From Methanococcoides alaskense (GTDB taxonomy: Archaea > Halobacteriota > Methanosarcinia > Methanosarcinales > Methanosarcinaceae): a stretch of 64,000 bases of DNA. Shown piece by piece: positions 1-64,000 of this stretch (the first letter of the stretch is position 1; every line of letters begins with the position of its first letter). The DNA lies in assembly GCF_027594145.1 (NCBI RefSeq), contig NZ_JAQFFK010000003.1:124001-188000 (forward strand), read 5' to 3'. A program made the position numbers and the translations under genes. Below the pieces are notes generated by a model. The model ran no database searches. It saw nothing but the letters and a program-made list of their open reading frames with translations, and was not told where the DNA came from.

Positions 1-48
1 CGCTTTCAGAGTGACTTTGGGGAGTCGTCTATTGGGGAAGTTGCTTTC

Positions 49-66
49 ACTCCGGTCTGCCGGAGT
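49..66 (+). terminator. Hairpin before a T-rich run
   Basis: A perfect 7-bp stem (ACTCCGG / CCGGAGT) with a TCTG loop is followed after about 25 bases by a T-rich stretch. It could end a transcript entering the window from the left, although no upstream gene is identifiable. Positions 1-274 otherwise hold no gene I can support; the short open frame there has no recognisable protein. Confidence 0.4.
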
Positions 67-274
67 CTGGTCGCTGCCATTCATCTCCTTTTTTGTTCTT
101 TATTTGTTGCATTTAGTTGAAATATTCTATTATTTATTTTGTGGATGTGCTTTGTCTATCCCAAAACAGTTATATGTTTTGAAATGCATGTAGCCAGCCG
201 GTATACTGATGTATATCACATTCTAACTAACACATTATCATACATATTCAATTAATATTAATCAAGGTGAGAAC

Positions 275-424
275 ATGGCAAGATTCCCAGAAGCAGAAGA
301 AAGGATCCTCAATAAGAAGATCTGTATGAAGTGCAGTGCCCGCAATGCTGTTAGGGCAACAAGATGCAGAAAGTGTGGTTACTCAAATCTACGTGTGAAA
401 AACAAGGAAGTCAGAAGAGGCTGA
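275..424 (+). CDS. rpl40e: 50S ribosomal protein L40e
   Basis: This 49-residue basic zinc-ribbon protein begins [10 protein letters not shown] and carries two CxxC pairs (CMKC and CRKC) that would bind one zinc ion. Both length and motif order are those of archaeal L40e, a small component of the large ribosomal subunit related to the C-terminal extension of eukaryotic ubiquitin-L40. GGTGAGAAC just upstream of the ATG contains a Shine-Dalgarno-like GGTGA. The stop lies only 8 bases before the GGGP synthase ATG, so the two are probably co-transcribed. Confidence 0.95.
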
Positions 425-432
425 TCCTAACA

Positions 433-1176
433 ATGCAAGTGGAAGAGTACCTCAACGATATCGCAGAACGCGAAGGTACAGTTCACTTAACGCTTATCGA
501 TCCGGCATCACAATCTCCGGAAGCCGCTGCAGAGATTGCAAAAGCGGCTGTAGCTGGAGGTACTGATGCCATACTGATCGGTGGCTCTACAGGAGCCGGT
601 GGCGTAGCATTGGATCAGACACTGATCAAAATAAAGGAACAGGTTGATGTTCCTACTATTCTTTTTCCGGGTAATGCCGGCGGCGTGAGCACTCATGCCG
701 ATGCTATCTTTTTTATGAGCCTTCTTAATTCACGTGATATCAATTATATCACAACGAATCAGGTGATGGGCGCCCCTATTGTCTATAAGTCTGGAATTGA
801 GCCTATTTCCATGGCCTACATAATATCCGAGCCTGGTGGTACCGTTGGCTGGGTAGGCGATGCGAAACTCATTCCACGCAACAAACCAGAGCTTGCAGCT
901 GCTTATTCTCTTGCAGGCAAATACATGGGTATGCATTACACTTATCTTGAAGCGGGTTCAGGCGCAGACCGACCGATCACTCCTGAAACTATAGGTGCGG
1001 TAAAACACGTTCTCGGCGACAACAAACTTATCGTTGGTGGCGGTATCCGTGACGGTAAAACAGCAAAGATATGTGCTGATGCCGGTGCCGATATGATCGT
1101 AACCGGTACTATTGTCGAAGAGACGGACGATGTCAAGAAAAAGATAGAAGAAATTGTTTCTGCTATCAAGAAATGA
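433..1176 (+). CDS. Geranylgeranylglyceryl phosphate synthase (PcrB/GGGPS family)
   Basis: The enzyme makes the first ether bond of archaeal membrane lipids, joining geranylgeranyl diphosphate to sn-glycerol-1-phosphate. The product is 247 residues, normal for group II GGGPS. It shows the TIM-barrel phosphate-binding elements of the family: LTLIDPA near the N-terminus, IGGSTGAGG, YLEAGSGA, and IVGGGIRDGKTA followed by ADMIVTGTIVEE. The frame is open further upstream to 364, but that stretch overlaps L40e. The ATG at 433 (MQVEEYLNDI) gives the family-typical N-terminus and is chosen. It follows L40e by 8 bases and precedes component A2 by 29, suggesting one operon. Confidence 0.93.
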   Translation: MQVEEYLNDIAEREGTVHLTLIDPASQSPEAAAEIAKAAVAGGTDAILIGGSTGAGGVALDQTLIKIKEQVDVPTILFPGNAGGVSTHADAIFFMSLLNSRDINYITTNQVMGAPIVYKSGIEPISMAYIISEPGGTVGWVGDAKLIPRNKPELAAAYSLAGKYMGMHYTYLEAGSGADRPITPETIGAVKHVLGDNKLIVGGGIRDGKTAKICADAGADMIVTGTIVEETDDVKKKIEEIVSAIKK

Positions 1177-1205
1177 TCTCCTGAATTCTAACGGGGTTTT
1201 CACTT

Positions 1206-2927
1206 ATGCTCAGAGTTTCTGATATTGTAAAGAATTATGAAGTTGGCGAAAACGAACTCCGTATCCTTAACGGAATAAGTTTTGATGTGGCAGATGGCGA
1301 GATCCTTGGCATAACGGGAAAGAGTGGCAGTGGAAAGACCACCCTCCTCAAGATATTGAGGGGAGCCGAACCATTCGACAGTGGAAGCATTGAAATTGAT
1401 GGTTCCATAATCACTGAACTTTCGGGTGCAGAAGGGAAAAAATTACTCGGAAGAAGTACGGCTATTCATTTTCAGCGTAATTTTGGATTATGGGCAGGCC
1501 CTGCCATTGAAAATATAATCCGCAGACTGAACATTCAATATGCAGGCTATGAGGGCATGCCGGAACCGGATGCACCCTTTTATGATGAACTGTATGAGAG
1601 GTCCATGGCATACTTAAGGCTGGTAGGCCTTGACCATAAAGCCCTTCATTCTTCAAGTTTGCTAAGTGGCGGCGAAAAACAGCGTTTGATAATTGCCCGT
1701 CAACTTGCGGCACAGCCTCGTCTTCTGTTACTGGATGAACCTGTCACAATGACAGGACCAGATACCAAACAGGAGATTATGGATGTTATTCTTCAGCTTA
1801 AGGACAGGCTGAACATTCCTATAATCGTAGTCTCACATCTTCCGGAAGTACATGCTTATCTTGCAGACCGGGTCATATACATCGAAGATGGTAAGGTCGT
1901 TGATGACGGGAAACCTGCCTCTGTTCTCAAGAACTTCTTAAAGGACCTTTCCCCAAAGGAAATGCTCTCTGAATTGTCTGAGAAGAGTCCCTGCATAAAA
2001 GCGGAGAATATCTCTAAAAGACTGGTCCTGATCCGTGTCGGTGAGGTACTTAACATAAAGGACCAATCTCTTTCGATAAATAAAGGCGAGATCGTAAGTT
2101 TCATAGGTTCTTCCGGTGCAGGCAAAACTACATTTTTGAAAATAATGGAAGGCCTGAAGGAGCCAAAGGAAGGCTCAGTTTCCTACTTGCATGAAGATGA
2201 GTGGGTTAACATATCCAGTTTTACCAGACAGCGCCTGGAACTTTGGAAAAAGATCAGTATAATGCATCAGGAATTCTCACTTTCCCCGCATTCCACAGTA
2301 CGCCAGCAGATCGGTTTCAGACTAAGCATGAAGATGCATGGTGCACTTGAGTTTGCACGTCAAAAAGCCGCAGAGATGGGTATTTCTGATGAGATGCTTG
2401 ATAAGATCTATATCCTTCCGGACATGGGTGAGATTGAAAGAACGAATACATTGAATAGTATGCGTCTTTCAATGGATGTTTATTCCAAACTATTCCCTGT
2501 TATACCAAATACTGATGTTGATGTATACGCAGTTCCGGTATTTGAAGCACTTGACCTTCCACTGGAAATTCTTGACAAGACCCCTTACCAGATAAGTGGT
2601 GGTGAACATGTAAGGGCCTACATTGCCCTTGCTCTTGCAACAGAACCTGAGTTCCTCATGCTCGATGAGCCATTCGGAGACCTTGATCCTGTGACATTAA
2701 GGGATGTCACAAACTCCCTGAAAAGAATAAACGCACGTTTTGGAACTACCATTGTACTTGTCAGTCATCACATGGACTTTGTCAAGGAAGTGGCACACCG
2801 TGCAGTGCTGTTTGAAAATGGCTCGATCATTATGGATGGCGATGCGAGGGATGTTTGCGGCAAGTTCATTGAGATGTGTGGTGCAACCTATCTTGAGAAT
2901 AATCTTGAAAGTCTTGCAGATCAATAA
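1206..2927 (+). CDS. atwA: Methyl-coenzyme M reductase system component A2-like ABC ATPase
   Basis: A soluble protein of 573 residues with two fused ABC ATPase domains and no membrane segment. Domain 1 has Walker A GKSGSGKT, signature LSGGEKQR and Walker B LLLLDEP. Domain 2 has Walker A GSSGAGKT, signature ISGGEHVR and Walker B FLMLDEP. Both carry a switch His (VVSHL, LVSHH). This layout fits component A2, the ATPase that supports ATP-dependent reductive activation of methyl-CoM reductase in methanogens. The inter-domain segments (residues about 240-280 and 400-450) are unlike transporter ATPases. An uncharacterised duplicated ABC protein is the alternative. The gene starts 29 bases after GGGP synthase. 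Confidence 0.75.
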   Translation: MLRVSDIVKNYEVGENELRILNGISFDVADGEILGITGKSGSGKTTLLKILRGAEPFDSGSIEIDGSIITELSGAEGKKLLGRSTAIHFQRNFGLWAGPAIENIIRRLNIQYAGYEGMPEPDAPFYDELYERSMAYLRLVGLDHKALHSSSLLSGGEKQRLIIARQLAAQPRLLLLDEPVTMTGPDTKQEIMDVILQLKDRLNIPIIVVSHLPEVHAYLADRVIYIEDGKVVDDGKPASVLKNFLKDLSPKEMLSELSEKSPCIKAENISKRLVLIRVGEVLNIKDQSLSINKGEIVSFIGSSGAGKTTFLKIMEGLKEPKEGSVSYLHEDEWVNISSFTRQRLELWKKISIMHQEFSLSPHSTVRQQIGFRLSMKMHGALEFARQKAAEMGISDEMLDKIYILPDMGEIERTNTLNSMRLSMDVYSKLFPVIPNTDVDVYAVPVFEALDLPLEILDKTPYQISGGEHVRAYIALALATEPEFLMLDEPFGDLDPVTLRDVTNSLKRINARFGTTIVLVSHHMDFVKEVAHRAVLFENGSIIMDGDARDVCGKFIEMCGATYLENNLESLADQ

Positions 2928-3034
2928 CGTTCCTTTTATTGCTTTGAGCATCCTTTCTTCTTTTCTCTCTTTTTGTTTTTTAACAAACTATATATCATAA
3001 AAAAGTTAAACTCTATATGGGAGGTTATAATTTG

Positions 3035-3346
3035 ATGATCGATAGCATAAAGAAATTGGGACTTTTTGGCTTAGGTATGTACGCCATTACTCAAGAGAAG
3101 GTCGATGAGCTCGTAAAGAACCTTGTTGAGGAGGGGGAGTTTAACAAGGAAGAAGGTAAGAAGTTCGTAGAGGATCTGATAGAAAAGCAAAAACAACAGC
3201 AGAAGGACTTCGAAGAGGCAGTTTCTGAAAAAGTACAGGACGTCTTTGGCAAGGCTGATCTCGCTACAAAAGAAGAGATCAATGCCCTCCATAAGAAGAT
3301 CGAAGATCTTGAAACCATGTTAAAGGAAAAGATGAAAGACGAATAA
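3035..3346 (+). CDS. Phasin-like coiled-coil protein
   Basis: A small, highly charged protein of 103 residues. After a short hydrophobic start (KKLGLFGLGMYAITQEK) it is almost wholly helical and rich in Lys and Glu. The pattern resembles phasin/PHA-granule-associated proteins: a VDELVKNLVEEGEFNKEEGKKF segment, a coiled coil, then a C-terminal heptad stretch (INALHKKIEDLETMLKEK). GGGAGGT at 3018-3024 is correctly spaced for the ATG at 3035, so the open frame from 3017 is not used in full. Such proteins in archaea have no proven function. It sits directly before the ABC1 kinase gene, a neighbourhood that hints at a membrane-associated pair. Confidence 0.65.
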   Translation: MIDSIKKLGLFGLGMYAITQEKVDELVKNLVEEGEFNKEEGKKFVEDLIEKQKQQQKDFEEAVSEKVQDVFGKADLATKEEINALHKKIEDLETMLKEKMKDE

Positions 3347-3436
3347 ATTCGTCTTCTATCATTTAATCACTTTTTAATACACTAGCAACTTCGCAGTAGG
3401 TTGCCATATAGAATCTGATAGCAGGCCGGATCGCGA

Positions 3437-5116
3437 ATGCCCACCAAGCTCGTACGCAGGTATTCCATGGTAAAACGCTATGGGATCATCATTGATACCC
3501 TGATAAAGTATGGGTTCGGTTATTTTGTAGACCAGATGGGCATCAGATCACTTGGCTCTTTCAGGTCTAGATTCAAAGGTCGCTTCGCTACCCCTCCTCG
3601 TCCGTGTTCAGGTCCTGAAAGGGTGCGAAAAGTACTGGAAGAACTCGGTCCTACCTATGTAAAATTCGGTCAGCTCATGAGCATGCGTCAGGACCTAATT
3701 CCTAAAGAGTATGCTGAGGAATTTGCTAAACTCCAGAACGAAGTGCCGCCTTTTAGTTTTGATGAGGTCAAACGGGTCGTCGAAGAGGAATTTGGAAAAA
3801 AGATCGAGGACATTTTTCTTTCATTTGACAGTAACTCTATTGCTGCGGCTTCCATCGGTCAGGTTCACCGTGCTAAACTTCTTGACGGAACGGAGGTTGT
3901 TGTTAAGGTTCAAAGACCGGGTATCCGTAAGGTCATAAGTTCTGACCTTGATATCCTTTACAGCATGGCAGGTTTTGCAGAAGAACATGTGGAAGAAGCA
4001 AAACTCTACAGTCCTGTGGATGTTGTGGATGAAATCTACCACTCTATACATGCTGAGATGGACTATGTGCAGGAAGCCCGGAACATTGAACGTTTCCGCA
4101 GAAATTTTGAGAATGATCCTGACATTGTAATTCCAAATGTCTATTTGGAATACAGCACTCGCCGCGTGCTCACAATGGAGTATATCGATGGTGTCAAATG
4201 TAACAATTTCGAGACCCTCGAGGAAATGGGTCTGGACCGTTACAAGATAGCGGAGAACGGAACCAAGGCTTTCATGAAACAGATATTCGAGGATGGCTTC
4301 TTCCATGCGGACATGCATTCTGGGAATGTTCTGATACTGGAAGATGGGCGGATCTGTCTTCTTGATTTTGGAATGGTGGGCAGCATATCCAATGAGATGA
4401 AGAACCTCCTTGTGGACGCTCTTCTTGCCATCACCAGGGAGGACGTAACACAATATCTTGAAGTTATGAGGGACTTTGGAATGGTTCCTGATGAACTGGA
4501 CGTTCATTCCTTTAAGATCGAATACGGTTACATCCTGAGTAAATATTATGGCAGGTCCTTAAAACAACTTGACACGCCCGAAATGATCGCTGAAATGATG
4601 ACCCTGCTGCGAAAATTCCGTATCCGTATCCCTCCAAATATTGCATTGCTCTTTAAAGGTGTGATGACGGTCAGCGGGTTCGCATTACAAATGGTACCTG
4701 ATTTCAATGTGACCATTGTTGCTGAACCTTACGCGAAGGGGATTATGCGCAATCGTCTGAAACCAAAGCAAATGACAGAATCGCTCTACAGTGATCTCTG
4801 GCAGACGGCAAGGATGTTGCACAAAGCGCCATTACAGATATCTCATATACTTGCAACAGCAGAAAAAGGATATCTCAATCTCAAATTCGATCCTCATGAG
4901 ATGGATCGTATAGTTGCGGAAATAAGTTCCTCGAGCAATCGTCTTGCATTCAGTTTCATCATATCTGCCATTATCGTTGGTTCCTCCCTTATTATTCAGA
5001 CCGGGATGGAACCACATATTTGGAGTGTTCCTCTTTTTGGCTTAATGGGATTTTTAGTGGCTGCTTTTATGGGCATATGGCTTATGGTTTATATACTAAA
5101 AACAGGAAAGATATAA
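3437..5116 (+). CDS. ABC1/AarF/UbiB family atypical protein kinase
   Basis: The 559-residue product has the family's KFGQ motif (PTYVKFGQLMSMR), the alanine-rich nucleotide loop (IAAASIGQVHRA), the lysine of VVKVQRPG, the HADMHSGN catalytic loop and the LLDFGMVG metal-binding motif. Two hydrophobic C-terminal segments (about residues 505-555) should anchor it in the membrane. In bacteria and mitochondria UbiB/COQ8 supports quinone synthesis through ATPase activity. Methanosarcinales use methanophenazine rather than ubiquinone, so a role in prenyl-lipid homeostasis is only inference. It stands alone with 90 bases before it and 111 after. Confidence 0.88.
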   Translation: MPTKLVRRYSMVKRYGIIIDTLIKYGFGYFVDQMGIRSLGSFRSRFKGRFATPPRPCSGPERVRKVLEELGPTYVKFGQLMSMRQDLIPKEYAEEFAKLQNEVPPFSFDEVKRVVEEEFGKKIEDIFLSFDSNSIAAASIGQVHRAKLLDGTEVVVKVQRPGIRKVISSDLDILYSMAGFAEEHVEEAKLYSPVDVVDEIYHSIHAEMDYVQEARNIERFRRNFENDPDIVIPNVYLEYSTRRVLTMEYIDGVKCNNFETLEEMGLDRYKIAENGTKAFMKQIFEDGFFHADMHSGNVLILEDGRICLLDFGMVGSISNEMKNLLVDALLAITREDVTQYLEVMRDFGMVPDELDVHSFKIEYGYILSKYYGRSLKQLDTPEMIAEMMTLLRKFRIRIPPNIALLFKGVMTVSGFALQMVPDFNVTIVAEPYAKGIMRNRLKPKQMTESLYSDLWQTARMLHKAPLQISHILATAEKGYLNLKFDPHEMDRIVAEISSSSNRLAFSFIISAIIVGSSLIIQTGMEPHIWSVPLFGLMGFLVAAFMGIWLMVYILKTGKI

Positions 5117-5227
5117 CCGGCAATAGTTAATTTTAAGTTGATGTCCGGTATATACCCGTTGCTTTCATTAAATGAGTAATGCCAATGGAAATTGCTGTGA
5201 CCTATAATACACATCAGGTGCCTATAA

Positions 5228-6202
5228 ATGACCGATCCACAGATTCAGCGTAAATTAATTGAGATCATGCGTGTTATTAGCGAAAGCGATAAACCTATAG
5301 GCGCAAGGAACATTGCCGATGAGCTTCAAAGCCGTGGTTACAATTTAGGCGAACGTGCCGTACGCTATCATTTAAGGATACTTGACGAAAGGGGATTTAC
5401 TGAAAAACACGGTTATAACGGGCGTACCATCACCACTTTCGGCAGGAAGGAACTCGATGATGCTCTTATAGGTGACCGCTTGGGTTTTGTTATCACAAGG
5501 ATCGAAGAGCTCATCTATAAAACCGATTACGACCCCATCTCCAAAGAAGGCAATGTGATAGTCAACCTTTCCACTCTCGACAAGGACGACTTCGATAATG
5601 CTCTCGATGTCATGAAATATGCTGCATCAGGTGGCATGTGCATAAGTCCTAACATTAAGATCTTCGAAGAGGATTCAGATTCCGGGGTATATGTGCCTGA
5701 AGGTAGTGTGGGCATAGCAACTGTTTGCAGTATTACATATGACGGTGTGCTTCTCAGAAACGGCATTCCAGTAAAACCGGCATATGGCGGTATATTGGAA
5801 ATGGAGCATAACGACCCTGTGCAATTCAGGGACTTGATCTCGTATTCCGGTACTTCCATTGATCCGGTAAAGATATTCATGATAAGACATGCAACTTCAG
5901 TTCTGGACGTGCTTGATACAGGCAACGGTCGCATCCTTGCCAATATACGCACAATTCCATCTTCTGCAGTTGAAAAAGCAAAGGATGTCTTGCATCAGCT
6001 TGAGGCTTCCGGCATAGGTAATGTAATGAACATTGGCTCTTCAGCTTATGATCTATGTGGTGCTCCGGTTGAAGAAGGTTTATCCGGGATCCTTGTAGGC
6101 GTTGGCGTGAACATGATCTCTGCTGTAGAGGAAGCAGGTATTCAGGTATCAACAAGCCCTGTCTCAAAAGTACTGGATTATAAGGAGATGTCAAAGCTCT
6201 GA
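5228..6202 (+). CDS. nrpR: NrpR-type transcriptional regulator (winged helix + one NrpR domain)
   Basis: The 324-residue protein has an N-terminal winged helix (residues about 5-75: IMRVISESDKPIGARNIADEL ending in a wing at NGRTITTFG) and a single C-terminal NrpR/DUF128 regulatory domain. NrpR represses nitrogen fixation and ammonium assimilation genes in methanogens and is released by 2-oxoglutarate. One winged helix plus one regulatory domain is the NrpRI arrangement of Methanosarcina, which works with a separate NrpRII lacking the DNA-binding part. No nif or glnK gene lies nearby, so the targets are elsewhere. The gene is convergent with the DUF4435 gene, only 6 bases away. Confidence 0.82.
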   Translation: MTDPQIQRKLIEIMRVISESDKPIGARNIADELQSRGYNLGERAVRYHLRILDERGFTEKHGYNGRTITTFGRKELDDALIGDRLGFVITRIEELIYKTDYDPISKEGNVIVNLSTLDKDDFDNALDVMKYAASGGMCISPNIKIFEEDSDSGVYVPEGSVGIATVCSITYDGVLLRNGIPVKPAYGGILEMEHNDPVQFRDLISYSGTSIDPVKIFMIRHATSVLDVLDTGNGRILANIRTIPSSAVEKAKDVLHQLEASGIGNVMNIGSSAYDLCGAPVEEGLSGILVGVGVNMISAVEEAGIQVSTSPVSKVLDYKEMSKL

Positions 6203-6208
6203 TATTGG

Positions 6209-7066
6209 TCAAGCTTCAGTGAGGACGATGTAAGGTACATTCTCTTCTTCCCAATTCAGGATAGAGCTATATAGTTCGGTCTTCTTGAACATTGTTATAT
6301 CATAGGCAAGCCGCAGGCTTCTGTCTATTATTCCTTCGTTCGTATGATGTGCATCCAAATTGCCAAAGATCTCGCGTAGTCCGAATGCCAGTATCTCTAC
6401 AACATCGTGACCGGAACATATCTGCCAGGGGTCGTGATCCTCATCGAGCATTTTCATAAGCTTTTTGCGTATGATCCTCTCGTTCAGGGAATGTCTGTTT
6501 GAGTTGACCTTTACTTCTCGTATGAGACGTTTGAGGTTTATCGATAGTGGCTGTACTTCCATGAACTGTTCAAAATCGACATCCTTGAACCTGAGTGACA
6601 GTTTATCTTTGCCAGAGGACGAAAGCCATCTGAAAAGTCCCAATGGCATTGCTGTATAAAGCAAGAGTTGTCTTATGGACATATGAAGCGCTTCGACTTT
6701 GTATGGTGATGTGAATTCTTCAAGAAGACGCTCCAGTGCTTCTGATGCAATAAGCATTGTCTCAAGATCATGAGTGTCAGTGACAAGCACATCACTATTA
6801 TTGTTCCTTATTCCGTCAACCCGCCAGAAATCAGCATCTACGATGGTTAGGACACCTTCCATTTTTGAACGTTTAAGGATATGTATGACCTTGATAGCAT
6901 TCTCCTTTCCATTGGCGGGGATGACCTTGCATCTTTTATCATCCACAAATCGCTGGTAGAGCCTCATGTCGGTGCTGCCTTCGATTATCAATACACTACC
7001 CCTGAACTGGGTTCGCATCATTCGAACGTTGTTCGCGATATCGTCAGCTGTTAAGTATCTCTTCAT
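6209..7066 (-). CDS. DUF4435 TOPRIM-like protein, AriB-like half of a PARIS-type defence pair
   Basis: The product is 285 residues from the ATG at 7066. A longer frame to 7108 would overlap the ATPase gene more and lacks support. It has TOPRIM-type acidic residues: a conserved Glu in VLIIEGSTD (residue 29) and an Asp pair in IVDADF (residues 77 and 79), then TDTHDLETML. DUF4435 proteins paired with an ABC-type AAA ATPase form PARIS, in which the ATPase senses a phage anti-restriction protein and releases the DUF4435 effector nuclease (tRNA cleavage in the studied E. coli system). The start overlaps the 3' end of the ATPase gene by 23 bases, so the two are translationally coupled. The protein trigger and target are unknown here. 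Confidence 0.8.
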   Translation of the reverse strand: MKRYLTADDIANNVRMMRTQFRGSVLIIEGSTDMRLYQRFVDDKRCKVIPANGKENAIKVIHILKRSKMEGVLTIVDADFWRVDGIRNNNSDVLVTDTHDLETMLIASEALERLLEEFTSPYKVEALHMSIRQLLLYTAMPLGLFRWLSSSGKDKLSLRFKDVDFEQFMEVQPLSINLKRLIREVKVNSNRHSLNERIIRKKLMKMLDEDHDPWQICSGHDVVEILAFGLREIFGNLDAHHTNEGIIDRSLRLAYDITMFKKTELYSSILNWEEENVPYIVLTEA

Positions 7067-8399
7067 TATCGCGTCCTCTAAGCTCAACGGTAAGGTCCCA
7101 GCGGTCATGAATTATCTGTGGCGAATGTGTGGCTATCAGGACATCAAAACCTGCGAGCTGGGTTATTGCCTGTAAGTCTCTCAGGAACTGTTGTTGCCAT
7201 AGGACATGTAGTGATATCTCGGGCTCATCAATAAGTATCAAAGCTTCAGGTTCTACATGGAACAACAGCTCGTAGAACAGTACCAGTTCCTGCTGTTCTC
7301 CGGATGAGAGCTTGGTCGGTGAAAGGGGCATATTTTCTGCCGTTGTAAAAACAAAACCATTTTTTTTGCTGACCGAGAGTTTCTTGTAAAGGAATCTGCA
7401 ATTGATTATTTTTATAAGAAGGTCTATCCTTTGAGTAAGATCATTGAATACGCTGAGCTTTTGTTTGACATCTTCTATGTAAAGCTGGAGAAAATTCCTG
7501 TTGCTCTCATCGATATCTGTGATCTCCTCTATGTCAAGACCGCCTTCTGCCTCGATGAATCCCGCTTCGATGAGTTGTTTTCTTTTTTCTTCCAGTTCGG
7601 TAAGTTTGACCTTTAGTTCTTCTATGGACGTGTCCACATGTTTACTGTCCGTCTTTAGTAGTCTCGAAGGGAATGTACGGTCAAGGGATTGTGAAAGTGC
7701 TGCATATTCTGCAAGTTTCTTCTGCATGGAGCCTGCAAGTTCATCGGAATAACTGATCACAGAAGGTATGACGGAGGTTCTTCTTTCTGTCTCCACGGAT
7801 TGGGAGAATGAAATACTTAGCAGTCGCTGTGTCTTAATGAAACAGATGTTGATGGAAGCCAGCACTTCCCTGAGCCATGCAGGTTCGTCCTTTCTCTTTT
7901 GTGGGAGCTTGTCACTGAAAAGGCTCATGACCTCTTCGGATGTGAGCTTTTCCTGCGTGGTGAAATGTACCCAGGTGTTATCATCTATCTTCTCAAGCTC
8001 AGGTATCATATGCTCGACCTTAGGTGTCGAGAAAACTTCTTCAATATCAATCGGCTTGACTGTATAACGAACCTTTTTCTTTGTGGGTTTAAGCCATTCG
8101 AATGCCAGTTCGCGATAACTGCTGTTCTCAGCTTTGATGGGTTCAGTTTCGTCCAGATATAGTTTTTTCCTTACAACAAGTTTGCTCCTGTCACTGAACT
8201 CGATTTCGAGCCGGCTGAAAGGAATGCGATAAAGCTCATAATAGTTGGAACGGAACAGCGAGTTCAATATCTGAAGTAGGACCGTCTTGCCAATACCGTT
8301 CGGTCCGTGGAGAATAGTGATATGCTCTTCTGTGTTCAACGGAACATCATGGTCGAACGTTCCAAATAGGTTCTTAACAACGATCCTCTTTATTTTCAT
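7044..8399 (-). CDS. AAA15/OLD-type ABC ATPase, AriA-like half of a PARIS-type defence pair
   Basis: The product is 451 residues from the ATG at 8399 (MKIKRIVVKN). It has a P-loop GPNGIGKT at residues 32-39, a long coiled-coil middle (about 190-310), an ABC signature LSSGEQQEL, Walker B LILIDEPE with a following SLH, and a switch His in IATHSPQII. These are SMC/Rad50-like ATPases of the AAA15/OLD group. The direct partner is a DUF4435 gene overlapping its 3' end, the composition of PARIS. Transcription probably starts in the 8400-8510 AT-rich gap. Other defence systems (Abi-type, OLD-type) use similar ATPases, but those lack DUF4435 partners. Confidence 0.82.
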   Translation of the reverse strand: MKIKRIVVKNLFGTFDHDVPLNTEEHITILHGPNGIGKTVLLQILNSLFRSNYYELYRIPFSRLEIEFSDRSKLVVRKKLYLDETEPIKAENSSYRELAFEWLKPTKKKVRYTVKPIDIEEVFSTPKVEHMIPELEKIDDNTWVHFTTQEKLTSEEVMSLFSDKLPQKRKDEPAWLREVLASINICFIKTQRLLSISFSQSVETERRTSVIPSVISYSDELAGSMQKKLAEYAALSQSLDRTFPSRLLKTDSKHVDTSIEELKVKLTELEEKRKQLIEAGFIEAEGGLDIEEITDIDESNRNFLQLYIEDVKQKLSVFNDLTQRIDLLIKIINCRFLYKKLSVSKKNGFVFTTAENMPLSPTKLSSGEQQELVLFYELLFHVEPEALILIDEPEISLHVLWQQQFLRDLQAITQLAGFDVLIATHSPQIIHDRWDLTVELRGRDNEEILNS

Positions 8400-8513
8400 G
8401 AAAGCTCCCCAAAGCATCTCTAAAAACGAATATGATACTACAACATTAGTCTCGATGATTAATAATATCTCGTTTTTGTTGTATATAGTTTGCTTTAATG
8501 TGTGGGAAATTGT

Positions 8514-8687
8514 TCATGGATAAAAATATCCAATAGTTGCACCAATGGTAAATCCAAGTGCCATCAAAAACGCTCTTTTTATCACTGATCTTAATTGAGG
8601 TTCTTCGCTCATGAAATAGACTATGGGGATTCCCATTACGAATGTGATAAGTCCCCAGACGAGGGGATGTAAGGTTGAATGTGACAT
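8514..8687 (-). CDS. Small membrane protein, unknown
   Basis: A 57-residue frame (MSHSTLHPLV to GYFYP) has two hydrophobic stretches, LVWGLITFVMGIPIVYF and FLMALGFTIGATIGYF, separated by a charged loop (MSEEPQLRSVIKR). This reads as a two-helix membrane hairpin protein. It lies on the same strand as the AAA/DUF4435 pair, 115 bases upstream of the ATPase, so it might be co-transcribed with it. I do not recognise a family. Reality is supported by codon quality and the clean hairpin topology rather than by homology. Confidence 0.5.
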   Translation of the reverse strand: MSHSTLHPLVWGLITFVMGIPIVYFMSEEPQLRSVIKRAFLMALGFTIGATIGYFYP

Positions 8688-8835
8688 ACTATAAAACTGA
8701 GTGTCATATATTAAAAATTTATCGAAGAGCTGCGATTTGGCAAAATATCTTCTTTTCTACCATGGTCATAAAAAAAGAAAGCTCCTCCACGCCGATCCTG
8801 ACGTGAAGGCCAAAAAGAAAAAGTGAGATGCTAAA

Positions 8836-9963
8836 TTACATCTCGAGCAGAATTCTTGCGATATCGCTACCAACATCAGTGGTAGTGTTTGAGCCGCCCA
8901 TGTCGTAGGTCTGGACCTTTGCTTCGAGAATGTTCTTCTCGATGGCGGAGACGATAGCATCTGCTGCTTCCTTCTCACCGAGTTGTTCAATGAGCATTGA
9001 ACCTGCCCAGATGGTTGCGATAGGATTGACCTTGTTCATGCCCTTGTACTTTGGTGCTGAACCGTGGATAGGCTCGAACATGCTGGTACCGTTAGGGTTG
9101 ATGTTTCCGCCAGGTGCGAGTCCGAGACCGCCCTGTACCATTGCGCCAAGGTCAGTGATGATGTCACCGAACATGTTAGGTGTGACTACGATATCGAACC
9201 ATTCAGGGTTCTTGACGAACCACATTGTGATAGCATCGACATAGTTGAAGTCTGTCTTAACATCAGGGTGCTTAGCTGCTATTGTGTTGAACTCCTCTCT
9301 CCAGAATCCGTAGATGTCTGAAAGGACGTTCGCCTTGTCAACTGATGAAACGTGTTTGTCGCTCTTCTCAGCAAGGTCGAAGGAGTAGTCAATGACCCTC
9401 TGGGTTCCTTCCTTTGAGATCATGCCTATCTGGTATGCGATCTCTTCGCTGTCGGTCTCAATGTCGAGTCCGAACTTTGCAGAGTACAGTGTTCTTGAGA
9501 CCTCGAGCAAGTCCTTGCTAGTTCCGGTCTTTGCACGTCCGCCAATGCCAATGTAGAAATCCTCTGTGTTTTCCCTTACAACAGTGAAGTCGATGTCTGC
9601 TGGGGTCTTGTCTTTAAGCGGGCACCAGACGCCTTCCAGAAGCTTGATAGGGCGCAGGTTGATGTACTGGTCTAAGTAGAACCTTGCAGCGAGCAGGATA
9701 CCTTTCTCAAGCACACCAGGTGCGATCCTGTCGTCCCCAATGGAACCGAGGTAGATCGCATCATATGCTGAAAGCTCTTTGAGCGTATCTTCGGAGATAA
9801 GCTCTCCTGTCTCAAGGTAGTGGTCAGCACCCTGGGGGTACTCTATCCAGTCAACATCGAATCCAAATCTCTCTCCAGCTGCATCGATTACCTTCTTACC
9901 CTCGGTAATGATCTCAGGGCCTATACCGTCACCCGGCAGGACCGGAATTTTATATTGTGCCAT
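8836..9963 (-). CDS. leuB: 3-isopropylmalate dehydrogenase
   Basis: The 375-residue protein belongs to the beta-decarboxylating dehydrogenase family: [11 protein letters not shown] at the N-terminus, the RPIKLLEG / [10 protein letters not shown] substrate region, [12 protein letters not shown] and PIHGSAPKY. In leucine synthesis it oxidises 3-isopropylmalate with NAD. The same enzyme family also acts in the citramalate route to 2-oxobutyrate for isoleucine. It lies 103 bases downstream of leuD on the same strand. A second paralogue at 43068-44075 is assigned to coenzyme B synthesis. This copy is closer to bacterial-type LeuB/tartrate dehydrogenases, so the exact substrate is inferred from the neighbour. 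Confidence 0.82.
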
Positions 9964-10066
9964 ATTTATCCTCCTTATTAATTATGTAATGTCTCATTTT
10001 TTTATATTTTAGTCGTTCAGCAAAAAACTCAACAAAATATCAAATCAAAAACAAGGAATAGGAAGA

Positions 10067-10549
10067 TCAGTTAATGATCTGCCTTGTGTATTCCTTTAAA
10101 CCGCCGGCATCTACGATCCCGCGGACAAAATCAGGTAAAGGTGTAGCCTTGTACTTCTCACCCTTTGTAATGTTCTCAATAATGCCAGATGCAATATCAA
10201 CGGTAAGCTCGTCCCCATCGTCGATCTTGTCTGTCTCAGGGCATTCCAGAAGCGCAACCCCGATATTGATCGCATTCCTGAAAAAGATCCTTGCGAACGA
10301 CTTTGCGATGACGCAACCTATCTTTGATCCCTTAAGTGCAATAGGTGCATGTTCCCTTGAAGAGCCACAACCAAAATTGTTACCTGCAACAACGATGTCG
10401 TTTTCCTTCACATTCCCTGCAAATTCAGGGCGTACGCCAACAAAAGTATATGGGGCAAGTTCCTCTGGTGTGTTCATCACGAGGTATCTGCCCGGGATGA
10501 CTGCATCAGTATCCACATCATCTCCGAATTTCCAAACTCTTCCTTTCAT
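10067..10549 (-). CDS. leuD: 3-isopropylmalate dehydratase small subunit
   Basis: The 160-residue swivel subunit starts [15 protein letters not shown]. The ATG at 10549 is preceded by a strong GGTGATC Shine-Dalgarno sequence, so the in-frame GTG at 10558 is part of the ribosome site. Typical elements are [13 protein letters not shown] and [13 protein letters not shown]. The substrate-specificity loop reads YLVM (residues 22-25); in methanogens this type fits isopropylmalate isomerase, whereas YLRT marks homoaconitase. It must pair with a LeuC-type iron-sulfur large subunit encoded elsewhere. leuB follows it, probably as one operon. Confidence 0.88.
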   Translation of the reverse strand: MKGRVWKFGDDVDTDAVIPGRYLVMNTPEELAPYTFVGVRPEFAGNVKENDIVVAGNNFGCGSSREHAPIALKGSKIGCVIAKSFARIFFRNAINIGVALLECPETDKIDDGDELTVDIASGIIENITKGEKYKATPLPDFVRGIVDAGGLKEYTRQIIN

Positions 10550-10630
10550 TATGATCACCGGTGATATTCTAAATATAAATGCAATATCCTATGCTCTGAT
10601 TATAACGTTTAGTTATTTAAGTACTTTCTA

Positions 10631-10648
10631 CCGGCATATCACTGCCGG
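10631..10648 (-). terminator. Hairpin between the aminopeptidase gene and leuD
   Basis: A 6-bp G+C-rich stem (CCGGCA / TGCCGG) with a 6-base loop lies 24 bases past the aminopeptidase stop in the direction of transcription. It may end that transcript before leuD begins. There is no strong T run, so the call is tentative. Confidence 0.35.
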
Positions 10649-10671
10649 CATAAAAAGTTGATGCAGTTCTC

Positions 10672-11613
10672 TTAAGCAAAACGCTTGACATTCAGGTCAA
10701 TTCCATCGACTAGGACCGTTGGGCCAGTAATTATGCCATCAAGGTGAAGGTCAACTTTCACATAGCCTCCAAAGGTGGAATTATCTCCCAATGCAATATG
10801 TATCGTTCCTCCCACTTTTTCATCTTCGAGAATGACTCCGATAATGCTTGCTGCAGGATTTATCCCTATGCCGAGTTCTGCAATATTACGCCCGTCAGGC
10901 CCTACATTTTCCACCATTGCTTCAAGTTTTTCCGCACCTTCTCCTTCAAAGCTAACTGCTGACCTGTTCCTGATCTCTATGATCAATGGCTTGTCCAGTA
11001 ACCCGATGCCACCCATGGAGCCATCAATGACAGCCCTGCCGTTCACATTCTTCGGGGCAATGTACATCTCCCCTGCTGGAAGATTGGATGTCGTACCTTT
11101 CTCATGGCACATTCCTGTATCGGCCATCCATTCACACCCTTCCACATCAAGGACAAGGTCTGTACCCATCTCAGTGGTGATGCGAACCTCCTTCGATCCT
11201 TTAAGCGTCTCCAAGAGTTCGTCCGCAAGCTTTCCGATATCCTCATAATCTGCATTCAAACCTCCTTCCTGCATCATGGCCAGATTGATCCCTGGCATCG
11301 TAGCTGTCCGGGTACCGTTATCAGAAGCTCTCTTACGTGCCTGGGTATGGGTCAGTGACTTTGAAGCCGGGGCAAGAAGTACATCTGCGTTTTTCATGGC
11401 CTCTTCCACAAGGGCAGGCGGTTCAGCACCGTGCTGTTCTCTGGGTTCCATTGTAAGCAATACGGCCTCACAACCTGCACCCACTGCGGAATCATAGAGT
11501 GCCTTTGAGATCATCTTATCAGTGCATGTATCGGTGACAATAAGCACTGTCTCACCTTTCTTCGCACCCATACAGGTGTTAATTACCATATCTGCGCTTT
11601 TTTTAAGTTCCAT
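10672..11613 (-). CDS. M29-like (thermophilic type) aminopeptidase family protein
   Basis: The 313-residue product resembles the M29 leucyl aminopeptidase family. Its N-terminal half is a Rossmann-like domain (KGETVLIVTDTCTDKMI). The C-terminal part carries candidate metal ligands in the family order: LPAGEMYIAP (Glu), GEGAEKLEAM, AELGIGINPAA (Glu), IHIALGDNSTFGG (His, Asp) and VDLHLDGII (His, Asp). Such enzymes are metal-dependent peptidases of the cytoplasm. Its ATG overlaps the HerA gene's TAA (TAATG at 11611-11615), so the genes are coupled. Confidence 0.78.
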   Translation of the reverse strand: MELKKSADMVINTCMGAKKGETVLIVTDTCTDKMISKALYDSAVGAGCEAVLLTMEPREQHGAEPPALVEEAMKNADVLLAPASKSLTHTQARKRASDNGTRTATMPGINLAMMQEGGLNADYEDIGKLADELLETLKGSKEVRITTEMGTDLVLDVEGCEWMADTGMCHEKGTTSNLPAGEMYIAPKNVNGRAVIDGSMGGIGLLDKPLIIEIRNRSAVSFEGEGAEKLEAMVENVGPDGRNIAELGIGINPAASIIGVILEDEKVGGTIHIALGDNSTFGGYVKVDLHLDGIITGPTVLVDGIDLNVKRFA

Positions 11614-12899
11614 TAAATATCCCTTCGGTTCAATGCATTTGGCTCATTGCCACCATGCCAGCTGTATCTTGGTCTCACTTTTACAAGATGCGTGCTCTCT
11701 GATGTATCATCAACAACAAAAGCAATACCTCGTTCGGCTCCCATTTTCTTTATGGAATCTCCTATGTTCTCTCTCATATATGTAGGACGCATGGCTTCCA
11801 GGGCCTCGATATCGTCCTTTGCTGTGAGTCTGTGGCACATCACAAGGTCTGACTGGGAGATTATATCCGGATGAAGTGCCGCAGGTCTCTGGGTTGCAAA
11901 GATTATCGACAATCCCGGTTGCCTTCCCTGGCGCACCCATTCATTGATAAGGACCTCGGATGCAAGTGTTTTCCCTTCAGAAGGCACGAAAAGATGCGCT
12001 TCATCTATGAACATCCAGACCATGGGCATCTCCTGCACGACCTCTCCGTCCCCCATGCTCATTCTTTCATAAGTGCGCCTCTCCTGCAAGCGTCTGGCAT
12101 AGATGTCCCTTGAAATGATCGCCACCACAGCAGAGCGCACGATTTTGTTCTCTATGGAACTCACGTCAAGTATGGCGGTGGAGCCGCTCTTTATAATCTC
12201 TGAAAAACCGTTTGCGTTCTTCTCAAAGATCCCCCAGGAAGCAGCTGTCCTGAAATAGTTCTCTGCCGCCATTTTTGTAATCTCATCCGACCGCTCGTCC
12301 TCATTTATTCTGCTGACAACATCTCCCAGGGAGAACTCATTCTCTGCTTCACGCATGTCCTCAATGGTCCTTACAAGTAGAACTCCAAGAGGGGATGTTT
12401 CCTCGATATTGAAAAGGTCGCACCAGTCATATCCCTGTAAGTGAGCAACAGGAACTGAAAAAGGTATGACGTCAATATGCCGTTTAGTATATTCATTTAC
12501 ATGTCCTGCAGGCACGAACACATTGACATCGAATCCCTTTGGCTCTAATCCCCAATCCTTGAGAAGTTCCTTTTGCGGTTCGTTGCCTTTGCCAAGGGTC
12601 CAGAATATTCCCATGGTGTCAATGACAAGAGTCGCTATGTTCTGCTTGATCTCCTATGGAAGCAATGCCATCTCTTCGATCAAGGTTCCCATGGTATAGG
12701 ATTTGCCGTATCCCCGTTTACCGCATATAAGGATGGCATGGGGCTTGAGGGCATCGATGGCAACATGGGAGCCTGAAGACCGGTCAAGGGCGAGATATCT
12801 CCCAATATTGAGAACTCCCTCCTCGTTATCGTCTCTCCTGCCGAGTATGTATTGCTTCTTCACAACACCGGCACTAATGTCATCCTTTGGTTTTATCAT
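11613..12899 (-). CDS. HerA-like/DUF87 ATPase with an in-frame UAG (putative pyrrolysine)
   Basis: Read through one TAG codon, this gene gives 428 residues. The 81 residues before the TAG end in the Walker A region (GKRGYGKS, residues 60-67, then MGTLIEEMALLP). The frame continues unshifted with EIKQNIATLVIDTMG, the normal next strand of HerA/FtsK-type ATPases. Later come Walker B MVWMFIDEAHLF, IIFATQRPAAL and CHRLTAKDDIEAL. Neither half could work alone: the P-loop is on one side and Walker B on the other. HerA proteins are hexameric DNA-translocating ATPases, often partnered with NurA nuclease, but no nurA is adjacent. In a UAG = pyrrolysine organism residue 82 would be pyrrolysine. A recent nonsense mutation (GAG to TAG) is the alternative. 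Confidence 0.8.
12654..12656 (-). other. In-frame UAG codon in the HerA-like gene
   Basis: The plus strand reads CTA, so the mRNA codon is UAG. It is preceded by a Pro codon and followed by a Glu codon in the same frame, and both sides are conserved ATPase sequence. It is codon 82 of the combined gene. Confidence 0.9.
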
Positions 12900-12950
12900 T
12901 TAGTTCTAATCAATAACTAAACATATATGATTTTTCTTTGGTGAGCTCAC

Positions 12951-13556
12951 ATGTCAGAATATTTCGCATGTAGTGTGCAAAAGGTCCGTTCTTATTTGCC
13001 AATAAGGAAAGCAGTGCATATCAGCGGGTCTCTTTTTCCATTGACAGCTATCTATTTTGGCAAGAATGTTGCAATGGGGACAGTAAGTGCTCTGCTCATT
13101 CTTTTTTTGGTTGCAGAGTTCGTCAAACCGGTATTAAAAGAATATTCATTCTTCTCTTACCTCTGGCGTGAAAACGAATCGAATCGATTTGCATTGGCAC
13201 CTTTTTTGTATCTGATCTCTATCCTTGCCCTCCTGCTTCTTTCATCTAGGTTGAACGAAGGTATCTGTTATGCATCCATAATCGTGCTTACCATGGGGGA
13301 TGGGCTTTCAACGATTTTCGGGGTACATGGGAAAATGTGCTATGGTAGTTCCTCTAAAACGGTGGAAGGTACTCTTGCAGGGCTGATCGGTGCTATCATT
13401 TTCAGCTATCCGTTTGTGGGATATCTTTCGATAGTCGGTGGGCTTGTGGGAATGTATCTTGAATTGAGGTCCAAAAAGCTGGATAATATAACAGTTCCCT
13501 TTTCAGCTCTGTTAGCTATGCTTATTGTACATGTATTGGTAAATGTTTATATATAA
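12951..13556 (+). CDS. Polyprenol/dolichol (phytol) kinase-like membrane protein
   Basis: The 201-residue product has about six transmembrane segments and begins with a family-type RKAVHISGSLFPL motif. The middle has a conserved polar motif between helices, VLTMGDGLSTIFGVHGK and SSKTVEGTLAGLIGA, which is the CTP-binding signature of the dolichol kinase/phosphatidate cytidylyltransferase superfamily. A role in making phosphorylated polyprenol, such as the dolichyl phosphate used by the N-glycosylation genes of this window, is plausible but unproven. GGTGA lies 7 bases before the ATG. The gene is divergent from the HerA gene with 51 bases between them, including a TATA-like AACATATATG. Confidence 0.75.
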   Translation: MSEYFACSVQKVRSYLPIRKAVHISGSLFPLTAIYFGKNVAMGTVSALLILFLVAEFVKPVLKEYSFFSYLWRENESNRFALAPFLYLISILALLLLSSRLNEGICYASIIVLTMGDGLSTIFGVHGKMCYGSSSKTVEGTLAGLIGAIIFSYPFVGYLSIVGGLVGMYLELRSKKLDNITVPFSALLAMLIVHVLVNVYI

Positions 13557-13600
13557 AAAAATTAATATATTGACAAGTCATTATTAATGGAGTTGTGAAC

Positions 13601-14083
13601 ATGGTACCCTATCAGCATCTTTTGATTATCGCATGCCTCATTCTGTCCATTGTAGCCGGTGGATGTACGGATATCGGCAATGATGTGGATGAGCTTGGGG
13701 ACTCGATATCTCAGGCCAGGGCAGACCTTCAGTTCTTACAATGGGCAGCCAATTCCACTGGGACCATTCTTGATGATTATAGCAATATCAAGAATGCAAC
13801 TTCTGAGCGAAACACTGTTTTGATGGAAGGATCTGGCAGGGCCTTGAAGGAAGATTCAGAGAAAGCTCTCACTGAGCTGGACAGCTTTTCAGTTTCTCCT
13901 TCCCTTCAAGATGTAGTGGCCGAATACAGGGATTTTCTGCAACGGTCCTACAATTTTGGGGATTTCGTAGAAACCAACTCTCAGACCTTAGATCTTGAAG
14001 CACTGGAAAAGACCCTTGAGATGATAAATGAAACTTCAGACCTGTTCAGTGAGATCTCAGAGATGGCTGAACAAAGAAATTAA
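13601..14083 (+). CDS. Predicted lipoprotein, unknown
   Basis: The 160-residue protein starts with a hydrophobic signal (LLIIACLILSIVAGGC) ending in a lipobox-like AGGC with Cys 22. The rest is acidic, predicted helical, and free of further membrane segments. GGAG 8 bases upstream selects the ATG at 13601 over the GTG at 13595. No family is recognised. The long amphipathic helices (DDVDELGDSISQARADL, ALEKTLEMINETSDLFSEI) suggest a coiled-coil extracellular domain. Confidence 0.7.
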   Translation: MVPYQHLLIIACLILSIVAGGCTDIGNDVDELGDSISQARADLQFLQWAANSTGTILDDYSNIKNATSERNTVLMEGSGRALKEDSEKALTELDSFSVSPSLQDVVAEYRDFLQRSYNFGDFVETNSQTLDLEALEKTLEMINETSDLFSEISEMAEQRN

Positions 14084-14168
14084 GCTCTTTGAAGTGGTAC
14101 ACGTATGGTTGCAATACTGCATTTTTGTAACACATCCTTCATCGTTACAATGATAAAATATAAAATAT

Positions 14169-14203
14169 GCCATTGAGTTCCGGCCGAGTGCCGCATCAAT
14201 GGC
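14169..14203. terminator. Hairpin between convergent genes
   Basis: An 8-bp stem (GCCATTGA / TCAATGGC) encloses an inner GGC/GCC pair. It sits in the 143-base gap between the convergent lipoprotein and purP genes, where a bidirectional terminator is expected. Confidence 0.4.
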
Positions 14204-14226
14204 GCTTATGAAAAATGCAAGGGCAT

Positions 14227-15294
14227 TTATGATAAAATAAGGTCCAGCTTGCCTGTCCTGGCTCCCAACTTAATTTCCTGTGCGATCCTCTTTCCTGTGG
14301 AAAGATCTTCCTCGATCATGTCTGAGTAGGGAGAGCCTGATGTGTAGAGATTGGTGCCTGCAACTATACGGGCTGAGATCTCAAAGACCTTGATCTCAAG
14401 TTTGTCAGTGAACACGGTCTCAAGACAGAACGGTCCGATCATACCGCCAAACAGGCCGAGGGACTCCTCAACAACCTTCTCTCCAAGTGAGAATATGCGT
14501 GGCAAAAGGGATTCTCTTGCGACAAGTGGGACATTTCCTGTAACTACGTATGTAGGGTGAATGCCTGCGTCTTCAAGTTCCTTCGGGGATCCGAGCCTGA
14601 ATATCTCGTCAGCGTTCGACTCGACCCTGCGGTCCATGCTGAGCATCTCAAGTATTCCTTCGCTTAACTTGTATCCTTCTTCTCTTATTGGGGAGTAGAA
14701 GAAGTGGAGATAATAACGTGTGCCGACAATGAATTCCTGTACGGTGTGCTTCTCGTTAGGGTCAATATATTGCTTGAACTCTTCATAGTCCTTGGCAATA
14801 AAGAATCCCCTGCCACCCTTTGCACCATGGTACTTGACCATTACCGGGCTTTCGATCTTTTCAGGATCGACTATCTTTGGCATGTGGATACCTGCGCCTT
14901 CAAGCCATTCTCTTTCCTTGTCCCTGTCAGACTCCCATTCAAGCACTGCCCTGTTCCCAAAGGTTGGTACGGCTAACTCGGCGAAACTCTCTGTACCCAT
15001 ATATTCAACAAAAGAGCCGTGAGGTATTATAATAGCGTTCTTGCTGACAAGTTCTTCCGCTATCTTTGGTATGTCGGAATAGCTTTCTACGACAATATAC
15101 TCGTCAGGTTTTGCTTTTGGAAATGCATCATAAAAACGTGGTGGCTGACCCACACAAATCCCTATTGTTCTTAGTCCCTCTTTTCGTGCTCCATCGAATA
15201 TCTGGAGGCTTGAGTGTGAGCAAACAGTTGCAATAGCAAGATCATTTAGATCATATTTGCTGAGTATCTCAGAGATTTGTTGTTTTGATATCAT
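14227..15294 (-). CDS. purP: FAICAR synthetase PurP (formate-dependent)
   Basis: The enzyme converts AICAR plus formate and ATP into FAICAR in archaeal purine synthesis, replacing the folate-dependent PurH step. The product has 355 residues, near the M. jannaschii PurP length. It shows an N-terminal CSHSSLQIFDGARKEG motif, IIPHGSFVEYMG, the ATP-grasp element PVMVKYHGAKGGRGFF, and later GMIGPFCLETVF and FEISARIVAGTNLY. The gene is monocistronic with a 206-base gap to truA, which is divergent from it. Confidence 0.92.
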   Translation of the reverse strand: MISKQQISEILSKYDLNDLAIATVCSHSSLQIFDGARKEGLRTIGICVGQPPRFYDAFPKAKPDEYIVVESYSDIPKIAEELVSKNAIIIPHGSFVEYMGTESFAELAVPTFGNRAVLEWESDRDKEREWLEGAGIHMPKIVDPEKIESPVMVKYHGAKGGRGFFIAKDYEEFKQYIDPNEKHTVQEFIVGTRYYLHFFYSPIREEGYKLSEGILEMLSMDRRVESNADEIFRLGSPKELEDAGIHPTYVVTGNVPLVARESLLPRIFSLGEKVVEESLGLFGGMIGPFCLETVFTDKLEIKVFEISARIVAGTNLYTSGSPYSDMIEEDLSTGKRIAQEIKLGARTGKLDLILS

Positions 15295-15500
15295 AGTTTC
15301 GCCTCAAAAATTTACAACAAATTGTATTATCTGTTATTTAACTTTACGGCATAAATAAACAATGGATAGAAATATCATGTTTAATTAGGATATTTCAACT
15401 GTCCGTCATTTATAAAGAAATTACTAATTTAAATAGGAATTACTAATTTAAATCGGAACTATATTATAGTGATAGTTCCATATGTGCCATAAGTGATTCC

Positions 15501-16331
15501 ATGAGAGTTGCACTTAAAATCGCATACATAGGGTCGAATTTCCGCGGGTCCCAGGTCCAGCTTAATGATCCGACCGTGGAAGGCGAACTTTTCAAAGCAT
15601 TGAAAGAACTTGGGATTATAGAAGATCCACGATCAGCTAATTTTAGAACTTCAGGAAGGACCGATTCAGGTGTACATGCCATGGGGCAGGTAGTGGCCTT
15701 CGACACGGATGCACCAAACCTTGCAATGCCCCGTGTTATAAATTCCATACTTCCAGGTACCGTTTGGGCATGGGCGCATGCGATAGTTCCTGATAATTTC
15801 GATCCCCGAAGACATGCCTTAAGTCGCAGCTATCGTTATATAGTGTATGGCGAGCAGTTCGACATTTCCAAGATCCGTTCCGCATCAAAGCTCCTTATTG
15901 GTTCTCACGATTTTGCTAATTTTTGTACTTCTAGGGGGGAATGTAAGGGGACCGTTAGGATCGTTGAACGTATTGATATAAGGGTCAGTGGCAATCTAAC
16001 CCGCATAGATGTCGAAGCTAACAGTTTCCTTTGGAACATGGTTCGCAAGATAGTGTCTGCTTTGATGATGGTGGGAAGCGGGGTCCGTGACGAAGAGTGG
16101 CTTGCTCAGATGCTAGATCCGGAATCATATGAAGAAGGGCTTGAACCGGCACAAGCTTATGGTCTGGTTCTCATGGATGTGAAGTATCCGATCCCTCTCG
16201 AATGGGTCGAAGATGGCTATGCAATACGAAGAGCACATGAGCGCGTGCACGATCATCTTGTTCGCTACCGGGTAATGGCAGATATACTCAGTCATCTGTT
16301 CCCTTCGGAATCTTCCGATGAACTACTATGA
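15501..16331 (+). CDS. truA: tRNA pseudouridine(38-40) synthase TruA
   Basis: The 276-residue protein isomerises uridines in the anticodon arm. It starts MRVALKIAYIGSNFRGSQ and has the catalytic motif RTSGRTDSGVHA with Asp 55 as nucleophile. Later come RSYRYIVYG, the substrate-binding region HDFANFC and SFLWNMVRKIVSAL. These are standard TruA landmarks, and the length is close to archaeal homologues. Its TGA overlaps the ATG of the next gene (ATGA at 16328-16331), so the two are co-translated. Confidence 0.95.
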   Translation: MRVALKIAYIGSNFRGSQVQLNDPTVEGELFKALKELGIIEDPRSANFRTSGRTDSGVHAMGQVVAFDTDAPNLAMPRVINSILPGTVWAWAHAIVPDNFDPRRHALSRSYRYIVYGEQFDISKIRSASKLLIGSHDFANFCTSRGECKGTVRIVERIDIRVSGNLTRIDVEANSFLWNMVRKIVSALMMVGSGVRDEEWLAQMLDPESYEEGLEPAQAYGLVLMDVKYPIPLEWVEDGYAIRRAHERVHDHLVRYRVMADILSHLFPSESSDELL

Positions 16332-16891
16332 GTACGGCACATTCTATTAGTCTCAATGGGCTGGATATTCCTTATAGTCTCAACTATGGTAGGGTGAAGG
16401 CCCCAAGACTGAAATATAGTTCTGGCAAACTGGAGGTATCGGTTCCTCTAAATTTCAAAAAACCCGAAGAGCTTCTCCATAAACATAAATTGTGGATCTA
16501 CAGGAGACATGTGGAATATACAACTACTATTCATGAATCTTCCTCAAAAGAACTTCTGAATAGGTCGGAGGAAGAATTTAAGGAAATTGTGATGTTTCAT
16601 GTCAAAAACATATCTGATGAACTTGGGGTAATACCTGAAAAAGTGACCTTTCGTAAAATGAAGACCAAATGGGGCAGTTGCAGCTCAAAGAAAAGGGTGA
16701 ATCTCAACAGGCATTTAATGCATCTCCCCGAATCTTTCATTGAATATGTGGTCTTCCACGAGATGGCACATTTGATCGAACTAAATCACAGCCTCCGTTT
16801 CTGGGATGTCATTGATTCAAGGTACGCAGACCGGAAAGAATATGACCGTCAGCTTTCAGCATACTGGCATCTGATACAAGAGGCCAATTGA
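16328..16891 (+). CDS. YgjP/DUF45-type metal-dependent hydrolase
   Basis: The 187-residue protein has the zincin motif HEMAH at residues 144-148 with a downstream His in ELNHSLRFW, the HExxH...H pattern of the YgjP-like/SprT-related family. The preceding MKTKWGSCSSKKRVNLN block is diagnostic for the family. Substrates of YgjP proteins are poorly known; a zinc-dependent peptidase or nucleotidase role has been suggested in the family. It overlaps truA by 4 bases. Confidence 0.88.
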   Translation: MSTAHSISLNGLDIPYSLNYGRVKAPRLKYSSGKLEVSVPLNFKKPEELLHKHKLWIYRRHVEYTTTIHESSSKELLNRSEEEFKEIVMFHVKNISDELGVIPEKVTFRKMKTKWGSCSSKKRVNLNRHLMHLPESFIEYVVFHEMAHLIELNHSLRFWDVIDSRYADRKEYDRQLSAYWHLIQEAN

Positions 16892-16917
16892 TGCTGAAAC
16901 ACCGGTCAAAATTCCCT

Positions 16918-17952
16918 TTACTTTTGCAGTACCGTTATCTTGCGTGTGAGGCTTTTGTGTACCCTTTGCAAGTATCTGTCCTTTATGGTAAAGCCTGCCT
17001 TTTCCACAAGCTCAGTGACATCTATCTCTGAAACGATTATCGCCAGTTTTCCCGGTTTCAAAACCCTGGACATCTCCGCAAACGAGTGTTCGTAAAGGTG
17101 ATGCAATGACTCTCCCTCTATCCTTGCCGACCTTCCGTATGGCGGGTCAGCAATGACCGCATCCACAGACTCGTCCACTAGGGGCACTTTACAGGCATCT
17201 CCCATCATCATGGTCTGGTCTGCATTGAAGTGCCGCAGGTTCATGTCTGCCCCAACGGCTATCTTGTAACGAACCTCCAGCCCGAGCACAGTAGCTCCCA
17301 CAAGGCCTGCTTCAACGAGTATCCCCGCTGTTCCACAGAACGGATCGAATACAACATCTCCCTCTTTTATCAATGCCATGTTCACAAGAGCCCGTGCAAC
17401 ACGTGGACGCAATACCCCCGGGTAAAAGAATGGCTTCTTATGCGGTGCCCGTGCTTCGTAAGCACTTCTGTCCACTGAAGCGATAACACTGCCCAAAACG
17501 CATTTTTCAGAAAGGATTGCCCTGAATTCCACATCAGGGTCCTTTAGATCGGCATTGAATCCCTTCCTGTATATGGCTCCTCCGACACGTCTTTCGATAT
17601 CAACACATTTGATGGTCGTATTGTGCCTGACACGTTTTGCCCGCACCACATACTTCTGCCCTTCATTGAGGTGCTCAGAAATATCACATCCTTCCGCGAC
17701 CTTAACTATGCTTTCTATTTCTGTGGGGCAGACATCTATGACCTTCAGGATGTGGTGTGTCATTGCTATCCTTTTTGCCACTTCCCCCAGCTTATGTAAT
17801 ACTTCCTGTGGTTCACCTTCAATATCCACAACAAGGCAGTGCTCAAAGTATTCACTCTCTCTATATTCCAACTCTACAAGGTCAAGGCAGGCGAGGACCT
17901 CTGCGCGTGGCAGGTCCTCGTGTTCCCCTGACAGTTCAAAAGCGTATAACAT
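16918..17952 (-). CDS. trmG10: tRNA (guanine10-N2)-dimethyltransferase
   Basis: The 344-residue protein combines an N-terminal THUMP-type RNA-binding region (about residues 50-150) with a C-terminal Rossmann methyltransferase. It shows the SAM site DPFCGTAGILVEAGL and the catalytic DPPYG (in VIADPPYGRSA), typical of N2-guanine methylases of the Trm11/Trm-G10 family. It modifies G10 of tRNA. It lies 8 bases downstream of the DUF1805 gene on the same strand. Confidence 0.9.
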   Translation of the reverse strand: MLYAFELSGEHEDLPRAEVLACLDLVELEYRESEYFEHCLVVDIEGEPQEVLHKLGEVAKRIAMTHHILKVIDVCPTEIESIVKVAEGCDISEHLNEGQKYVVRAKRVRHNTTIKCVDIERRVGGAIYRKGFNADLKDPDVEFRAILSEKCVLGSVIASVDRSAYEARAPHKKPFFYPGVLRPRVARALVNMALIKEGDVVFDPFCGTAGILVEAGLVGATVLGLEVRYKIAVGADMNLRHFNADQTMMMGDACKVPLVDESVDAVIADPPYGRSARIEGESLHHLYEHSFAEMSRVLKPGKLAIIVSEIDVTELVEKAGFTIKDRYLQRVHKSLTRKITVLQK

Positions 17953-17960
17953 GAGAATTT

Positions 17961-18248
17961 TCAGAACATCAGCTCAAGGGCTTCATGTCCCTTCATGCCG
18001 GGTTTAACACCAAGTGCCTTCGCATGCCCTGTGACATCGATAACTTCGGTATGCAGTACATCTTCAAGATCGTTAACGCCTCTGACCTTAGCGGCAACAT
18101 CACCTAACTTTTCTGCTATCTCGGTGTCAAGGTATCCGCACATGACAAATCCCTTGTCAGCTTTTATAACAAGCAGTGGAGCATTCCCCATGTCGAACTT
18201 AAGGCCAATGGCCGTACCATTTTCAAGTGGTATCTGTTCTATGATCAT
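17961..18248 (-). CDS. DUF1805 domain protein
   Basis: A 95-residue protein with the family's pattern: IPLENGTAIGLKFDMGNAPLL, then a core ADKGFVMCGYLD with a central Cys and a regular alpha/beta C-terminus. DUF1805 proteins are common in methanogens and have no established role. It is immediately upstream of the tRNA G10 methylase gene, 8 bases apart, so a shared transcript is likely. Confidence 0.85.
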   Translation of the reverse strand: MIIEQIPLENGTAIGLKFDMGNAPLLVIKADKGFVMCGYLDTEIAEKLGDVAAKVRGVNDLEDVLHTEVIDVTGHAKALGVKPGMKGHEALELMF

Positions 18249-18343
18249 GATTGAAAAAACAATTTCAATTTAGATTAATGTTTTGATAGGATAGTCGCAT
18301 CAAAAAGAGCTGATGGTGGAAGATGTCCGAATGCATCCGTTGA

Positions 18344-18961
18344 TCAGTCTTTCCTGCTAAACTCAACAGTTGCTAAACCTTCAATTCCAAAATGACCACA
18401 AATCACTGTACGATTGTTAATTGTTTCAACAAATCGACTATCAATGCCTTCGGTGGCAATTACTTCCATTCCTTGAGGCATTGTGATGATCAGGTCAGTA
18501 TTTGCTTCTCCATCAAAGCTCACACTATCTCCCAGCTCGAAAATATCCTTCTCAAAAGTGTATGTGACAAAATATCTGTTATTGATACTATCGTTCTTGT
18601 CAGTACTTCCCAGAACACTTCTGGATATTTCTGCATCCACCTCAAAAACGTTTACATTCTTTGCAGAATTGTCGAACATCACATCCAGTTCCTTTTCAAG
18701 TGAACCATAAAGCCTACTACGTATACGATGATCCAGCTTCATGAGTTCCCATGCACTGATATATCCATCCCCATTCCCAACGTTCTTGTTCGCATAAGAA
18801 CGAAATGCTCCGACATCTTCACCGGAATAGTTCTCTTCATAGTTCCATGACATCCCATCTTCTTCCAAGACAATGGTGTTCTTCCATTCGAAGGCAGATG
18901 AGGGGGATGCTATCATGGCTACGGTGAGCAATGCCAGCAACAATGTCGGAATATACCGCAT
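18344..18961 (-). CDS. Secreted protein with an EF-hand-like loop, unknown
   Basis: The 205-residue product has a clear Sec signal peptide (MRYIPTLLLALLTVAMIASPSSA) with probable cleavage after SSA. The mature part is mainly beta and contains NVGNGDGYISAWE near residue 65, which looks like an EF-hand/dockerin calcium loop with a weak first ligand. No second membrane anchor or sorting signal is visible. No family is recognised. It sits 12 bases downstream of the methionine aminopeptidase gene on the same strand. Confidence 0.75.
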   Translation of the reverse strand: MRYIPTLLLALLTVAMIASPSSAFEWKNTIVLEEDGMSWNYEENYSGEDVGAFRSYANKNVGNGDGYISAWELMKLDHRIRSRLYGSLEKELDVMFDNSAKNVNVFEVDAEISRSVLGSTDKNDSINNRYFVTYTFEKDIFELGDSVSFDGEANTDLIITMPQGMEVIATEGIDSRFVETINNRTVICGHFGIEGLATVEFSRKD

Positions 18962-18973
18962 TCTATCCTATCC

Positions 18974-19867
18974 TTACTTGGTTGTCACTTTACAACCATC
19001 GTCAGTGACAATGACCGTATGCTCTGTTTGTGATACCAGCCCGCCACCAACATCCTTTAGGACCGGGTAGGATGTGAGAATTCCTGCTTTCTCAAGTTGC
19101 AACAATGAATAATCGAGCTTATCCGACTTGAGCCACCTTTTGGCAAAAGGCAAAGTTCTGTACTGCTCCAGTTCCTTGAGAACTTTTCTGACCGCAGGCA
19201 ATCGTATTGGTTTGTGTCCAATTACCTGGAATATCTCTGTCAGGGTCCCATCTGCCACTTTTCCTGCACCATCGGTGGCAAAAGGTTCTATTGCAAAGAT
19301 ATCTCCTGTTTTGATCGTCACCCCTTGGCCAATATGGCGATTTGGGATGCTGGGTGGTACATGTGCGAGATATTGGCCGACACCATGACCTGTAAGGTTT
19401 GCAATAGGCTTGAAGCCGTGTCCTTTGATCGTATCCTCGATGACAGCCCCTATCTCTGCAGTATTTATCCCGTTTTTGATTATATCAATGGCTGCATATA
19501 ACGCATCTTCGGAAGCCTTTACAAGATCGGAGTTCTCATTCGTAAGATCCACCGTAATGGCCGAATCTGCAATATAGCCGTCAATATGCACGCCAAGGTC
19601 AAGTTTTACCACATCCTCTCCAAAGACCGTTTTATCTCCTATCAATGGAGTGGCATGGGCTGCTTCATCATTTCTTGAAATGTTACATGGGAATGCAGGC
19701 AATCCTCCAAGTTCGATGGTCCTCTGCTCGACAAAATCCGCAACTTCCAGAAGGGTCGTGCCTATCTTTACCTTCTCTTTAGCCTCACTTCTCACAGTTG
19801 AGAGTATTTCTCCTGCCTGCATGTATTTACCGATAATCGCTTCAATATCCTCAATTTTCTCATTCAT
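18974..19867 (-). CDS. map: Type II methionine aminopeptidase
   Basis: The 297-residue enzyme removes the initiator methionine of nascent proteins. Metal-site landmarks are FPCNISRNDEAAHATP, VVKLDLGVHIDGYIADSA (two Asp), NLTGHGVGQY (His), FAIEPFAT (Glu) and SQTEHTVIV (Glu). The insertion after the third ligand typical of type II/archaeal enzymes is present. The ATG at 19867 (MNEKIEDIEA) gives the usual N-terminus. The frame is open to 19906, but that start would overlap the upstream peptidase gene, whose stop lies 36 bases before 19867. Confidence 0.93.
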   Translation of the reverse strand: MNEKIEDIEAIIGKYMQAGEILSTVRSEAKEKVKIGTTLLEVADFVEQRTIELGGLPAFPCNISRNDEAAHATPLIGDKTVFGEDVVKLDLGVHIDGYIADSAITVDLTNENSDLVKASEDALYAAIDIIKNGINTAEIGAVIEDTIKGHGFKPIANLTGHGVGQYLAHVPPSIPNRHIGQGVTIKTGDIFAIEPFATDGAGKVADGTLTEIFQVIGHKPIRLPAVRKVLKELEQYRTLPFAKRWLKSDKLDYSLLQLEKAGILTSYPVLKDVGGGLVSQTEHTVIVTDDGCKVTTK

Positions 19868-19902
19868 ATGTGTGCACCAGCTTTTGATAATAGGGTAAAT
19901 GT

Positions 19903-21057
19903 TCAAACTACAAATTCCTTTTCCATTTTAGTCAGATTCTCAAAACCATCTGCGGTTATGACTACCATATCTTCTATCCGTATACCCCCAAGCTCTGGAT
20001 AGTAGAGTCCTGGTTCTATGGTAACAACATGGCCTTGCTCTACCTCTATTTCCTGTTGGGAAACAGAAGGAAATTCATGTATGTCCAATCCTACGCCATG
20101 CCCGGTCGAGTGAATGAAACCTACCTTCGAATCACTTCTTATGGTGCCATACCCTCTCTTTTCGAACTCGTCACAGACGGCATTATGCACATCACTATAA
20201 AGGATCCCTGGTCTTAAGATGGCAAATGCTGCTTCCTGTGCTGCATGGACTGCTTCATACATTTCCTTTAGTTTTTCAGGAGCTTCCCCTTTAAGGACCG
20301 TTCGTGTCATATCTGCAAAATAGCGATTTCTTTTGTTGCGGGGGAATATGTCAATGACTATGGGTTGGTCCGCCTTTATCTCTCCCTCCCCTTCCCAATG
20401 GGGGTTTGCGGATTTTATACCGCAGGCCACAATCGTGCTTTCTGCTTCACAGCCCTGGTCCAAAAGGGTGTGTTCGATGGAAGCACGTATGGCCTCAGAG
20501 GTTATGGCTACTTCATTATTGTATAGAACACCTTCTTTGACCTCAGACCCTGCAATCATACTAATGGCAGTTTCCATTGCTTTCTCACAAGCAAATTGTG
20601 CCTCTTTTATCTTCTCGATCTGTTCCTTGTCCTTCCTTGTCCTCAGTTCCTTGAAAGGGCTTTTTGCAGGAATGACCGTGAATCCCAGTTCTTTCAGTGT
20701 CTGGGCCGTAAAAAGGGGGAAATCGCGCGGTACCATGATGTGTTTAGCACCCATTCTCTGGAAGACCGCTGCCAGGCAATCACAGTATGCGAGTTCGCCA
20801 TCCTTCCTCTCTTTCATCTTCTCACTAAATCCATATTCCTGCATTGTTCGTACGGTCTCGACACGGGACTCTATCTTTGCCCTGCCCAGTTCCATGCTGG
20901 AAACGATAAGGGTCTCTTCTCCATTTTTTGTCTGCATGTATGTGAATGGGTCCGCTGCCAGAAAATGTGTCGTGTAATACACATCTGCATTATTCGAGTT
21001 CCCCATTATCAGGAAAGCATCACATCCCTTTTCTGCAAGCTGAGGGGTTATGTCCAT
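19903..21057 (-). CDS. M24B Xaa-Pro aminopeptidase-like protein
   Basis: This pita-bread-fold peptidase, 384 residues from 21057, cleaves N-terminal residues next to proline. Metal ligands are IVIDIFPRNKRNRYFADMTRTV (two Asp), STGHGVGLDIHE (His), VVTIEPGLYYPE (Glu) and GGIRIEDMVVI (Glu). The N-terminal creatinase-like domain covers residues 1-140. Starts at 21057, 21078 or 21153 are all in frame. MDITPQLAEKGCDAFLIM best matches family N-termini, but none has a clear ribosome site. Two M24 peptidases in tandem (this and map) suggest coordinated N-terminal processing. Confidence 0.85.
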   Translation of the reverse strand: MDITPQLAEKGCDAFLIMGNSNNADVYYTTHFLAADPFTYMQTKNGEETLIVSSMELGRAKIESRVETVRTMQEYGFSEKMKERKDGELAYCDCLAAVFQRMGAKHIMVPRDFPLFTAQTLKELGFTVIPAKSPFKELRTRKDKEQIEKIKEAQFACEKAMETAISMIAGSEVKEGVLYNNEVAITSEAIRASIEHTLLDQGCEAESTIVACGIKSANPHWEGEGEIKADQPIVIDIFPRNKRNRYFADMTRTVLKGEAPEKLKEMYEAVHAAQEAAFAILRPGILYSDVHNAVCDEFEKRGYGTIRSDSKVGFIHSTGHGVGLDIHEFPSVSQQEIEVEQGHVVTIEPGLYYPELGGIRIEDMVVITADGFENLTKMEKEFVV

Positions 21058-21244
21058 GTTGTTTTCTTTCTGTTCCATATTATTGGGATTGTTGTAATAG
21101 TACATAAGCTTGCAGTTTTTATCATTCAGGAGGCTTATATTTTTAAATGCCACTTTCAGAAGCTATCATTGGAATCGTTGTGGACATCAGCATTGTATAT
21201 GTGGACATACGGTACATAACAATGAACATGGGATCTTATTATCT

Positions 21245-21640
21245 ATGCAGCAAGTGCTTTCCACACATGATCTGGAATCTGTAAAAGAATTCAATGCTTT
21301 CCTTTACGATATCAGATACATCCTTGTATTCTATGTGCTGGGCGACTTCATAACCACAGCTAAAGCCCTTTATTGTGGTGTTGAGGCAAATGGGTTCATG
21401 GCTTTGGTAATGGCAGAGTTCGGGGTGTGGGCGCTTTTTGCTTTAAAATTGGTTTTTGTCCTTATAGTTTACTGGATCTATAAGGGCTCATTTTCGTCCT
21501 GTGATAAGCAAAATAACGATATTTGGGCAATGATGAAGGGTTTGATCACATTTGTTGGTGTTTTTCTTGTGGTCAACAATCTTCTGGTAATATGGGGGTC
21601 TTTCAGTATTTTGCAGTTGTTTGGGATCGTTCTGTTGTGA
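21245..21640 (+). CDS. Membrane protein, DUF5658-like
   Basis: The 131-residue protein has about three membrane helices: YILVFYVLGDFITTAKAL, LFALKLVFVLIVYWIY and GLITFVGVFLVVNNLLVIW. The DFITT...GVEANGFM pattern resembles small DUF5658-type membrane proteins in archaea. The ATG at 21245 is used; the open frame continues upstream but would be poorly hydrophobic and atypical. Function is unknown. It is divergent from the Xaa-Pro peptidase gene. Confidence 0.6.
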   Translation: MQQVLSTHDLESVKEFNAFLYDIRYILVFYVLGDFITTAKALYCGVEANGFMALVMAEFGVWALFALKLVFVLIVYWIYKGSFSSCDKQNNDIWAMMKGLITFVGVFLVVNNLLVIWGSFSILQLFGIVLL

Positions 21641-21798
21641 GCTGCATATCTTTTTATTTAAGGGGGAGGCAACACCTTAAATTAAATGGGATCTGACTCC
21701 AAATATTATATATATAATCTTGTGAGCGGGTTGATGATGATTATGGGGGAAATAAGGAAAATAGGTGCAACTCACCTATTCATCTCTTTTTATGAAAA

Positions 21799-22926
21799 TC
21801 AAACTTTTTCTCTTTCTACTGCTTTCCATACATGCATTCCCCTAAACATGCGTGTCAGGCTAACAAGCAAGTATATCTGATGCCATATAAAAGATGATAC
21901 CAGATTAGAGCGCACATTTCCTGATAGCAACGCTAGGAAAAAAGCAATCCATATCATGATTCCATATAATAAATTAATTTGTGCAAGTAAGTATGACCAC
22001 AATATCACACTTGTGAAAAAAGCAGTCGGAGCTATAAAGAACATCATAAATCTTAACGGAAAAACGAACAGTCCGAATTTCCCATACTTTGGAGATATGA
22101 GATCTAAATTGTATAGTGTTGCTTCAAGAAGTCTTGCTGAACGGCGCAGTTTCTGACGACGTTGTTGGCTGAGGTCATCTGTTATGTATTCATAGAATCT
22201 TGCATTTGCTTCGTAAATACATCGATAACCATTATGAATGATCTTGAGTGCCATTCCTGCATCTGATGCTCCATGGGTCTCAGGGATTGGTGAGAACGCT
22301 TTTTTCTTAAGGACAATTAGTGGTCCATTGAAACAGTATGTTGAATGGATGTTGCTTTCCCATGTACACATTTTTCCATATACTGTTCGATATGCTTTTT
22401 CTGAGCTGGTAGTGAAAGATTTTTCTTTTATTATGGGTTCAAGTTCACCACATACAGCACCGATCTGCTCATCACTCAACAATCTTCCAATAGCATAATT
22501 AAGAGCATTCTCTTCAAAGGTCACGTCAGCATCGGTTGTCACAACTATGTCGGTGTTGGCTTTTGAAACTCCCAGATTAACCGATGCGTTTGTCCCTGTA
22601 CGTTTCTCTTTGACAATAACTTCTCCGGATATTCCGTATTTTTCGAATGCCTCCTTTGCAAGTTCAACTGTACCATCAGAGGACTGATCATCTACAACGA
22701 TGACATCGATATTTTTTGTGGGGTAGTTAATATCGTTTAGATTTTTAATACGGTGATCTATCACCTCACTTTCGTTGTAGGTGGGAATAACAACAGTGAG
22801 ATTTGGATTACTTTTAATTGTTTTAGGAGATGAATCTCTTACCAATATTATTGCAACTATATAGAGAAAGTAAACAAATATGGGAATTGTAGTTATGAAC
22901 AAAGTTGATAGTACCAGAAGATTCAT
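21799..22926 (-). CDS. Membrane-bound GT2 glycosyltransferase
   Basis: The 375-residue protein has an N-terminal membrane helix, a GT-A domain and two or three C-terminal helices (FPLRFMMFFIAPTAFF, IWIAFFLALLSG). The catalytic fold is clear: LTVVIPTYNESEVID, VIVVDDQSSDGT, VVTTDADVTFEENAL and an ED/QxxRR-type region at DDLSQQRRQKLRRSAR. The QxxRR-like element suggests a processive or polyprenyl-linked enzyme, such as a beta-glycan or dolichyl-phosphate-sugar synthase. It is divergent from rmlA with a 279-base AT-rich gap and marks the left edge of the glycan island. Confidence 0.82.
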   Translation of the reverse strand: MNLLVLSTLFITTIPIFVYFLYIVAIILVRDSSPKTIKSNPNLTVVIPTYNESEVIDHRIKNLNDINYPTKNIDVIVVDDQSSDGTVELAKEAFEKYGISGEVIVKEKRTGTNASVNLGVSKANTDIVVTTDADVTFEENALNYAIGRLLSDEQIGAVCGELEPIIKEKSFTTSSEKAYRTVYGKMCTWESNIHSTYCFNGPLIVLKKKAFSPIPETHGASDAGMALKIIHNGYRCIYEANARFYEYITDDLSQQRRQKLRRSARLLEATLYNLDLISPKYGKFGLFVFPLRFMMFFIAPTAFFTSVILWSYLLAQINLLYGIMIWIAFFLALLSGNVRSNLVSSFIWHQIYLLVSLTRMFRGMHVWKAVEREKV

Positions 22927-23205
22927 GTTTTTTTCTACACAATGATAGGATATAAGTCTTTAAGATATATTTTATCTATATTTTGAAAATAATGAGGACC
23001 AATGATTGGAACTTATAGTAAGGATATTGAAATTACGATAATACAAAGTATTACATGCATAATCCAGATGATGTACTAGTGGATAATACGGTAGCTTTGA
23101 TGCATCAAAATACCAACTTCTTTATATGTATAGAATCTGTCACAACTAAATATATTATGAAATAAAGATAAGTTCGGATGCAGGCAAAAAAGTGGGGAAT
23201 AAAAC

Positions 23206-24075
23206 ATGAAAGGTATAATCTTAGCAGGTGGCAATGGAACAAGATTGCATCCTGTGACGCTTCCAATTAGCAAACATCTTTTACCGATCTATGATAAACC
23301 GATGATATATTATCCATTATCTGTCCTCATGCTATCGGGTATTAGAGATATACTCATAATATCTACTCCTGAAGACTTGCCTTTCTTTGAAAAACTTCTT
23401 GGAGATGGATCGAATTGGGGACTTGATATCTCCTACGAGGTCCAGCCATCCCCTGATGGACTGGCTCAGGCATTCATAATCGGTGAAGAGTTCATTGGAG
23501 AAGATAATGTATGCCTTATACTTGGAGACAACGTATATTATGGACAAAACTTTTCACCATTGTTAAAAAGATCTGCAAACCTGCAAGAAGGTGCTGTTGT
23601 CTTTGGATATCAGGTCAAAGATCCTGAAAGGTTTGGGGTTGTAGAATTCGATGAGAACAAAAATGCTATCAGTATAGAAGAAAAGCCAAAGAATCCAAAG
23701 TCCCATTATGCTGTAACTGGATTATATTTCTATGACAATGATGTCATTGAGATCGCAAAGAATGTAAAACCATCACATAGAGGAGAGCTTGAGATAACTT
23801 CTATAAATATAGAATACCTTGAGAGGGGAAAGCTCAAAGTTGAACTTCTCGGAAGAGGATTTGCATGGCTTGACACTGGGACCCATGATAGTTTGATCTC
23901 TGCCGGACATTTTGTACAAACTATAGAACAAAGACAGGGATACAAGATAGCTTGTCTGGAAGAAATAGCATATAATAATGGATGGATTGGCAGGGAGCAG
24001 GTATTAAAGATTGCAAATCTGCTTGGAAAAACAGACTATGGAACATACTTGAAAGAGCTGTTGACAAATGACTAA
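23206..24075 (+). CDS. rmlA: Glucose-1-phosphate thymidylyltransferase RmlA
   Basis: It joins dTTP and glucose-1-phosphate to give dTDP-glucose. The 289-residue protein carries the nucleotidyltransferase signature [43 protein letters not shown] and [11 protein letters not shown]. The length is that of bacterial RmlA. Its 3' end overlaps rmlB by 8 bases. It opens the dTDP-sugar operon 23.2-31.7 kb. Confidence 0.95.
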
Positions 24076-25123
24076 TATATTAGTTACAGGCGGAGCAGGT
24101 TTCATTGGAAGCAACTTTATACCATACTTTTTGAAACAGTATCCGGAATATAACCTAGTAAACCTTGATGATCTAACTTATGCAGGGAACTTGGATAACC
24201 TCAAAGAAGTGGAGGACGATCCAAGATACAAATTCATTAAAGGTGATATTTGCAATCGTGATCTGGTAGATTTCATCTTTAAAGAATATTTAATTGAGGG
24301 AGTTATACATTTCGCAGCGGAGTCACATGTTGACAATTCAATAAAGAATCCTGGTATTTTTGTGAAGACAAATGTAAATGGAACATACACTTTACTTGAT
24401 GTGGCTTATAAGAACTGGATGGATAAGCCATTTGTGTACAAGGATCAATATATTCGAGAATCTTCCACTAAAACTCCGAATACTATCCTACCACGCTTTC
24501 ACCACATATCAACAGATGAAGTATATGGGTCATTGGATGAAACAGGACTTTTTACTGAAAAAACTCCTTATTCCCCAAATTCTCCATATAGTGCCAGCAA
24601 AGCAAGTAGTGATATGATAGTTAGAAGTTATCATCATACATACGGAATGAATGCTGTGATAACAAACTGCTCTAACAACTACGGGCCAAAACAGCATGAT
24701 GAAAAACTAATTCCAATCATCATACGAAATGCCGTGAAGGGAAATCCAATTCCGATATATGGTGATGGAAAAAATATTAGGGACTGGCTTTATGTTCTTG
24801 ACCATTGTAAAGCCATTGATCTCACCTATCACAAGGGTAAAGTCGGAGATACTTACAATATTGGTGGTCATAACGAACGAAATAATAATAGCGTAGCCAA
24901 TAAGATCTGTGACTTGCTGGATGAGTTGAAGCCAAGGAACAATGGGAGCTACAAAGATCTTATTACTTATGTCGAAGAACGTGCCGGACATGACAGAAGA
25001 TATGCTATTGATGCAACGAAAATAGAAAGCCTTCTTGGCTGGAAGGCCGATGAGGACTTTGAAAGTGGGATTGTAAAAACAATTGATTGGTACCTTCGTA
25101 AATATAAAGAGGTTTCAAATTGA
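24068..25123 (+). CDS. rmlB: dTDP-glucose 4,6-dehydratase RmlB
   Basis: The 351-residue short-chain dehydrogenase-type enzyme makes dTDP-4-keto-6-deoxyglucose. It shows the NAD motif [12 protein letters not shown], the catalytic STDEVYG and YSASKASSD (Tyr-x-x-x-Lys). No rmlC or rmlD follows, so the product is not going to rhamnose. The next gene, an aminotransferase whose TTG start overlaps the rmlB stop, points to an amino sugar. Confidence 0.95.
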
Positions 25124-26187
25124 TAAATATAACAAAACCATATTTACCAGATAGAAAAAAGCTCAATGAATATATTGATAAGATATATGACACTGCTTGG
25201 CTTACCAATAATGGCCCTTTAGTTCAGGAATTAACTAAAAGATTGGAAGAATACCTTGGAGTAGAGAATTTACTATTGGTTTGCAATGGGACTCTTGCAC
25301 TCCAAGTTGCTTACAAGGTTCTTGGAATAAAAGGTAATACCATAACAACCCCATTTAGCTTCGTGGCAACCACAAGTTCTCTTGTATGGGAAGGTATTGA
25401 ACCTATTTTCGTGGATATTGACCCTGATACATTTTGCATTGATCCATTCAAAGTAGAAGATGCCATTACAGTAAAAACTACAGCAATAGTGCCAGTTCAT
25501 GTGTTTGGGAATGCATGTGAAGTGGAAGAAATTGAGTCTATTGCAAAAAAACATAATCTAAAGACGATTTATGATGGAGCACACGCTTTTGGGGTCAAGT
25601 ATAAAGGTGAAAGTCTGTTGTCTTGTGGTGATGCAACAACGCTTAGTTTTCACGCTACCAAACTTTTCCACACTATAGAAGGTGGAGCTATAATCTTCAA
25701 AAATAGAGAAGATTATGAAAGGGCTAAGTTGATGATCAACTTTGGTATTAATGATTCTAATTTGATTGCAGAACTGGGTATCAATGCTAAAATGAACGAA
25801 TTTCAGGCTGCTATGGGTCTTTGTGTTCTTGATGAAATGGATATAATATTGGAACAAAGGTCTGAAATATGGGACTACTACGAAAACGCTCTCAAGGATC
25901 ATGTACAACTACAAAAACGCCACTTACAATGTACCAATAATTACAGTTATTTTCCTGTGTTGTTTGAGAGCAAGGAAAGGCTTATGAAGGTCAAAGCAGC
26001 TATGAATACTAATGGTATCAATCCAAGACGTTACTTTTCTCCCTCCCTGGATAATCTTGGATATTTAAAGCCAAAAGAACTGCAAACGGTTTCTGGGGAT
26101 ATTGCGAACAGGGTTCTTTGCTTGCCATTATATCCAAGTTTACCAATAGATAAAATGAAAGAGATAATTGACATCTCAAAATTATAA
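25120..26187 (+). CDS. DegT-family sugar aminotransferase (VioA/WecE-like)
   Basis: The 355-residue PLP enzyme is predicted to aminate C4 of dTDP-4-keto-6-deoxyglucose. Key features are ITTPFSFVATTSSL, the PLP-binding IYDGAHAFG (Asp) and the Schiff-base Lys in SFHATKLFHTIEGGA. The N-terminus NITKPYLPDRKKLNEYID...WLTNNGP is VioA-like (dTDP-viosamine, Qui4N), though WecE-type (Fuc4N) is not excluded: the configuration at C4 cannot be read from sequence. It begins with TTG overlapping rmlB by 4 bases, with AGAGG upstream. Confidence 0.88.
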   Translation: MINITKPYLPDRKKLNEYIDKIYDTAWLTNNGPLVQELTKRLEEYLGVENLLLVCNGTLALQVAYKVLGIKGNTITTPFSFVATTSSLVWEGIEPIFVDIDPDTFCIDPFKVEDAITVKTTAIVPVHVFGNACEVEEIESIAKKHNLKTIYDGAHAFGVKYKGESLLSCGDATTLSFHATKLFHTIEGGAIIFKNREDYERAKLMINFGINDSNLIAELGINAKMNEFQAAMGLCVLDEMDIILEQRSEIWDYYENALKDHVQLQKRHLQCTNNYSYFPVLFESKERLMKVKAAMNTNGINPRRYFSPSLDNLGYLKPKELQTVSGDIANRVLCLPLYPSLPIDKMKEIIDISKL

Positions 26188-26198
26188 AGGGGCAAAAT

Positions 26199-27506
26199 AT
26201 GAATATATTAGTAATGGGTCAATGCACCTTGCATTGGGGGAGAATGGAGTTTGGAAACATAGGCAACTACTATATAATAGAGCCTTTTATGCGTGAGCTA
26301 CATGCAGCATTTTCTGGTAGTACAATACGGACAACGATGCAAATGTCACAACGTTTCTGTGATGCTGAGCGGGTAGAGGTGTTGCCGATGGAATTGTACT
26401 ATGGCTGGAAAGAAAATGAGTTGGCTTCAGTAGAACAAGAATTGGTCATATCTGAGTTATATAAATCAACAGGAAAGCTTGATAGCACTACGCCGTACAT
26501 TGAAGCTGTGATGTGGGCTGACTTAGTCATTGATTTTAGTGGTGATATATGGGGTGATAATGCAAATTTTCTTGGACAAGATCGTTTTAAAATTGGCTTG
26601 ATAAAAGATCAAGTATCTATGAACCTCGGTAAGAAGACTGTTATGCTTGCGGGTTCACCAGGCCCATTTTCTGATGATGAGAACAAGTTACTTGCCAAAA
26701 AAGTATACCAGCAATTTGATCTTGTAACGAATCGTGAACCAATTAGTACAGAACTCTTAAATAAAGATGGTTTTGATCTTAGCAAGACACAAAGTCTAGC
26801 ATGCCCTGCATTTTTATTCGAACCAGCCATTGGTCCAGAAGTTGAACAACTTCTAGAAAGCGAAGGATTAGCAAAAACCGACAGAAAAAAACCAATTATT
26901 GGCTTTATTTTGTGTGGTTGGAATTTTGAAACTGGTCCATTTGATAAGTGTCCAAGAGATGATCAGGATTATGTTAAATTCGCTGAAGCAGTGGAATATA
27001 TGACTGATATACTGGGGGTTCAAGTTTGCCTAATGTCCCATTCAAATGGTTTTGATATTCCACCAGCACCTTTTGTATTAAGGCATGGTCGTGATTATCC
27101 AATTATTAAGCAGCTTCAAAAAGTCATCGAAGAGCGAGGTATTGCTAAAGATTTCTTTACACTTAATGGTGTGTACGATACTTGGCAAACCAAAGCAATT
27201 GTGGGTTCATTTGATATGTTGGTTAGTGGTCGTGTTCATGGTGCAGTTGCAGGTCTTTCACAATCAGTTCCAACTGTCATTATTGATTACGGACATGAAC
27301 CGAAAGCGCATAAGTTGATAGGCTTTGCGACAGTAGCTGGTGCTCGAGAATATGTGGCAGACCCATCTAATGAAAATGACTTGAAACTAAAAATTAAGAA
27401 GTGTTGGGACAATAAAGAATCATACAAAAACCATCTTAATCAACACATTTCAAAAGTGAAACAGATGTCTAAGAACAATTTTGAAATGTTGAAGGGGCTT
27501 TTTTAA
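26199..27506 (+). CDS. Polysaccharide pyruvyl transferase family protein
   Basis: The 435-residue protein has the GT-B-like layout of the pyruvyl transferase family: an N-terminal GNIGNYYI motif, WADLVIDFSGDIWGDN, LAGSPGPFSD, and a C-terminal VSGRVHGAVAGLSQSVPTV containing the conserved SxRxH. In bacteria such enzymes add ketal-linked pyruvate from phosphoenolpyruvate to surface sugars. Whether this one pyruvylates a sugar or transfers another group is not visible. It follows the aminotransferase by 11 bases and abuts the WbqC gene directly. Confidence 0.78.
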   Translation: MNILVMGQCTLHWGRMEFGNIGNYYIIEPFMRELHAAFSGSTIRTTMQMSQRFCDAERVEVLPMELYYGWKENELASVEQELVISELYKSTGKLDSTTPYIEAVMWADLVIDFSGDIWGDNANFLGQDRFKIGLIKDQVSMNLGKKTVMLAGSPGPFSDDENKLLAKKVYQQFDLVTNREPISTELLNKDGFDLSKTQSLACPAFLFEPAIGPEVEQLLESEGLAKTDRKKPIIGFILCGWNFETGPFDKCPRDDQDYVKFAEAVEYMTDILGVQVCLMSHSNGFDIPPAPFVLRHGRDYPIIKQLQKVIEERGIAKDFFTLNGVYDTWQTKAIVGSFDMLVSGRVHGAVAGLSQSVPTVIIDYGHEPKAHKLIGFATVAGAREYVADPSNENDLKLKIKKCWDNKESYKNHLNQHISKVKQMSKNNFEMLKGLF

Positions 27507-28229
27507 ATGGGTAAAACAGTAAATATTGCCATTATGCAGCCATATTTTTTGCCTTATATTGGTTACTGGCAACTTATTAATGCGGTTGATAAGTTTGTAG
27601 TTTATGACAATATTCAGTTTACCAAGAAAAGCTGGATACGTCGTAATCGCATCCTTCAAAATGGTAAAGATTTCTTGTTTACAATTCCTCTTAAATCTGG
27701 TTCAGATTATTTAGACATTCGTGAAAGATTAATTTCTGATAAATATTTTGACACAGATGCAGATAAATTTATACGAAAAATGAGAGATGGATATCGGAAA
27801 GCGCCATATTTTAACGAAGCAATGCCATCTATTGAAAAATGTATCAGATGTGATGAAAAAAACCTTTTTACATTCATTTGGAACTCAATAAAAACAATTT
27901 CCGAATATCTTGAAATACATACTGAAATTATCATTTCATCACAAGTTGAAATGGACCACTTATTAAAAGGCCAAGAAAGAGTTCTAGAGATTTGCAGACA
28001 TCTATCGGCTACCTCCTATATAAATGCAATTGGAGGCTTGGAACTTTATGATAAAGAAACATTTGAAGCCAAAGGAATTGAACTTAAATTTATAAAATCA
28101 GAAACTGGTGAATATGACCAGTTTGGAAATGAATTTGTACCGAACCTCTCAATCATAGATGTTATGATGTTCAATTCAAAGAACGATATTAAAAAGATGC
28201 TTGGCATGTATGATATTATTCGTAATTGA
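27507..28229 (+). CDS. WbqC family protein
   Basis: The 240-residue protein begins VNIAIMQPYFLPYIGYWQLI and continues VVYDNIQFTKKSWIRRNRI, the diagnostic opening of WbqC-like proteins found in O-antigen and glycan clusters. Its chemistry is not established to my knowledge; association with 4-amino sugars suggests N-acylation. The ATG follows the previous stop with no gap. Codon use is markedly AT-rich compared with the housekeeping genes of the window, consistent with an imported island. Confidence 0.85.
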   Translation: MGKTVNIAIMQPYFLPYIGYWQLINAVDKFVVYDNIQFTKKSWIRRNRILQNGKDFLFTIPLKSGSDYLDIRERLISDKYFDTDADKFIRKMRDGYRKAPYFNEAMPSIEKCIRCDEKNLFTFIWNSIKTISEYLEIHTEIIISSQVEMDHLLKGQERVLEICRHLSATSYINAIGGLELYDKETFEAKGIELKFIKSETGEYDQFGNEFVPNLSIIDVMMFNSKNDIKKMLGMYDIIRN

Positions 28230-28255
28230 AGAATGCTACCTAAATCATCATTAAA

Positions 28256-28693
28256 ATGTGTCAAAATATTAATAGAGAATCGAGTTTAATGGCAATAAAA
28301 AGCTATTTGAATGCTATGTGTGATTCCTTTATTCCACCTTTGGATCAAGTAGTTGATATAAATAAATATTCAGATAAACTTGTTCAAAACGCTGACTGTT
28401 TTTTCATCCAAAATAATGGAAAAACTATCGGTTTTTTGGCAGTCTATGCAAATGATTATTCGAAAAAAATAGCTTTCATTAGCTCGATTTCGATTATGCC
28501 TGAATATCAAAGTACTGGAATCTCTCAGAAATTGATTGATTTTTCAATTGAGTATTCAAGGAAAAAAGGAATGAACTTTATGAAACTTGAAGTAAATAAA
28601 AACAATACTAAAGCAATAAAATTTTATATCAAAAATTTATTTAAAATTGAATCTGTTAACCATAATAATATCATAATGGTTAAGAATATATGA
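28256..28693 (+). CDS. GNAT-family N-acetyltransferase
   Basis: The 145-residue protein shows the GNAT core: IGFLAVYANDYSKKIAFISSISIMPEYQSTGISQKLIDF, with the acetyl-CoA loop QSTGIS in place of the canonical QxxGxG/A, then LEVNKNNTKAIKFYIKN. Placed after the sugar aminotransferase, it is the obvious candidate to acetylate the dTDP-4-amino sugar, as WecD does for Fuc4N. Start choice is uncertain: the ATG at 28256 is used, and a second lies at 28289. Confidence 0.78.
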   Translation: MCQNINRESSLMAIKSYLNAMCDSFIPPLDQVVDINKYSDKLVQNADCFFIQNNGKTIGFLAVYANDYSKKIAFISSISIMPEYQSTGISQKLIDFSIEYSRKKGMNFMKLEVNKNNTKAIKFYIKNLFKIESVNHNNIIMVKNI

Positions 28694-28803
28694 CGATGTT
28701 AATCAAAAATAATAATTTTTCACTAGTTACACTACTGAATCAATTATAATGAGATTAGTTTATAAATTGTTATTTTTAAAAATAATTGAGTCAGCTTTCA
28801 AAC

Positions 28804-30285
28804 ATGCGAACAACTATGAATTCTAGCAATAACCTCCGCCACAAAACAATTACCGGAGTAATCTGGACTTTCTTTGAACAACTACTTCGAGTTGGGATTC
28901 AGACAATCACTACAATCATATTAGCGTGGTTCCTACTGCCGGCAGATTTTGGTCTTATGGCCATGACCGCAGTCTTCTTTGCTATTGCCAACTCCTTGAT
29001 GGATTCTGGGTTTAGTCAGGCCCTCATTCGTAAAAAAGAGGTTGATCAAACAGATTATTCCACGGCTTTCTATGCAAATTTAGTGTTGGGGCTTTTGGCT
29101 TACTTACTTCTTTTCGCTTCTGCATCCCTAATAGCAAGTTTTTACAATGAACCAAGGTTGGTAATGTTAGTTCGTGTAGTGGGCTTGGTAGTGATTATCA
29201 ATTCTTTCCAAATGGTTCAAGTAGCAGACCTAACCCGAAATTTGAACTTTAAAATCCAATTCAAAGTTACTATGCCTTCAGCAATCTTTTCCGGTGTTGT
29301 AGCAATATCAATGGCAGTAATGGGATTTGGGATCTGGAGTCTGGTAGCTCAGATGCTAATGTCATCTTTTGCTGCTACAGCACTTTACTGGATTGTTAAT
29401 AAATGGAGGCCCAGTAAAGATTTCAGTGTAGAATCACTTAATGAGATGTTTGGTTTTGGGTCAAAACTTTTTCTATCTAGCCTAATAAATACCGTTTTCC
29501 AAAATATTTATATCATAGTTATTGGCAAACTCTTTTTAGCAACACTGGTGGGTTATTATTTCTTCGCCCAGAAACTTCAACAAGTTGTTGTGACACAATT
29601 AACAAATGCAATCCAAAAGGTTACCTATCCGGCACTATCAACAATACAGGATGACAACAAAGCTCTTAAGGAATTTTATCGTAAAATCATTCAGGTTGTT
29701 ACCTACATTGTTTTTCCTTGTATGATAGCTCTTGTAGTGCTAGCCGAGCCTCTATTCAGTGTTATGTTAAAGGATGATTGGCTGCCTGCAGTACCTTATT
29801 TACAGCTTTTGTGTATAGCGGGTTTGTTATACCCCCTGCATGCAATCAACTTGAATATTCTCAAAGTTAAAGGTAGATCTGATCTCTTCTTGTATTTAGA
29901 AATTATTAAAAAACTCATGATTGTGATAATTATATTAATTAGTGTACAGTTTGGTATTTTTGGGATTCTAGTGGGACAGATTGTTAGCTCAGTATTGGCT
30001 TATATTCCCAACAGCTATTTTTCAGTAAAAATGATTGACTACTCTGTATCAGAACAGTTAAAAGACTTCATACCCACACTTTTATTATCTATTACAATGG
30101 GAGTTTTTATGTATGTCACAGGCTCGGTATTACCAATTGGAAACTTTGCTTATCTTTTAGTTATTGGGTTAGCAGGAACTGTATTCTATGTGCTAATCAA
30201 CCACTTATTAAAAATGCCGGCACAATTACTAATGTTGCAGATAATAAAAGAACAATATCTTAAAACGGGTCATAATCATGGATGA
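28804..30285 (+). CDS. Polysaccharide flippase (Wzx/MATE-like, oligosaccharide export)
   Basis: The product is 493 residues from 28804, with about 12-14 hydrophobic helices and no soluble domain. Features of the O-antigen flippase family are TITGVIWTFFEQLLRVGIQ, FGLMAMTAVFFAIANSLMDSGFSQALI and a central GFGSKLFLSSL...VGYYFFAQKLQQ. It should move polyprenyl-linked oligosaccharide across the membrane. TTG at 28786 and ATGs at 28804 and 28816 are all possible starts and none has a clear ribosome site. Its end overlaps the start of a broken glycosyltransferase gene. Confidence 0.88.
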   Translation: MRTTMNSSNNLRHKTITGVIWTFFEQLLRVGIQTITTIILAWFLLPADFGLMAMTAVFFAIANSLMDSGFSQALIRKKEVDQTDYSTAFYANLVLGLLAYLLLFASASLIASFYNEPRLVMLVRVVGLVVIINSFQMVQVADLTRNLNFKIQFKVTMPSAIFSGVVAISMAVMGFGIWSLVAQMLMSSFAATALYWIVNKWRPSKDFSVESLNEMFGFGSKLFLSSLINTVFQNIYIIVIGKLFLATLVGYYFFAQKLQQVVVTQLTNAIQKVTYPALSTIQDDNKALKEFYRKIIQVVTYIVFPCMIALVVLAEPLFSVMLKDDWLPAVPYLQLLCIAGLLYPLHAINLNILKVKGRSDLFLYLEIIKKLMIVIIILISVQFGIFGILVGQIVSSVLAYIPNSYFSVKMIDYSVSEQLKDFIPTLLLSITMGVFMYVTGSVLPIGNFAYLLVIGLAGTVFYVLINHLLKMPAQLLMLQIIKEQYLKTGHNHG

Positions 30286-30460
30286 AACACAAGCACTTTT
30301 AGTATTCACATACAGTCATAGCTATAAGAGATGCTAGTGAATGTTTTCATACTAGAATAAACCAATTTTCTGTTGGAATTATCATACGTGATGATGAATC
30401 AACAGACATAACAGTCGATATTATCAGAGAATAAGGAGTAAATATCCTCTGATAATAAAG
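30278..30460 (+). pseudogene. Remnant of a GT2 glycosyltransferase gene
   Basis: The ATG at 30278 (MDETQALLVFTYSHSYKR) overlaps the flippase stop as an operon gene would. The frame then breaks and continues in another frame with INQFSVGIIIRDDESTDITV and DIIRE before a TAA. These pieces match the opening of GT2 enzymes of the IIIHDDASTDGT type, with at least one frameshift and nonsense codons. The rest of the gene is gone. Confidence 0.65.
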
Positions 30461-30531
30461 TGATCCACAGAGAATATATCTATACGAATGTAGGTTTCGG
30501 TTTATTAAATAATACTAAAATGTGATGTAAT

Positions 30532-31695
30532 ATGATTGAGAATATAAAAATTCTTCACTTTGTCCCAGATGATAAATTTACGGATACTGCTTATCTAAAT
30601 TTTGAGTCCGTCGCGCCTTCATGTAATACATTTTTTGTACCTTCAATGACTAAAAATTTGAAATACATTGAGAAAACACCTGTTGAATTTATCAACCCTA
30701 TTTCATTCAAAAATCCATTTTTTATGAAATCATTAAATAAATATGATATTATTGTTCTTCACTCACTTAGTGTATTTAATCAAGAAATTGTAGCACATGC
30801 CAACCCGTGTTTAAAATTTGTGTGGATTGGGATGGGTTATGATTACTATGATCTTATATATGAAAATCCGGAGTGCCTATATCAAAAACGAACTAGAGAT
30901 ATTGTTAAAAATCTACACATCAAAAAAAAATCAAACGATGGCATTTTAAAACAGATTGCAAATAATATATTGCATAAACAATTAGAAAAAAAATCAATTG
31001 TTGAGAAAATAAACTTTTTTGCACCTGTTCTAGAAAATGAATACGAAATGGTTGCTTCTAAATTTGCCTTTAATTTTCCAAATTATGTAGACTGGAACTA
31101 TGGTAGCACAGTGAGGATGATTGAAGGAAAAATAAAGCATTGTAAACTAAATAATAATGATATACTTGTAGGCAATAGCGCTACACCTACAAATAATCAT
31201 TTGGAAGTGTTTGATTTTCTAAGAACTCAAAATTTAAAAGGGAAAAAAATAATCTGTCCGTTGAGTTATGGTAATTCTGAGTATGCACACATTATAAAAA
31301 ATGCTGCCAGTATTTATTTTGGCAATCGTTTTTTAGCTGTAGATAAATTCATTCCATATGATAATTATATTAGTATAATAAGTTCTTGCTCTAATGTGAT
31401 AATGAATCATCATAGGCAGCAAGGCGGAGGCAATATTACAGCTATGTTGTACATGGGAGCCAAAGTTTTTTTGAATACGCTGAACCCATTTTATACATTT
31501 TATAAAGGAAAGGGTGCAGTTGTGTTTTCTTTAGATGAGTTATATAATAATCCTAAATTATTAGATTTACATTTATCAGAAGAAGATATTGAAAAAAATA
31601 GACAAATTATAAAGTTGGCATTTAATGAAAAGGCAATACTAGATAAAACAGAAAAGTTAATAAAAAAAGTAATCTCTTCAGAGCTTTCCGATTAA
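30532..31695 (+). CDS. WecF-like glycosyltransferase (family 56)
   Basis: The 387-residue protein resembles the TDP-Fuc4NAc:lipid II Fuc4NAc transferase family: ILHFVPDDKF at the start, GNSATPTNNHLEVF, CPLSYGNSEYA and a C-terminal NHHRQQGGGN. In enterobacteria WecF adds Fuc4NAc to lipid II of common antigen. The upstream operon makes just such a dTDP-4-amino-4,6-dideoxy sugar. Codon use is very AT-rich. The gene starts 247 bases after the flippase, across the glycosyltransferase remnant. Confidence 0.75.
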   Translation: MIENIKILHFVPDDKFTDTAYLNFESVAPSCNTFFVPSMTKNLKYIEKTPVEFINPISFKNPFFMKSLNKYDIIVLHSLSVFNQEIVAHANPCLKFVWIGMGYDYYDLIYENPECLYQKRTRDIVKNLHIKKKSNDGILKQIANNILHKQLEKKSIVEKINFFAPVLENEYEMVASKFAFNFPNYVDWNYGSTVRMIEGKIKHCKLNNNDILVGNSATPTNNHLEVFDFLRTQNLKGKKIICPLSYGNSEYAHIIKNAASIYFGNRFLAVDKFIPYDNYISIISSCSNVIMNHHRQQGGGNITAMLYMGAKVFLNTLNPFYTFYKGKGAVVFSLDELYNNPKLLDLHLSEEDIEKNRQIIKLAFNEKAILDKTEKLIKKVISSELSD

Positions 31696-31891
31696 TCCAT
31701 TAAAAATCAGTTTATTAAAAAAAATAATAAAAGGATAAAATAGCTGAGATACATGGATCTAATTATTAAATAAAATATAGCTTTGTAAAATTCCTAGTTT
31801 GATACTAAAAATAACCCTTACATAATTATCAAGGTATTAGTGCATAACCTTGATAGGTATGCCAGGATAATTTTTATTATTCAAATGAGGA

Positions 31892-32310
31892 TTTCTACAG
31901 AGCCGAATTTCAATTTTTACTGTAGCAATCTACGAAATAAATCGAGTTAAGTCTTGTAACTAATTTGTGAAGTGAGGTGAAGTTTGGAATCTGTTTAATT
32001 TTGATTCTTAATTTAAGTTTATTCATTACTTCGACAATTATAAAAATATCTCTATAATCTTCATTCAGTTACTCTTTCAATAAAACCAATATCAACATAT
32101 GATGGCGTGTTTCTTTTTTTGGAATACTTGCAACCATGGATCTGAAGATGTGAGTTACTTTATAAAAATAGTACTATATCAAGAAGCTTTAAACATTCGT
32201 TAGTAAAAACATATTCATCAACTTCGTGTTTTCTGTGATACATACTACTAAGGAGATTATTTTTAAAATTTTATGTAAAATTAATTATAAACTCAGATTT
32301 CTACAGAGCC
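31892..32310 (-). mobile_element. Decayed IS5-like insertion sequence remnant
   Basis: Two direct copies of TTTCTACAGAGCC (31892-31904 and 32298-32310) bound this stretch, the same terminal motif as the MITE-like element at 36568-36698. Read on the minus strand from 32310, the sequence GGCTCTGTAGAAA is followed by a broken frame (MYHRKHEVDEY, ...EDYRDIFIIVEVMNKL, QIPNFTSLHKLVTRL). It resembles the N-terminal part of IS5-type archaeal transposases (a PHYTTLQKF-like motif), interrupted by several stops and frameshifts. The rest of the 31696-32459 gap holds no supported gene. Confidence 0.5.
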
Positions 32311-32459
32311 ACAATTATATCCATCTATATCTTATTAAAAAAACATATTTAGAGTCTAAATATAATTACGTTCCATAAACATAAATATGTTTTGTCTGTC
32401 TAACAAATATATTATAGCCAATCACATAATTTATGGTACATCATCTACAATATTCTTTT

Positions 32460-33419
32460 ATGACAAAACTTGAACAAATACCTATTCAAAAGCCTATCAA
32501 CGATGATGAACTTTTAGATTAAATAAAGACTGAGAAAAATGCAAGAGTTCTTAAAAGGCTGTACTCTGTCAAGTATCGCTATGAAGGCAACAGTGTAAAA
32601 GTTTCATCTGAAAGGGTAGGCGTATCGAGAAATGTTGGTCATATCTGGCAGAGAAGATGGTTATGATGGATTGATTCCAAAGTATAGTGGGGGAAGACCA
32701 TCAAAGCTTTCAGATGAACAGAAAGTTCAACTCAAAGAGATTCTTAAGGAAAGAGATGATTGGATAACAAAAGAGATCAAATATCTTATACTCAAAGAAT
32801 TTGTTGTCGAATATAGTCTGATGCAGATTCATGGAATTTTGAAGAAATTTGGCATGAAATTTGCAAAACCTTATCCTCATGATTACAGAAAACCTGTCAA
32901 TGCAGAAGACACTTTAAAAAAAGATACCTCTAATCGATGAAAATATTATCATGGGCTTTCTTGATGAATCTTCACCTCAAACCACAGCAAATACTCAAAG
33001 ACTCTGGTCATTCAATAAACCAAAGATATCCAAGAATACAACAAGAATAAAAGTAAATGCATTTGGATTCTATTCCATAAATGGAAATTCTGTTATTGAT
33101 TTCAAAGAACATTCAAAAAAAGAAGATGTGTGTGAGTTTCTGAAAGATATCAAGGGCAAAAGATACGATTGAGTATGCAGTGAAAAATAAGATCGAACTG
33201 ATTTATCTTCCACCATATTCCCCAGACCTAAATCCAATCGAGCATATATAGGAAAGTATAAAGAGAGTCATTTCATCTATATTCATAATTGATGCAAATC
33301 ATATGAAGCATCTGATATTTGATGCGTTCATCAAATATTCATCAAAAATTAGTTTTGCAAAGAGATGGATTGAAAAGTTTGTTGATGAAGATTATAAGCA
33401 AAAAATATTAGGTTATTAA
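32460..33419 (+). pseudogene. IS630-family transposase, inactivated
   Basis: The transposase can be followed across several frames. An N-terminal helix-turn-helix part (32460-32635, with a TAA at about codon 21) is followed by GYDGLIPKYSGGRPSKL...YSLMQIHGILKKFGMKF and the first catalytic Asp in MGFLDESSPQTT. After an internal deletion near 33172 comes IELIYLPPYSPDLNPIEHI, the IS630 hallmark. Frameshifts, stops and the deletion remove the second catalytic Asp, so it is dead. It separates the dTDP-sugar operon from the GT2/AglQ operon. Confidence 0.85.
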
Positions 33420-33444
33420 CTATAATTATATATTGTGAGTACAA

Positions 33445-34338
33445 ATGTCCACTAGCAACACAGAACTTCCATCAGTATCTATTATTGCTCCTGTTTACAA
33501 TGCAGAGAAGGAGGTAGATAAACTACTTGATTCCCTCATGAATCTGGAGTATCCGCAAGACCTACTGGAAATTATCATAGTTGATAACAAATCTACAGAT
33601 AACACAAGTGAAATCATAAAAAAATATCCCGTTAAACGTCTGGATGAAAATGAGATTCAAAGTTCTTATGCTGCTCGAAATAAGGGCATAAAATATGCAA
33701 ATGGTTATCTTTTAGTTTTTATTGATTCTGATTGTATTGCTTCATCGAAGTGGTTGAATGAGGGTATAAAACTATTTTCGGATGGTGCTGATCTTGTAGG
33801 GGGGAAGGTTGAGTTCTATTTTTCAGAAAAAGAAACAGCTGCTGAGATGTATGATTCTATGACTAATATGCAGGTGGAACATAACATCAGGGACAGGAAG
33901 GTAGCTAAAACTGCAAACCTGTTTGTAAGATCATCTTTGTTTGATGAAATTGGCATGTTCCCGGACAACGTAACTTCTGGAGGGGATGTTCAATGGACTG
34001 CAAGGGCAACCAGAGCAGGCTACAAACTTGTCTATGCACCGGAAGCCGTTGTTAAACATCCTACAAGGAAATTGAAAGAATTGCTTAAAAAGCAATATCG
34101 AGTTGGCAAGGGTAAAATGAAAGCCCTGAATTCAGAGGACAGGGATTCTGATAAAAAATCCCTATTAAAATCTCTGTTCCCAAAAATTGCAGATATAAAA
34201 AACTTGATCAATGAAAGAGGGAACAAGGGAATGAATAAAAAACTACTTAGGGTCTGGTGTGTTGCGTTTCTGTGCAATGTGGCAACCGGATTCGGGATTT
34301 TGGCAATATCTTTGAGCAATCTTAAGAAGGGAAAATAA
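33445..34338 (+). CDS. GT2 glycosyltransferase
   Basis: The 297-residue enzyme has a GT-A fold: VSIIAPVYNAEKEVDKLL, IIIVDNKSTDNT, SYAARNKGIKYANG, FIDSDCIASSKWL (DxD-like DSD), and a C-terminal hydrophobic segment (FLCNVATGFGILAIS) that may anchor it. It shares the SSYAARNKGI motif with the enzyme at 35598-36536, so the two are paralogues around the AglQ-like gene. It starts 26 bases after the IS630 remnant and is followed with one base spacing by the AglQ-like gene. Confidence 0.88.
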   Translation: MSTSNTELPSVSIIAPVYNAEKEVDKLLDSLMNLEYPQDLLEIIIVDNKSTDNTSEIIKKYPVKRLDENEIQSSYAARNKGIKYANGYLLVFIDSDCIASSKWLNEGIKLFSDGADLVGGKVEFYFSEKETAAEMYDSMTNMQVEHNIRDRKVAKTANLFVRSSLFDEIGMFPDNVTSGGDVQWTARATRAGYKLVYAPEAVVKHPTRKLKELLKKQYRVGKGKMKALNSEDRDSDKKSLLKSLFPKIADIKNLINERGNKGMNKKLLRVWCVAFLCNVATGFGILAISLSNLKKGK

Positions 34339-34339
34339 A

Positions 34340-35530
34340 ATGATGCTAAGCGAGATATTGATACACATCTCTGAAAAAGCATTTGAACTTCAGAATAAGG
34401 ATGGTTCGTTCCCTGGAGGCCACAATGGTCCTTATCATGATCTGGAAACACCAGTACGCAATTCAGGGCACTGGCTCATAACCTTTGCTAAATGCTATGA
34501 ATTAACTGGAGAAGACAGGTATATACAAAAAGTATCCGAAATAGCTGAATACTTATATTCAAAAAATGCAAGACCTAAAGGTTATTCCTTTTATCATCGG
34601 AACAGCAAAGGGAAGGATAAATGCAATGGTGTGGTAGGTCAGGCCTGGACAATTGAAGCGCTGGCAGAGGCTACAAAAATCCTAGGTGATAGTAAATATG
34701 CTTCACTTGCAGAAGAGGTGTTTCTACAGCATCCATTCAATTATGAGTGCGGTCTCTGGAATCGACTTGAGATCAATGGTCAAATTCTGACAATGGACGA
34801 AACTTTCAACCATCAGTTATGGTTTGCTGCATGTGGCTCACTTATTAATGGTAATAAAAACTCAGAAATTAATTCCAGAATAAAAAGATTCATGAGCTGC
34901 TTACCACAAAATTTAACAGTACATGACAATGGCCTTATTCATCACCACATCGAGAAATTAAGAGAAAATACATTATTGAGTGATCTAAAGTATCATAACA
35001 AATTGGATAAGGAATTATTGAATACTCTTCAAAAAATAAGATACACAAATTTGTTAAAATTTATCCCATTAATGGGACAAACAAAAGAAAAACGAATTCA
35101 AAAACAATTATATAAATCAATTGGTTATCATTCTTTCAATATGCATGCTTTTGCTCTTTTGGAAAGTCAAATTCCTTCACATAAATTCTGGAATTCTGAA
35201 CCATTTAAAAGAGCTATTGATTATATGTCCAAAGACGAGTACATAAAAGCATTAGATCAAAATATATATGGATATCCTTACAATCCTCCTGGCTTTGAAG
35301 TGCCTTATTCATTGTTCACTTTAAAAGATATGGGCAAAAATAAATTGATTAAAACCATTGAATTTTGGGTAAATGAGCAATTCAGTAGGTGTTACAATAA
35401 AAAAACATATTCTATGGACAGAAATAACGAAGACCCATCAACACATACCGCAAGAATATATGAATTAACTCGCTTGCCAATAAATTTGTTAAAAACAACC
35501 GAAATTGATGATGTGGAATTGGTTGGGTAA
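34340..35530 (+). CDS. AglQ-like agl-cluster protein
   Basis: The 396-residue soluble protein is predicted as an alpha/alpha barrel of the glycoside-hydrolase-like type: LQNKDGSFPGGHNGPYHDLETPVRNSGHW, VVGQAWTIEALAEAT, a repeated helix-hairpin pattern, and YNPPGFEVPYSL. It recalls AglQ of the haloarchaeal N-glycosylation cluster, whose exact reaction is unsettled. It lies between two GT2 genes; the end extends 26 bases past an open start of the next frame, but the likely GT2 start at 35598 lies beyond its stop. Confidence 0.65.
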   Translation: MMLSEILIHISEKAFELQNKDGSFPGGHNGPYHDLETPVRNSGHWLITFAKCYELTGEDRYIQKVSEIAEYLYSKNARPKGYSFYHRNSKGKDKCNGVVGQAWTIEALAEATKILGDSKYASLAEEVFLQHPFNYECGLWNRLEINGQILTMDETFNHQLWFAACGSLINGNKNSEINSRIKRFMSCLPQNLTVHDNGLIHHHIEKLRENTLLSDLKYHNKLDKELLNTLQKIRYTNLLKFIPLMGQTKEKRIQKQLYKSIGYHSFNMHAFALLESQIPSHKFWNSEPFKRAIDYMSKDEYIKALDQNIYGYPYNPPGFEVPYSLFTLKDMGKNKLIKTIEFWVNEQFSRCYNKKTYSMDRNNEDPSTHTARIYELTRLPINLLKTTEIDDVELVG

Positions 35531-35597
35531 AATAATCAATCAGGTTTTACAAATAGTTCAAATGCAATTTATTATATCAAAAATGGTAATTGAGAAT

Positions 35598-36536
35598 ATG
35601 GCCAACAGTTTTGAACAAGATTCAAGAATTCCATTTATATCCGTTATCACGCCTGTATATAATGACCCTAAAGGTCTTAAGGATACATTAAAATCATTAG
35701 TAAACCAGGATTATCCTCAAGATTATTTTGAGATAATTGTAGCTGATAATGGGTCTACGGATAAAACGTTGGATGTTGCAAGAGAGTTTCTCCAAGAATA
35801 TCCAGAATTAATAAAGATTGTTATTGAGGATTCTATCCAAAGTTCTTATGCAGCACGTAACAAAGGTATAACGGCTGCTAAAGGAGATATAATTGCTTTT
35901 ATCGATTCTGACATGTCTGTGGAGATGGATTGGCTCACAAGGATAGATACATCGTTAAAAAAATATCAAACCGATTATCTTGCCTGTGGGGTTGATATTT
36001 ATTCGGAAAGCAACTCTCTGTCTGCATTATATAACAAATTATCTGGTTTCCCAATCGTAGAATACATAAATAATCGTCATTTTGCACCTACTTGTTGTTT
36101 GGTTGTCAGAGCAACAGTTTTTGATAAAGTGGGTTTATTCAATCCAAATTTGATTTCAAGCGGGGATTACGAATTTGGAAACAGGGCTTTCGATTCTGGG
36201 TATAAATTGGATTATGATCTAGATATAGTTATGAACCATCCAGCAAGAACCTCATATAAGCAACTTCTCAAAAAGTCGTTCCGTATAGGCAGAGGATTCT
36301 ATCAGCTGTCGTACTATAATCCTGAACTTTATACAAAGATGAATCGAGGCATTACAACCTCAATGTCCAGGTCACATAAAAGTTCGTGGAATCTGTTTAC
36401 GTTCAAAAAAGATAGTCAAATTTGGCAAGATTTAACAATTTTGAATAAACTTGGTTTGTACTTGATAGATATCACAAATAAGTTAGCAAAGCCCATAGGC
36501 TATGTTTATGAAAAACACTTCCAAAAGATAAATTAA
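35598..36536 (+). CDS. GT2 glycosyltransferase
   Basis: The product is 312 residues from the ATG at 35598 (MANSFEQDSR). GT-A elements are ISVITPVYNDPKGLKDTL, IIVADNGSTDKT, SYAARNKGITAAKG and FIDSDMSVEMDW. The frame is open to 35505 but that part overlaps the AglQ-like gene. It probably adds one sugar of the N-linked glycan. A paralogue lies at 33445-34338. Confidence 0.85.
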   Translation: MANSFEQDSRIPFISVITPVYNDPKGLKDTLKSLVNQDYPQDYFEIIVADNGSTDKTLDVAREFLQEYPELIKIVIEDSIQSSYAARNKGITAAKGDIIAFIDSDMSVEMDWLTRIDTSLKKYQTDYLACGVDIYSESNSLSALYNKLSGFPIVEYINNRHFAPTCCLVVRATVFDKVGLFNPNLISSGDYEFGNRAFDSGYKLDYDLDIVMNHPARTSYKQLLKKSFRIGRGFYQLSYYNPELYTKMNRGITTSMSRSHKSSWNLFTFKKDSQIWQDLTILNKLGLYLIDITNKLAKPIGYVYEKHFQKIN

Positions 36537-36567
36537 AGATACTTATTTTTACATCATTCCATATTTG

Positions 36568-36698
36568 GGCTCTGTATATATTCTCGCTATTCGGACACTA
36601 ATCCAATTTAAAAGATTATGGAATATGTTATATGATGTTGGAATACAATCCCAGTTCCAGTCCATAGGTGTTGATTTTCATAGGTTTTCTACAGAGCC
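36568..36698. mobile_element. 131-bp MITE-like element with 8-bp target duplication
   Basis: Inverted ends GGCTCTGTA (36568-36576) and TACAGAGCC (36690-36698) bound 131 bp with no coding capacity. The element is flanked by the identical 8-bp sequence CATATTTG at 36560-36567 and 36699-36706, a clear target-site duplication. The right end matches the termini of the IS5-like remnant near 32 kb, so it was probably moved by that transposase type. It occupies much of the 326-base gap before aglB. Confidence 0.85.
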
Positions 36699-36871
36699 CA
36701 TATTTGGTTAATTTAAAAAAATGATTCTGAGAGTATCATGCGAAAATGATTGAAAATTAAATTAGGCATAGTTATTTCAATCTTAAAACATATTAAATTC
36801 AAAACGCTTAAATTATATGACACAATACAATATTATAATCCGAATATTAATAACAATAATGAGTGGACCCC

Positions 36872-39328
36872 ATGACCAATGAAGGCAAAGACAACATTAT
36901 ACATATTCTTCCATATCTTGCAGGCGTAATCCTAGCTTTCCTAATAGCACTGTACATAAGAACTATCCCTAAAGCAAGTGTGTTTCTCTCTAACGGCTTT
37001 GTTCGATTCGGGGGTAATGATCCATGGTACCATCTCAGGAATGTCGAATCAATTGTGAATAATTTCCCGAATATGCTGTGGTTTGATGCATATACCCAGT
37101 ATCCAAATGGTACTGATCAGGTATTTGCACCGTTATTTGACCTTGTACTCGGAACCATTATCTGGATACTTGGAGGTGGAAACCCAAGTCAGGACTTAAT
37201 TTATACAGTTTCCGCGTACTACCCTGCATTCTTAGGGGCATTGGTGGTAGTTCCAACATATTTTGTTGCCAAATGGTTGTTCAACCGTGAGACTGGACTA
37301 TTAGCATCACTGCTCGTTGCAATATCATCCGGTCAATTTCTCTCCAGGTCGATTTTGGGATTCAATGATCACCACATTGCTGAAACTCTGTTGAGTACGG
37401 TTGCAGCAATGTTTCTCATAATCGCAATAAAGAAGGCAAATGATTCTGGGCTCTCTTTTGATGATTTGAAAAATTCAAAGTTTAAGAATTTGAAACCAGC
37501 TCTCCCATATCTTGTACTATCAGGTATTGCACTGGGTGCCTACTCACTGGCATGGAAAGGGGCACTTTTCTTCAGTTTTATTATAGGTGTTTACATAGCG
37601 GTTCAGCATGTAATGGATCATCTGAATGGTCGATCTACCGATTATCTGGCTATCAGTGGAATGGTCATATTTGCTGTCGCGCTTATTATTGTTCTATTGA
37701 CACCACATCTGGGAGGCACAAAAGCACTACACATTAAAGGGTTGCTTGCGGGTATCGTTGCATTCCCTGTCCTTACTGGAATGTCGATAGCTATGAGCCG
37801 GAAAAAACTCAACAAATATTATTATCCCGGTTTAGCTGCAGTTCTTTTTGTAGGCGGGATCATAATTTCAAAACAGGTGTCTCCTTCTGCATATTCACTG
37901 GTGACAAGTGTTTTCAGTTACTTCACACGAACAGGCGGTGGTCTCACCATAGCCGAAGCATCCCCTCTCCTCTCCATGGGTGGTCAGTTCTCCTTCGCTC
38001 CATTCTGGGGCAATTTCACAACCCTTGGATACATATCACTCTTAGCAATAGTCTTTCTCGGTTATGAAACATTCAAGAAGAACAACTCTCCCGAAAGAAC
38101 GTTCCTGTTGGTCTGGACCTTCATGATCATATGGGCCATGCTACAGCAGAACCGTTTTGCATACTATTATTCAGTGAACGCTGCGATCTTGTCTGCTTAT
38201 GTCGGTATCAAGGTTCTGGAGCTTGCAGGCTGGAAAGGCCTGCTCGAGGATATAAGATCAAAGAATAAGTTCGACATCAAGAACATCAAGATCTGGCATA
38301 TACTTTCAGTTCTGGTGATAATACTTGTCTTCATGTATCCAAGTTACAATATGTCAATGCAACAGTCCCAGTATACAGGTGGTCCCAATGGCTACTGGAT
38401 CGAAACTACAATGTGGCTGAACTCTAACACACCCGACCCTGGCTTGGATTATTACGAGAGCTATGAAGTGCCTGCAAAAGGTGAGAGCTACCAGTATCCT
38501 GATGCTGCATACGGTGTGATGTCCTGGTGGGACTACGGGCACTGGATAGAAGTGATCGGTCACCGTATCCCAAATGCCAATCCGTTCCAGCAGGGAGTCG
38601 GAGGCCGCAGGAACAGCATGGAGGAAGAGAACCGCCCGGGTGCATCCACATTCTTCACAGCACAGTCTGAAGAAGAAGCCACAGCAGTTCTTGAGGCAAT
38701 ACATCCTGATCCGGAGAAGGCCGGTGCAAGATACATCGTCTCTGATGTGGAGATGGCTACCGGTAAGTTCTATGCAATGGCTGCATGGACCCTTGATACC
38801 AACGATTATTACATTCCTGTACAGACAGATATGGGTACACAGACAGTACCGGGGCCAAGGTATTTCAATTCCATGGAATCACGGCTACATATCTTTGATG
38901 CGAGGGGCCTTGAACAATATCGTATGGTTTACGAATCCCCTGTTGGCAACTCTGCAGAGACCGGTTACAAGAACATTTACAATGCACTCTTTGAAGGAGA
39001 TCTCGCTTTGGAAGATACCGGATATGTCAAGATCTTCGAGTATGTTGAGGGTGCACAGATCGTTGGTGAAGCACCTGAAGGTGAGGAAGTTGTAATCTCC
39101 ACAACTATACAGACCAACATTGGCAGAACCTTCGTATATTCACAGTCAACTGTCTCGGATGGAACTTACTCATTTACAGTGCCATATTCCACACAGGGAC
39201 CAATTGAAGGGGAGACCCAGTTCGATACCATGCCGGTTGGACCTTACAAGGTAACCTATGGTAGTGTTGTGGAAGAAGTGGATGTAAGTGAAAGGGACGT
39301 ACTGGATGGAAATGTGATAGAGGTCTGA
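36872..39328 (+). CDS. aglB: Oligosaccharyltransferase AglB (STT3 family)
   Basis: The 818-residue membrane enzyme transfers the lipid-linked glycan to Asn in N-x-S/T sequons of surface proteins. The N-terminal half has about 11-13 membrane helices and the first acidic motif FGGNDPWYH. The periplasmic-side domain has the hallmark WWDYGHW. The C-terminal 100 residues are a beta domain (EEVVISTTIQTN...). GTG at 36863 and ATG at 36872 are both possible starts. The gene closes the glycan island, just upstream of a hairpin terminator. Confidence 0.94.
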   Translation: MTNEGKDNIIHILPYLAGVILAFLIALYIRTIPKASVFLSNGFVRFGGNDPWYHLRNVESIVNNFPNMLWFDAYTQYPNGTDQVFAPLFDLVLGTIIWILGGGNPSQDLIYTVSAYYPAFLGALVVVPTYFVAKWLFNRETGLLASLLVAISSGQFLSRSILGFNDHHIAETLLSTVAAMFLIIAIKKANDSGLSFDDLKNSKFKNLKPALPYLVLSGIALGAYSLAWKGALFFSFIIGVYIAVQHVMDHLNGRSTDYLAISGMVIFAVALIIVLLTPHLGGTKALHIKGLLAGIVAFPVLTGMSIAMSRKKLNKYYYPGLAAVLFVGGIIISKQVSPSAYSLVTSVFSYFTRTGGGLTIAEASPLLSMGGQFSFAPFWGNFTTLGYISLLAIVFLGYETFKKNNSPERTFLLVWTFMIIWAMLQQNRFAYYYSVNAAILSAYVGIKVLELAGWKGLLEDIRSKNKFDIKNIKIWHILSVLVIILVFMYPSYNMSMQQSQYTGGPNGYWIETTMWLNSNTPDPGLDYYESYEVPAKGESYQYPDAAYGVMSWWDYGHWIEVIGHRIPNANPFQQGVGGRRNSMEEENRPGASTFFTAQSEEEATAVLEAIHPDPEKAGARYIVSDVEMATGKFYAMAAWTLDTNDYYIPVQTDMGTQTVPGPRYFNSMESRLHIFDARGLEQYRMVYESPVGNSAETGYKNIYNALFEGDLALEDTGYVKIFEYVEGAQIVGEAPEGEEVVISTTIQTNIGRTFVYSQSTVSDGTYSFTVPYSTQGPIEGETQFDTMPVGPYKVTYGSVVEEVDVSERDVLDGNVIEV

Positions 39329-39347
39329 TGCACAGGTTTTGTGCATC
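39327..39347 (+). terminator. Hairpin after aglB
   Basis: An 8-bp perfect stem GATGCACA / TGTGCATC with a 5-base loop starts at the aglB stop codon. A second stem (CCAGCAA / TTGCTGG) follows at about 39350-39376. Together they look like a transcription end for the glycan operon. Confidence 0.5.
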
Positions 39348-39499
39348 TTCCAGCAATGCATCTTTATTGCTTTGCTGGGCCAACCATCATGATTTGACAA
39401 CGAAGGTCTATGTAAGGTCGATAAGGTCCAATGTTATGATCATTATAAGGGATGTTTAAGTCAACTGCTCTCATCTAACGAAAGGAGCTTGTAAGTAAA

Positions 39500-40621
39500 T
39501 CACTGCGCCGTATCTTGTACAGCACTCATCCCTACATTCGGCTGATTGACAGACAGCCTACTCAGGCAGGATATGCCTGCTTGAGCTATGTTACGAGCAG
39601 CATTGAGGTCAGCATGTATCTGAAATCCACAATTACGACAACGGTAAGAACTACCATCCCGATTCCCTTTGTAAGTGTGTCCACATTTGGAACACTTCTG
39701 ACTGGGAAATCTGGGATCGACCGAGATAACCCGCTTGCCCAGAGCTTCCGCTTTGTAGCGGATAAACTGTTCAAGCTGGTAGAAACTCCAATTGTTGAGT
39801 TTCCTGTTAAAGTTCTTGCCTTTACGTTTCTGGACTCTGATACTTGTAAGATCTTCAAGAGCGATCACATCAAAGGGCATATTGACAATATCTTTGGCAA
39901 TACAATGGTTAACATCCGTCACAAACCGTCTTTCCTTTCTGCGAATCTTCTTAAGAAGACTTTTAGCAGACTTGGTGCCTTTGGATTGGAGTTCCTTCCT
40001 CAGATATGCATATTTAGCTCTTGCATTCTTGACCTTGCTGTCATTGAAAAAGACATTATTAGAACAAACTGCGACATTGACAATTCCACGATCAATACCA
40101 AGAACAGTATTACCGGATGGTTTAGGAGATTCTGTTCGAAGTGTAACATGCAGATAGAACAAATCATTTCTGCTGTCATAATTCAGAGTAGAACTTCGAA
40201 CCTCCAATCCAAGATACTGTTCATAGTATTTGGGAATTGTAAAGCAAACCTTGACTCTGCCATTAACTGACGAAACAGAAGCATATCCATGTTCGAAAAC
40301 AATACGGATTGTATTCTTGTTGTATCTGATTGCAGAGAAAGGGAAACTCTGTGGAAGTCTCTTAAGTTTGACACCCTTAAGAGCTTCACATGCAACATCA
40401 CGAGCACCCTGAACATGAGAGGAATTGAGTTCAGGGTACCGTTCACGAATGTCATAATAAGTAGCATGGTGGATAGAAACTTTGGAATAAGTATGATTCT
40501 CAAACCCATACTTAGCAACCTCGTTGAAAACTTGGTTGAAAAGTACAACTGTCTGCCTGAGATTTTCTTTGCCTTCATCCGGCATCTCTAGCTTAAGTTT
40601 AATGGTTCTATCCATGTACAT
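39500..40621 (-). CDS. tnpB: TnpB (IS200/IS605, IS1341 type) RNA-guided nuclease
   Basis: The 373-residue protein has the RuvC catalytic residues Asp in VLGIDRGIVNV, Glu in IALEDLTSI and Asp in IHADLNAARN. It has a zinc ribbon CSKCGHTYKGN...CRNCG and the DPRFPSQKCSKCG motif. No transposase (tnpA) is adjacent, so it is a TnpB-only element. An omega RNA would be expected to cover the 3' end and downstream of the gene (about 39400-39520), unverified. ATGs at 40621 and 40615 are alternative starts. An imperfect palindrome (GTACATATATATGCAC) lies at 40616-40631. Confidence 0.9.
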   Translation of the reverse strand: MYMDRTIKLKLEMPDEGKENLRQTVVLFNQVFNEVAKYGFENHTYSKVSIHHATYYDIRERYPELNSSHVQGARDVACEALKGVKLKRLPQSFPFSAIRYNKNTIRIVFEHGYASVSSVNGRVKVCFTIPKYYEQYLGLEVRSSTLNYDSRNDLFYLHVTLRTESPKPSGNTVLGIDRGIVNVAVCSNNVFFNDSKVKNARAKYAYLRKELQSKGTKSAKSLLKKIRRKERRFVTDVNHCIAKDIVNMPFDVIALEDLTSIRVQKRKGKNFNRKLNNWSFYQLEQFIRYKAEALGKRVISVDPRFPSQKCSKCGHTYKGNRDGSSYRCRNCGFQIHADLNAARNIAQAGISCLSRLSVNQPNVGMSAVQDTAQ

Positions 40622-40746
40622 ATATATGCACGGATAGCTTAAAAGGATAGTTAACTTGAATATACAAGAAGTGATAACATGAACAAAAATAAGATAACCA
40701 CTCCATCCCCTCCCAGCTTATGCAAGGAGTCCCAGGAGGGAATTTG

Positions 40747-41613
40747 ATGGATATAAAAAAAGCTGTAATTCCTGTTGCAGGTCTTGGGACCCGGTTCTTG
40801 CCGGTGACAAAGTCCATGCCTAAAGAAATGCTTCCAATAATTGACAAACCGGTGATTCACTATGTTGTGGAGGAGGCTATTGCATCTGGTATTAATGATA
40901 TTATCTTTGTTACGGGGAGGAGCAAACGTTCTATTGAGGATTATTTTGATGGTTCCCCTGAGCTGGAGATGCACCTTAAGGAGCAACATAAGGATGATCT
41001 TCTGAAAATGGTGGAGGATATCTCTTCTATGGTGGACATTCACTACATCAGGCAGAAAGAGCCAAGAGGGCTAGGGGATGCTATCATGACCGCCAGGAAA
41101 CACATTAGTGGGGATCCTTTCGCAGTTCTTCTTGGTGATGATATCATTGTCAACCATACCCCTTGCATCCGGCAGCTCATCGAGGTCTTTAAAAAATACA
41201 GGTGCTCTACCATTGCAGTTGAAGAAGTTCCACGGGAGAAGGTAAGCAGTTATGGTATTATTAAGGGTAAACCACTGGAAGGTTCATTGAGTATTCTCGA
41301 AGACATTGTGGAAAAGCCTTCCATTGAAGAAGCACCCTCGAACATTGGTGCCATAGGCAGGTATGTGTTCACTCCGGAGATATTCGATTGTATCAAAGAT
41401 GCTGGAGTGGGCGCTGGTGGGGAGATCCAGCTAACAGATGGTATACGCATGCTCAATGATATGCAGAAGGTCTATGCTTACAAGTTTGCAGGGAAGCGAT
41501 ATGATACCGGGGACAAGTTCGGGTATGTTCAGGCGGTCATTGACTTTGCATTATGCAATGAGGACTTCGGGCCTAAGGTAAGGGACTATCTGAAGACCAT
41601 TCCAGATATATGA
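40747..41613 (+). CDS. galU: UTP-glucose-1-phosphate uridylyltransferase GalU
   Basis: It makes UDP-glucose, a precursor for surface glycans. The 288-residue protein has AVIPVAGLGTRFLPVTKSMPKEMLPI, PRGLGDAIMTAR, LLGDDIIV and RYDTGDKFGYVQA. AGGAGGG at 40735-40741 selects the ATG at 40747, although the frame is open from 40720. A T-rich run follows the stop (about 41638-41655). It lies between the glycan island's TnpB element and the hacB operon. Confidence 0.94.
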   Translation: MDIKKAVIPVAGLGTRFLPVTKSMPKEMLPIIDKPVIHYVVEEAIASGINDIIFVTGRSKRSIEDYFDGSPELEMHLKEQHKDDLLKMVEDISSMVDIHYIRQKEPRGLGDAIMTARKHISGDPFAVLLGDDIIVNHTPCIRQLIEVFKKYRCSTIAVEEVPREKVSSYGIIKGKPLEGSLSILEDIVEKPSIEEAPSNIGAIGRYVFTPEIFDCIKDAGVGAGGEIQLTDGIRMLNDMQKVYAYKFAGKRYDTGDKFGYVQAVIDFALCNEDFGPKVRDYLKTIPDI

Positions 41614-41693
41614 TCAACATCTGATAACATTTCCATTCTTTTTTCTTTTTTTCCGCTACTTACTAATATCATTGTGTAAAACCTACTCTTCAG

Positions 41694-42194
41694 GTGACAA
41701 CATTGGAAAGTAAGATCAAAGGAAAAGCTTGGGTATTTGGCGATGATGTCGATACTGATGTCATTATCCCTGGTAAGTATCTCAGGACAACTGATATGCA
41801 GGTTTTCGCTGACCATGCGATGGAGGGCATAGATCCTGATTTTTCGAAGAAGGTCCACAAAGGCGATGTGGTCGTTGGTGGAAGCAATTTTGGTTGCGGT
41901 TCTTCAAGGGAACAGGCAGCTCTTGCTTTAAAATATGGGGGCGTTTCTTGTGTTATCGCGAAGTTCTTTGGGCGTATCTTCTTCCGTAATGCTATCAATG
42001 TAGGCCTTCCTCTCATGGAGGCTGATATTGAGTGCAATGAAGGTGATACTGTTGAGGTCGATCTGCATGAAGGCTTGGTGACCGTTAACGGTAAAGTTTT
42101 CAAAGGCAACAAACTTCCTGATTTCCTTCTTGAGATCCTGACCGATGGCGGCCTTGTTGAGCACAGGAAAGCGTTGCAAAAAAAGGAACAATAA
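41694..42194 (+). CDS. hacB: Homoaconitase small subunit
   Basis: The 166-residue swivel subunit has [13 protein letters not shown] and [13 protein letters not shown] like LeuD, but its specificity loop reads YLRT (residues 29-32), the pattern of methanogen homoaconitase in coenzyme B synthesis. It should pair with an iron-sulfur large subunit encoded elsewhere, and it serves repeated homocitrate-chain steps. It starts with GTG. An 8-base gap separates it from the unknown gene 42203-43063, which itself is 4 bases from aksF: a compact operon. Confidence 0.87.
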
Positions 42195-42202
42195 ATGATA
42201 TT

Positions 42203-43063
42203 ATGATATTTCCTGATGAGTATAAGTGTGTAGGTGTGACCGGGATCTCTCCTGATGAAGTGCACGAGGACATTATCTATTTCCTTTCGGACTACATGGT
42301 CGTTGAAGATCAACTAAGTGAGTCCGAGATCGAATATTCCGTTTATCATGTGAACAAGAAAGGAACTGACCTTCTGCGTGAAATTGAGAGCATTGAGCTT
42401 ATCGCTTCGAAGGGACAGGTCATAAAATATGGACCTCAACTGAACATAAAGGACAGGACCCTTCTTATAGACACAGCAGTGGAATTGTGCAAAGGCGATG
42501 TGACCACTGTGATCTTTACAGGCGTTGATAACCACGTGACCTTTGTCCACTCTCCGTCATTATCTGAGATCGTGGAGATCGAAATAGTCGATGTTATACC
42601 TCCGGTCCCTTCGTGGCTTTCCCATGTTATAAGACGGCTCGAAACGAGTGGCATTTTCGGGGACCTTGGAGTTCGTTTTACTGAGAATGTCATTGACCTT
42701 TCACAGTTCGAGGGTGAGAACACTGTGTTCCCTTGTTCGTGTTCCGGTCTGAAGGGCAAGTTCCTTGACTGCGATACTGTAATGGAAGATGGGGCATTGC
42801 TTGTTGGCTGTGAGATCTCTAAAAAACTTTTCGAGACGCGTTTTCCTGATATCAGCTATTCAATGGTGAACATCTGTCCTTTCAAGTCCGATATTTTCAA
42901 ACCGACAAAGCCTTTCATAACCCGATGTTGCCGTTCAGAAAAGTCAGGCAGGGTCACCATCAATGGTGTGGAAGGGGTAGTGGTCCACTGGGGTGCTTCG
43001 GAGTATTTCGTCTCAGAGGCTGTCAGGGACCTGGCACTTGATATTGCAAAGAAAAAGGCATGA
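42203..43063 (+). CDS. Conserved methanogen protein of unknown function
   Basis: A soluble protein of 286 residues, mixed alpha/beta, with a Cys-rich C-terminal part: FPCSCSGLKGKFLDCDT, LLVGCEIS, NICPFKSD and TRCCRS. The Cys arrangement hints at metal or iron-sulfur binding. I do not recognise a characterised family. Its position between hacB and aksF, with short gaps, ties it to the homoaconitase/homoisocitrate pathway; a role in cluster assembly or in an associated step is inference only. The start ATG at 42203 follows the hacB stop by 8 bases. Confidence 0.8.
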   Translation: MIFPDEYKCVGVTGISPDEVHEDIIYFLSDYMVVEDQLSESEIEYSVYHVNKKGTDLLREIESIELIASKGQVIKYGPQLNIKDRTLLIDTAVELCKGDVTTVIFTGVDNHVTFVHSPSLSEIVEIEIVDVIPPVPSWLSHVIRRLETSGIFGDLGVRFTENVIDLSQFEGENTVFPCSCSGLKGKFLDCDTVMEDGALLVGCEISKKLFETRFPDISYSMVNICPFKSDIFKPTKPFITRCCRSEKSGRVTINGVEGVVVHWGASEYFVSEAVRDLALDIAKKKA

Positions 43064-43067
43064 TGTT

Positions 43068-44075
43068 ATGGTTAAAATAATGAGGGTTGCGATAGTTGAA
43101 GGCGATGGTATCGGGAAAGAAGTTATTCCTGCGGCAGTAGAGGTTCTTGATGCGCTTGACCTTCCCATTGAGAAGGTCCCGCTTGAACTTGGATATGGTA
43201 AATGGGAAAAATGCGGTGTCGCCATTGATGAGAAGGATCTCGAAATACTGAAAAGCTGTGATTGTGTGCTATTCGGTGCGATCACCACTCCTACTGATCC
43301 TAATTACAAAAGTGTTCTTCTTACCATTCGCAAAGAACTTGACATGTATGCCAACATTCGCCCGATAAAACCGCTTCCCGGGCTGGTCGGAGTGACAGGA
43401 AAGAATGACTTTGATCTTGTGATCGTGAGGGAGAACACCGAAGGGATGTATTCTTCCATTGAAGAGATACACGATGACGTTGCATATACAAAGCGTGTCG
43501 TATCCCGTAAAGGGTCCGAGCGCATTGCAAGAAGCGCATGTAAGCTGGCAAAAGATAGAAAGAATGAGATCACCATCGTACACAAGTCCAACGTTTTGAA
43601 ATCCGATACCCTTTTCCTTGGGGTTTGCCGGGAGGTCGCTGCCTCTGAGGGAGTGGAGTACAGGGATATGCTTGTGGATGCCATGGCATATAGTCTGATG
43701 TCATATCCGGAAAGGTATGATGTGGTGGTGACCACGAATCTTTTTGGTGATATACTCAGTGACATGTCGGCAGCTCTTGTTGGTAGCCTTGGGCTTGTGC
43801 CAAGTGCGAATATCGGCGACAAATATGCTTTTTTTGAACCGGTACATGGCAGTGCTCCGGATATTGCAGGAAAAGGGATCGCAAATCCAATTGCAGCTAT
43901 CCTTAGTATGAAAATGATGCTTGAATGGATGGGCTACGAAAGGGAAGCGGCTCTGGTAGAGAGTGCAGTGGAATTCAGCATAAAGGAAAACATTACTACC
44001 CCTGACCTTGGTGGCAGCTCCAGTACTTCCGATGTAGGTAAATTGATGGCTGATCACATTCGGAACAATCTCTGA
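43068..44075 (+). CDS. aksF: Homoisocitrate dehydrogenase
   Basis: The 335-residue enzyme decarboxylates homoisocitrate (and longer chain homologues) in 2-oxosuberate synthesis for coenzyme B. Family motifs are VAIVEGDGIGKEVIP, RPIKPLPG, VIVRENTEGMY, VVTTNLFGDILSD and FEPVHGSAPDIAGKGIANP. The stretch FGAITTPTDPNYKS resembles AksF more than LeuB. The frame is open from 42993, but the start is the ATG at 43068, after the upstream stop. The operon with hacB supports the assignment. Substrate range cannot be read from sequence. Confidence 0.82.
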   Translation: MVKIMRVAIVEGDGIGKEVIPAAVEVLDALDLPIEKVPLELGYGKWEKCGVAIDEKDLEILKSCDCVLFGAITTPTDPNYKSVLLTIRKELDMYANIRPIKPLPGLVGVTGKNDFDLVIVRENTEGMYSSIEEIHDDVAYTKRVVSRKGSERIARSACKLAKDRKNEITIVHKSNVLKSDTLFLGVCREVAASEGVEYRDMLVDAMAYSLMSYPERYDVVVTTNLFGDILSDMSAALVGSLGLVPSANIGDKYAFFEPVHGSAPDIAGKGIANPIAAILSMKMMLEWMGYEREAALVESAVEFSIKENITTPDLGGSSSTSDVGKLMADHIRNNL

Positions 44076-44088
44076 AAAATAGAATTGT

Positions 44089-44109
44089 AACCCCTTATTC
44101 CAAGGGGTT
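44089..44109. terminator. Hairpin between convergent aksF and arlJ
   Basis: An 8-bp stem AACCCCTT / AAGGGGTT with a 5-base loop lies in the 55-base gap between convergent genes, so it may end both transcripts. Confidence 0.65.
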
Positions 44110-44130
44110 CATATCTTTTGAAAGATCCTC

Positions 44131-45786
44131 TCAGGAAGTTCCTAACAAGGTTGCAACTCCTGAAACTGTGATGACTGCACTGAATGCTGATACCCAGACC
44201 ATTATCACAAAGTCCTTTGATGCCCTTAGGATGTGCCCACCATCAACGAAGCGTAGGAGGAGGGCTGACATTAATGAGTGTGCGACCATGATGAGCAATA
44301 TCATTGCAGAGAGCACCTCTATGCTACCGATGTCAGGGTTTATGACCATGCCCATGCTCATGCCCTCGGGAATGGAGACCGTTGAGAACATGTCCTGCAT
44401 TAGATCGACCACACCGATCGAAATATAAAGTGTGAATCCTATGCCACCTGTAAGTCCGTAAAGCACTCCTACGAGGCTCGATGCAGATTGGTATCTCTTT
44501 TTTCTCAGACTCACAATACGGTGAAAGTTGTTGGCTATCATCTCTCCGATGACCTCCGGTTTTCCGCCGAGGTTAGTTGCTTCAACGAACATGCCACTGA
44601 AACGTTGTATAAGATTACTTCCTGTATTAGCTGCAAAGAAGTTCCATGATTTTTTCTTATCCACGCGGGTATTCAATCTTTTGTACAATGCATTCACATC
44701 TTTGGTAAGGGGACCAAAATCATGTATTCGCAGGGCTTTGAGTGCCTCATCTATGAGTCCGCCTCTTGCACCTGCGGAACTTCCGAGAGAACGTATAAGG
44801 GAAGGATAGTTCTCGTCTTTCCTTTTGATATCCTTTTCTATATCTGATGCAACATGGCCCATATAGAAAAGAGGTGTTAGTACCACGGCAACAGCGATAG
44901 GCAGGTCGAGCTTTCCATATAAGATGACTGCAATAGCTGCAACGATACATCCTGCAATTGATATTGGAATTGACTGATATAGTCTGATCTTTGATTTTGT
45001 CAATATCTTTGTTTGTTGCCAGATAGGATCATTTGGCACCTTTGATCTTGTAAATGCTATCATTACCATATCAGTACCAATGAAAACGACAACAACTACT
45101 GACATGAGCATTATTACATCCATTCCGGTTATGACCGGCATGATTATTGCAAAGGAGGCAAGGAATATCAGCGCCATGATAAGTGATATGAACAGTTCTT
45201 TGATAACTTCTACAGCGTAGAGGGCACTGTTATACATTGCTTCGTATTCATTCATTACAACGTTCTGTTCGGCTTTAAGGAATGATTGTATATCTTCTCC
45301 TGACTGAAGTCCGTGTGCAAATCTGTCAAGGAAGTCCTCATAAAGGACAGATGGTGTTCTTTTCGATCCAAAACGGCATGCATCAGCCAAGCTCATGTTC
45401 CATACCGTGACCAGATCATATATCTTCTCACTTTCCTTTGCAAGGAACCCATAACTCTCATTCTGGGAAACTATCTTGATTATATCAAGTCTTGGTGTGT
45501 CCGCGGTTGAGATTACACCCATATGTGTAATGTAATAGTGCATATTGTTGTCTATTTCGGAGGCTTTCCCTCCAAGTATGGAGAATGGGTAATAGAACAC
45601 AAAAATTATACAGATCACAGGGAGAAGTGCCGGAAGCATCATAGTGTTCCCTGTGAAAAGACCAGGCAACAATACATAAATTACAATTGAGAATATAAAT
45701 CCAAAAGCTACTACTGGAACTGCAATTTTCCTTGCATAGTCCCTAGGGTTCATTTCCATTGCATTGAATGCCTTTAGATAATCCAT
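44131..45786 (-). CDS. arlJ: Archaellum assembly membrane protein ArlJ (FlaJ)
   Basis: The 551-residue integral membrane protein of the type II secretion F/TadC superfamily has about eight or nine helices and two cytoplasmic helical bundles (FAHGLQSGEDIQSFLKAEQ and RSLGSSAGARGGLIDEALKAL). It is the platform on which the ArlI ATPase works. It is the last gene of the archaellum operon, 9 bases after arlI. Confidence 0.93.
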   Translation of the reverse strand: MDYLKAFNAMEMNPRDYARKIAVPVVAFGFIFSIVIYVLLPGLFTGNTMMLPALLPVICIIFVFYYPFSILGGKASEIDNNMHYYITHMGVISTADTPRLDIIKIVSQNESYGFLAKESEKIYDLVTVWNMSLADACRFGSKRTPSVLYEDFLDRFAHGLQSGEDIQSFLKAEQNVVMNEYEAMYNSALYAVEVIKELFISLIMALIFLASFAIIMPVITGMDVIMLMSVVVVVFIGTDMVMIAFTRSKVPNDPIWQQTKILTKSKIRLYQSIPISIAGCIVAAIAVILYGKLDLPIAVAVVLTPLFYMGHVASDIEKDIKRKDENYPSLIRSLGSSAGARGGLIDEALKALRIHDFGPLTKDVNALYKRLNTRVDKKKSWNFFAANTGSNLIQRFSGMFVEATNLGGKPEVIGEMIANNFHRIVSLRKKRYQSASSLVGVLYGLTGGIGFTLYISIGVVDLMQDMFSTVSIPEGMSMGMVINPDIGSIEVLSAMILLIMVAHSLMSALLLRFVDGGHILRASKDFVIMVWVSAFSAVITVSGVATLLGTS

Positions 45787-45795
45787 TTATATGCC

Positions 45796-47445
45796 TCATA
45801 CTGCAAATGGCAATCCATCAATACCATGTTTATAGAAGTTCACGATGATCTCGAGTACATCGTAATAATCCTTGATGCCTCTCTCTTTCATTTCATCAAG
45901 TATCCTTGCCCTTAACATCAGATCCTTGTAAATATCCCTTTTATCTTCATATCCAAGCTGTGTAGCTATCTTGTTCTCAAGAATGAAACTGTTGTTCAAT
46001 CCTCTGAAAGTATGGGAATCGGTTTCCGGATCCCACTGGAATACAGCTCTTGTGACCACACCGCCAGCATCTTCGTAGTATCCTTCTATTTCTTCAACTG
46101 CGAGACATCGTCTGAGGAATTTTCCTTTACGATATACAGCGGACAATATCATCGCAACATTGAGGTTATCGATGAAGGTGACAGGAACATTTATGGGGTC
46201 ACCTGTTAGACGCTGTATCATCTTTGTTACTGCAGATGCGTGGAAGGTAGCCAATACAGGGTGACCTGTCTGCATACCCTGGAAAGCCACTGCTCCTTCT
46301 GCACCACGAATTTCACCTACGATAATATAGTTCGGTCTGGACCTTAGAGCCGCTTTTAGAAGAGCGAAAGTGTCAACTCTCGATTCGGGTGGCCCATCCT
46401 CACGTGTTATCAACTGCTGCCATACTGGGTGAGGGGGCTGGACCTCAGCTGTATCTTCTGCTGTGAATATCTTGGAAGTAGGGTTGACGAAAGGAAGACA
46501 AGCATTCAGCATGGTGGTCTTTCCACTAGCAGTCTCACCACTAAAGAATATGCTCATTCCATTCTCAAGACACATCCACATGTAAGCGGCCATTTCAGAA
46601 CTGAGTGCTCCCCACATGATAAGTTCTATGATACTTACAGGAACTTCACTGAACTTACGCATGGTAAAACTACTACCACGCTTACTGACATCAAGACTGT
46701 AAATGATATTGATACGGGATCCATCCGGCAGTGCACCATCAGCAATTGGTTTTGCATCACTGACAGGTCTTCCTATCCTTTCACTCATGCTCCTGAGCCA
46801 TTGGTCAAGGCCTGCCTCGTCTCCGAAGGAAAGGTCTGTCTTCATCATTCCAAATATCTTATGTACGATAAAAATACCGACTATTCCAATGCTATGAATA
46901 TCTTCAAGATATGGATCTCTGATTATCGGTTCAAGTGGACCGGATCCGATAATGTTCCTTTCGATGTGGTACTGGAGATTGTTGAGTTCCTGCTGTGTTA
47001 CAGGTATGGTTTTTATTTTTGGCAGTATTTTTTCGATGATGCTCACTTTTTCTCCATCGATCTGACCACCTGCACCAACATTGATCGCACTATTCAAAAG
47101 TTTGACAATAAGTTCTTTAAGTTCTTCCTCGTCCTTAGGGACCGGTTCGTTTGCCGATCTTTCAAGGATCAGGTCCATTATTGCATCATACTTCTTTTTT
47201 TCAAGATCGTTAAGTAAGGGCTCAATGGAATAGTATCCTATCTCTCCCATTTCCGGAGTTCCATAAATATGAATAAAGACCGGGTCTCCAACGGGAAAAA
47301 TTACGTTGACATATTCTTCGTCCTGCAGTTCCTTTGAGAGACCAGCAACAAATTCCGGTTGATGTCCTGTTCTGTTTACAAAATCTTTTATATATGTCCC
47401 CAAATGTGGGTTTCTTTGTAATGCTTTCTGATACTCAGGTTCCAC
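45796..47445 (-). CDS. arlI: Archaellum motor ATPase ArlI (FlaI)
   Basis: The 549-residue type II/IV secretion ATPase has Walker A GETASGKT, an acidic Walker B region with IIVGEIRGAEG, an Asp box FTAEDTAEV and a His box TGHPVLATFHASAV. It drives both assembly and rotation. It begins with GTG, with GAGGTG correctly spaced upstream. The N-terminal 200 residues are the archaellum-specific helical part. Confidence 0.95.
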   Translation of the reverse strand: MEPEYQKALQRNPHLGTYIKDFVNRTGHQPEFVAGLSKELQDEEYVNVIFPVGDPVFIHIYGTPEMGEIGYYSIEPLLNDLEKKKYDAIMDLILERSANEPVPKDEEELKELIVKLLNSAINVGAGGQIDGEKVSIIEKILPKIKTIPVTQQELNNLQYHIERNIIGSGPLEPIIRDPYLEDIHSIGIVGIFIVHKIFGMMKTDLSFGDEAGLDQWLRSMSERIGRPVSDAKPIADGALPDGSRINIIYSLDVSKRGSSFTMRKFSEVPVSIIELIMWGALSSEMAAYMWMCLENGMSIFFSGETASGKTTMLNACLPFVNPTSKIFTAEDTAEVQPPHPVWQQLITREDGPPESRVDTFALLKAALRSRPNYIIVGEIRGAEGAVAFQGMQTGHPVLATFHASAVTKMIQRLTGDPINVPVTFIDNLNVAMILSAVYRKGKFLRRCLAVEEIEGYYEDAGGVVTRAVFQWDPETDSHTFRGLNNSFILENKIATQLGYEDKRDIYKDLMLRARILDEMKERGIKDYYDVLEIIVNFYKHGIDGLPFAV

Positions 47446-47468
47446 TTAAAACACCTCTACTCATGGCC

Positions 47469-48164
47469 TCAGCCTACAGATGCAATTTCCACTACAAGCC
47501 CGACCTTTGGTTCTATCCTAAAGCCTATCATCTGCCCAACAGGTCCTTTTGCACCAGTGAACTTATTCACAACTACCTTACGTTTTACTTCAGCACCCAA
47601 TGCTTTCGAGTGTAATGTCATGTAGATATCACAGGAAGATCGGAACATGGATGCGAGATCCTCTCCAAGCTCACTTGGTTCTATTGTCAGTATAATGACC
47701 TTTCCCATTCCGTTGAGCTTTTTGAAAAATGAGATGAGTTCCAGGCTTTTTTCAGTATTTGCGCTGTACTTTATCAGTGAGGATATCGTGTCTATTACGA
47801 TAACATCCTTTTCGAAAAGCTCTTTTGCACCCATCAGCCTTTCAATGAAATCAATTCTTGATTTTGCAGACTGTACCAATGGCATGACCGGAATGTAGAG
47901 TAGTCTACCTTTCAAAAGATGTGATGCTATGGGGTAATTAAGTGAATACATCTGGTTGATGTATCCCTTTGTTGTTAGTTGGGTCGAGACGAATGTGACA
48001 CTCGTATCTTTTTCTATCAGACCGTATGTTATACGCTGGCATATGGTACTTTTTCCACCACCACTGCCACCTTCGATAACTACGAGGGAACCTTTGGGGA
48101 ATCCTCCTCCAAGTTTGTCGTTTAATTCATCACTCTGGATCTCAAAAGAATAAACTGTTGACAT
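47469..48164 (-). CDS. arlH: Archaellum protein ArlH (FlaH), RecA-like
   Basis: The 231-residue KaiC/RecA-like protein binds ATP and forms the ring under ArlI. Walker A reads GGSGGGKS and the Walker B region VIVIDTISSL. A strong GGGAGGG precedes the ATG. Confidence 0.94.
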   Translation of the reverse strand: MSTVYSFEIQSDELNDKLGGGFPKGSLVVIEGGSGGGKSTICQRITYGLIEKDTSVTFVSTQLTTKGYINQMYSLNYPIASHLLKGRLLYIPVMPLVQSAKSRIDFIERLMGAKELFEKDVIVIDTISSLIKYSANTEKSLELISFFKKLNGMGKVIILTIEPSELGEDLASMFRSSCDIYMTLHSKALGAEVKRKVVVNKFTGAKGPVGQMIGFRIEPKVGLVVEIASVG

Positions 48165-48175
48165 TTTTCCCTCCC

Positions 48176-48679
48176 TTATATCCTGAAATCCATTGAATCT
48201 GACTTACCGTTCTCTGCGGCTATAAGCAATCTGTGGTCTCCATTACTTAATGGTTCAGTGACCGTGACATTGATCATCAGCAAATACCCTGGTCGCCAAA
48301 GCACATCTTGGTCGAACAATGAAATCTCGAGGTCATCGGAATATACATATAGTCCATCGATGAGGATATCCATATACTCAGTATCGAGTTCTGTCCTTCC
48401 TGTGTTCTTGGCATAGAAAGTGTATTCCTTTGTGGTGGTGTCATAAGGTATAAGTTCAGGATCACTTATGATAGTAATATCCGTTTTTAGTTGTTCGGAC
48501 AGCACCTTACTGCTTGATGCACTTGAACTGGTGAGGGATTGAACATTGGATGTCATTATCGCTACAACTGTCATGGCTATGAGTATCGCAGTTATGAAAA
48601 ATATCATGTGGGTAATTGCAGTCTCTGCTCTTCTATCATCAGCAAAAGTGCAAATATGTAACTTTTTTGTGAATGCCAT
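48176..48679 (-). CDS. arlG: Archaellum stator protein ArlG (FlaG)
   Basis: The 167-residue protein has an N-terminal region with one membrane helix (MIFFITAILIAMTVVAIMT) and a beta-sandwich outer domain. ArlG with ArlF anchors the motor to the S-layer. AAGGTG lies before its ATG. Confidence 0.88.
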   Translation of the reverse strand: MAFTKKLHICTFADDRRAETAITHMIFFITAILIAMTVVAIMTSNVQSLTSSSASSSKVLSEQLKTDITIISDPELIPYDTTTKEYTFYAKNTGRTELDTEYMDILIDGLYVYSDDLEISLFDQDVLWRPGYLLMINVTVTEPLSNGDHRLLIAAENGKSDSMDFRI

Positions 48680-48723
48680 TTATACACCTTAAGGATGGGG
48701 GTAAAAAATCAGATGACTTATCT

Positions 48724-49164
48724 TTAACTTGCAGATATGTCCGGATGACCAGTTCCATATGCAATTATACCAATATCTGTTACAACTTTCACTCTTTTGT
48801 ATGTGTCTCCAGAGTCATCTGTTACTGAAAATATCTTGGTTTCACCTGGATACCATTTTACAGTGTTAGGGGTATATGTGTGGCTGATCACTCTTCCATC
48901 TAAGAGTATGCTCATTTCATCAGAATCAAGTACAATATTTCCATTGTTGGTGATGTTTAAATTCAAAGTTGAGCTCGTATTGTCCAATATCATTGAATCG
49001 ATCTCAATTGCGCTGTTAAGCTTCTGATATTGCATATTATATTTCACGTCTTCAGCATCAGTAACAATATCATTTGAAGTGCTCATCACAGCATAGGAGT
49101 GTGTTCCAAGAACAAGGGCGGATATGAAGAATATGGAGATGACAATCGTAGTCTCAAATCCCAT
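48724..49164 (-). CDS. arlF: Archaellum stator protein ArlF (FlaF)
   Basis: The 146-residue protein has an N-terminal membrane helix (TIVISIFFISALVLGTHSYAV) and a beta-rich domain (LNLNITNNGNIVLDSDEM). It binds the S-layer as the static part of the motor. Its ATG overlaps the end of the upstream arlD/E gene by 11 bases, with GGAGG inside that gene. Confidence 0.88.
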   Translation of the reverse strand: MGFETTIVISIFFISALVLGTHSYAVMSTSNDIVTDAEDVKYNMQYQKLNSAIEIDSMILDNTSSTLNLNITNNGNIVLDSDEMSILLDGRVISHTYTPNTVKWYPGETKIFSVTDDSGDTYKRVKVVTDIGIIAYGTGHPDISAS

Positions 49165-50449
49165 AAAGTTCCTCCAATCCGTGTTTCACCTTTGCCATTT
49201 CTCTGTCGGTCATGCTGAGCATGGTCCTGTCTATCTTACGCCCACAAAGCCGTTCGATGAAAAGAAGTGATTTTGTGTGGTCTTCCGGTAAAAGTCTCCA
49301 TGTGGGTTTTTCCACATAATAATCAATTCCTCTGGCATAGGCCATTATCTCGAATCGGACTTCTTCACTTATCCATTCGATATCAACGTAATAATCAAGA
49401 GCGTCCATTAGGTTATTTCTGCCGACCCGTTCCATCAGGAACTCTATCCAGTTTAGCAGGATAACTACGCTCATGGGATTCTTTTTGATGGATTCCAAGC
49501 GGACCAGGGGGATCTTTTCAGAGTTCCCCTCATTTCCATTGTTCCAGTTATCATATCCGGCATTTTGAGATCGATTGGGGTTTGAGGATTGCTGTGCTCT
49601 TTCGAGAAATGCTTTTTCCAGTTTACTTTCCAGTTCAGAAAGGTCAATTTTCTCAAGCTCTTCGATCCTTTCTGAAAACATGGTTGTTGTCTGCGCCATA
49701 TCAACGATGTTCGCTTCCATCTGGTGGGAGCTTTCTGAAAAGTCCTTGAGGTTCACTGAGATCTCATTGATATTTTCCTGTAATGCTATAAGCGCGTCCG
49801 CAAAGACATCCACCTTCGTTTCGATGTCCGTCATCTTGGTTTCTGTCTCAACAGAAATTCCAGGCATTTTCATGCTTTGGTGAAGGGCCTCTATCTCGTT
49901 TTTGAGCATCAGGGTAAAATCAGCTACTTCCGATACCCTCTTTTCAGTTTTGTCAAATCGCTCGATATTGGCATTGCTATTCTGTTCATCACCTACGAAT
50001 GGATTGACCTGATTTGAAACTATTTCGTACAATGATAATAGTTCAAGCACACTCTGGTCTATTTTCTCAACAGTTGTCTTGACATCCTGGTTCTCTCTCT
50101 GTACAGATGAGATAGCCACATCTATCTTTGACAGTTTGCTCTCGAGTGCCTTTATTTTGTCCGCGTTCTCATCTACACGCTTGTCATCGACTGCCGGAGC
50201 TTGTGATGCTGATCCGTTCGCGTTCATACCCGGAGGTCCGAAAGGCGGAGCTGAGGATGGTCCCGATGGTGTTCCACCAGGAGAATTATTTGCATCACCA
50301 AAATTAGGAGGGCTTGCTGCAAAAGGGGATCCAGATGCATCAAATGGAGACGCCTGTGCTCCAAAAGGTGACCCTTCAATTTCGCTGCTACCTTTTTTTC
50401 GAAGAATTCCGTTGGTGAGCTTCTTCAGAGTATTATTTAATCCCGCCAT
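49154..50449 (-). CDS. Archaellum scaffold protein ArlD/E-type (fused ArlC/E)
   Basis: The product is 431 residues from the ATG at 50449 (a GTG at 50458 is possible). The N-terminal 90 residues are low complexity with repeated SPF units (GSPFGAQ, SPFDASG, SPFAAS) and Gly/Pro. A long coiled coil follows (about 95-300). The C-terminal ArlD/E domain reads PLVRLESIKKNPMSVVILLNWIEFLMERVG. In Euryarchaea ArlC/D/E link the motor to the chemotaxis adaptor CheF and form the cytoplasmic ring. It is the first gene of the operon. No flagellin (arlB) or prepilin peptidase gene is in the window. Confidence 0.88.
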   Translation of the reverse strand: MAGLNNTLKKLTNGILRKKGSSEIEGSPFGAQASPFDASGSPFAASPPNFGDANNSPGGTPSGPSSAPPFGPPGMNANGSASQAPAVDDKRVDENADKIKALESKLSKIDVAISSVQRENQDVKTTVEKIDQSVLELLSLYEIVSNQVNPFVGDEQNSNANIERFDKTEKRVSEVADFTLMLKNEIEALHQSMKMPGISVETETKMTDIETKVDVFADALIALQENINEISVNLKDFSESSHQMEANIVDMAQTTTMFSERIEELEKIDLSELESKLEKAFLERAQQSSNPNRSQNAGYDNWNNGNEGNSEKIPLVRLESIKKNPMSVVILLNWIEFLMERVGRNNLMDALDYYVDIEWISEEVRFEIMAYARGIDYYVEKPTWRLLPEDHTKSLLFIERLCGRKIDRTMLSMTDREMAKVKHGLEELYGI

Positions 50450-50493
50450 TTTTTTCACGGACTGTTGTAATTATGATTTTATATTAATTAGGC

Positions 50494-50509
50494 ATATATA
50501 TAATATAAA
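50494..50509 (-). promoter_or_regulatory. AT-rich candidate promoter of the archaellum operon
   Basis: A long alternating TATATAT/TAATATA block lies about 45-60 bases upstream of the arlD/E start on the minus strand, at a position suited to an archaeal TATA box. Its AT composition is extreme, so the exact box is uncertain. Confidence 0.35.
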
Positions 50510-50649
50510 GTGTATCATTCTATTATATATATATATTTCCAAAAAAATGCCAAAACAGAACACAAACGTTGATGTATTTGTGGACCAAAACTTTTGATCT
50601 TGTATCTTCTATAAAATGTATTTAAGATAAAAAGAGTGTATGTCTCCTT

Positions 50650-51354
50650 TTATCCAATTATGCGTGTTCCCAGACGAACGCCTGTTGCTTTTTCGGTTTT
50701 GACAGCTTCCTGGAGCACGACCTCAAGAACGTCTTGGGGGTCGGTTCCATCCATGATGATGGTGTCGATATTACAGCGTTCGATGATCTTTGAGGCAAGA
50801 GGGTCTACCGGAGATTTAGATCCTGCTTTCATCTCTGTTGAGATCACAATGCCGACAAGTTCCTTTGCAGTCATCACATCAAATTTCTTAGCATCAGGGT
50901 CTTCTCTGGGGTCACTTGAATAGACTCCGTCAACAGATGTTGCAATTACCATCATATCTGCGTTCAGGTATTCTGCAAGGATGGCTGATACAGCATCAGT
51001 GGTCTGACCGGGTATCACTCCTCCCATCACAACGATCTTCCCTGATGCAAGGGCAGATTCTGCTTCCTTATATGTGGTAGGTGGTTCTGGATATGCAGTG
51101 CTTCCAAGTGCAGCGATAAGAAGTTGTGCATTCAAGCGCGTGATGTCAATTCCAATGAAATCACATACCACTTCATTGGCTCCGACACCTCGGGCAACAT
51201 CAATATAGTTCCTTGCAGCAACACCGCCACCAGTCACTACCACGATCTGATGTTTATTTGCCAGTTCTTTCAATGCTGAAGCATATGCGGAAAAATGCTT
51301 GGGTTCAAGATCTTTTGCGAGTATGGACCCGCCTACTGATAATACGATTAGCAT
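50650..51354 (-). CDS. pyrH: Uridylate kinase (archaeal UMP kinase)
   Basis: The 234-residue amino acid kinase fold phosphorylates UMP to UDP. Landmarks are MLIVLSVGGSILAKDL, VVTGGGVAARNYID, NEVVCDFIGIDITRLNAQLL, VVMGGVIPGQTTDAV and VIATSVDGVYSSDPRE. The length is that of archaeal UMP kinase. It is monocistronic between the archaellum promoter region and a ferredoxin gene. Confidence 0.93.
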   Translation of the reverse strand: MLIVLSVGGSILAKDLEPKHFSAYASALKELANKHQIVVVTGGGVAARNYIDVARGVGANEVVCDFIGIDITRLNAQLLIAALGSTAYPEPPTTYKEAESALASGKIVVMGGVIPGQTTDAVSAILAEYLNADMMVIATSVDGVYSSDPREDPDAKKFDVMTAKELVGIVISTEMKAGSKSPVDPLASKIIERCNIDTIIMDGTDPQDVLEVVLQEAVKTEKATGVRLGTRIIG

Positions 51355-51479
51355 GGTGATCTTTCATCATAATGTTGTCAATGGTTTAAACCTATTGGCA
51401 CTCTGTGGAAGATCGAAGCATAGCTAGGTCTTTATGCTGTGTCGAAGGAAAGGCTCAATATGAAAAATAAAAATAGTAT

Positions 51480-51499
51480 GGAATAAGTAAGCTTATTCC
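51480..51499 (-). terminator. Hairpin overlapping the ferredoxin stop
   Basis: A perfect 8-bp stem GGAATAAG / CTTATTCC with a 4-base TAAG loop covers the last codons of the ferredoxin gene and lies just downstream of it. It may serve as a terminator. Confidence 0.45.
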
Positions 51500-51669
51500 A
51501 TTGAGATAGCGTCTGTTGGACAGCTGTCCACACATGCACCACAGTCAATACATTCGTCAGCGTTCACGACAGCTATGTTCTCTCCGTCCATTTTGATTGC
51601 TTCAGATGGGCAATCGTCTACACATGTTCCGCATCCTACACATTCGTCTCTTTTAATTACTGCTACCAT
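51493..51669 (-). CDS. 2[4Fe-4S] ferredoxin
   Basis: A 58-residue protein with two complete cluster motifs: [12 protein letters not shown] and [12 protein letters not shown]. This is the clostridial-type low-potential ferredoxin used for electron transfer in methanogen energy metabolism. It is short and acidic, with no extra domain. It stands alone, divergent from the pilin gene. Confidence 0.95.
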
Positions 51670-51972
51670 TATTCATTTCTCCTATTAAATTTGGATCTAA
51701 TTATATGAGTGCAAAATTTGCAATATACCCATTAAATAAGTTAGATAAAAAGGTATCGATTATCCAAAAAAGTTTCTATTTTTTGAACAATTGCGCTTCT
51801 CTCTGTAATTTATATTTGTTCTCTGCTATGTTTCACTGTTTGGGTTATGTGAAAACAGTCTCCATATAATAGTTCATTCAAATAAGGTGTCTGCAAACAA
51901 ATTATTATTTTAATATTATTTTTTGACGAAACCGTTTAATATATTAAAGATGTTTGCTATTTGGTGGATCAA
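51670..51972. promoter_or_regulatory. Divergent promoter region between ferredoxin and pilin genes
   Basis: No gene is visible in this 303-base gap. It contains a candidate BRE/TATA for the pilin gene: CGAAACC followed by TTTAATATAT at 51935-51944, about 29 bases before the GTG at 51973. That places the likely transcript start almost at the start codon. Nothing else stands out. Confidence 0.4.
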
Positions 51973-52590
51973 GTGGTAGCGATCATAAAAAATAATAATG
52001 CAGTAACACCTGTAATTGGAGCAGTTCTGTTGGTAATCTTGACAGTTCTCCTTGCAGGCGCAGTGGCAACAATTGTTGTAAGTACCGGTTCTATTCTCTC
52101 TTCGTCCACTCCTGTGGCGATGATCGAAGTGAACGATGCTGTGGGTTATGGGAGTGGGTACAAAGATAATGTTGTGAGCCTTGAGCACAAGGGTGGAGAT
52201 CCTCTTGATCTGGATTCTACCTTTGTGGTTCTCAGTGGTGAGGGTAGCAGCTATGTTGGTAAGGTCGGAGATGGTGGTTTCATGGCCTACGGTCATGTCA
52301 CTGTAAAATATTTTGACCTTACGCCGGAGGGTTCGTTCTTTACATATATTAGCAATAATCCCTGTATCGATGATGGCTTGTGGTCGGCAGGGGAGGTTCT
52401 GGTGTTGGATGGGGATGACAGCATAAATGGTACAGATGCTTCCACTGTTCATGTAAGTGTAGATGGCTATTCCGATACTTCCAACAATTACGGTTTCAAA
52501 GATGGGGGCACTGTCACTGTCAAGATATTCGATAGTTTCACAGACCGTGTGATCTGTGAAGATGTTGTGAATGTGAGACCTTTCGAATAA
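51973..52590 (+). CDS. Archaeal type IV pilin-like protein
   Basis: The 205-residue secreted protein (from GTG 51973) starts IKNNNAVTPVIGAVLLVILTVLLAG, the archaeal pilin N-terminal signature with a short positive n-region and one hydrophobic helix that assembles the filament. The rest is beta-rich: SLEHKGGDPLDLDS and KYFDLTPEGSFF. A prepilin peptidase processes such proteins at the A/V-TPVIG boundary. Starts at 51961 (TTG) and 51964 (GTG) are alternatives. It stands alone and may be a pilin or an adhesin, not an archaellin. Confidence 0.82.
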   Translation: MVAIIKNNNAVTPVIGAVLLVILTVLLAGAVATIVVSTGSILSSSTPVAMIEVNDAVGYGSGYKDNVVSLEHKGGDPLDLDSTFVVLSGEGSSYVGKVGDGGFMAYGHVTVKYFDLTPEGSFFTYISNNPCIDDGLWSAGEVLVLDGDDSINGTDASTVHVSVDGYSDTSNNYGFKDGGTVTVKIFDSFTDRVICEDVVNVRPFE

Positions 52591-52635
52591 TTTGTATCAA
52601 TACTATTAAAGTATGGTAACATCATAGGGAACGCG

Positions 52636-54816
52636 ATGAGCGACAAGCCTGCATTCATGAAATATTTTACGCAAAATTCATGTTATCCTAATCAACAGGA
52701 AGCAATGGACCGTATTCACAGTGCCCTTATGCAGCAACAGTTAGTGCTGTTCGAAGGAGCCTGCGGTACCGGTAAAACACTTAGTGCACTTGTTCCGGCA
52801 CTTCATGTTGGTAAAATGTTAGGCAAGACCGTCATTATCGCTACCAATGTACATCAGCAAATGGTACAGTTCATCAATGAGGCACGTGACATAAAAAAGG
52901 TTCAGGATGTCAAGGTCGCGGTCATAAAAGGTAAAACCGCGATGTGCCCCCAGGAAGCTGATTATGAGGAATGTTCTGTTAAAAGGGAGAACACCTTTGA
53001 GCTGATGGAGACGGAGCGGGAGATATATCTTAAAAGGCAGGAACTGAACTCTGCACGCGATAGTTACAAAAAGTCCCATGACCCGGCATTCGTGACCCTT
53101 AGGGATGAATTGTCAAAAGAGATCGATGCTGTGGAAGAAAAAGCAAGAGGCCTTCGCGACCGCTCGTGCAATGATCTTTATGAGGTTCTACGCTCAGATA
53201 GTGAAAAGTTCAGAGGCTGGCTTTACAAAGAAGTACGCTCCCCTGAGGAGATCAATGACCATGCTATCAAGGATGGCATGTGTGGGTATGAGCTGGTGAA
53301 AAGGGAGTTAAAGCACGCAGATCTGCTGATATGCAATTACCATCATGTTCTGAATCCTGATATTTTCTCAACGGTGCTGGGCTGGATCGAAAAGGAGCCC
53401 CAGGAGACCATTGTGATTTTCGATGAGGCCCATAATCTCGAATCCGCTGCAAGGTCGCATTCCTCTTTATCCCTTACCGAACATTCAATTGAAAAAGCAA
53501 TGGCCGAACTCGAAGCTAACAGTGATCTTCTGGCAGATAACAATATACGCGATATTTTCAAGATCTTCCTTGATGTGATCTCGGATACCTACAATTCAAG
53601 GTTCAAGTTCGGTGAACGTGAACGTGTCAGAAAGAACTGGTATGATATGCGCATAAGCGATCCTTACGAACGCAATGACATTGTGCGTGGTAAGTTCCTC
53701 CGCCAGGCCAAGGGAGATTTTGGTGAGAAGGGCGATATACAGATATTGCTTTCAGAAGCAAGTGTGCTTGGTGCCAAACTGGACGAGACATATAGGGAAC
53801 AATACAAAAAAGGCCTTAGCAGTATCATGAAACGTTCACATATCAGGTCTGTTGCGGATTTCATTTCAGTTTATATCGAACTATCCCACAATCTGAACTA
53901 CTATCCCATTTTGAACGTCCGCAGGGATATGAACGATGATATATACGGGCGCATCGAGCTTTTCACATGTATCCCGAAGAACGTGACCGAACCGCTTTTC
54001 AATTCTCTGTTCTCGGTGATCCTCATGTCAGCAACGCTTCATCCTTTCGAGATGGTGAAGAAGACCCTGGGTATCACGAGGGATACGTGTGAGATGTCCT
54101 ACGGGACCTCCTTCCCTGAAGAAAAAAGGCTTTCGATAGCAGTATCTATTCCTCCGCTCTTTGCCAAGAACAGGGATGACCGGCATGTAACTGAACTTCT
54201 GGAACAGGTGATTCTGGATTCTATAGAACATTCAAAGGGTAATGTCATTCTCTTTTTCCAGAGTGCATTTGAGGCCAAGCGATATTATTCAAAGATCGAA
54301 CCCCTCGTCAATGTGCCGGTATTCCTTGATGAGGTGGGCGTATCGTCACAGGATGTGCGGGAAGAGTTCTTCGCAATAGGAGAGGACAACGGTAAAGCAG
54401 TGCTGCTCTCATATCTGTGGGGTACATTGAGCGAAGGAATTGATTATAGGGACGGACGTGGGCGCACAGTTATAATTGTAGGGGTCGGCTATCCTGCACT
54501 CAATGACAGGATGAATGCAGTGGAGTCTGCGTATGACCATGTCTTCGGCTATGGTGCAGGCTGGGAGTTTGCGATCCAGGTCCCGACGATCCGTAAGATC
54601 AGACAGGCAATGGGCCGCGTGGTACGTTCTCCGACCGACTATGGTGCTCGCATCCTTCTCGATGGCAGGTTCCTCACGGATTCAAAGAAGAGGTTTGGTA
54701 AGTTCTCGGTATTTGAAGTGTTCCCGCCGGCAGAGAGAAGTGAGTTAGTGGATGTTGATCCTGAAAAAGTGAAGTATTCGCTCATGAACTTCTTTATGGA
54801 TAACGAAGAGCAGTAA
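52636..54816 (+). CDS. XPD/Rad3-type DNA helicase with iron-sulfur domain
   Basis: The 726-residue superfamily 2 helicase has Walker A GACGTGKT (residues 41-48) and DEAH in VIFDEAHNL (263-266). Four Cys that can bind the [4Fe-4S] cluster lie between them (104, 113, 178 and 216). C-terminal motifs are VILFFQSA, SEGIDYRDG and RQAMGRVVR (motif VI). It unwinds DNA 5' to 3' in repair, as archaeal XPD does. DinG-type is the closest alternative. It stands alone. Confidence 0.92.
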   Translation: MSDKPAFMKYFTQNSCYPNQQEAMDRIHSALMQQQLVLFEGACGTGKTLSALVPALHVGKMLGKTVIIATNVHQQMVQFINEARDIKKVQDVKVAVIKGKTAMCPQEADYEECSVKRENTFELMETEREIYLKRQELNSARDSYKKSHDPAFVTLRDELSKEIDAVEEKARGLRDRSCNDLYEVLRSDSEKFRGWLYKEVRSPEEINDHAIKDGMCGYELVKRELKHADLLICNYHHVLNPDIFSTVLGWIEKEPQETIVIFDEAHNLESAARSHSSLSLTEHSIEKAMAELEANSDLLADNNIRDIFKIFLDVISDTYNSRFKFGERERVRKNWYDMRISDPYERNDIVRGKFLRQAKGDFGEKGDIQILLSEASVLGAKLDETYREQYKKGLSSIMKRSHIRSVADFISVYIELSHNLNYYPILNVRRDMNDDIYGRIELFTCIPKNVTEPLFNSLFSVILMSATLHPFEMVKKTLGITRDTCEMSYGTSFPEEKRLSIAVSIPPLFAKNRDDRHVTELLEQVILDSIEHSKGNVILFFQSAFEAKRYYSKIEPLVNVPVFLDEVGVSSQDVREEFFAIGEDNGKAVLLSYLWGTLSEGIDYRDGRGRTVIIVGVGYPALNDRMNAVESAYDHVFGYGAGWEFAIQVPTIRKIRQAMGRVVRSPTDYGARILLDGRFLTDSKKRFGKFSVFEVFPPAERSELVDVDPEKVKYSLMNFFMDNEEQ

Positions 54817-54938
54817 CTTCGGTTCTGTTCTATTCCCTTCTCATAGGGCTAATTTTTTAACTGTTCATCAACATAGGTATTCATAGTTATCTTTCATTTG
54901 AATATGCGCGTTCTCAGAACTAATATGGGGGTTTATGT

Positions 54939-55331
54939 ATGGGTCTTGAAGATGTTATGAAAGAGGTTACCAGTGAACTTGAACGCCTGGTAAGTGCTAA
55001 AACAGTTGTTGGTGAACCGGTCATTGCCGGGGGTAAAACCATCCTTCCTATCACTAAGGTTTCCTTTGGGTTTGGAAGCGGCGGGGGCGAAGGCTCCAAA
55101 GATGGTGTTGAATCCGGTTTCGGAGGTGGCGGTGGAGGCGGTGCTAAAATCGAACCTGTTGCTTTTCTAGTGATTTCCGATGAAGGTGTAAGGCTGATGA
55201 CCCTTGCCGGAAATAGTGATCTTGGCAAACTCCTCGATGCAGTTCCTGGGGTTTACGAAAAGATAAGGTCTGTAAAAGGCAAAATGAAAAAGGACGATGA
55301 AAATAAGGGTGCATCTGAGGATGCTGAATAA
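54939..55331 (+). CDS. GerW/YtfJ family protein
   Basis: The 130-residue protein has the family's pattern: VVGEPVIAGGKTILPITKVSFGFGSGG, a Gly-rich loop (FGGGGGGGAKIEPVA) and AFLVISDEGVRLM. The family is named after a Bacillus spore-germination gene but is widespread in non-sporulating organisms; its function is unknown. The next gene (DUF2953) is the same partner as in Bacillus ytfI-ytfJ. It precedes that gene by 32 bases. Confidence 0.85.
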   Translation: MGLEDVMKEVTSELERLVSAKTVVGEPVIAGGKTILPITKVSFGFGSGGGEGSKDGVESGFGGGGGGGAKIEPVAFLVISDEGVRLMTLAGNSDLGKLLDAVPGVYEKIRSVKGKMKKDDENKGASEDAE

Positions 55332-55363
55332 ACTTCCTTTATCTTTTATCGGCAAGTGATAGT

Positions 55364-56143
55364 TTGGAACTGATGTTCTTCCTTTACGTAATAGTTCTGA
55401 TCGTTATCTTCTTGCTGGCACTGATCCTGCTGGCACCTATAGCTGTAGCATTTGATGTAAATGGTGGTCTTTCCGGGGTCCGAAGCAATGTCAGTTTGAA
55501 GTGGATGTTCCTGTCTTACAGTTTTTCAGGTCAGCCCGATGCAAAAGAGGTTCCTGTCACGAATGGCACAACTTCGGCAGAAGAAAGCACTACAAAGGTG
55601 GACACTACAAAAGAGGACACTACAAAGGTGGACACTACAAAAGAGGACACTACAAAGGTGGACACTACAAAAGAGGACACTACAAAAGAGGACACTACAA
55701 AAGAGGACACTACAAAAGAGGACACTACAAAAGAGGACACTACAAAAGAGGATACAGATCATCCTCTGAAAAATACGTATGAAATGGCAAGGAAAGGGTA
55801 TGCTATAAAGGGGCAGTTCTTCCATTTGATGAAGGGTCTTCTTTTTCAGTTACACATAAGGGATCTCGCATTCGACCTTACTTATGGATTGCCTGACCCT
55901 GCTGACACGGGAATGTTGTGCGGCTATCTACATACGCTGGCTTCCATAGTTCGGGGAAGGGCCCGAAGTTTCAGTTATTCTTTATATCCGGTTTTCATGG
56001 AAGAGGCGTTCGATGTGCACCTGTCAGGTTCAATCCGTTTCAGGATCGGTTCTTTTATTCCTCCGCTTTTGATGTTCATATTCAATGTAAAGGTGCTGAA
56101 GACCGGCTGGTGGTTTGCGAAAAACAGATATTCTTCCAGTTAA
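55364..56143 (+). CDS. DUF2953 domain protein with an (TTKED)n repeat
   Basis: The 259-residue protein starts with TTG (or ATG at 55373), has one N-terminal membrane helix (FFLYVIVLIVIFLLALILL) and a C-terminal DUF2953-like part (LAFDLTYGLPDPADTGMLCGYL). Between them lies a hydrophilic stretch of eleven TTK(V/E)D units encoded by a 15-bp minisatellite. In Bacillus the DUF2953 gene ytfI is next to ytfJ (GerW), the same pairing as here, but the function of either is unknown. The repeat length may vary between strains. Confidence 0.82.
   Translation: MELMFFLYVIVLIVIFLLALILLAPIAVAFDVNGGLSGVRSNVSLKWMFLSYSFSGQPDAKEVPVTNGTTSAEESTTKVDTTKEDTTKVDTTKEDTTKVDTTKEDTTKEDTTKEDTTKEDTTKEDTTKEDTDHPLKNTYEMARKGYAIKGQFFHLMKGLLFQLHIRDLAFDLTYGLPDPADTGMLCGYLHTLASIVRGRARSFSYSLYPVFMEEAFDVHLSGSIRFRIGSFIPPLLMFIFNVKVLKTGWWFAKNRYSSS
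55589..55753 (+). repeat. 15-bp coding minisatellite, 11 units
   Basis: Eleven tandem copies of ACTACAAA(R)(G)(A/T)GGAC encode TTKVD or TTKED. The first six alternate V and E, giving a 30-bp higher-order period; the last five are all E. The unit has no stop in any frame, so long open frames occur there on both strands, as artefacts. Confidence 0.95.
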
Positions 56144-56214
56144 CTTTCCGGGGCTTAACAGCCTGATTTTTTAATAGTGTTAGTATTTAATAATATGAAC
56201 ACAGATAACCGACC

Positions 56215-57174
56215 ATGATCAGAATAAGGTCTCCATCCAGATTGCATCTATCATTGATAGATCTGAATGCAGAGATCGGCAGAATAGATGGCGGTATAGG
56301 GATAACCCTTGACCATCCCAATATTGTGCTTTCTGCCGAAAAGGCGGATGGGGTCGAAGTGACGGGTATCTCCAGTTTTGCAGACCGTATGGTCGAAGCG
56401 GCAAAGGCTGTTCTTCCTGAGGGTGAGGGTGTCCTCATACATGTCGAAGAGGATATGCCTGCTCATGTGGGTCTTGGTTCCGGGACACAGTCTGCGTTGA
56501 GTGCGGCAGCGGCAGTGAACGAGCTCTATGGTCTCGGGCTGACCGTAAGGGAACTTGCTATCGCAGTTGGCAGAGGCGGTACTTCTGGTATTGGAGTAGC
56601 CTCCTTTGAAAGCGGTGGCTTTCTTGTTGATGTCGGGCATAAGTTCAGTGAGAAAGGTTCTTTCTCTCCTTCTTCTACCAGCAAAGCAGCACCTGCTCCT
56701 GTGGTTTTCAGGCATGATCTTCCGGACTGGGATATTATTCTCGCAATTCCTGATTCTGTTGGTGCACATGATTCGCAAGAGGTCGATATTTTCAAAACGG
56801 AATGTCCGATACCTTTGAGCGAAGTACAGGAAGTCTGTCATGTGGTGCTAATGCAGATGATGCCTGCTATACTCGAAGGCGATATCGAGAACTTCGGGTT
56901 TGCCGTGGACCATTTGCAGAATGTTGGTTTTAAGAAGCGTGAAGTTGCTTTGCAATCCCGGCAAGTAAGGGACCTTATGGAACTTATGCAGGACCTTGGT
57001 ACATGTGGGGCAGGGATGAGCTCCTTTGGTCCTGCGGTATTTGGATTTATTGATAACAGAAATATGGCTGAACAAATAAGGGATGAAGTTCAACATTTCC
57101 TTGATGAGACAGGGGGCGGCACCGTTGTCCTTACTAAAGCGAACAATTCCGGTGCAATGATATGGAAGGATTGA
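56215..57174 (+). CDS. mptG: Beta-ribofuranosylaminobenzene 5'-phosphate synthase
   Basis: The 319-residue GHMP-kinase-fold enzyme condenses 4-aminobenzoate-type acid with PRPP and decarboxylates it, the first committed step toward tetrahydromethanopterin. It shows RSPSRLHLSLIDLN at the start, the glycine loop PAHVGLGSGTQSALSAA, and GRGGTSGIGVASFESGGFLVD. The length and motifs match methanogen RFAP synthase. It is followed by nop5 with one base between the stop and its TTG start. Confidence 0.9.
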   Translation: MIRIRSPSRLHLSLIDLNAEIGRIDGGIGITLDHPNIVLSAEKADGVEVTGISSFADRMVEAAKAVLPEGEGVLIHVEEDMPAHVGLGSGTQSALSAAAAVNELYGLGLTVRELAIAVGRGGTSGIGVASFESGGFLVDVGHKFSEKGSFSPSSTSKAAPAPVVFRHDLPDWDIILAIPDSVGAHDSQEVDIFKTECPIPLSEVQEVCHVVLMQMMPAILEGDIENFGFAVDHLQNVGFKKREVALQSRQVRDLMELMQDLGTCGAGMSSFGPAVFGFIDNRNMAEQIRDEVQHFLDETGGGTVVLTKANNSGAMIWKD

Positions 57175-57175
57175 T

Positions 57176-58189
57176 TTGAAGATCATTACTTGGTATGGTA
57201 TACTGACCATTGGTGACGATGGTGTTACTGAATGTGAACCTTTCAACAAAGATGTTGATGAGCTTGCGGAACTTCTGCTCCAGAAGGACGTTGTCGCATA
57301 TTCTCCCGGCAGTGGTTTCGATATACGTACAGTGGCAATTGAATGCGGGTTCGTGGAAAACGATGAGGAATACAATTCTCTGTTAAGGGATGTGTCAATT
57401 CGTGCTGCGAAGTTACAGATATCGAGGACGAATACTCCGGATATGCAAATAATTCAGGCTGTAGAGGCGCTGGATGATATCGATGATGTTGTCAACGTGC
57501 TTTCCGAACGTCTTTCCGAATGGTATGGTCTGCATTTTCCGGAATTGGGTCTAAGTTCTGAACCGCTTGTACGTTTCGTTAGCGAGTTCGGTTCACGCAA
57601 CAACGTTCCTGCCGAACATCCTATGTTCGAAAAGGCAACCTCTTCCATGGGTTCTGAACTCCCTTCCGCCGATGAGGAGCTTATAATGGGCTTTGCTTCT
57701 AATGCTTGTGAGCTTTATGACAGTCGGCACAGCATTGAAGCTAGTATAGTCAGGAACATGGAAAAAATGGCACCGAACGTCACATTGATCGCGGGTTCTC
57801 TTATCGGTGCCCGGCTTATCAGTATGACCGGTGGCCTTGCAAGGCTTTCTCAATTGCCCTCGAGCACAGTTCAGGTCATGGGTGCCAATAGAGCACTTTT
57901 CAAACATCTTCGTGGGCGGGCAACATCTCCAAAGCACGGTATAATATTCAATAATCCTCTGGTCAAGAACTCCCCCTGGTGGCAGAGGGGTAAGATCGCA
58001 CGTGCGCTGGCTGCAAAGATAAGTCTGGCAGCACGCATGGATGTTTATTCCGGTGAATTGCATCCTGAGATAAAGGTCAACCTTGAGAAAAAGGTGAATT
58101 TCATAAAAGCTGCAAATCCCAAGCCTCCCGTTAAACAAAAACCCGCTGGCAAAGGATACAAGGGTAAAAATAAAGGAGGCGAGAGATAA
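57176..58189 (+). CDS. nop5: C/D box RNP core protein Nop5 (NOP56/58)
   Basis: The 337-residue protein has an N-terminal fibrillarin-binding domain, a coiled coil, and the Nop RNA-binding domain GSLIGARLISMTGGLARL...GANRALFKHLRG. A basic tail (PKPPVKQKPAGKGYKGKNKGGER) follows. With fibrillarin and L7Ae it guides 2'-O-methylation. It starts with TTG, immediately after mptG. The last base of its stop abuts the fibrillarin ATG. Confidence 0.95.
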   Translation: MKIITWYGILTIGDDGVTECEPFNKDVDELAELLLQKDVVAYSPGSGFDIRTVAIECGFVENDEEYNSLLRDVSIRAAKLQISRTNTPDMQIIQAVEALDDIDDVVNVLSERLSEWYGLHFPELGLSSEPLVRFVSEFGSRNNVPAEHPMFEKATSSMGSELPSADEELIMGFASNACELYDSRHSIEASIVRNMEKMAPNVTLIAGSLIGARLISMTGGLARLSQLPSSTVQVMGANRALFKHLRGRATSPKHGIIFNNPLVKNSPWWQRGKIARALAAKISLAARMDVYSGELHPEIKVNLEKKVNFIKAANPKPPVKQKPAGKGYKGKNKGGER

Positions 58190-58882
58190 ATGGATGTGAA
58201 TGAGATATCAGAGGGCATATTCGAGGTTCGAAAAGGCGGTAAGAAGATATTGGCCACAAAGAATGCCAACCCCGGCTCGAATGTCTATGGTGAGAATCTG
58301 CTGGAGGAAGAAGGTGAGGAATATCGTGCCTGGGATGCCCGCAGGAGCAAACTCGCGGCAATGGTCCTCAAGAAGATGAAGGTGCCGATAAAAAGTGATT
58401 CCCGGGTCCTGTATCTTGGAGCCGCATCAGGCACCACCGTAAGCCACGTTTCAGATATGCTTCCCAATGGTATCGTCTATGCGGTGGAGTTCTCCCCACG
58501 TACCATGCGGGAACTGATCCAGCTCTGTGATACGAGGTCCAATATCGTGCCAATACTTGCAGATGCCTCCCGTCCGAAGCTTTATGCTCATATAGTTGAA
58601 CAGGTCGATGTGATCTTTCAGGACGTTGCCCAGCCTAATCAGGCGCAGATCGCTGCGGTGAATGCGGGGCAGTTCCTTAAGGAAGATGGGCATCTGCTTC
58701 TTTCCATTAAGGCCAGAAGTATCGATACGGTGGCGAATCCTTCCAAGGTCTTCAAAGAGGAAGTGAACAAACTGGAAAAGGACTTCGATACCCAATTCAA
58801 GATTATTAAGAAACACGACCTTGCACCGTTCCATGAGGACCATTTGGGACTGGTTGCGAAAAAGAAGCTTAAAGAAAACTAA
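58190..58882 (+). CDS. flpA: Fibrillarin-like rRNA/tRNA 2'-O-methyltransferase
   Basis: The 230-residue SAM-dependent enzyme shows NPGSNVYGENL, the SAM site VLYLGAASGTTVSHVSD, VYAVEFSPRTMREL, ILADASRP and LLLSIKARSID. It has the normal archaeal fibrillarin length and lacks the eukaryotic RGG tail. Nop5 and fibrillarin are adjacent as in most Euryarchaea. Confidence 0.96.
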   Translation: MDVNEISEGIFEVRKGGKKILATKNANPGSNVYGENLLEEEGEEYRAWDARRSKLAAMVLKKMKVPIKSDSRVLYLGAASGTTVSHVSDMLPNGIVYAVEFSPRTMRELIQLCDTRSNIVPILADASRPKLYAHIVEQVDVIFQDVAQPNQAQIAAVNAGQFLKEDGHLLLSIKARSIDTVANPSKVFKEEVNKLEKDFDTQFKIIKKHDLAPFHEDHLGLVAKKKLKEN

Positions 58883-58909
58883 ATATTTTCTCTATATGGG
58901 GGGCTGTAA

Positions 58910-59152
58910 ATGTCAGATACTGAGGAAAGATTCTCCGGTGGGAAATATTTTGGGGTATGCCCCTCTTTTCACCATTCAAAAGCTTGCAACTGCAAACGTT
59001 GTCCTTCATATCCCGGAGATGGTTATATGTTCTGTGCACGCGGCAATGATCGCTCACTTCCGGAAAAAAAGGAATGTCTTTGCAGGGAATGCTATGTTTA
59101 CAAGCAATTTGGCTTCGAAGGGGATTTCTTTTGCCGGCGTGATGTAAAATGA
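58910..59152 (+). CDS. Cys-rich DUF2769-like protein
   Basis: The 80-residue protein has nine Cys in pairs: FGVCPSF, ACNCKRCPSYPG, YMFCARGND, CLCRECYVYK and FFCRRD. The pattern CxCxxCPxY...FCARG followed by CxCxxCxVY resembles the DUF2769 family. It probably binds zinc or iron. Its TGA overlaps the rhodanese ATG (ATGA at 59149-59152), so both are co-translated. Confidence 0.75.
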   Translation: MSDTEERFSGGKYFGVCPSFHHSKACNCKRCPSYPGDGYMFCARGNDRSLPEKKECLCRECYVYKQFGFEGDFFCRRDVK

Positions 59153-59577
59153 GCATTCTTTCAAATAATATCACTATGTTGGTGACCTTACTGGTGATCG
59201 CATGCATTGCTTTAGGATTTATTGGATATGATAAATTTGCATCAAATAAAAATGGGGCAGATGTGAGCTATACGGATGTATCCGTTCATGAGGCTAAAGA
59301 TATGCTCGATAAGGGAGATGTTTTCCTTCTGGATGTGCGCACGGAAAGTGAATTCAATTCAGGTTATCTCGAAGGTGCAGTAAATATCGAGGTCTCACAA
59401 TTGGGATCACGGCTGGATGAAGTTCCAGCGGACAAGGTCATCCTGGTATATTGTCGTACAGGGGTAAGAAGTGTCAGGGCAAGTAAAACACTTGTTAATG
59501 CCGGTTATACGGATGTCTATAATATGAAAGGCGGTATTAGGGTATGGATGTCAGCAGTTTATCCTTACGTGATTTGA
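59149..59577 (+). CDS. Membrane-anchored rhodanese-domain protein
   Basis: The 142-residue protein has an N-terminal membrane helix (MLVTLLVIACIALGFIGY) and a single rhodanese domain: LLDVRTESEFNSGYLEGAVNI and the active loop VYCRTGVRS with Cys 102. It would bind persulfide sulfur outside or at the membrane, moving sulfur or acting in redox sensing. It overlaps the Cys-rich gene and is convergent with the carbonic anhydrase gene, 7 bases away. Confidence 0.9.
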   Translation: MSILSNNITMLVTLLVIACIALGFIGYDKFASNKNGADVSYTDVSVHEAKDMLDKGDVFLLDVRTESEFNSGYLEGAVNIEVSQLGSRLDEVPADKVILVYCRTGVRSVRASKTLVNAGYTDVYNMKGGIRVWMSAVYPYVI

Positions 59578-59584
59578 TCCCTTT

Positions 59585-60214
59585 TTATTTTTCACTCTTT
59601 TTCCTATATCCTTTAGCAAGCTCGATGTTCACGGAAACTACCTCTCTGTTGGTATTTTCAAAGAAATATCCTTCGAATATTTCCGGCAGAGCGTCTGCAT
59701 CTTCCTGTTTGGTGATCATCATTCCTGCGGGGACATACCTGTTTTCCGGAATGTCTACGCCAAAGGCACCGGATTTGGGTTCAAGCACGGAGCCCTTGCC
59801 AACATTTGCATTGAATACCAGTGTCTGCATTGCGAGGAATGCATCATCACAGACTGCAGCGGGGCCGTGTATCTGTGATTGGTGAGCAAGTGAAACTCTT
59901 TCTCCTATATATACTGAATATGGTCTACCTTCCACATTCACCTAATTTGCTTTAATTGGATTTCCTTTAATGTCAATGGTCTTCATGCCATGCATGATAA
60001 CTCCATCCTGAACATTACTGTCGTTGCCAATATGGATGGGGCTACCTTCATCGCCCCTTATGGATACAAAAGGAGATACCATTACTCTTTTTCCAATGGT
60101 TACATCTCCGATCACAATTGCTTGTGGGTGAATATATGCGGTATCGTCAATTGATGGAGCTTTCATCTTGGGATTCCAGGATGTCAATGGAGTGTGTTCT
60201 ATATTTTCCGGCAT
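59585..60214 (-). CDS. cam: Cam-type gamma-carbonic anhydrase with an in-frame UAG (putative pyrrolysine)
   Basis: Read through the TAG, the gene gives 209 residues aligned without a gap to the Methanosarcina Cam enzyme, which hydrates CO2. Zinc ligands fall at residues 75, 111 and 116, exactly 6 less than Cam His81, His117 and His122. Glu56 equals Glu62, Asn67 Asn73, Gln69 Gln75 and Asn196 Asn202. The constant offset on both sides of residue 91 means the TAG replaces exactly one codon (Cam has Ile there, as I recall the sequence). Oddities: the Cam proton-shuttle Glu84 is Lys78, and no signal peptide is present, unlike the secreted Cam. Neither half would form the left-handed beta-helix active site on its own. 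Confidence 0.85.
59942..59944 (-). other. In-frame UAG codon in the Cam-type gene
   Basis: The plus strand reads CTA, so the mRNA codon is UAG, at codon 91. It is flanked by an Asn codon and a Val codon in the same frame. No frameshift is needed to continue. Confidence 0.92.
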
Positions 60215-60652
60215 TGTTATCTACAGATGAACTTCTTATTTATACAAATTTCGTCAACATCTTTAAAATAATGATGTCCTCCTTTTATTTATAAAATATC
60301 GCAAAAAGAAGTTTTAGATATTCTGACAACTGAACGTTCCATTCTAGGAATTTTGCAGCTTTTCTTTCTGGAACTATTATTGATGATATATTACCAATAC
60401 AATTAATATCAATTTGTGAATGAATTTAGTAATGATCTGATGTGTGTATGTTCTGGTAATGAAAATAAATTTATACTAATCGTGAGTGATAATACTATAG
60501 TTCTCTCAAAAAGTATATACGTTATAAAACTACTTTGTTAAGTTCACATTTATTGGATACGCTTATCAGTAGCAGTTGCACAATTTCCATGGATGATGCA
60601 TCTGTTAAAGCGTTTAGGGTCACGTTTGATAAAATATGGGGTCTGAGGGCAC
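60215..60652. other. Intergenic region before the response regulator
   Basis: This 438-base AT-rich gap holds no supported gene. A 23-codon frame (60590-60661, [23 protein letters not shown]) overlaps the regulator's ATG (ATGAATAA). It could be a coupling leader peptide, or chance. TATA-like elements occur near 60510-60535 (AAGTATATACGTTATAAAA). Confidence 0.3.
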
Positions 60653-61048
60653 ATGAATAAAGAGACAAGCATTTTAGTCGTCGAGGACGAGAATATTGTG
60701 GCGTTGAGCATTAAGAACAAGCTCATTAGTTTGGGGTATTCAGTGCCCAGTACTGCTTCATCCGGGGAGGATGCAATTACTAAAGCAGACCTTTTTTACC
60801 CTGATCTTGTGTTGATGGACATTATGCTGAGGGGCGATATGGACGGCATTGAAGCTGCAAATGAGATCCGCATTAAATTCGATATTCCGGTGATCTTCCT
60901 TACAGCATATACCGATGACAGGACACTTGAGAGAGCTAAGGTCGCAGAACCTTATGGTTACATATCTAAACCGTTCAAAGAACAGGACCTCAAATCCAAT
61001 ATTGAGATCGCACTCCACAAACATGGAAAAGAGCTCAGGTTAAAGTAA
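60653..61048 (+). CDS. Single-domain response regulator (CheY-like)
   Basis: The 131-residue receiver domain has acidic residues 11-12 (ED), a phospho-acceptor Asp 56 in [14 protein letters not shown], Thr 84 and Lys 106 (YISKPFK). There is no output domain. The typical sequence [15 protein letters not shown] is that of methanogen regulators linked to histidine kinases with PAS domains. No kinase is next to it, so it is an orphan, and its partner cannot be seen here. Confidence 0.92.
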
Positions 61049-61150
61049 ATCCCCAGTTGGTGTTTGATCGCTTTTCGTTTTCCGGTTCTATTATATTTTC
61101 TCTTGTATCTATTTCCGGGATATGTTGTTCTGCAATAAGGTTATATTAGG

Positions 61151-61858
61151 GTGTTAATTGTGCTAAAAGGTCTGATATTTGATATGGATGGGGTTCTAGT
61201 GGATTCTATGCCTTACCATACCGAAGCTTTGAGTCATGTATTTGCCGATATGGGTTTATCCATGGATGCTCAGGATGTCTATAATATGGAAGGCTCAAAG
61301 ACAGTGGATATCGTAAGCTATCTGCTGGAAAAAGATGGTGTGGATCTTCTGAACTTTGATTTAGATGGGCTTATACACAGGTACCGGGATGAGTTTGCCA
61401 GAATTGTAGAACTGAAGGCTTTTAGTGAGGTTCTCGAGTGTCTTCCAATTTTGAAAGAGCGTTTTATGCTTGCGGTGGTTTCCGGAGCTGATCGGAATAT
61501 AGTGCAAGATATTATCACTAATCTTTATGATGGTATTTTCGATGTTGTCATAAGTGGGGAGGATGTGGATAATGGTAAGCCTGCTCCCGATCCTTTTCTG
61601 AGTGCTGCTGATATGTTCGGGCTGTATGCAAGTGAATGTCTTGTTGTGGAAAATGCAGCAATGGGCGTGGAAGCTGCAAATAGGGCAGGTATGTTCTGTC
61701 TGGCTGTTCCGACCTATGTCAGTAAGGAAAGCCTGAAAAATGCAGACCGTTTAGTGGATGACCATCGAATGCTAAGCGATTTCCTTCTTGGACTTGACCA
61801 TCTGGAAAAGGAAGCTGCTGAGTCTTTACGCCTGAAATTTTATTCAGCTCAAAAATGA
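61151..61858 (+). CDS. HAD-family phosphatase (beta-phosphoglucomutase-like)
   Basis: The 235-residue protein has the catalytic FDMDGVLVDSMPYH (DxD), a helical cap (residues about 18-90), the LAVVSGADR loop II Ser, a Lys in GKPAPDPF and LVVENAAMGVEAA with the acidic loop (ENA where EDS is usual). Its substrate is unknown, likely a small sugar phosphate or nucleotide. GTG at 61151 or 61160 can start the gene. Its 3' end overlaps the convergent thioesterase gene by 15 bases. Confidence 0.85.
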   Translation: MLIVLKGLIFDMDGVLVDSMPYHTEALSHVFADMGLSMDAQDVYNMEGSKTVDIVSYLLEKDGVDLLNFDLDGLIHRYRDEFARIVELKAFSEVLECLPILKERFMLAVVSGADRNIVQDIITNLYDGIFDVVISGEDVDNGKPAPDPFLSAADMFGLYASECLVVENAAMGVEAANRAGMFCLAVPTYVSKESLKNADRLVDDHRMLSDFLLGLDHLEKEAAESLRLKFYSAQK

Positions 61859-62251
61859 ATCTACACTGATTTTTTTCCTGTATGCCATTCCCTGGAATAT
61901 TGCTATGGCATTTCCTTCTTCGTCCGTAATGTCTACTGTATAGGTTGCTATCTTTGGGTTTTTTGAATTTTCGCGCGCCTGGGCATACAGGGTCCCGGAT
62001 GTTGTGGAAGTTACGAAGGATATATTGGCATTTATTGCGACTGCAACCGTGCCATGAGAATTGGAAGCGGCGGCAAATGCGAAGTCTGCAAGGGTGAATA
62101 TTGCTCCTCCCTGAACGATGCCCACCCCGTTCAGGTGATGCTCATGGATTTCCATCTTTGCTTTTGCGTAGCCTTCCGAGACTTCCAGAAGCTTAACATC
62201 GATGTATTCAGCGAATTTGTCCATTTTGAAGAATTCTTTTATCTTTTCCAT
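61844..62251 (-). CDS. Hotdog-fold thioesterase (PaaI family)
   Basis: The 135-residue protein has the PaaI-type motif HHLNGVGIVQGGAIFTLADFAFAAASNSHG with the catalytic Asp in LAD, and VAINANISFVTSTTSGTLYAQAR. Such enzymes hydrolyse acyl-CoA thioesters. The ATG at 62251 is used; a second Met (FKMDKF) is at residue 9. The 3' ends of this gene and the HAD gene overlap by 15 bases, which is unusual but workable. Confidence 0.85.
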   Translation of the reverse strand: MEKIKEFFKMDKFAEYIDVKLLEVSEGYAKAKMEIHEHHLNGVGIVQGGAIFTLADFAFAAASNSHGTVAVAINANISFVTSTTSGTLYAQARENSKNPKIATYTVDITDEEGNAIAIFQGMAYRKKISVDSFLS

Positions 62252-62380
62252 TGTATCGCATCCATTCAGTTCTTTGATAGGATGTGCATGTTTTAAGTAT
62301 ACACTATATCTGACCTTCTCTGAAAGTAGTTTTTAATAAAGCGAACGTGTGACATTTAAGTAAGCATTATTCGTGAACTA

Positions 62381-62400
62381 CCACCCATTAAAATGAGTGG
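62381..62400 (-). repeat. Palindromic end next to the second tnpB (right end)
   Basis: The 20-base sequence is a near-perfect palindrome with 9-base arms (CCACCCATT / AATGAGTGG, one mismatch). It contains the tnpB stop. Its inverse copy lies at 63599-63618 with 18 of 20 matches, so the two bound the tnpB gene. Confidence 0.8.
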
Positions 62401-63527
62401 CTTTCTGCTTCATATCCCAGACCAACGTCCATGACTCCACAGGCTCTTCCCGTAGTCCCTACGGTGCATCGATTAAGAATATTGATCGCTGCATTAACAT
62501 CTCTGTCAAGTTCAAGCCCACATTCAGGACATTTGTGAATCCTAACCGATAGACCTTTCCTGACGATGTTTCCACAACCGCTGCATTCCTGTGATGTGTT
62601 GAATGGGTTAACCAATTCTACAAAATTGCCAGCCTCTTCCGCTTTGCTTTTTGCCATCTGGATCAGTTGACCCCATGCAACATCATGTATTGATTTTGCA
62701 AGATGATGATCCTTAACCATATTCCTGATGCTCAGATCTTCGAACACTATCCAGTCAAACCTGTCGACAAGAGCCCTGCTCAACTTATGGTTAAAATCAA
62801 GTCTTTGGTTACGTATCTTTCTGTGAACCTTAACAACTTTGAGTTTTTGTATAAGACGGTTTGATGAACCTTTCTTCTTTTTGCTCAGTCTCTTTTGTTG
62901 AACTGCAAGAGATCTCTCTGACTTTCGGTAATATATAGGGGAATCGAATTGTTCCCCATTGCTCAACGTGACACATGAGTTAAGCCCGACATCAATTCCT
63001 ATAGATGTAACAGAGTTGATCTTTTCAGGACTTGCACCCATGTCAACAGAAAAGACTGCATACCATTGATCCCCTTCACGTTTGATGGAACATGTCTTGA
63101 TCTTGCCTTCTATCTCTCGGTGCTGTTTGATCTTGATATTCCCTATCTTGGAAAATTTCAGTTTGTTATCTTCAATTTTGAAACCAGATTGAGGATATGT
63201 GAAACTGTTATACCTGTCCTTCCCCTTGAACCTTGGGTACCCTGGCGTTTCACCTGATCTGCACCGTCTAAAAAAAGCATCAAATGATTTTCCAAGTCTT
63301 CGCAAAACATCCTGTTTAATCTGTGAGAATACTTCAGTCCTACACTCGACATACTTGACCTGATTGATCTGGTCAAATGTTGTTAATCCTTGATTATATC
63401 TTTCATACGCATTCCTTCTGTCCGCAAGAAACTCGTTGTGGAGGTATCTGCATACATCAAGAGTTTTGACCAGGACAATCTCCTGTTCTTTGGTCGGGTA
63501 CAGACGGGATTTGTAGGATTTCCGCAT
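62388..63527 (-). CDS. tnpB: TnpB (IS200/IS605, IS1341 type) RNA-guided nuclease, second copy
   Basis: The 379-residue protein has RuvC residues Asp (IGIDVGLNSCV), Glu (IVFEDLSIRNM) and Asp (LDRDVNAAINI), a zinc ribbon CSGCGNIV...CPECG, and the start MRKSYKSRLYPTKEQE. It is a different lineage from the copy at 39.5-40.6 kb. No tnpA is near. It is bounded by matching palindromes at 62381-62400 and 63599-63618, the kind of structured ends that IS605-family elements use. An omega RNA would lie near the 3' end and the right palindrome, unverified. Confidence 0.92.
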   Translation of the reverse strand: MRKSYKSRLYPTKEQEIVLVKTLDVCRYLHNEFLADRRNAYERYNQGLTTFDQINQVKYVECRTEVFSQIKQDVLRRLGKSFDAFFRRCRSGETPGYPRFKGKDRYNSFTYPQSGFKIEDNKLKFSKIGNIKIKQHREIEGKIKTCSIKREGDQWYAVFSVDMGASPEKINSVTSIGIDVGLNSCVTLSNGEQFDSPIYYRKSERSLAVQQKRLSKKKKGSSNRLIQKLKVVKVHRKIRNQRLDFNHKLSRALVDRFDWIVFEDLSIRNMVKDHHLAKSIHDVAWGQLIQMAKSKAEEAGNFVELVNPFNTSQECSGCGNIVRKGLSVRIHKCPECGLELDRDVNAAINILNRCTVGTTGRACGVMDVGLGYEAESHSF

Positions 63528-63598
63528 ATTGTGATATACGTTTTGATACTACTAATATCTATCAGAACCAAGAACAATCAACTGTTTACGCAATTCAT

Positions 63599-63618
63599 CC
63601 ACTCATTGAAATGGGTGG
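63599..63618 (-). repeat. Palindromic end next to the second tnpB (left end)
   Basis: The 20-base CCACTCATTGAAATGGGTGG has 9-base arms with one wobble pair. It is the near-inverse of the copy at 62381. It is 71 bases upstream of the tnpB start. The rest of 63528-63888 has no supported gene. Confidence 0.8.
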
Positions 63619-63888
63619 TCTTCTTGCTTATTTAATTATAAATGAGATTGGCTGGTTTTAGCGCAAAGACCCCCTTATTTCCAGTGGAGTTATCTCATTG
63701 TGTATATTGTTCGTGTGTGATCGACGGTGACTATGGATAAATAGGCAAATATCCGTAGTTTAAATGTATAATGAGGTTAATAGAAGGTCTTTTAAGTGTC
63801 AACATCCTTGATTCTTAAAGGTGCTCTATTTATATTATTTTGTTTGATATAAATATCTGTACCGTTTTCAATCGTGGGGGTCATTATA

Positions 63889-64000
63889 ATGGAAAATACC
63901 TATTCGAAGTTTTGGGATGCAGATGAATTCATTCTTGTTAGTGATGGGACCAAGCCTGCAATGAAATGGGCGGTCGAGGAACTCAGGAAGAAAGGGAAAA
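63889..64000 (+). CDS. CoA-binding-like protein, N-terminal part (cut by window edge)
   Basis: The first 37 residues (MENTYSKFWD...FILVSDGTKPAMKWAVEELRKKGK) are visible before the window ends. The VSDGTKPAMKWAVEELRKKG pattern resembles small CoA-binding (Rossmann) domain proteins of methanogens. No further domain can be judged. Confidence 0.55.
   Translation, partial: MENTYSKFWDADEFILVSDGTKPAMKWAVEELRKKGK

Follow-up and report, generated by a model that had tools for sequence, protein, structure and literature searches.

Does a TAG in the middle of a carbonic anhydrase gene end the protein, or is it read as an amino acid? This question is raised by a gene of Methanococcoides alaskense that lies in a stretch of 64,000 nucleotides of contig NZ_JAQFFK010000003.1 (positions 124,001 to 188,000 of the forward strand), referred to here as the window. 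The gene, its parts and its neighbours, in window coordinates, are:

59585..60214, minus strand: gamma-carbonic anhydrase gene of the Cam lineage (cam), 209 codons when read through one TAG, ending in TAA
59945..60214, minus strand: codons 1-90, all that would remain if the TAG terminates; matches Pfam Hexapep by itself (E 1.5e-8) and is under selection
59942..59944, minus strand: in-frame TAG, codon 91, the proposed pyrrolysine; CAG in six sister species
59585..59941, minus strand: codons 92-209 and the stop codon, with two of the three zinc-ligand histidines
59149..59577, plus strand: rhodanese-domain gene, convergent neighbour of cam in both species groups
58910..59152, plus strand: 80-residue DUF2769 gene, neighbour in both species groups
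58190..58882, plus strand: fibrillarin gene (Pfam fibrillarin), neighbour in both species groups

The window also holds, at 55588-55752, eleven copies of a 15-base tandem repeat within an open reading frame (55364-56143), where they encode a repeated five-residue stretch.

A Cam-type gene is interrupted by a single TAG

The cam gene begins with the ATG at 60214 and runs on the minus strand to the TAA at 59585. Its open reading frames and codons bore out the original prediction that a Cam-type gene is interrupted here by one TAG at codon 91. Upstream of the ATG there are two open codons, or, counted by eye, seven if TAG is taken as sense; the protein therefore has no N-terminal extension, whereas its relatives L015 and L016 carry signal-like ones. 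The codons after the TAG open with GTG (codon 92), a possible start, and taken alone they fall below the cut-off for Hexapep (E 0.018).

We reject a sequencing error at the TAG, as the same TAG occurs in five separate genomes; the purifying selection on both halves of the gene likewise makes such an error, and also decay, unlikely. The in-frame TAG in this conserved gamma-carbonic anhydrase gene is real. It also goes beyond chance, since it stands at the same codon in five of 11 Methanococcoides genomes with purifying selection on both sides. An annotation that takes TAG as a stop would split this cam gene or drop it.

The read-through protein aligns with Cam without a gap

If the TAG stands for one residue, the protein resembles Cam along its whole length. 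Residues 4-206 align with residues 10-212 of the Cam chain at a constant offset of 6 and without a gap (E 2.2e-78), and the identity to Cam of Methanosarcina thermophila is 58% over 204 columns. This gap-free alignment to solved Cam structures agrees with the earlier claim that the TAG swaps one codon without an indel and supports the claim that the enzyme is complete only with readthrough. The six residues that had been named (H75, H111, H116, E56, N67 and N196) were all found, at the same offset on both sides. A predicted structure in which the TAG was modelled as Lys had a mean pLDDT of 93.4 and superimposed on Cam entry 3ow5 with a TM score of 0.97 and an rmsd of 0.5.

The likeness to Cam includes the three His ligands and the length of the acidic loop. 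H75, H111 and H116 correspond to the metal-ligand histidines 81, 117 and 122 of Cam. The long acidic loop, which is absent from CamH, is present here without a gap against Cam. Many distant matches break into two pieces flanking about residues 80-100. The NCBIfam carbonic anhydrase equivalog NF040597 was matched over positions 43-247 of 248 with 339.9 bits, short of its cut-off of 380. Also retained are E56, N67, Q69 and N196, the equivalents of Cam Glu62, Asn73, Gln75 and Asn202, whose roles are treated in passages of PMC4519908.

Further differences from Cam are the TAG itself, which aligns with Ile97, and the replacement of the proton-shuttle Glu84 by Lys78. Of 30 Cam genes, 18 have Glu at the position of Glu84, seven have Gln and five have Lys; the five with Lys are the five TAG genes, while the seven with Gln are those of the six sister Methanococcoides species and one gene from another genus (G028). 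Because Glu84 is replaced by Lys, and by Gln in the sister species, the carbonic anhydrase activity that the sequence suggests for the TAG gene is uncertain.

A passage of PMC4519908 places Glu84 in an acidic loop that runs from Leu83 to Asn96. With these limits, the residue equivalent to Ile97 directly follows the loop. The original prediction had put the extra residue near the zinc-site loop; this stood in that the residue comes directly after the acidic loop, but it is not itself a zinc ligand. The model places residue 91 after a helical turn (88-90) and before a strand (92-94); its confidence is lower here (pLDDT 81 for residues 81-90 and 87 for residues 91-100).

Cam domains also occur in tandem in our searches. 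One genome (G075) encodes three of them in a single open frame of 725 residues (L028, 1324-3501, minus strand), which may be the Cam trimer in single-chain form, and another locus (L029) encodes two fused Cam domains that reach past the contig end.

The TAG is conserved in five species and the site is variable

Our genus sample comprised 11 Methanococcoides genomes, one per species, including that of the window (G000). Comparing the codon in these related strains, we found TAG at codon 91 in five (G000, G002, G005, G008 and G009) and CAG, for Gln, in the other six. Three of these five were recovered in a search of named genomes, as Methanococcoides sp. SMBSF15, M. seepicolus LLY and Methanococcoides sp. 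SMBSF09. In the set of 30 Cam genes, codon 91 is Leu in 10, Gln in seven, TAG in five, Ile in four, Thr in two, Asn in one and Phe in one. The site is therefore variable, with six different standard residues among the 25 genes that lack the TAG; two Nitrospira sequences have Glu at this position.

Are the TAG and CAG genes orthologs? The fibrillarin, DUF2769 and rhodanese genes adjoin cam in all 11 genus genomes, and a phylogenetic tree placed the TAG genes in one clade and the CAG genes in another, joined with support 99/97. The common neighbours and the tree together rule out that the TAG gene is a paralog. The branch leading to the TAG clade is longer than that leading to the CAG clade (0.37 vs 0.23). 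Given Gln in the nearest relatives and a distance of a single C-to-T step, the simplest history is one change from CAG to TAG in the ancestor of the five species. Because the five genomes are closely related (94-99% DNA identity in cam), the TAG counts as one origin kept over a modest time.

Across the family, a Cam match (E <= 1e-50) was obtained in 49 of 111 genomes, and in six of these a TAG lies inside the match, namely the five Methanococcoides genomes and G136. The matches in G010 and G142 each contain a TAA, which in both lies at the end of the match. The Cam gene of G136 (L081) has two TAGs, at sites other than codon 91. Both fall on residues that are invariant in an alignment of 32 rows, and Trp replaces the invariant Arg53; on these grounds the gene looks decayed and is probably decaying, in contrast to the genes of the TAG group.

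Both halves of the gene are under purifying selection

Pooled pN/pS for the five TAG genes was 0.125 in codons 1-90 and 0.208 in codons 92-209. The corresponding values before and after codon 91 in the CAG group (five of its six genes) were 0.069 and 0.087, and the neighbours gave 0.076 (fibrillarin), 0.108 (response regulator) and 0.126 (DUF2769). After the TAG the value is roughly double the one for the CAG group and lies above those of the neighbours, so some relaxation downstream of the TAG, perhaps slight, is possible; values for single pairs range widely, from 0 to 0.52. Of the 26 variable sites downstream of the TAG, 18 fall on third positions (P 0.0002), and 14 are synonymous where 7.1 would be expected (P 0.003). 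In 51% of neutral simulations at this divergence, one or more stops arose in the downstream part; there is none in the real genes. With this synonymous excess and its low pN/pS, the downstream half behaves as translated, useful sequence.

The genome encodes the pyrrolysine machinery and seldom ends genes with TAG

The host genome contains a tRNA-Pyl with the anticodon CUA, and next to it lie pylS, pylB, pylC and pylD, all above their NCBIfam cut-offs; the set of pylT, pylS, pylB, pylC and pylD is thus complete. A pylS gene above the cut-off is present in all 11 genus genomes. To see how TAG is used, we called genes of at least 80 residues with our own codon-usage caller in 484 kb of the genome (the window and 21 further stretches). 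Among 305 called genes, TAG is the stop in six, TAA in 136 and TGA in 163. One of the six is pylB (L040, 6576-7817, minus strand), where a 42-codon extension to the next stop has no coding signal. The pylB of M. burtonii likewise has a TAG at this point, counted as a stop in a passage of PMC2933860. Since pylB apparently ends at TAG, UAG would be mostly, perhaps not always, sense.

When TAG is taken as sense, 24 of 356 called open reading frames of this genome have an internal TAG. In most of these it falls within a few codons of the start, as if the start site had been called wrongly; in L041, L042, L049 and L054 the TAG is close to the end of the gene. A HerA-like ATPase gene in the window (11613-12899, minus strand) has a TAG at codon 82, which is CAG in G002, G003, G005 and G008. 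The HerA-like gene of G005 has a separate TAG at codon 350, a codon for Ser in the other nine genus genes read, and a TAG in the HerA-like match of G063 is at the end of the match. In the window genome, an ABC ATPase gene (L058, 11576-12310, minus strand) has a TAG at codon 84, which is CAG or CAA in four sister genomes and CAT in five more. A cobaltochelatase-like gene of G005 (L067, 13643-15271, plus strand) has one at codon 395, which is TCG in three sisters. These four sense-to-TAG changes, in three genes, are each confined to one genus genome, whereas the Cam TAG is found in five, and recent nonsense mutation may account for some of them. The occurrence of sense-to-TAG changes elsewhere in the clade nevertheless favours a neutral origin of the Cam TAG. 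Internal TAGs were also seen in two loci of G001, a member of the CAG group: one in L071, and one in L075 (9451-13404, minus strand), where it separates coding halves of 564 and 752 residues of a large subtilase-like protein.

Probable readthrough as pyrrolysine and its alternatives

The gene has an in-frame TAG in place of one residue, coding sequence on both sides of it, and tRNA-Pyl, PylS and PylBCD in the same genome. It is a real and well-conserved candidate for a pyrrolysine gene outside the methyltransferases. Codon 91 is very probably read as pyrrolysine, with tRNA-Pyl (CUA) decoding it to give one full-length gamma-carbonic anhydrase. The TAG would have a single origin in the ancestor of the five Methanococcoides species, for which a C-to-T change in a CAG codon for Gln is the simplest route. 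This change would have hit a variable position where many residues are tolerated, and efficient reading of UAG, together with its rare use as a stop, would explain why the TAG has persisted. We regard this account, a single full-length enzyme with pyrrolysine at codon 91 that goes back to one tolerated and then retained CAG-to-TAG change, as probable. We infer from the genes the presence of pyrrolysine in the protein, the efficient reading of UAG and the neutrality of the change alike.

Could the downstream half instead be lost, or made separately? The somewhat raised pN/pS after the TAG and the loss of Glu84 would fit a gene in decay, whose TAG is a nonsense mutation that has ended production of the part beyond it, and the Cam gene of G136, with its two TAGs, does look decayed. 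But all five species retain the full length, the frame and the tested active-site residues except Glu84, and both the synonymous excess after the TAG and the lack of a further stop, which half of the neutral simulations acquired, speak against decay, which we hold to be distinctly unlikely. Alternatively, translation could stop at the TAG and restart at GTG92, yielding pieces of 90 and 118 residues that assemble into the beta-helix. A GTG does directly follow the TAG in all five TAG genomes; yet codon 92 is Val in the six TAG-less sister species as well, no Shine-Dalgarno-like run is seen by eye at a usable distance before it, neither a gap nor a linker appears against Cam, and the genome has a tRNA-Pyl that reads UAG. 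A split enzyme is thus extremely unlikely.

A further question is whether pyrrolysine at this site is itself under selection, either for proton transfer without Glu84 or because it ties the enzyme to pyrrolysine supply or methylamine growth. Such selection, which we consider unlikely, would explain why five species share the Cam TAG as a fixed codon when each of the four other internal TAGs compared here is confined to one genus genome. As a conditional switch, the TAG would allow full enzyme only when pyrrolysine is supplied, linking carbonic anhydrase to growth on methylamines. The fixation that this would account for is explained equally well by the age of a neutral change, and the six sister species use CAG although they have pylS. 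Nor did Rfam place a PYLIS family around cam, where its three matches were all to snoRNAs and far below gathering scores, although a passage of PMC9499178 reports that this element is not required. We therefore see a switch as very unlikely. Pyrrolysine could also have a chemical role, for example in standing in for the lost shuttle: the TAG group has Lys and the sister group Gln in place of Glu84, and residue 97 of Cam comes directly after the loop that bears Glu84 (a passage of PMC4519908). The CAG group, however, lacks Glu84 too and has no TAG, and the other 25 Cam genes have six standard residues at the site, making this the least probable of the readings weighed here. The hint in the original prediction of a special role for the residue was thus not supported, as the site is variable, the sisters have Gln (CAG) and other genes also show sense-to-TAG changes. 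Most likely, Gln was replaced neutrally by pyrrolysine.

Comparison with known pyrrolysine systems

We found no published report of this gene by text search, in a scope that leaves out most subscription journals and supplementary lists. Kivenson et al. (Science, 2025) reportedly described archaea, M. burtonii included, that read TAG throughout as pyrrolysine (the 'Pyl code'), and may already list this cam gene. In those archaea TAG is said to be always pyrrolysine, whereas here pylB still appears to end at TAG. Heinemann et al. are said to have written in 2009, on Thg1 of Methanosarcina acetivorans, of the 'appearance of pyrrolysine by neutral evolution'.

A predictor published in 2013 gave pyrrolysine candidates that may have arisen by drift, according to a passage of PMC3639795; the word anhydrase is absent from the main text of this paper and from that of PMC1242214. 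The methyltransferases MtmB, MtbB and MttB likewise have an in-frame TAG and would use the same tRNA-Pyl. Their pyrrolysine is in the active site (a passage of PMC8211752), whereas the cam site is variable and outside the active-site residues. The other known pyrrolysine proteins are given there as transposases and Thg1 only. Thg1, the tRNA-His guanylyltransferase, is the closer parallel: like cam, it is a non-methyltransferase with one in-frame TAG in a family that is otherwise sense-coded (PMC8211752), and in M. acetivorans its pyrrolysine is described as not essential. As would be expected of a neutral case of the Thg1 kind, the cam TAG lies at a variable site, one base change from the CAG of its orthologs. 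The Thg1 TAG is reported in M. acetivorans only, whereas the cam TAG, a candidate pyrrolysine codon, is common to five species and lies in a carbonic anhydrase gene. This longer conservation sets the Cam TAG apart from the known neutral pyrrolysine cases. With a well-known structure, Gln orthologs at the same codon and a TAG kept by five species, cam offers a clean natural test of the spread of pyrrolysine beyond methyltransferases.
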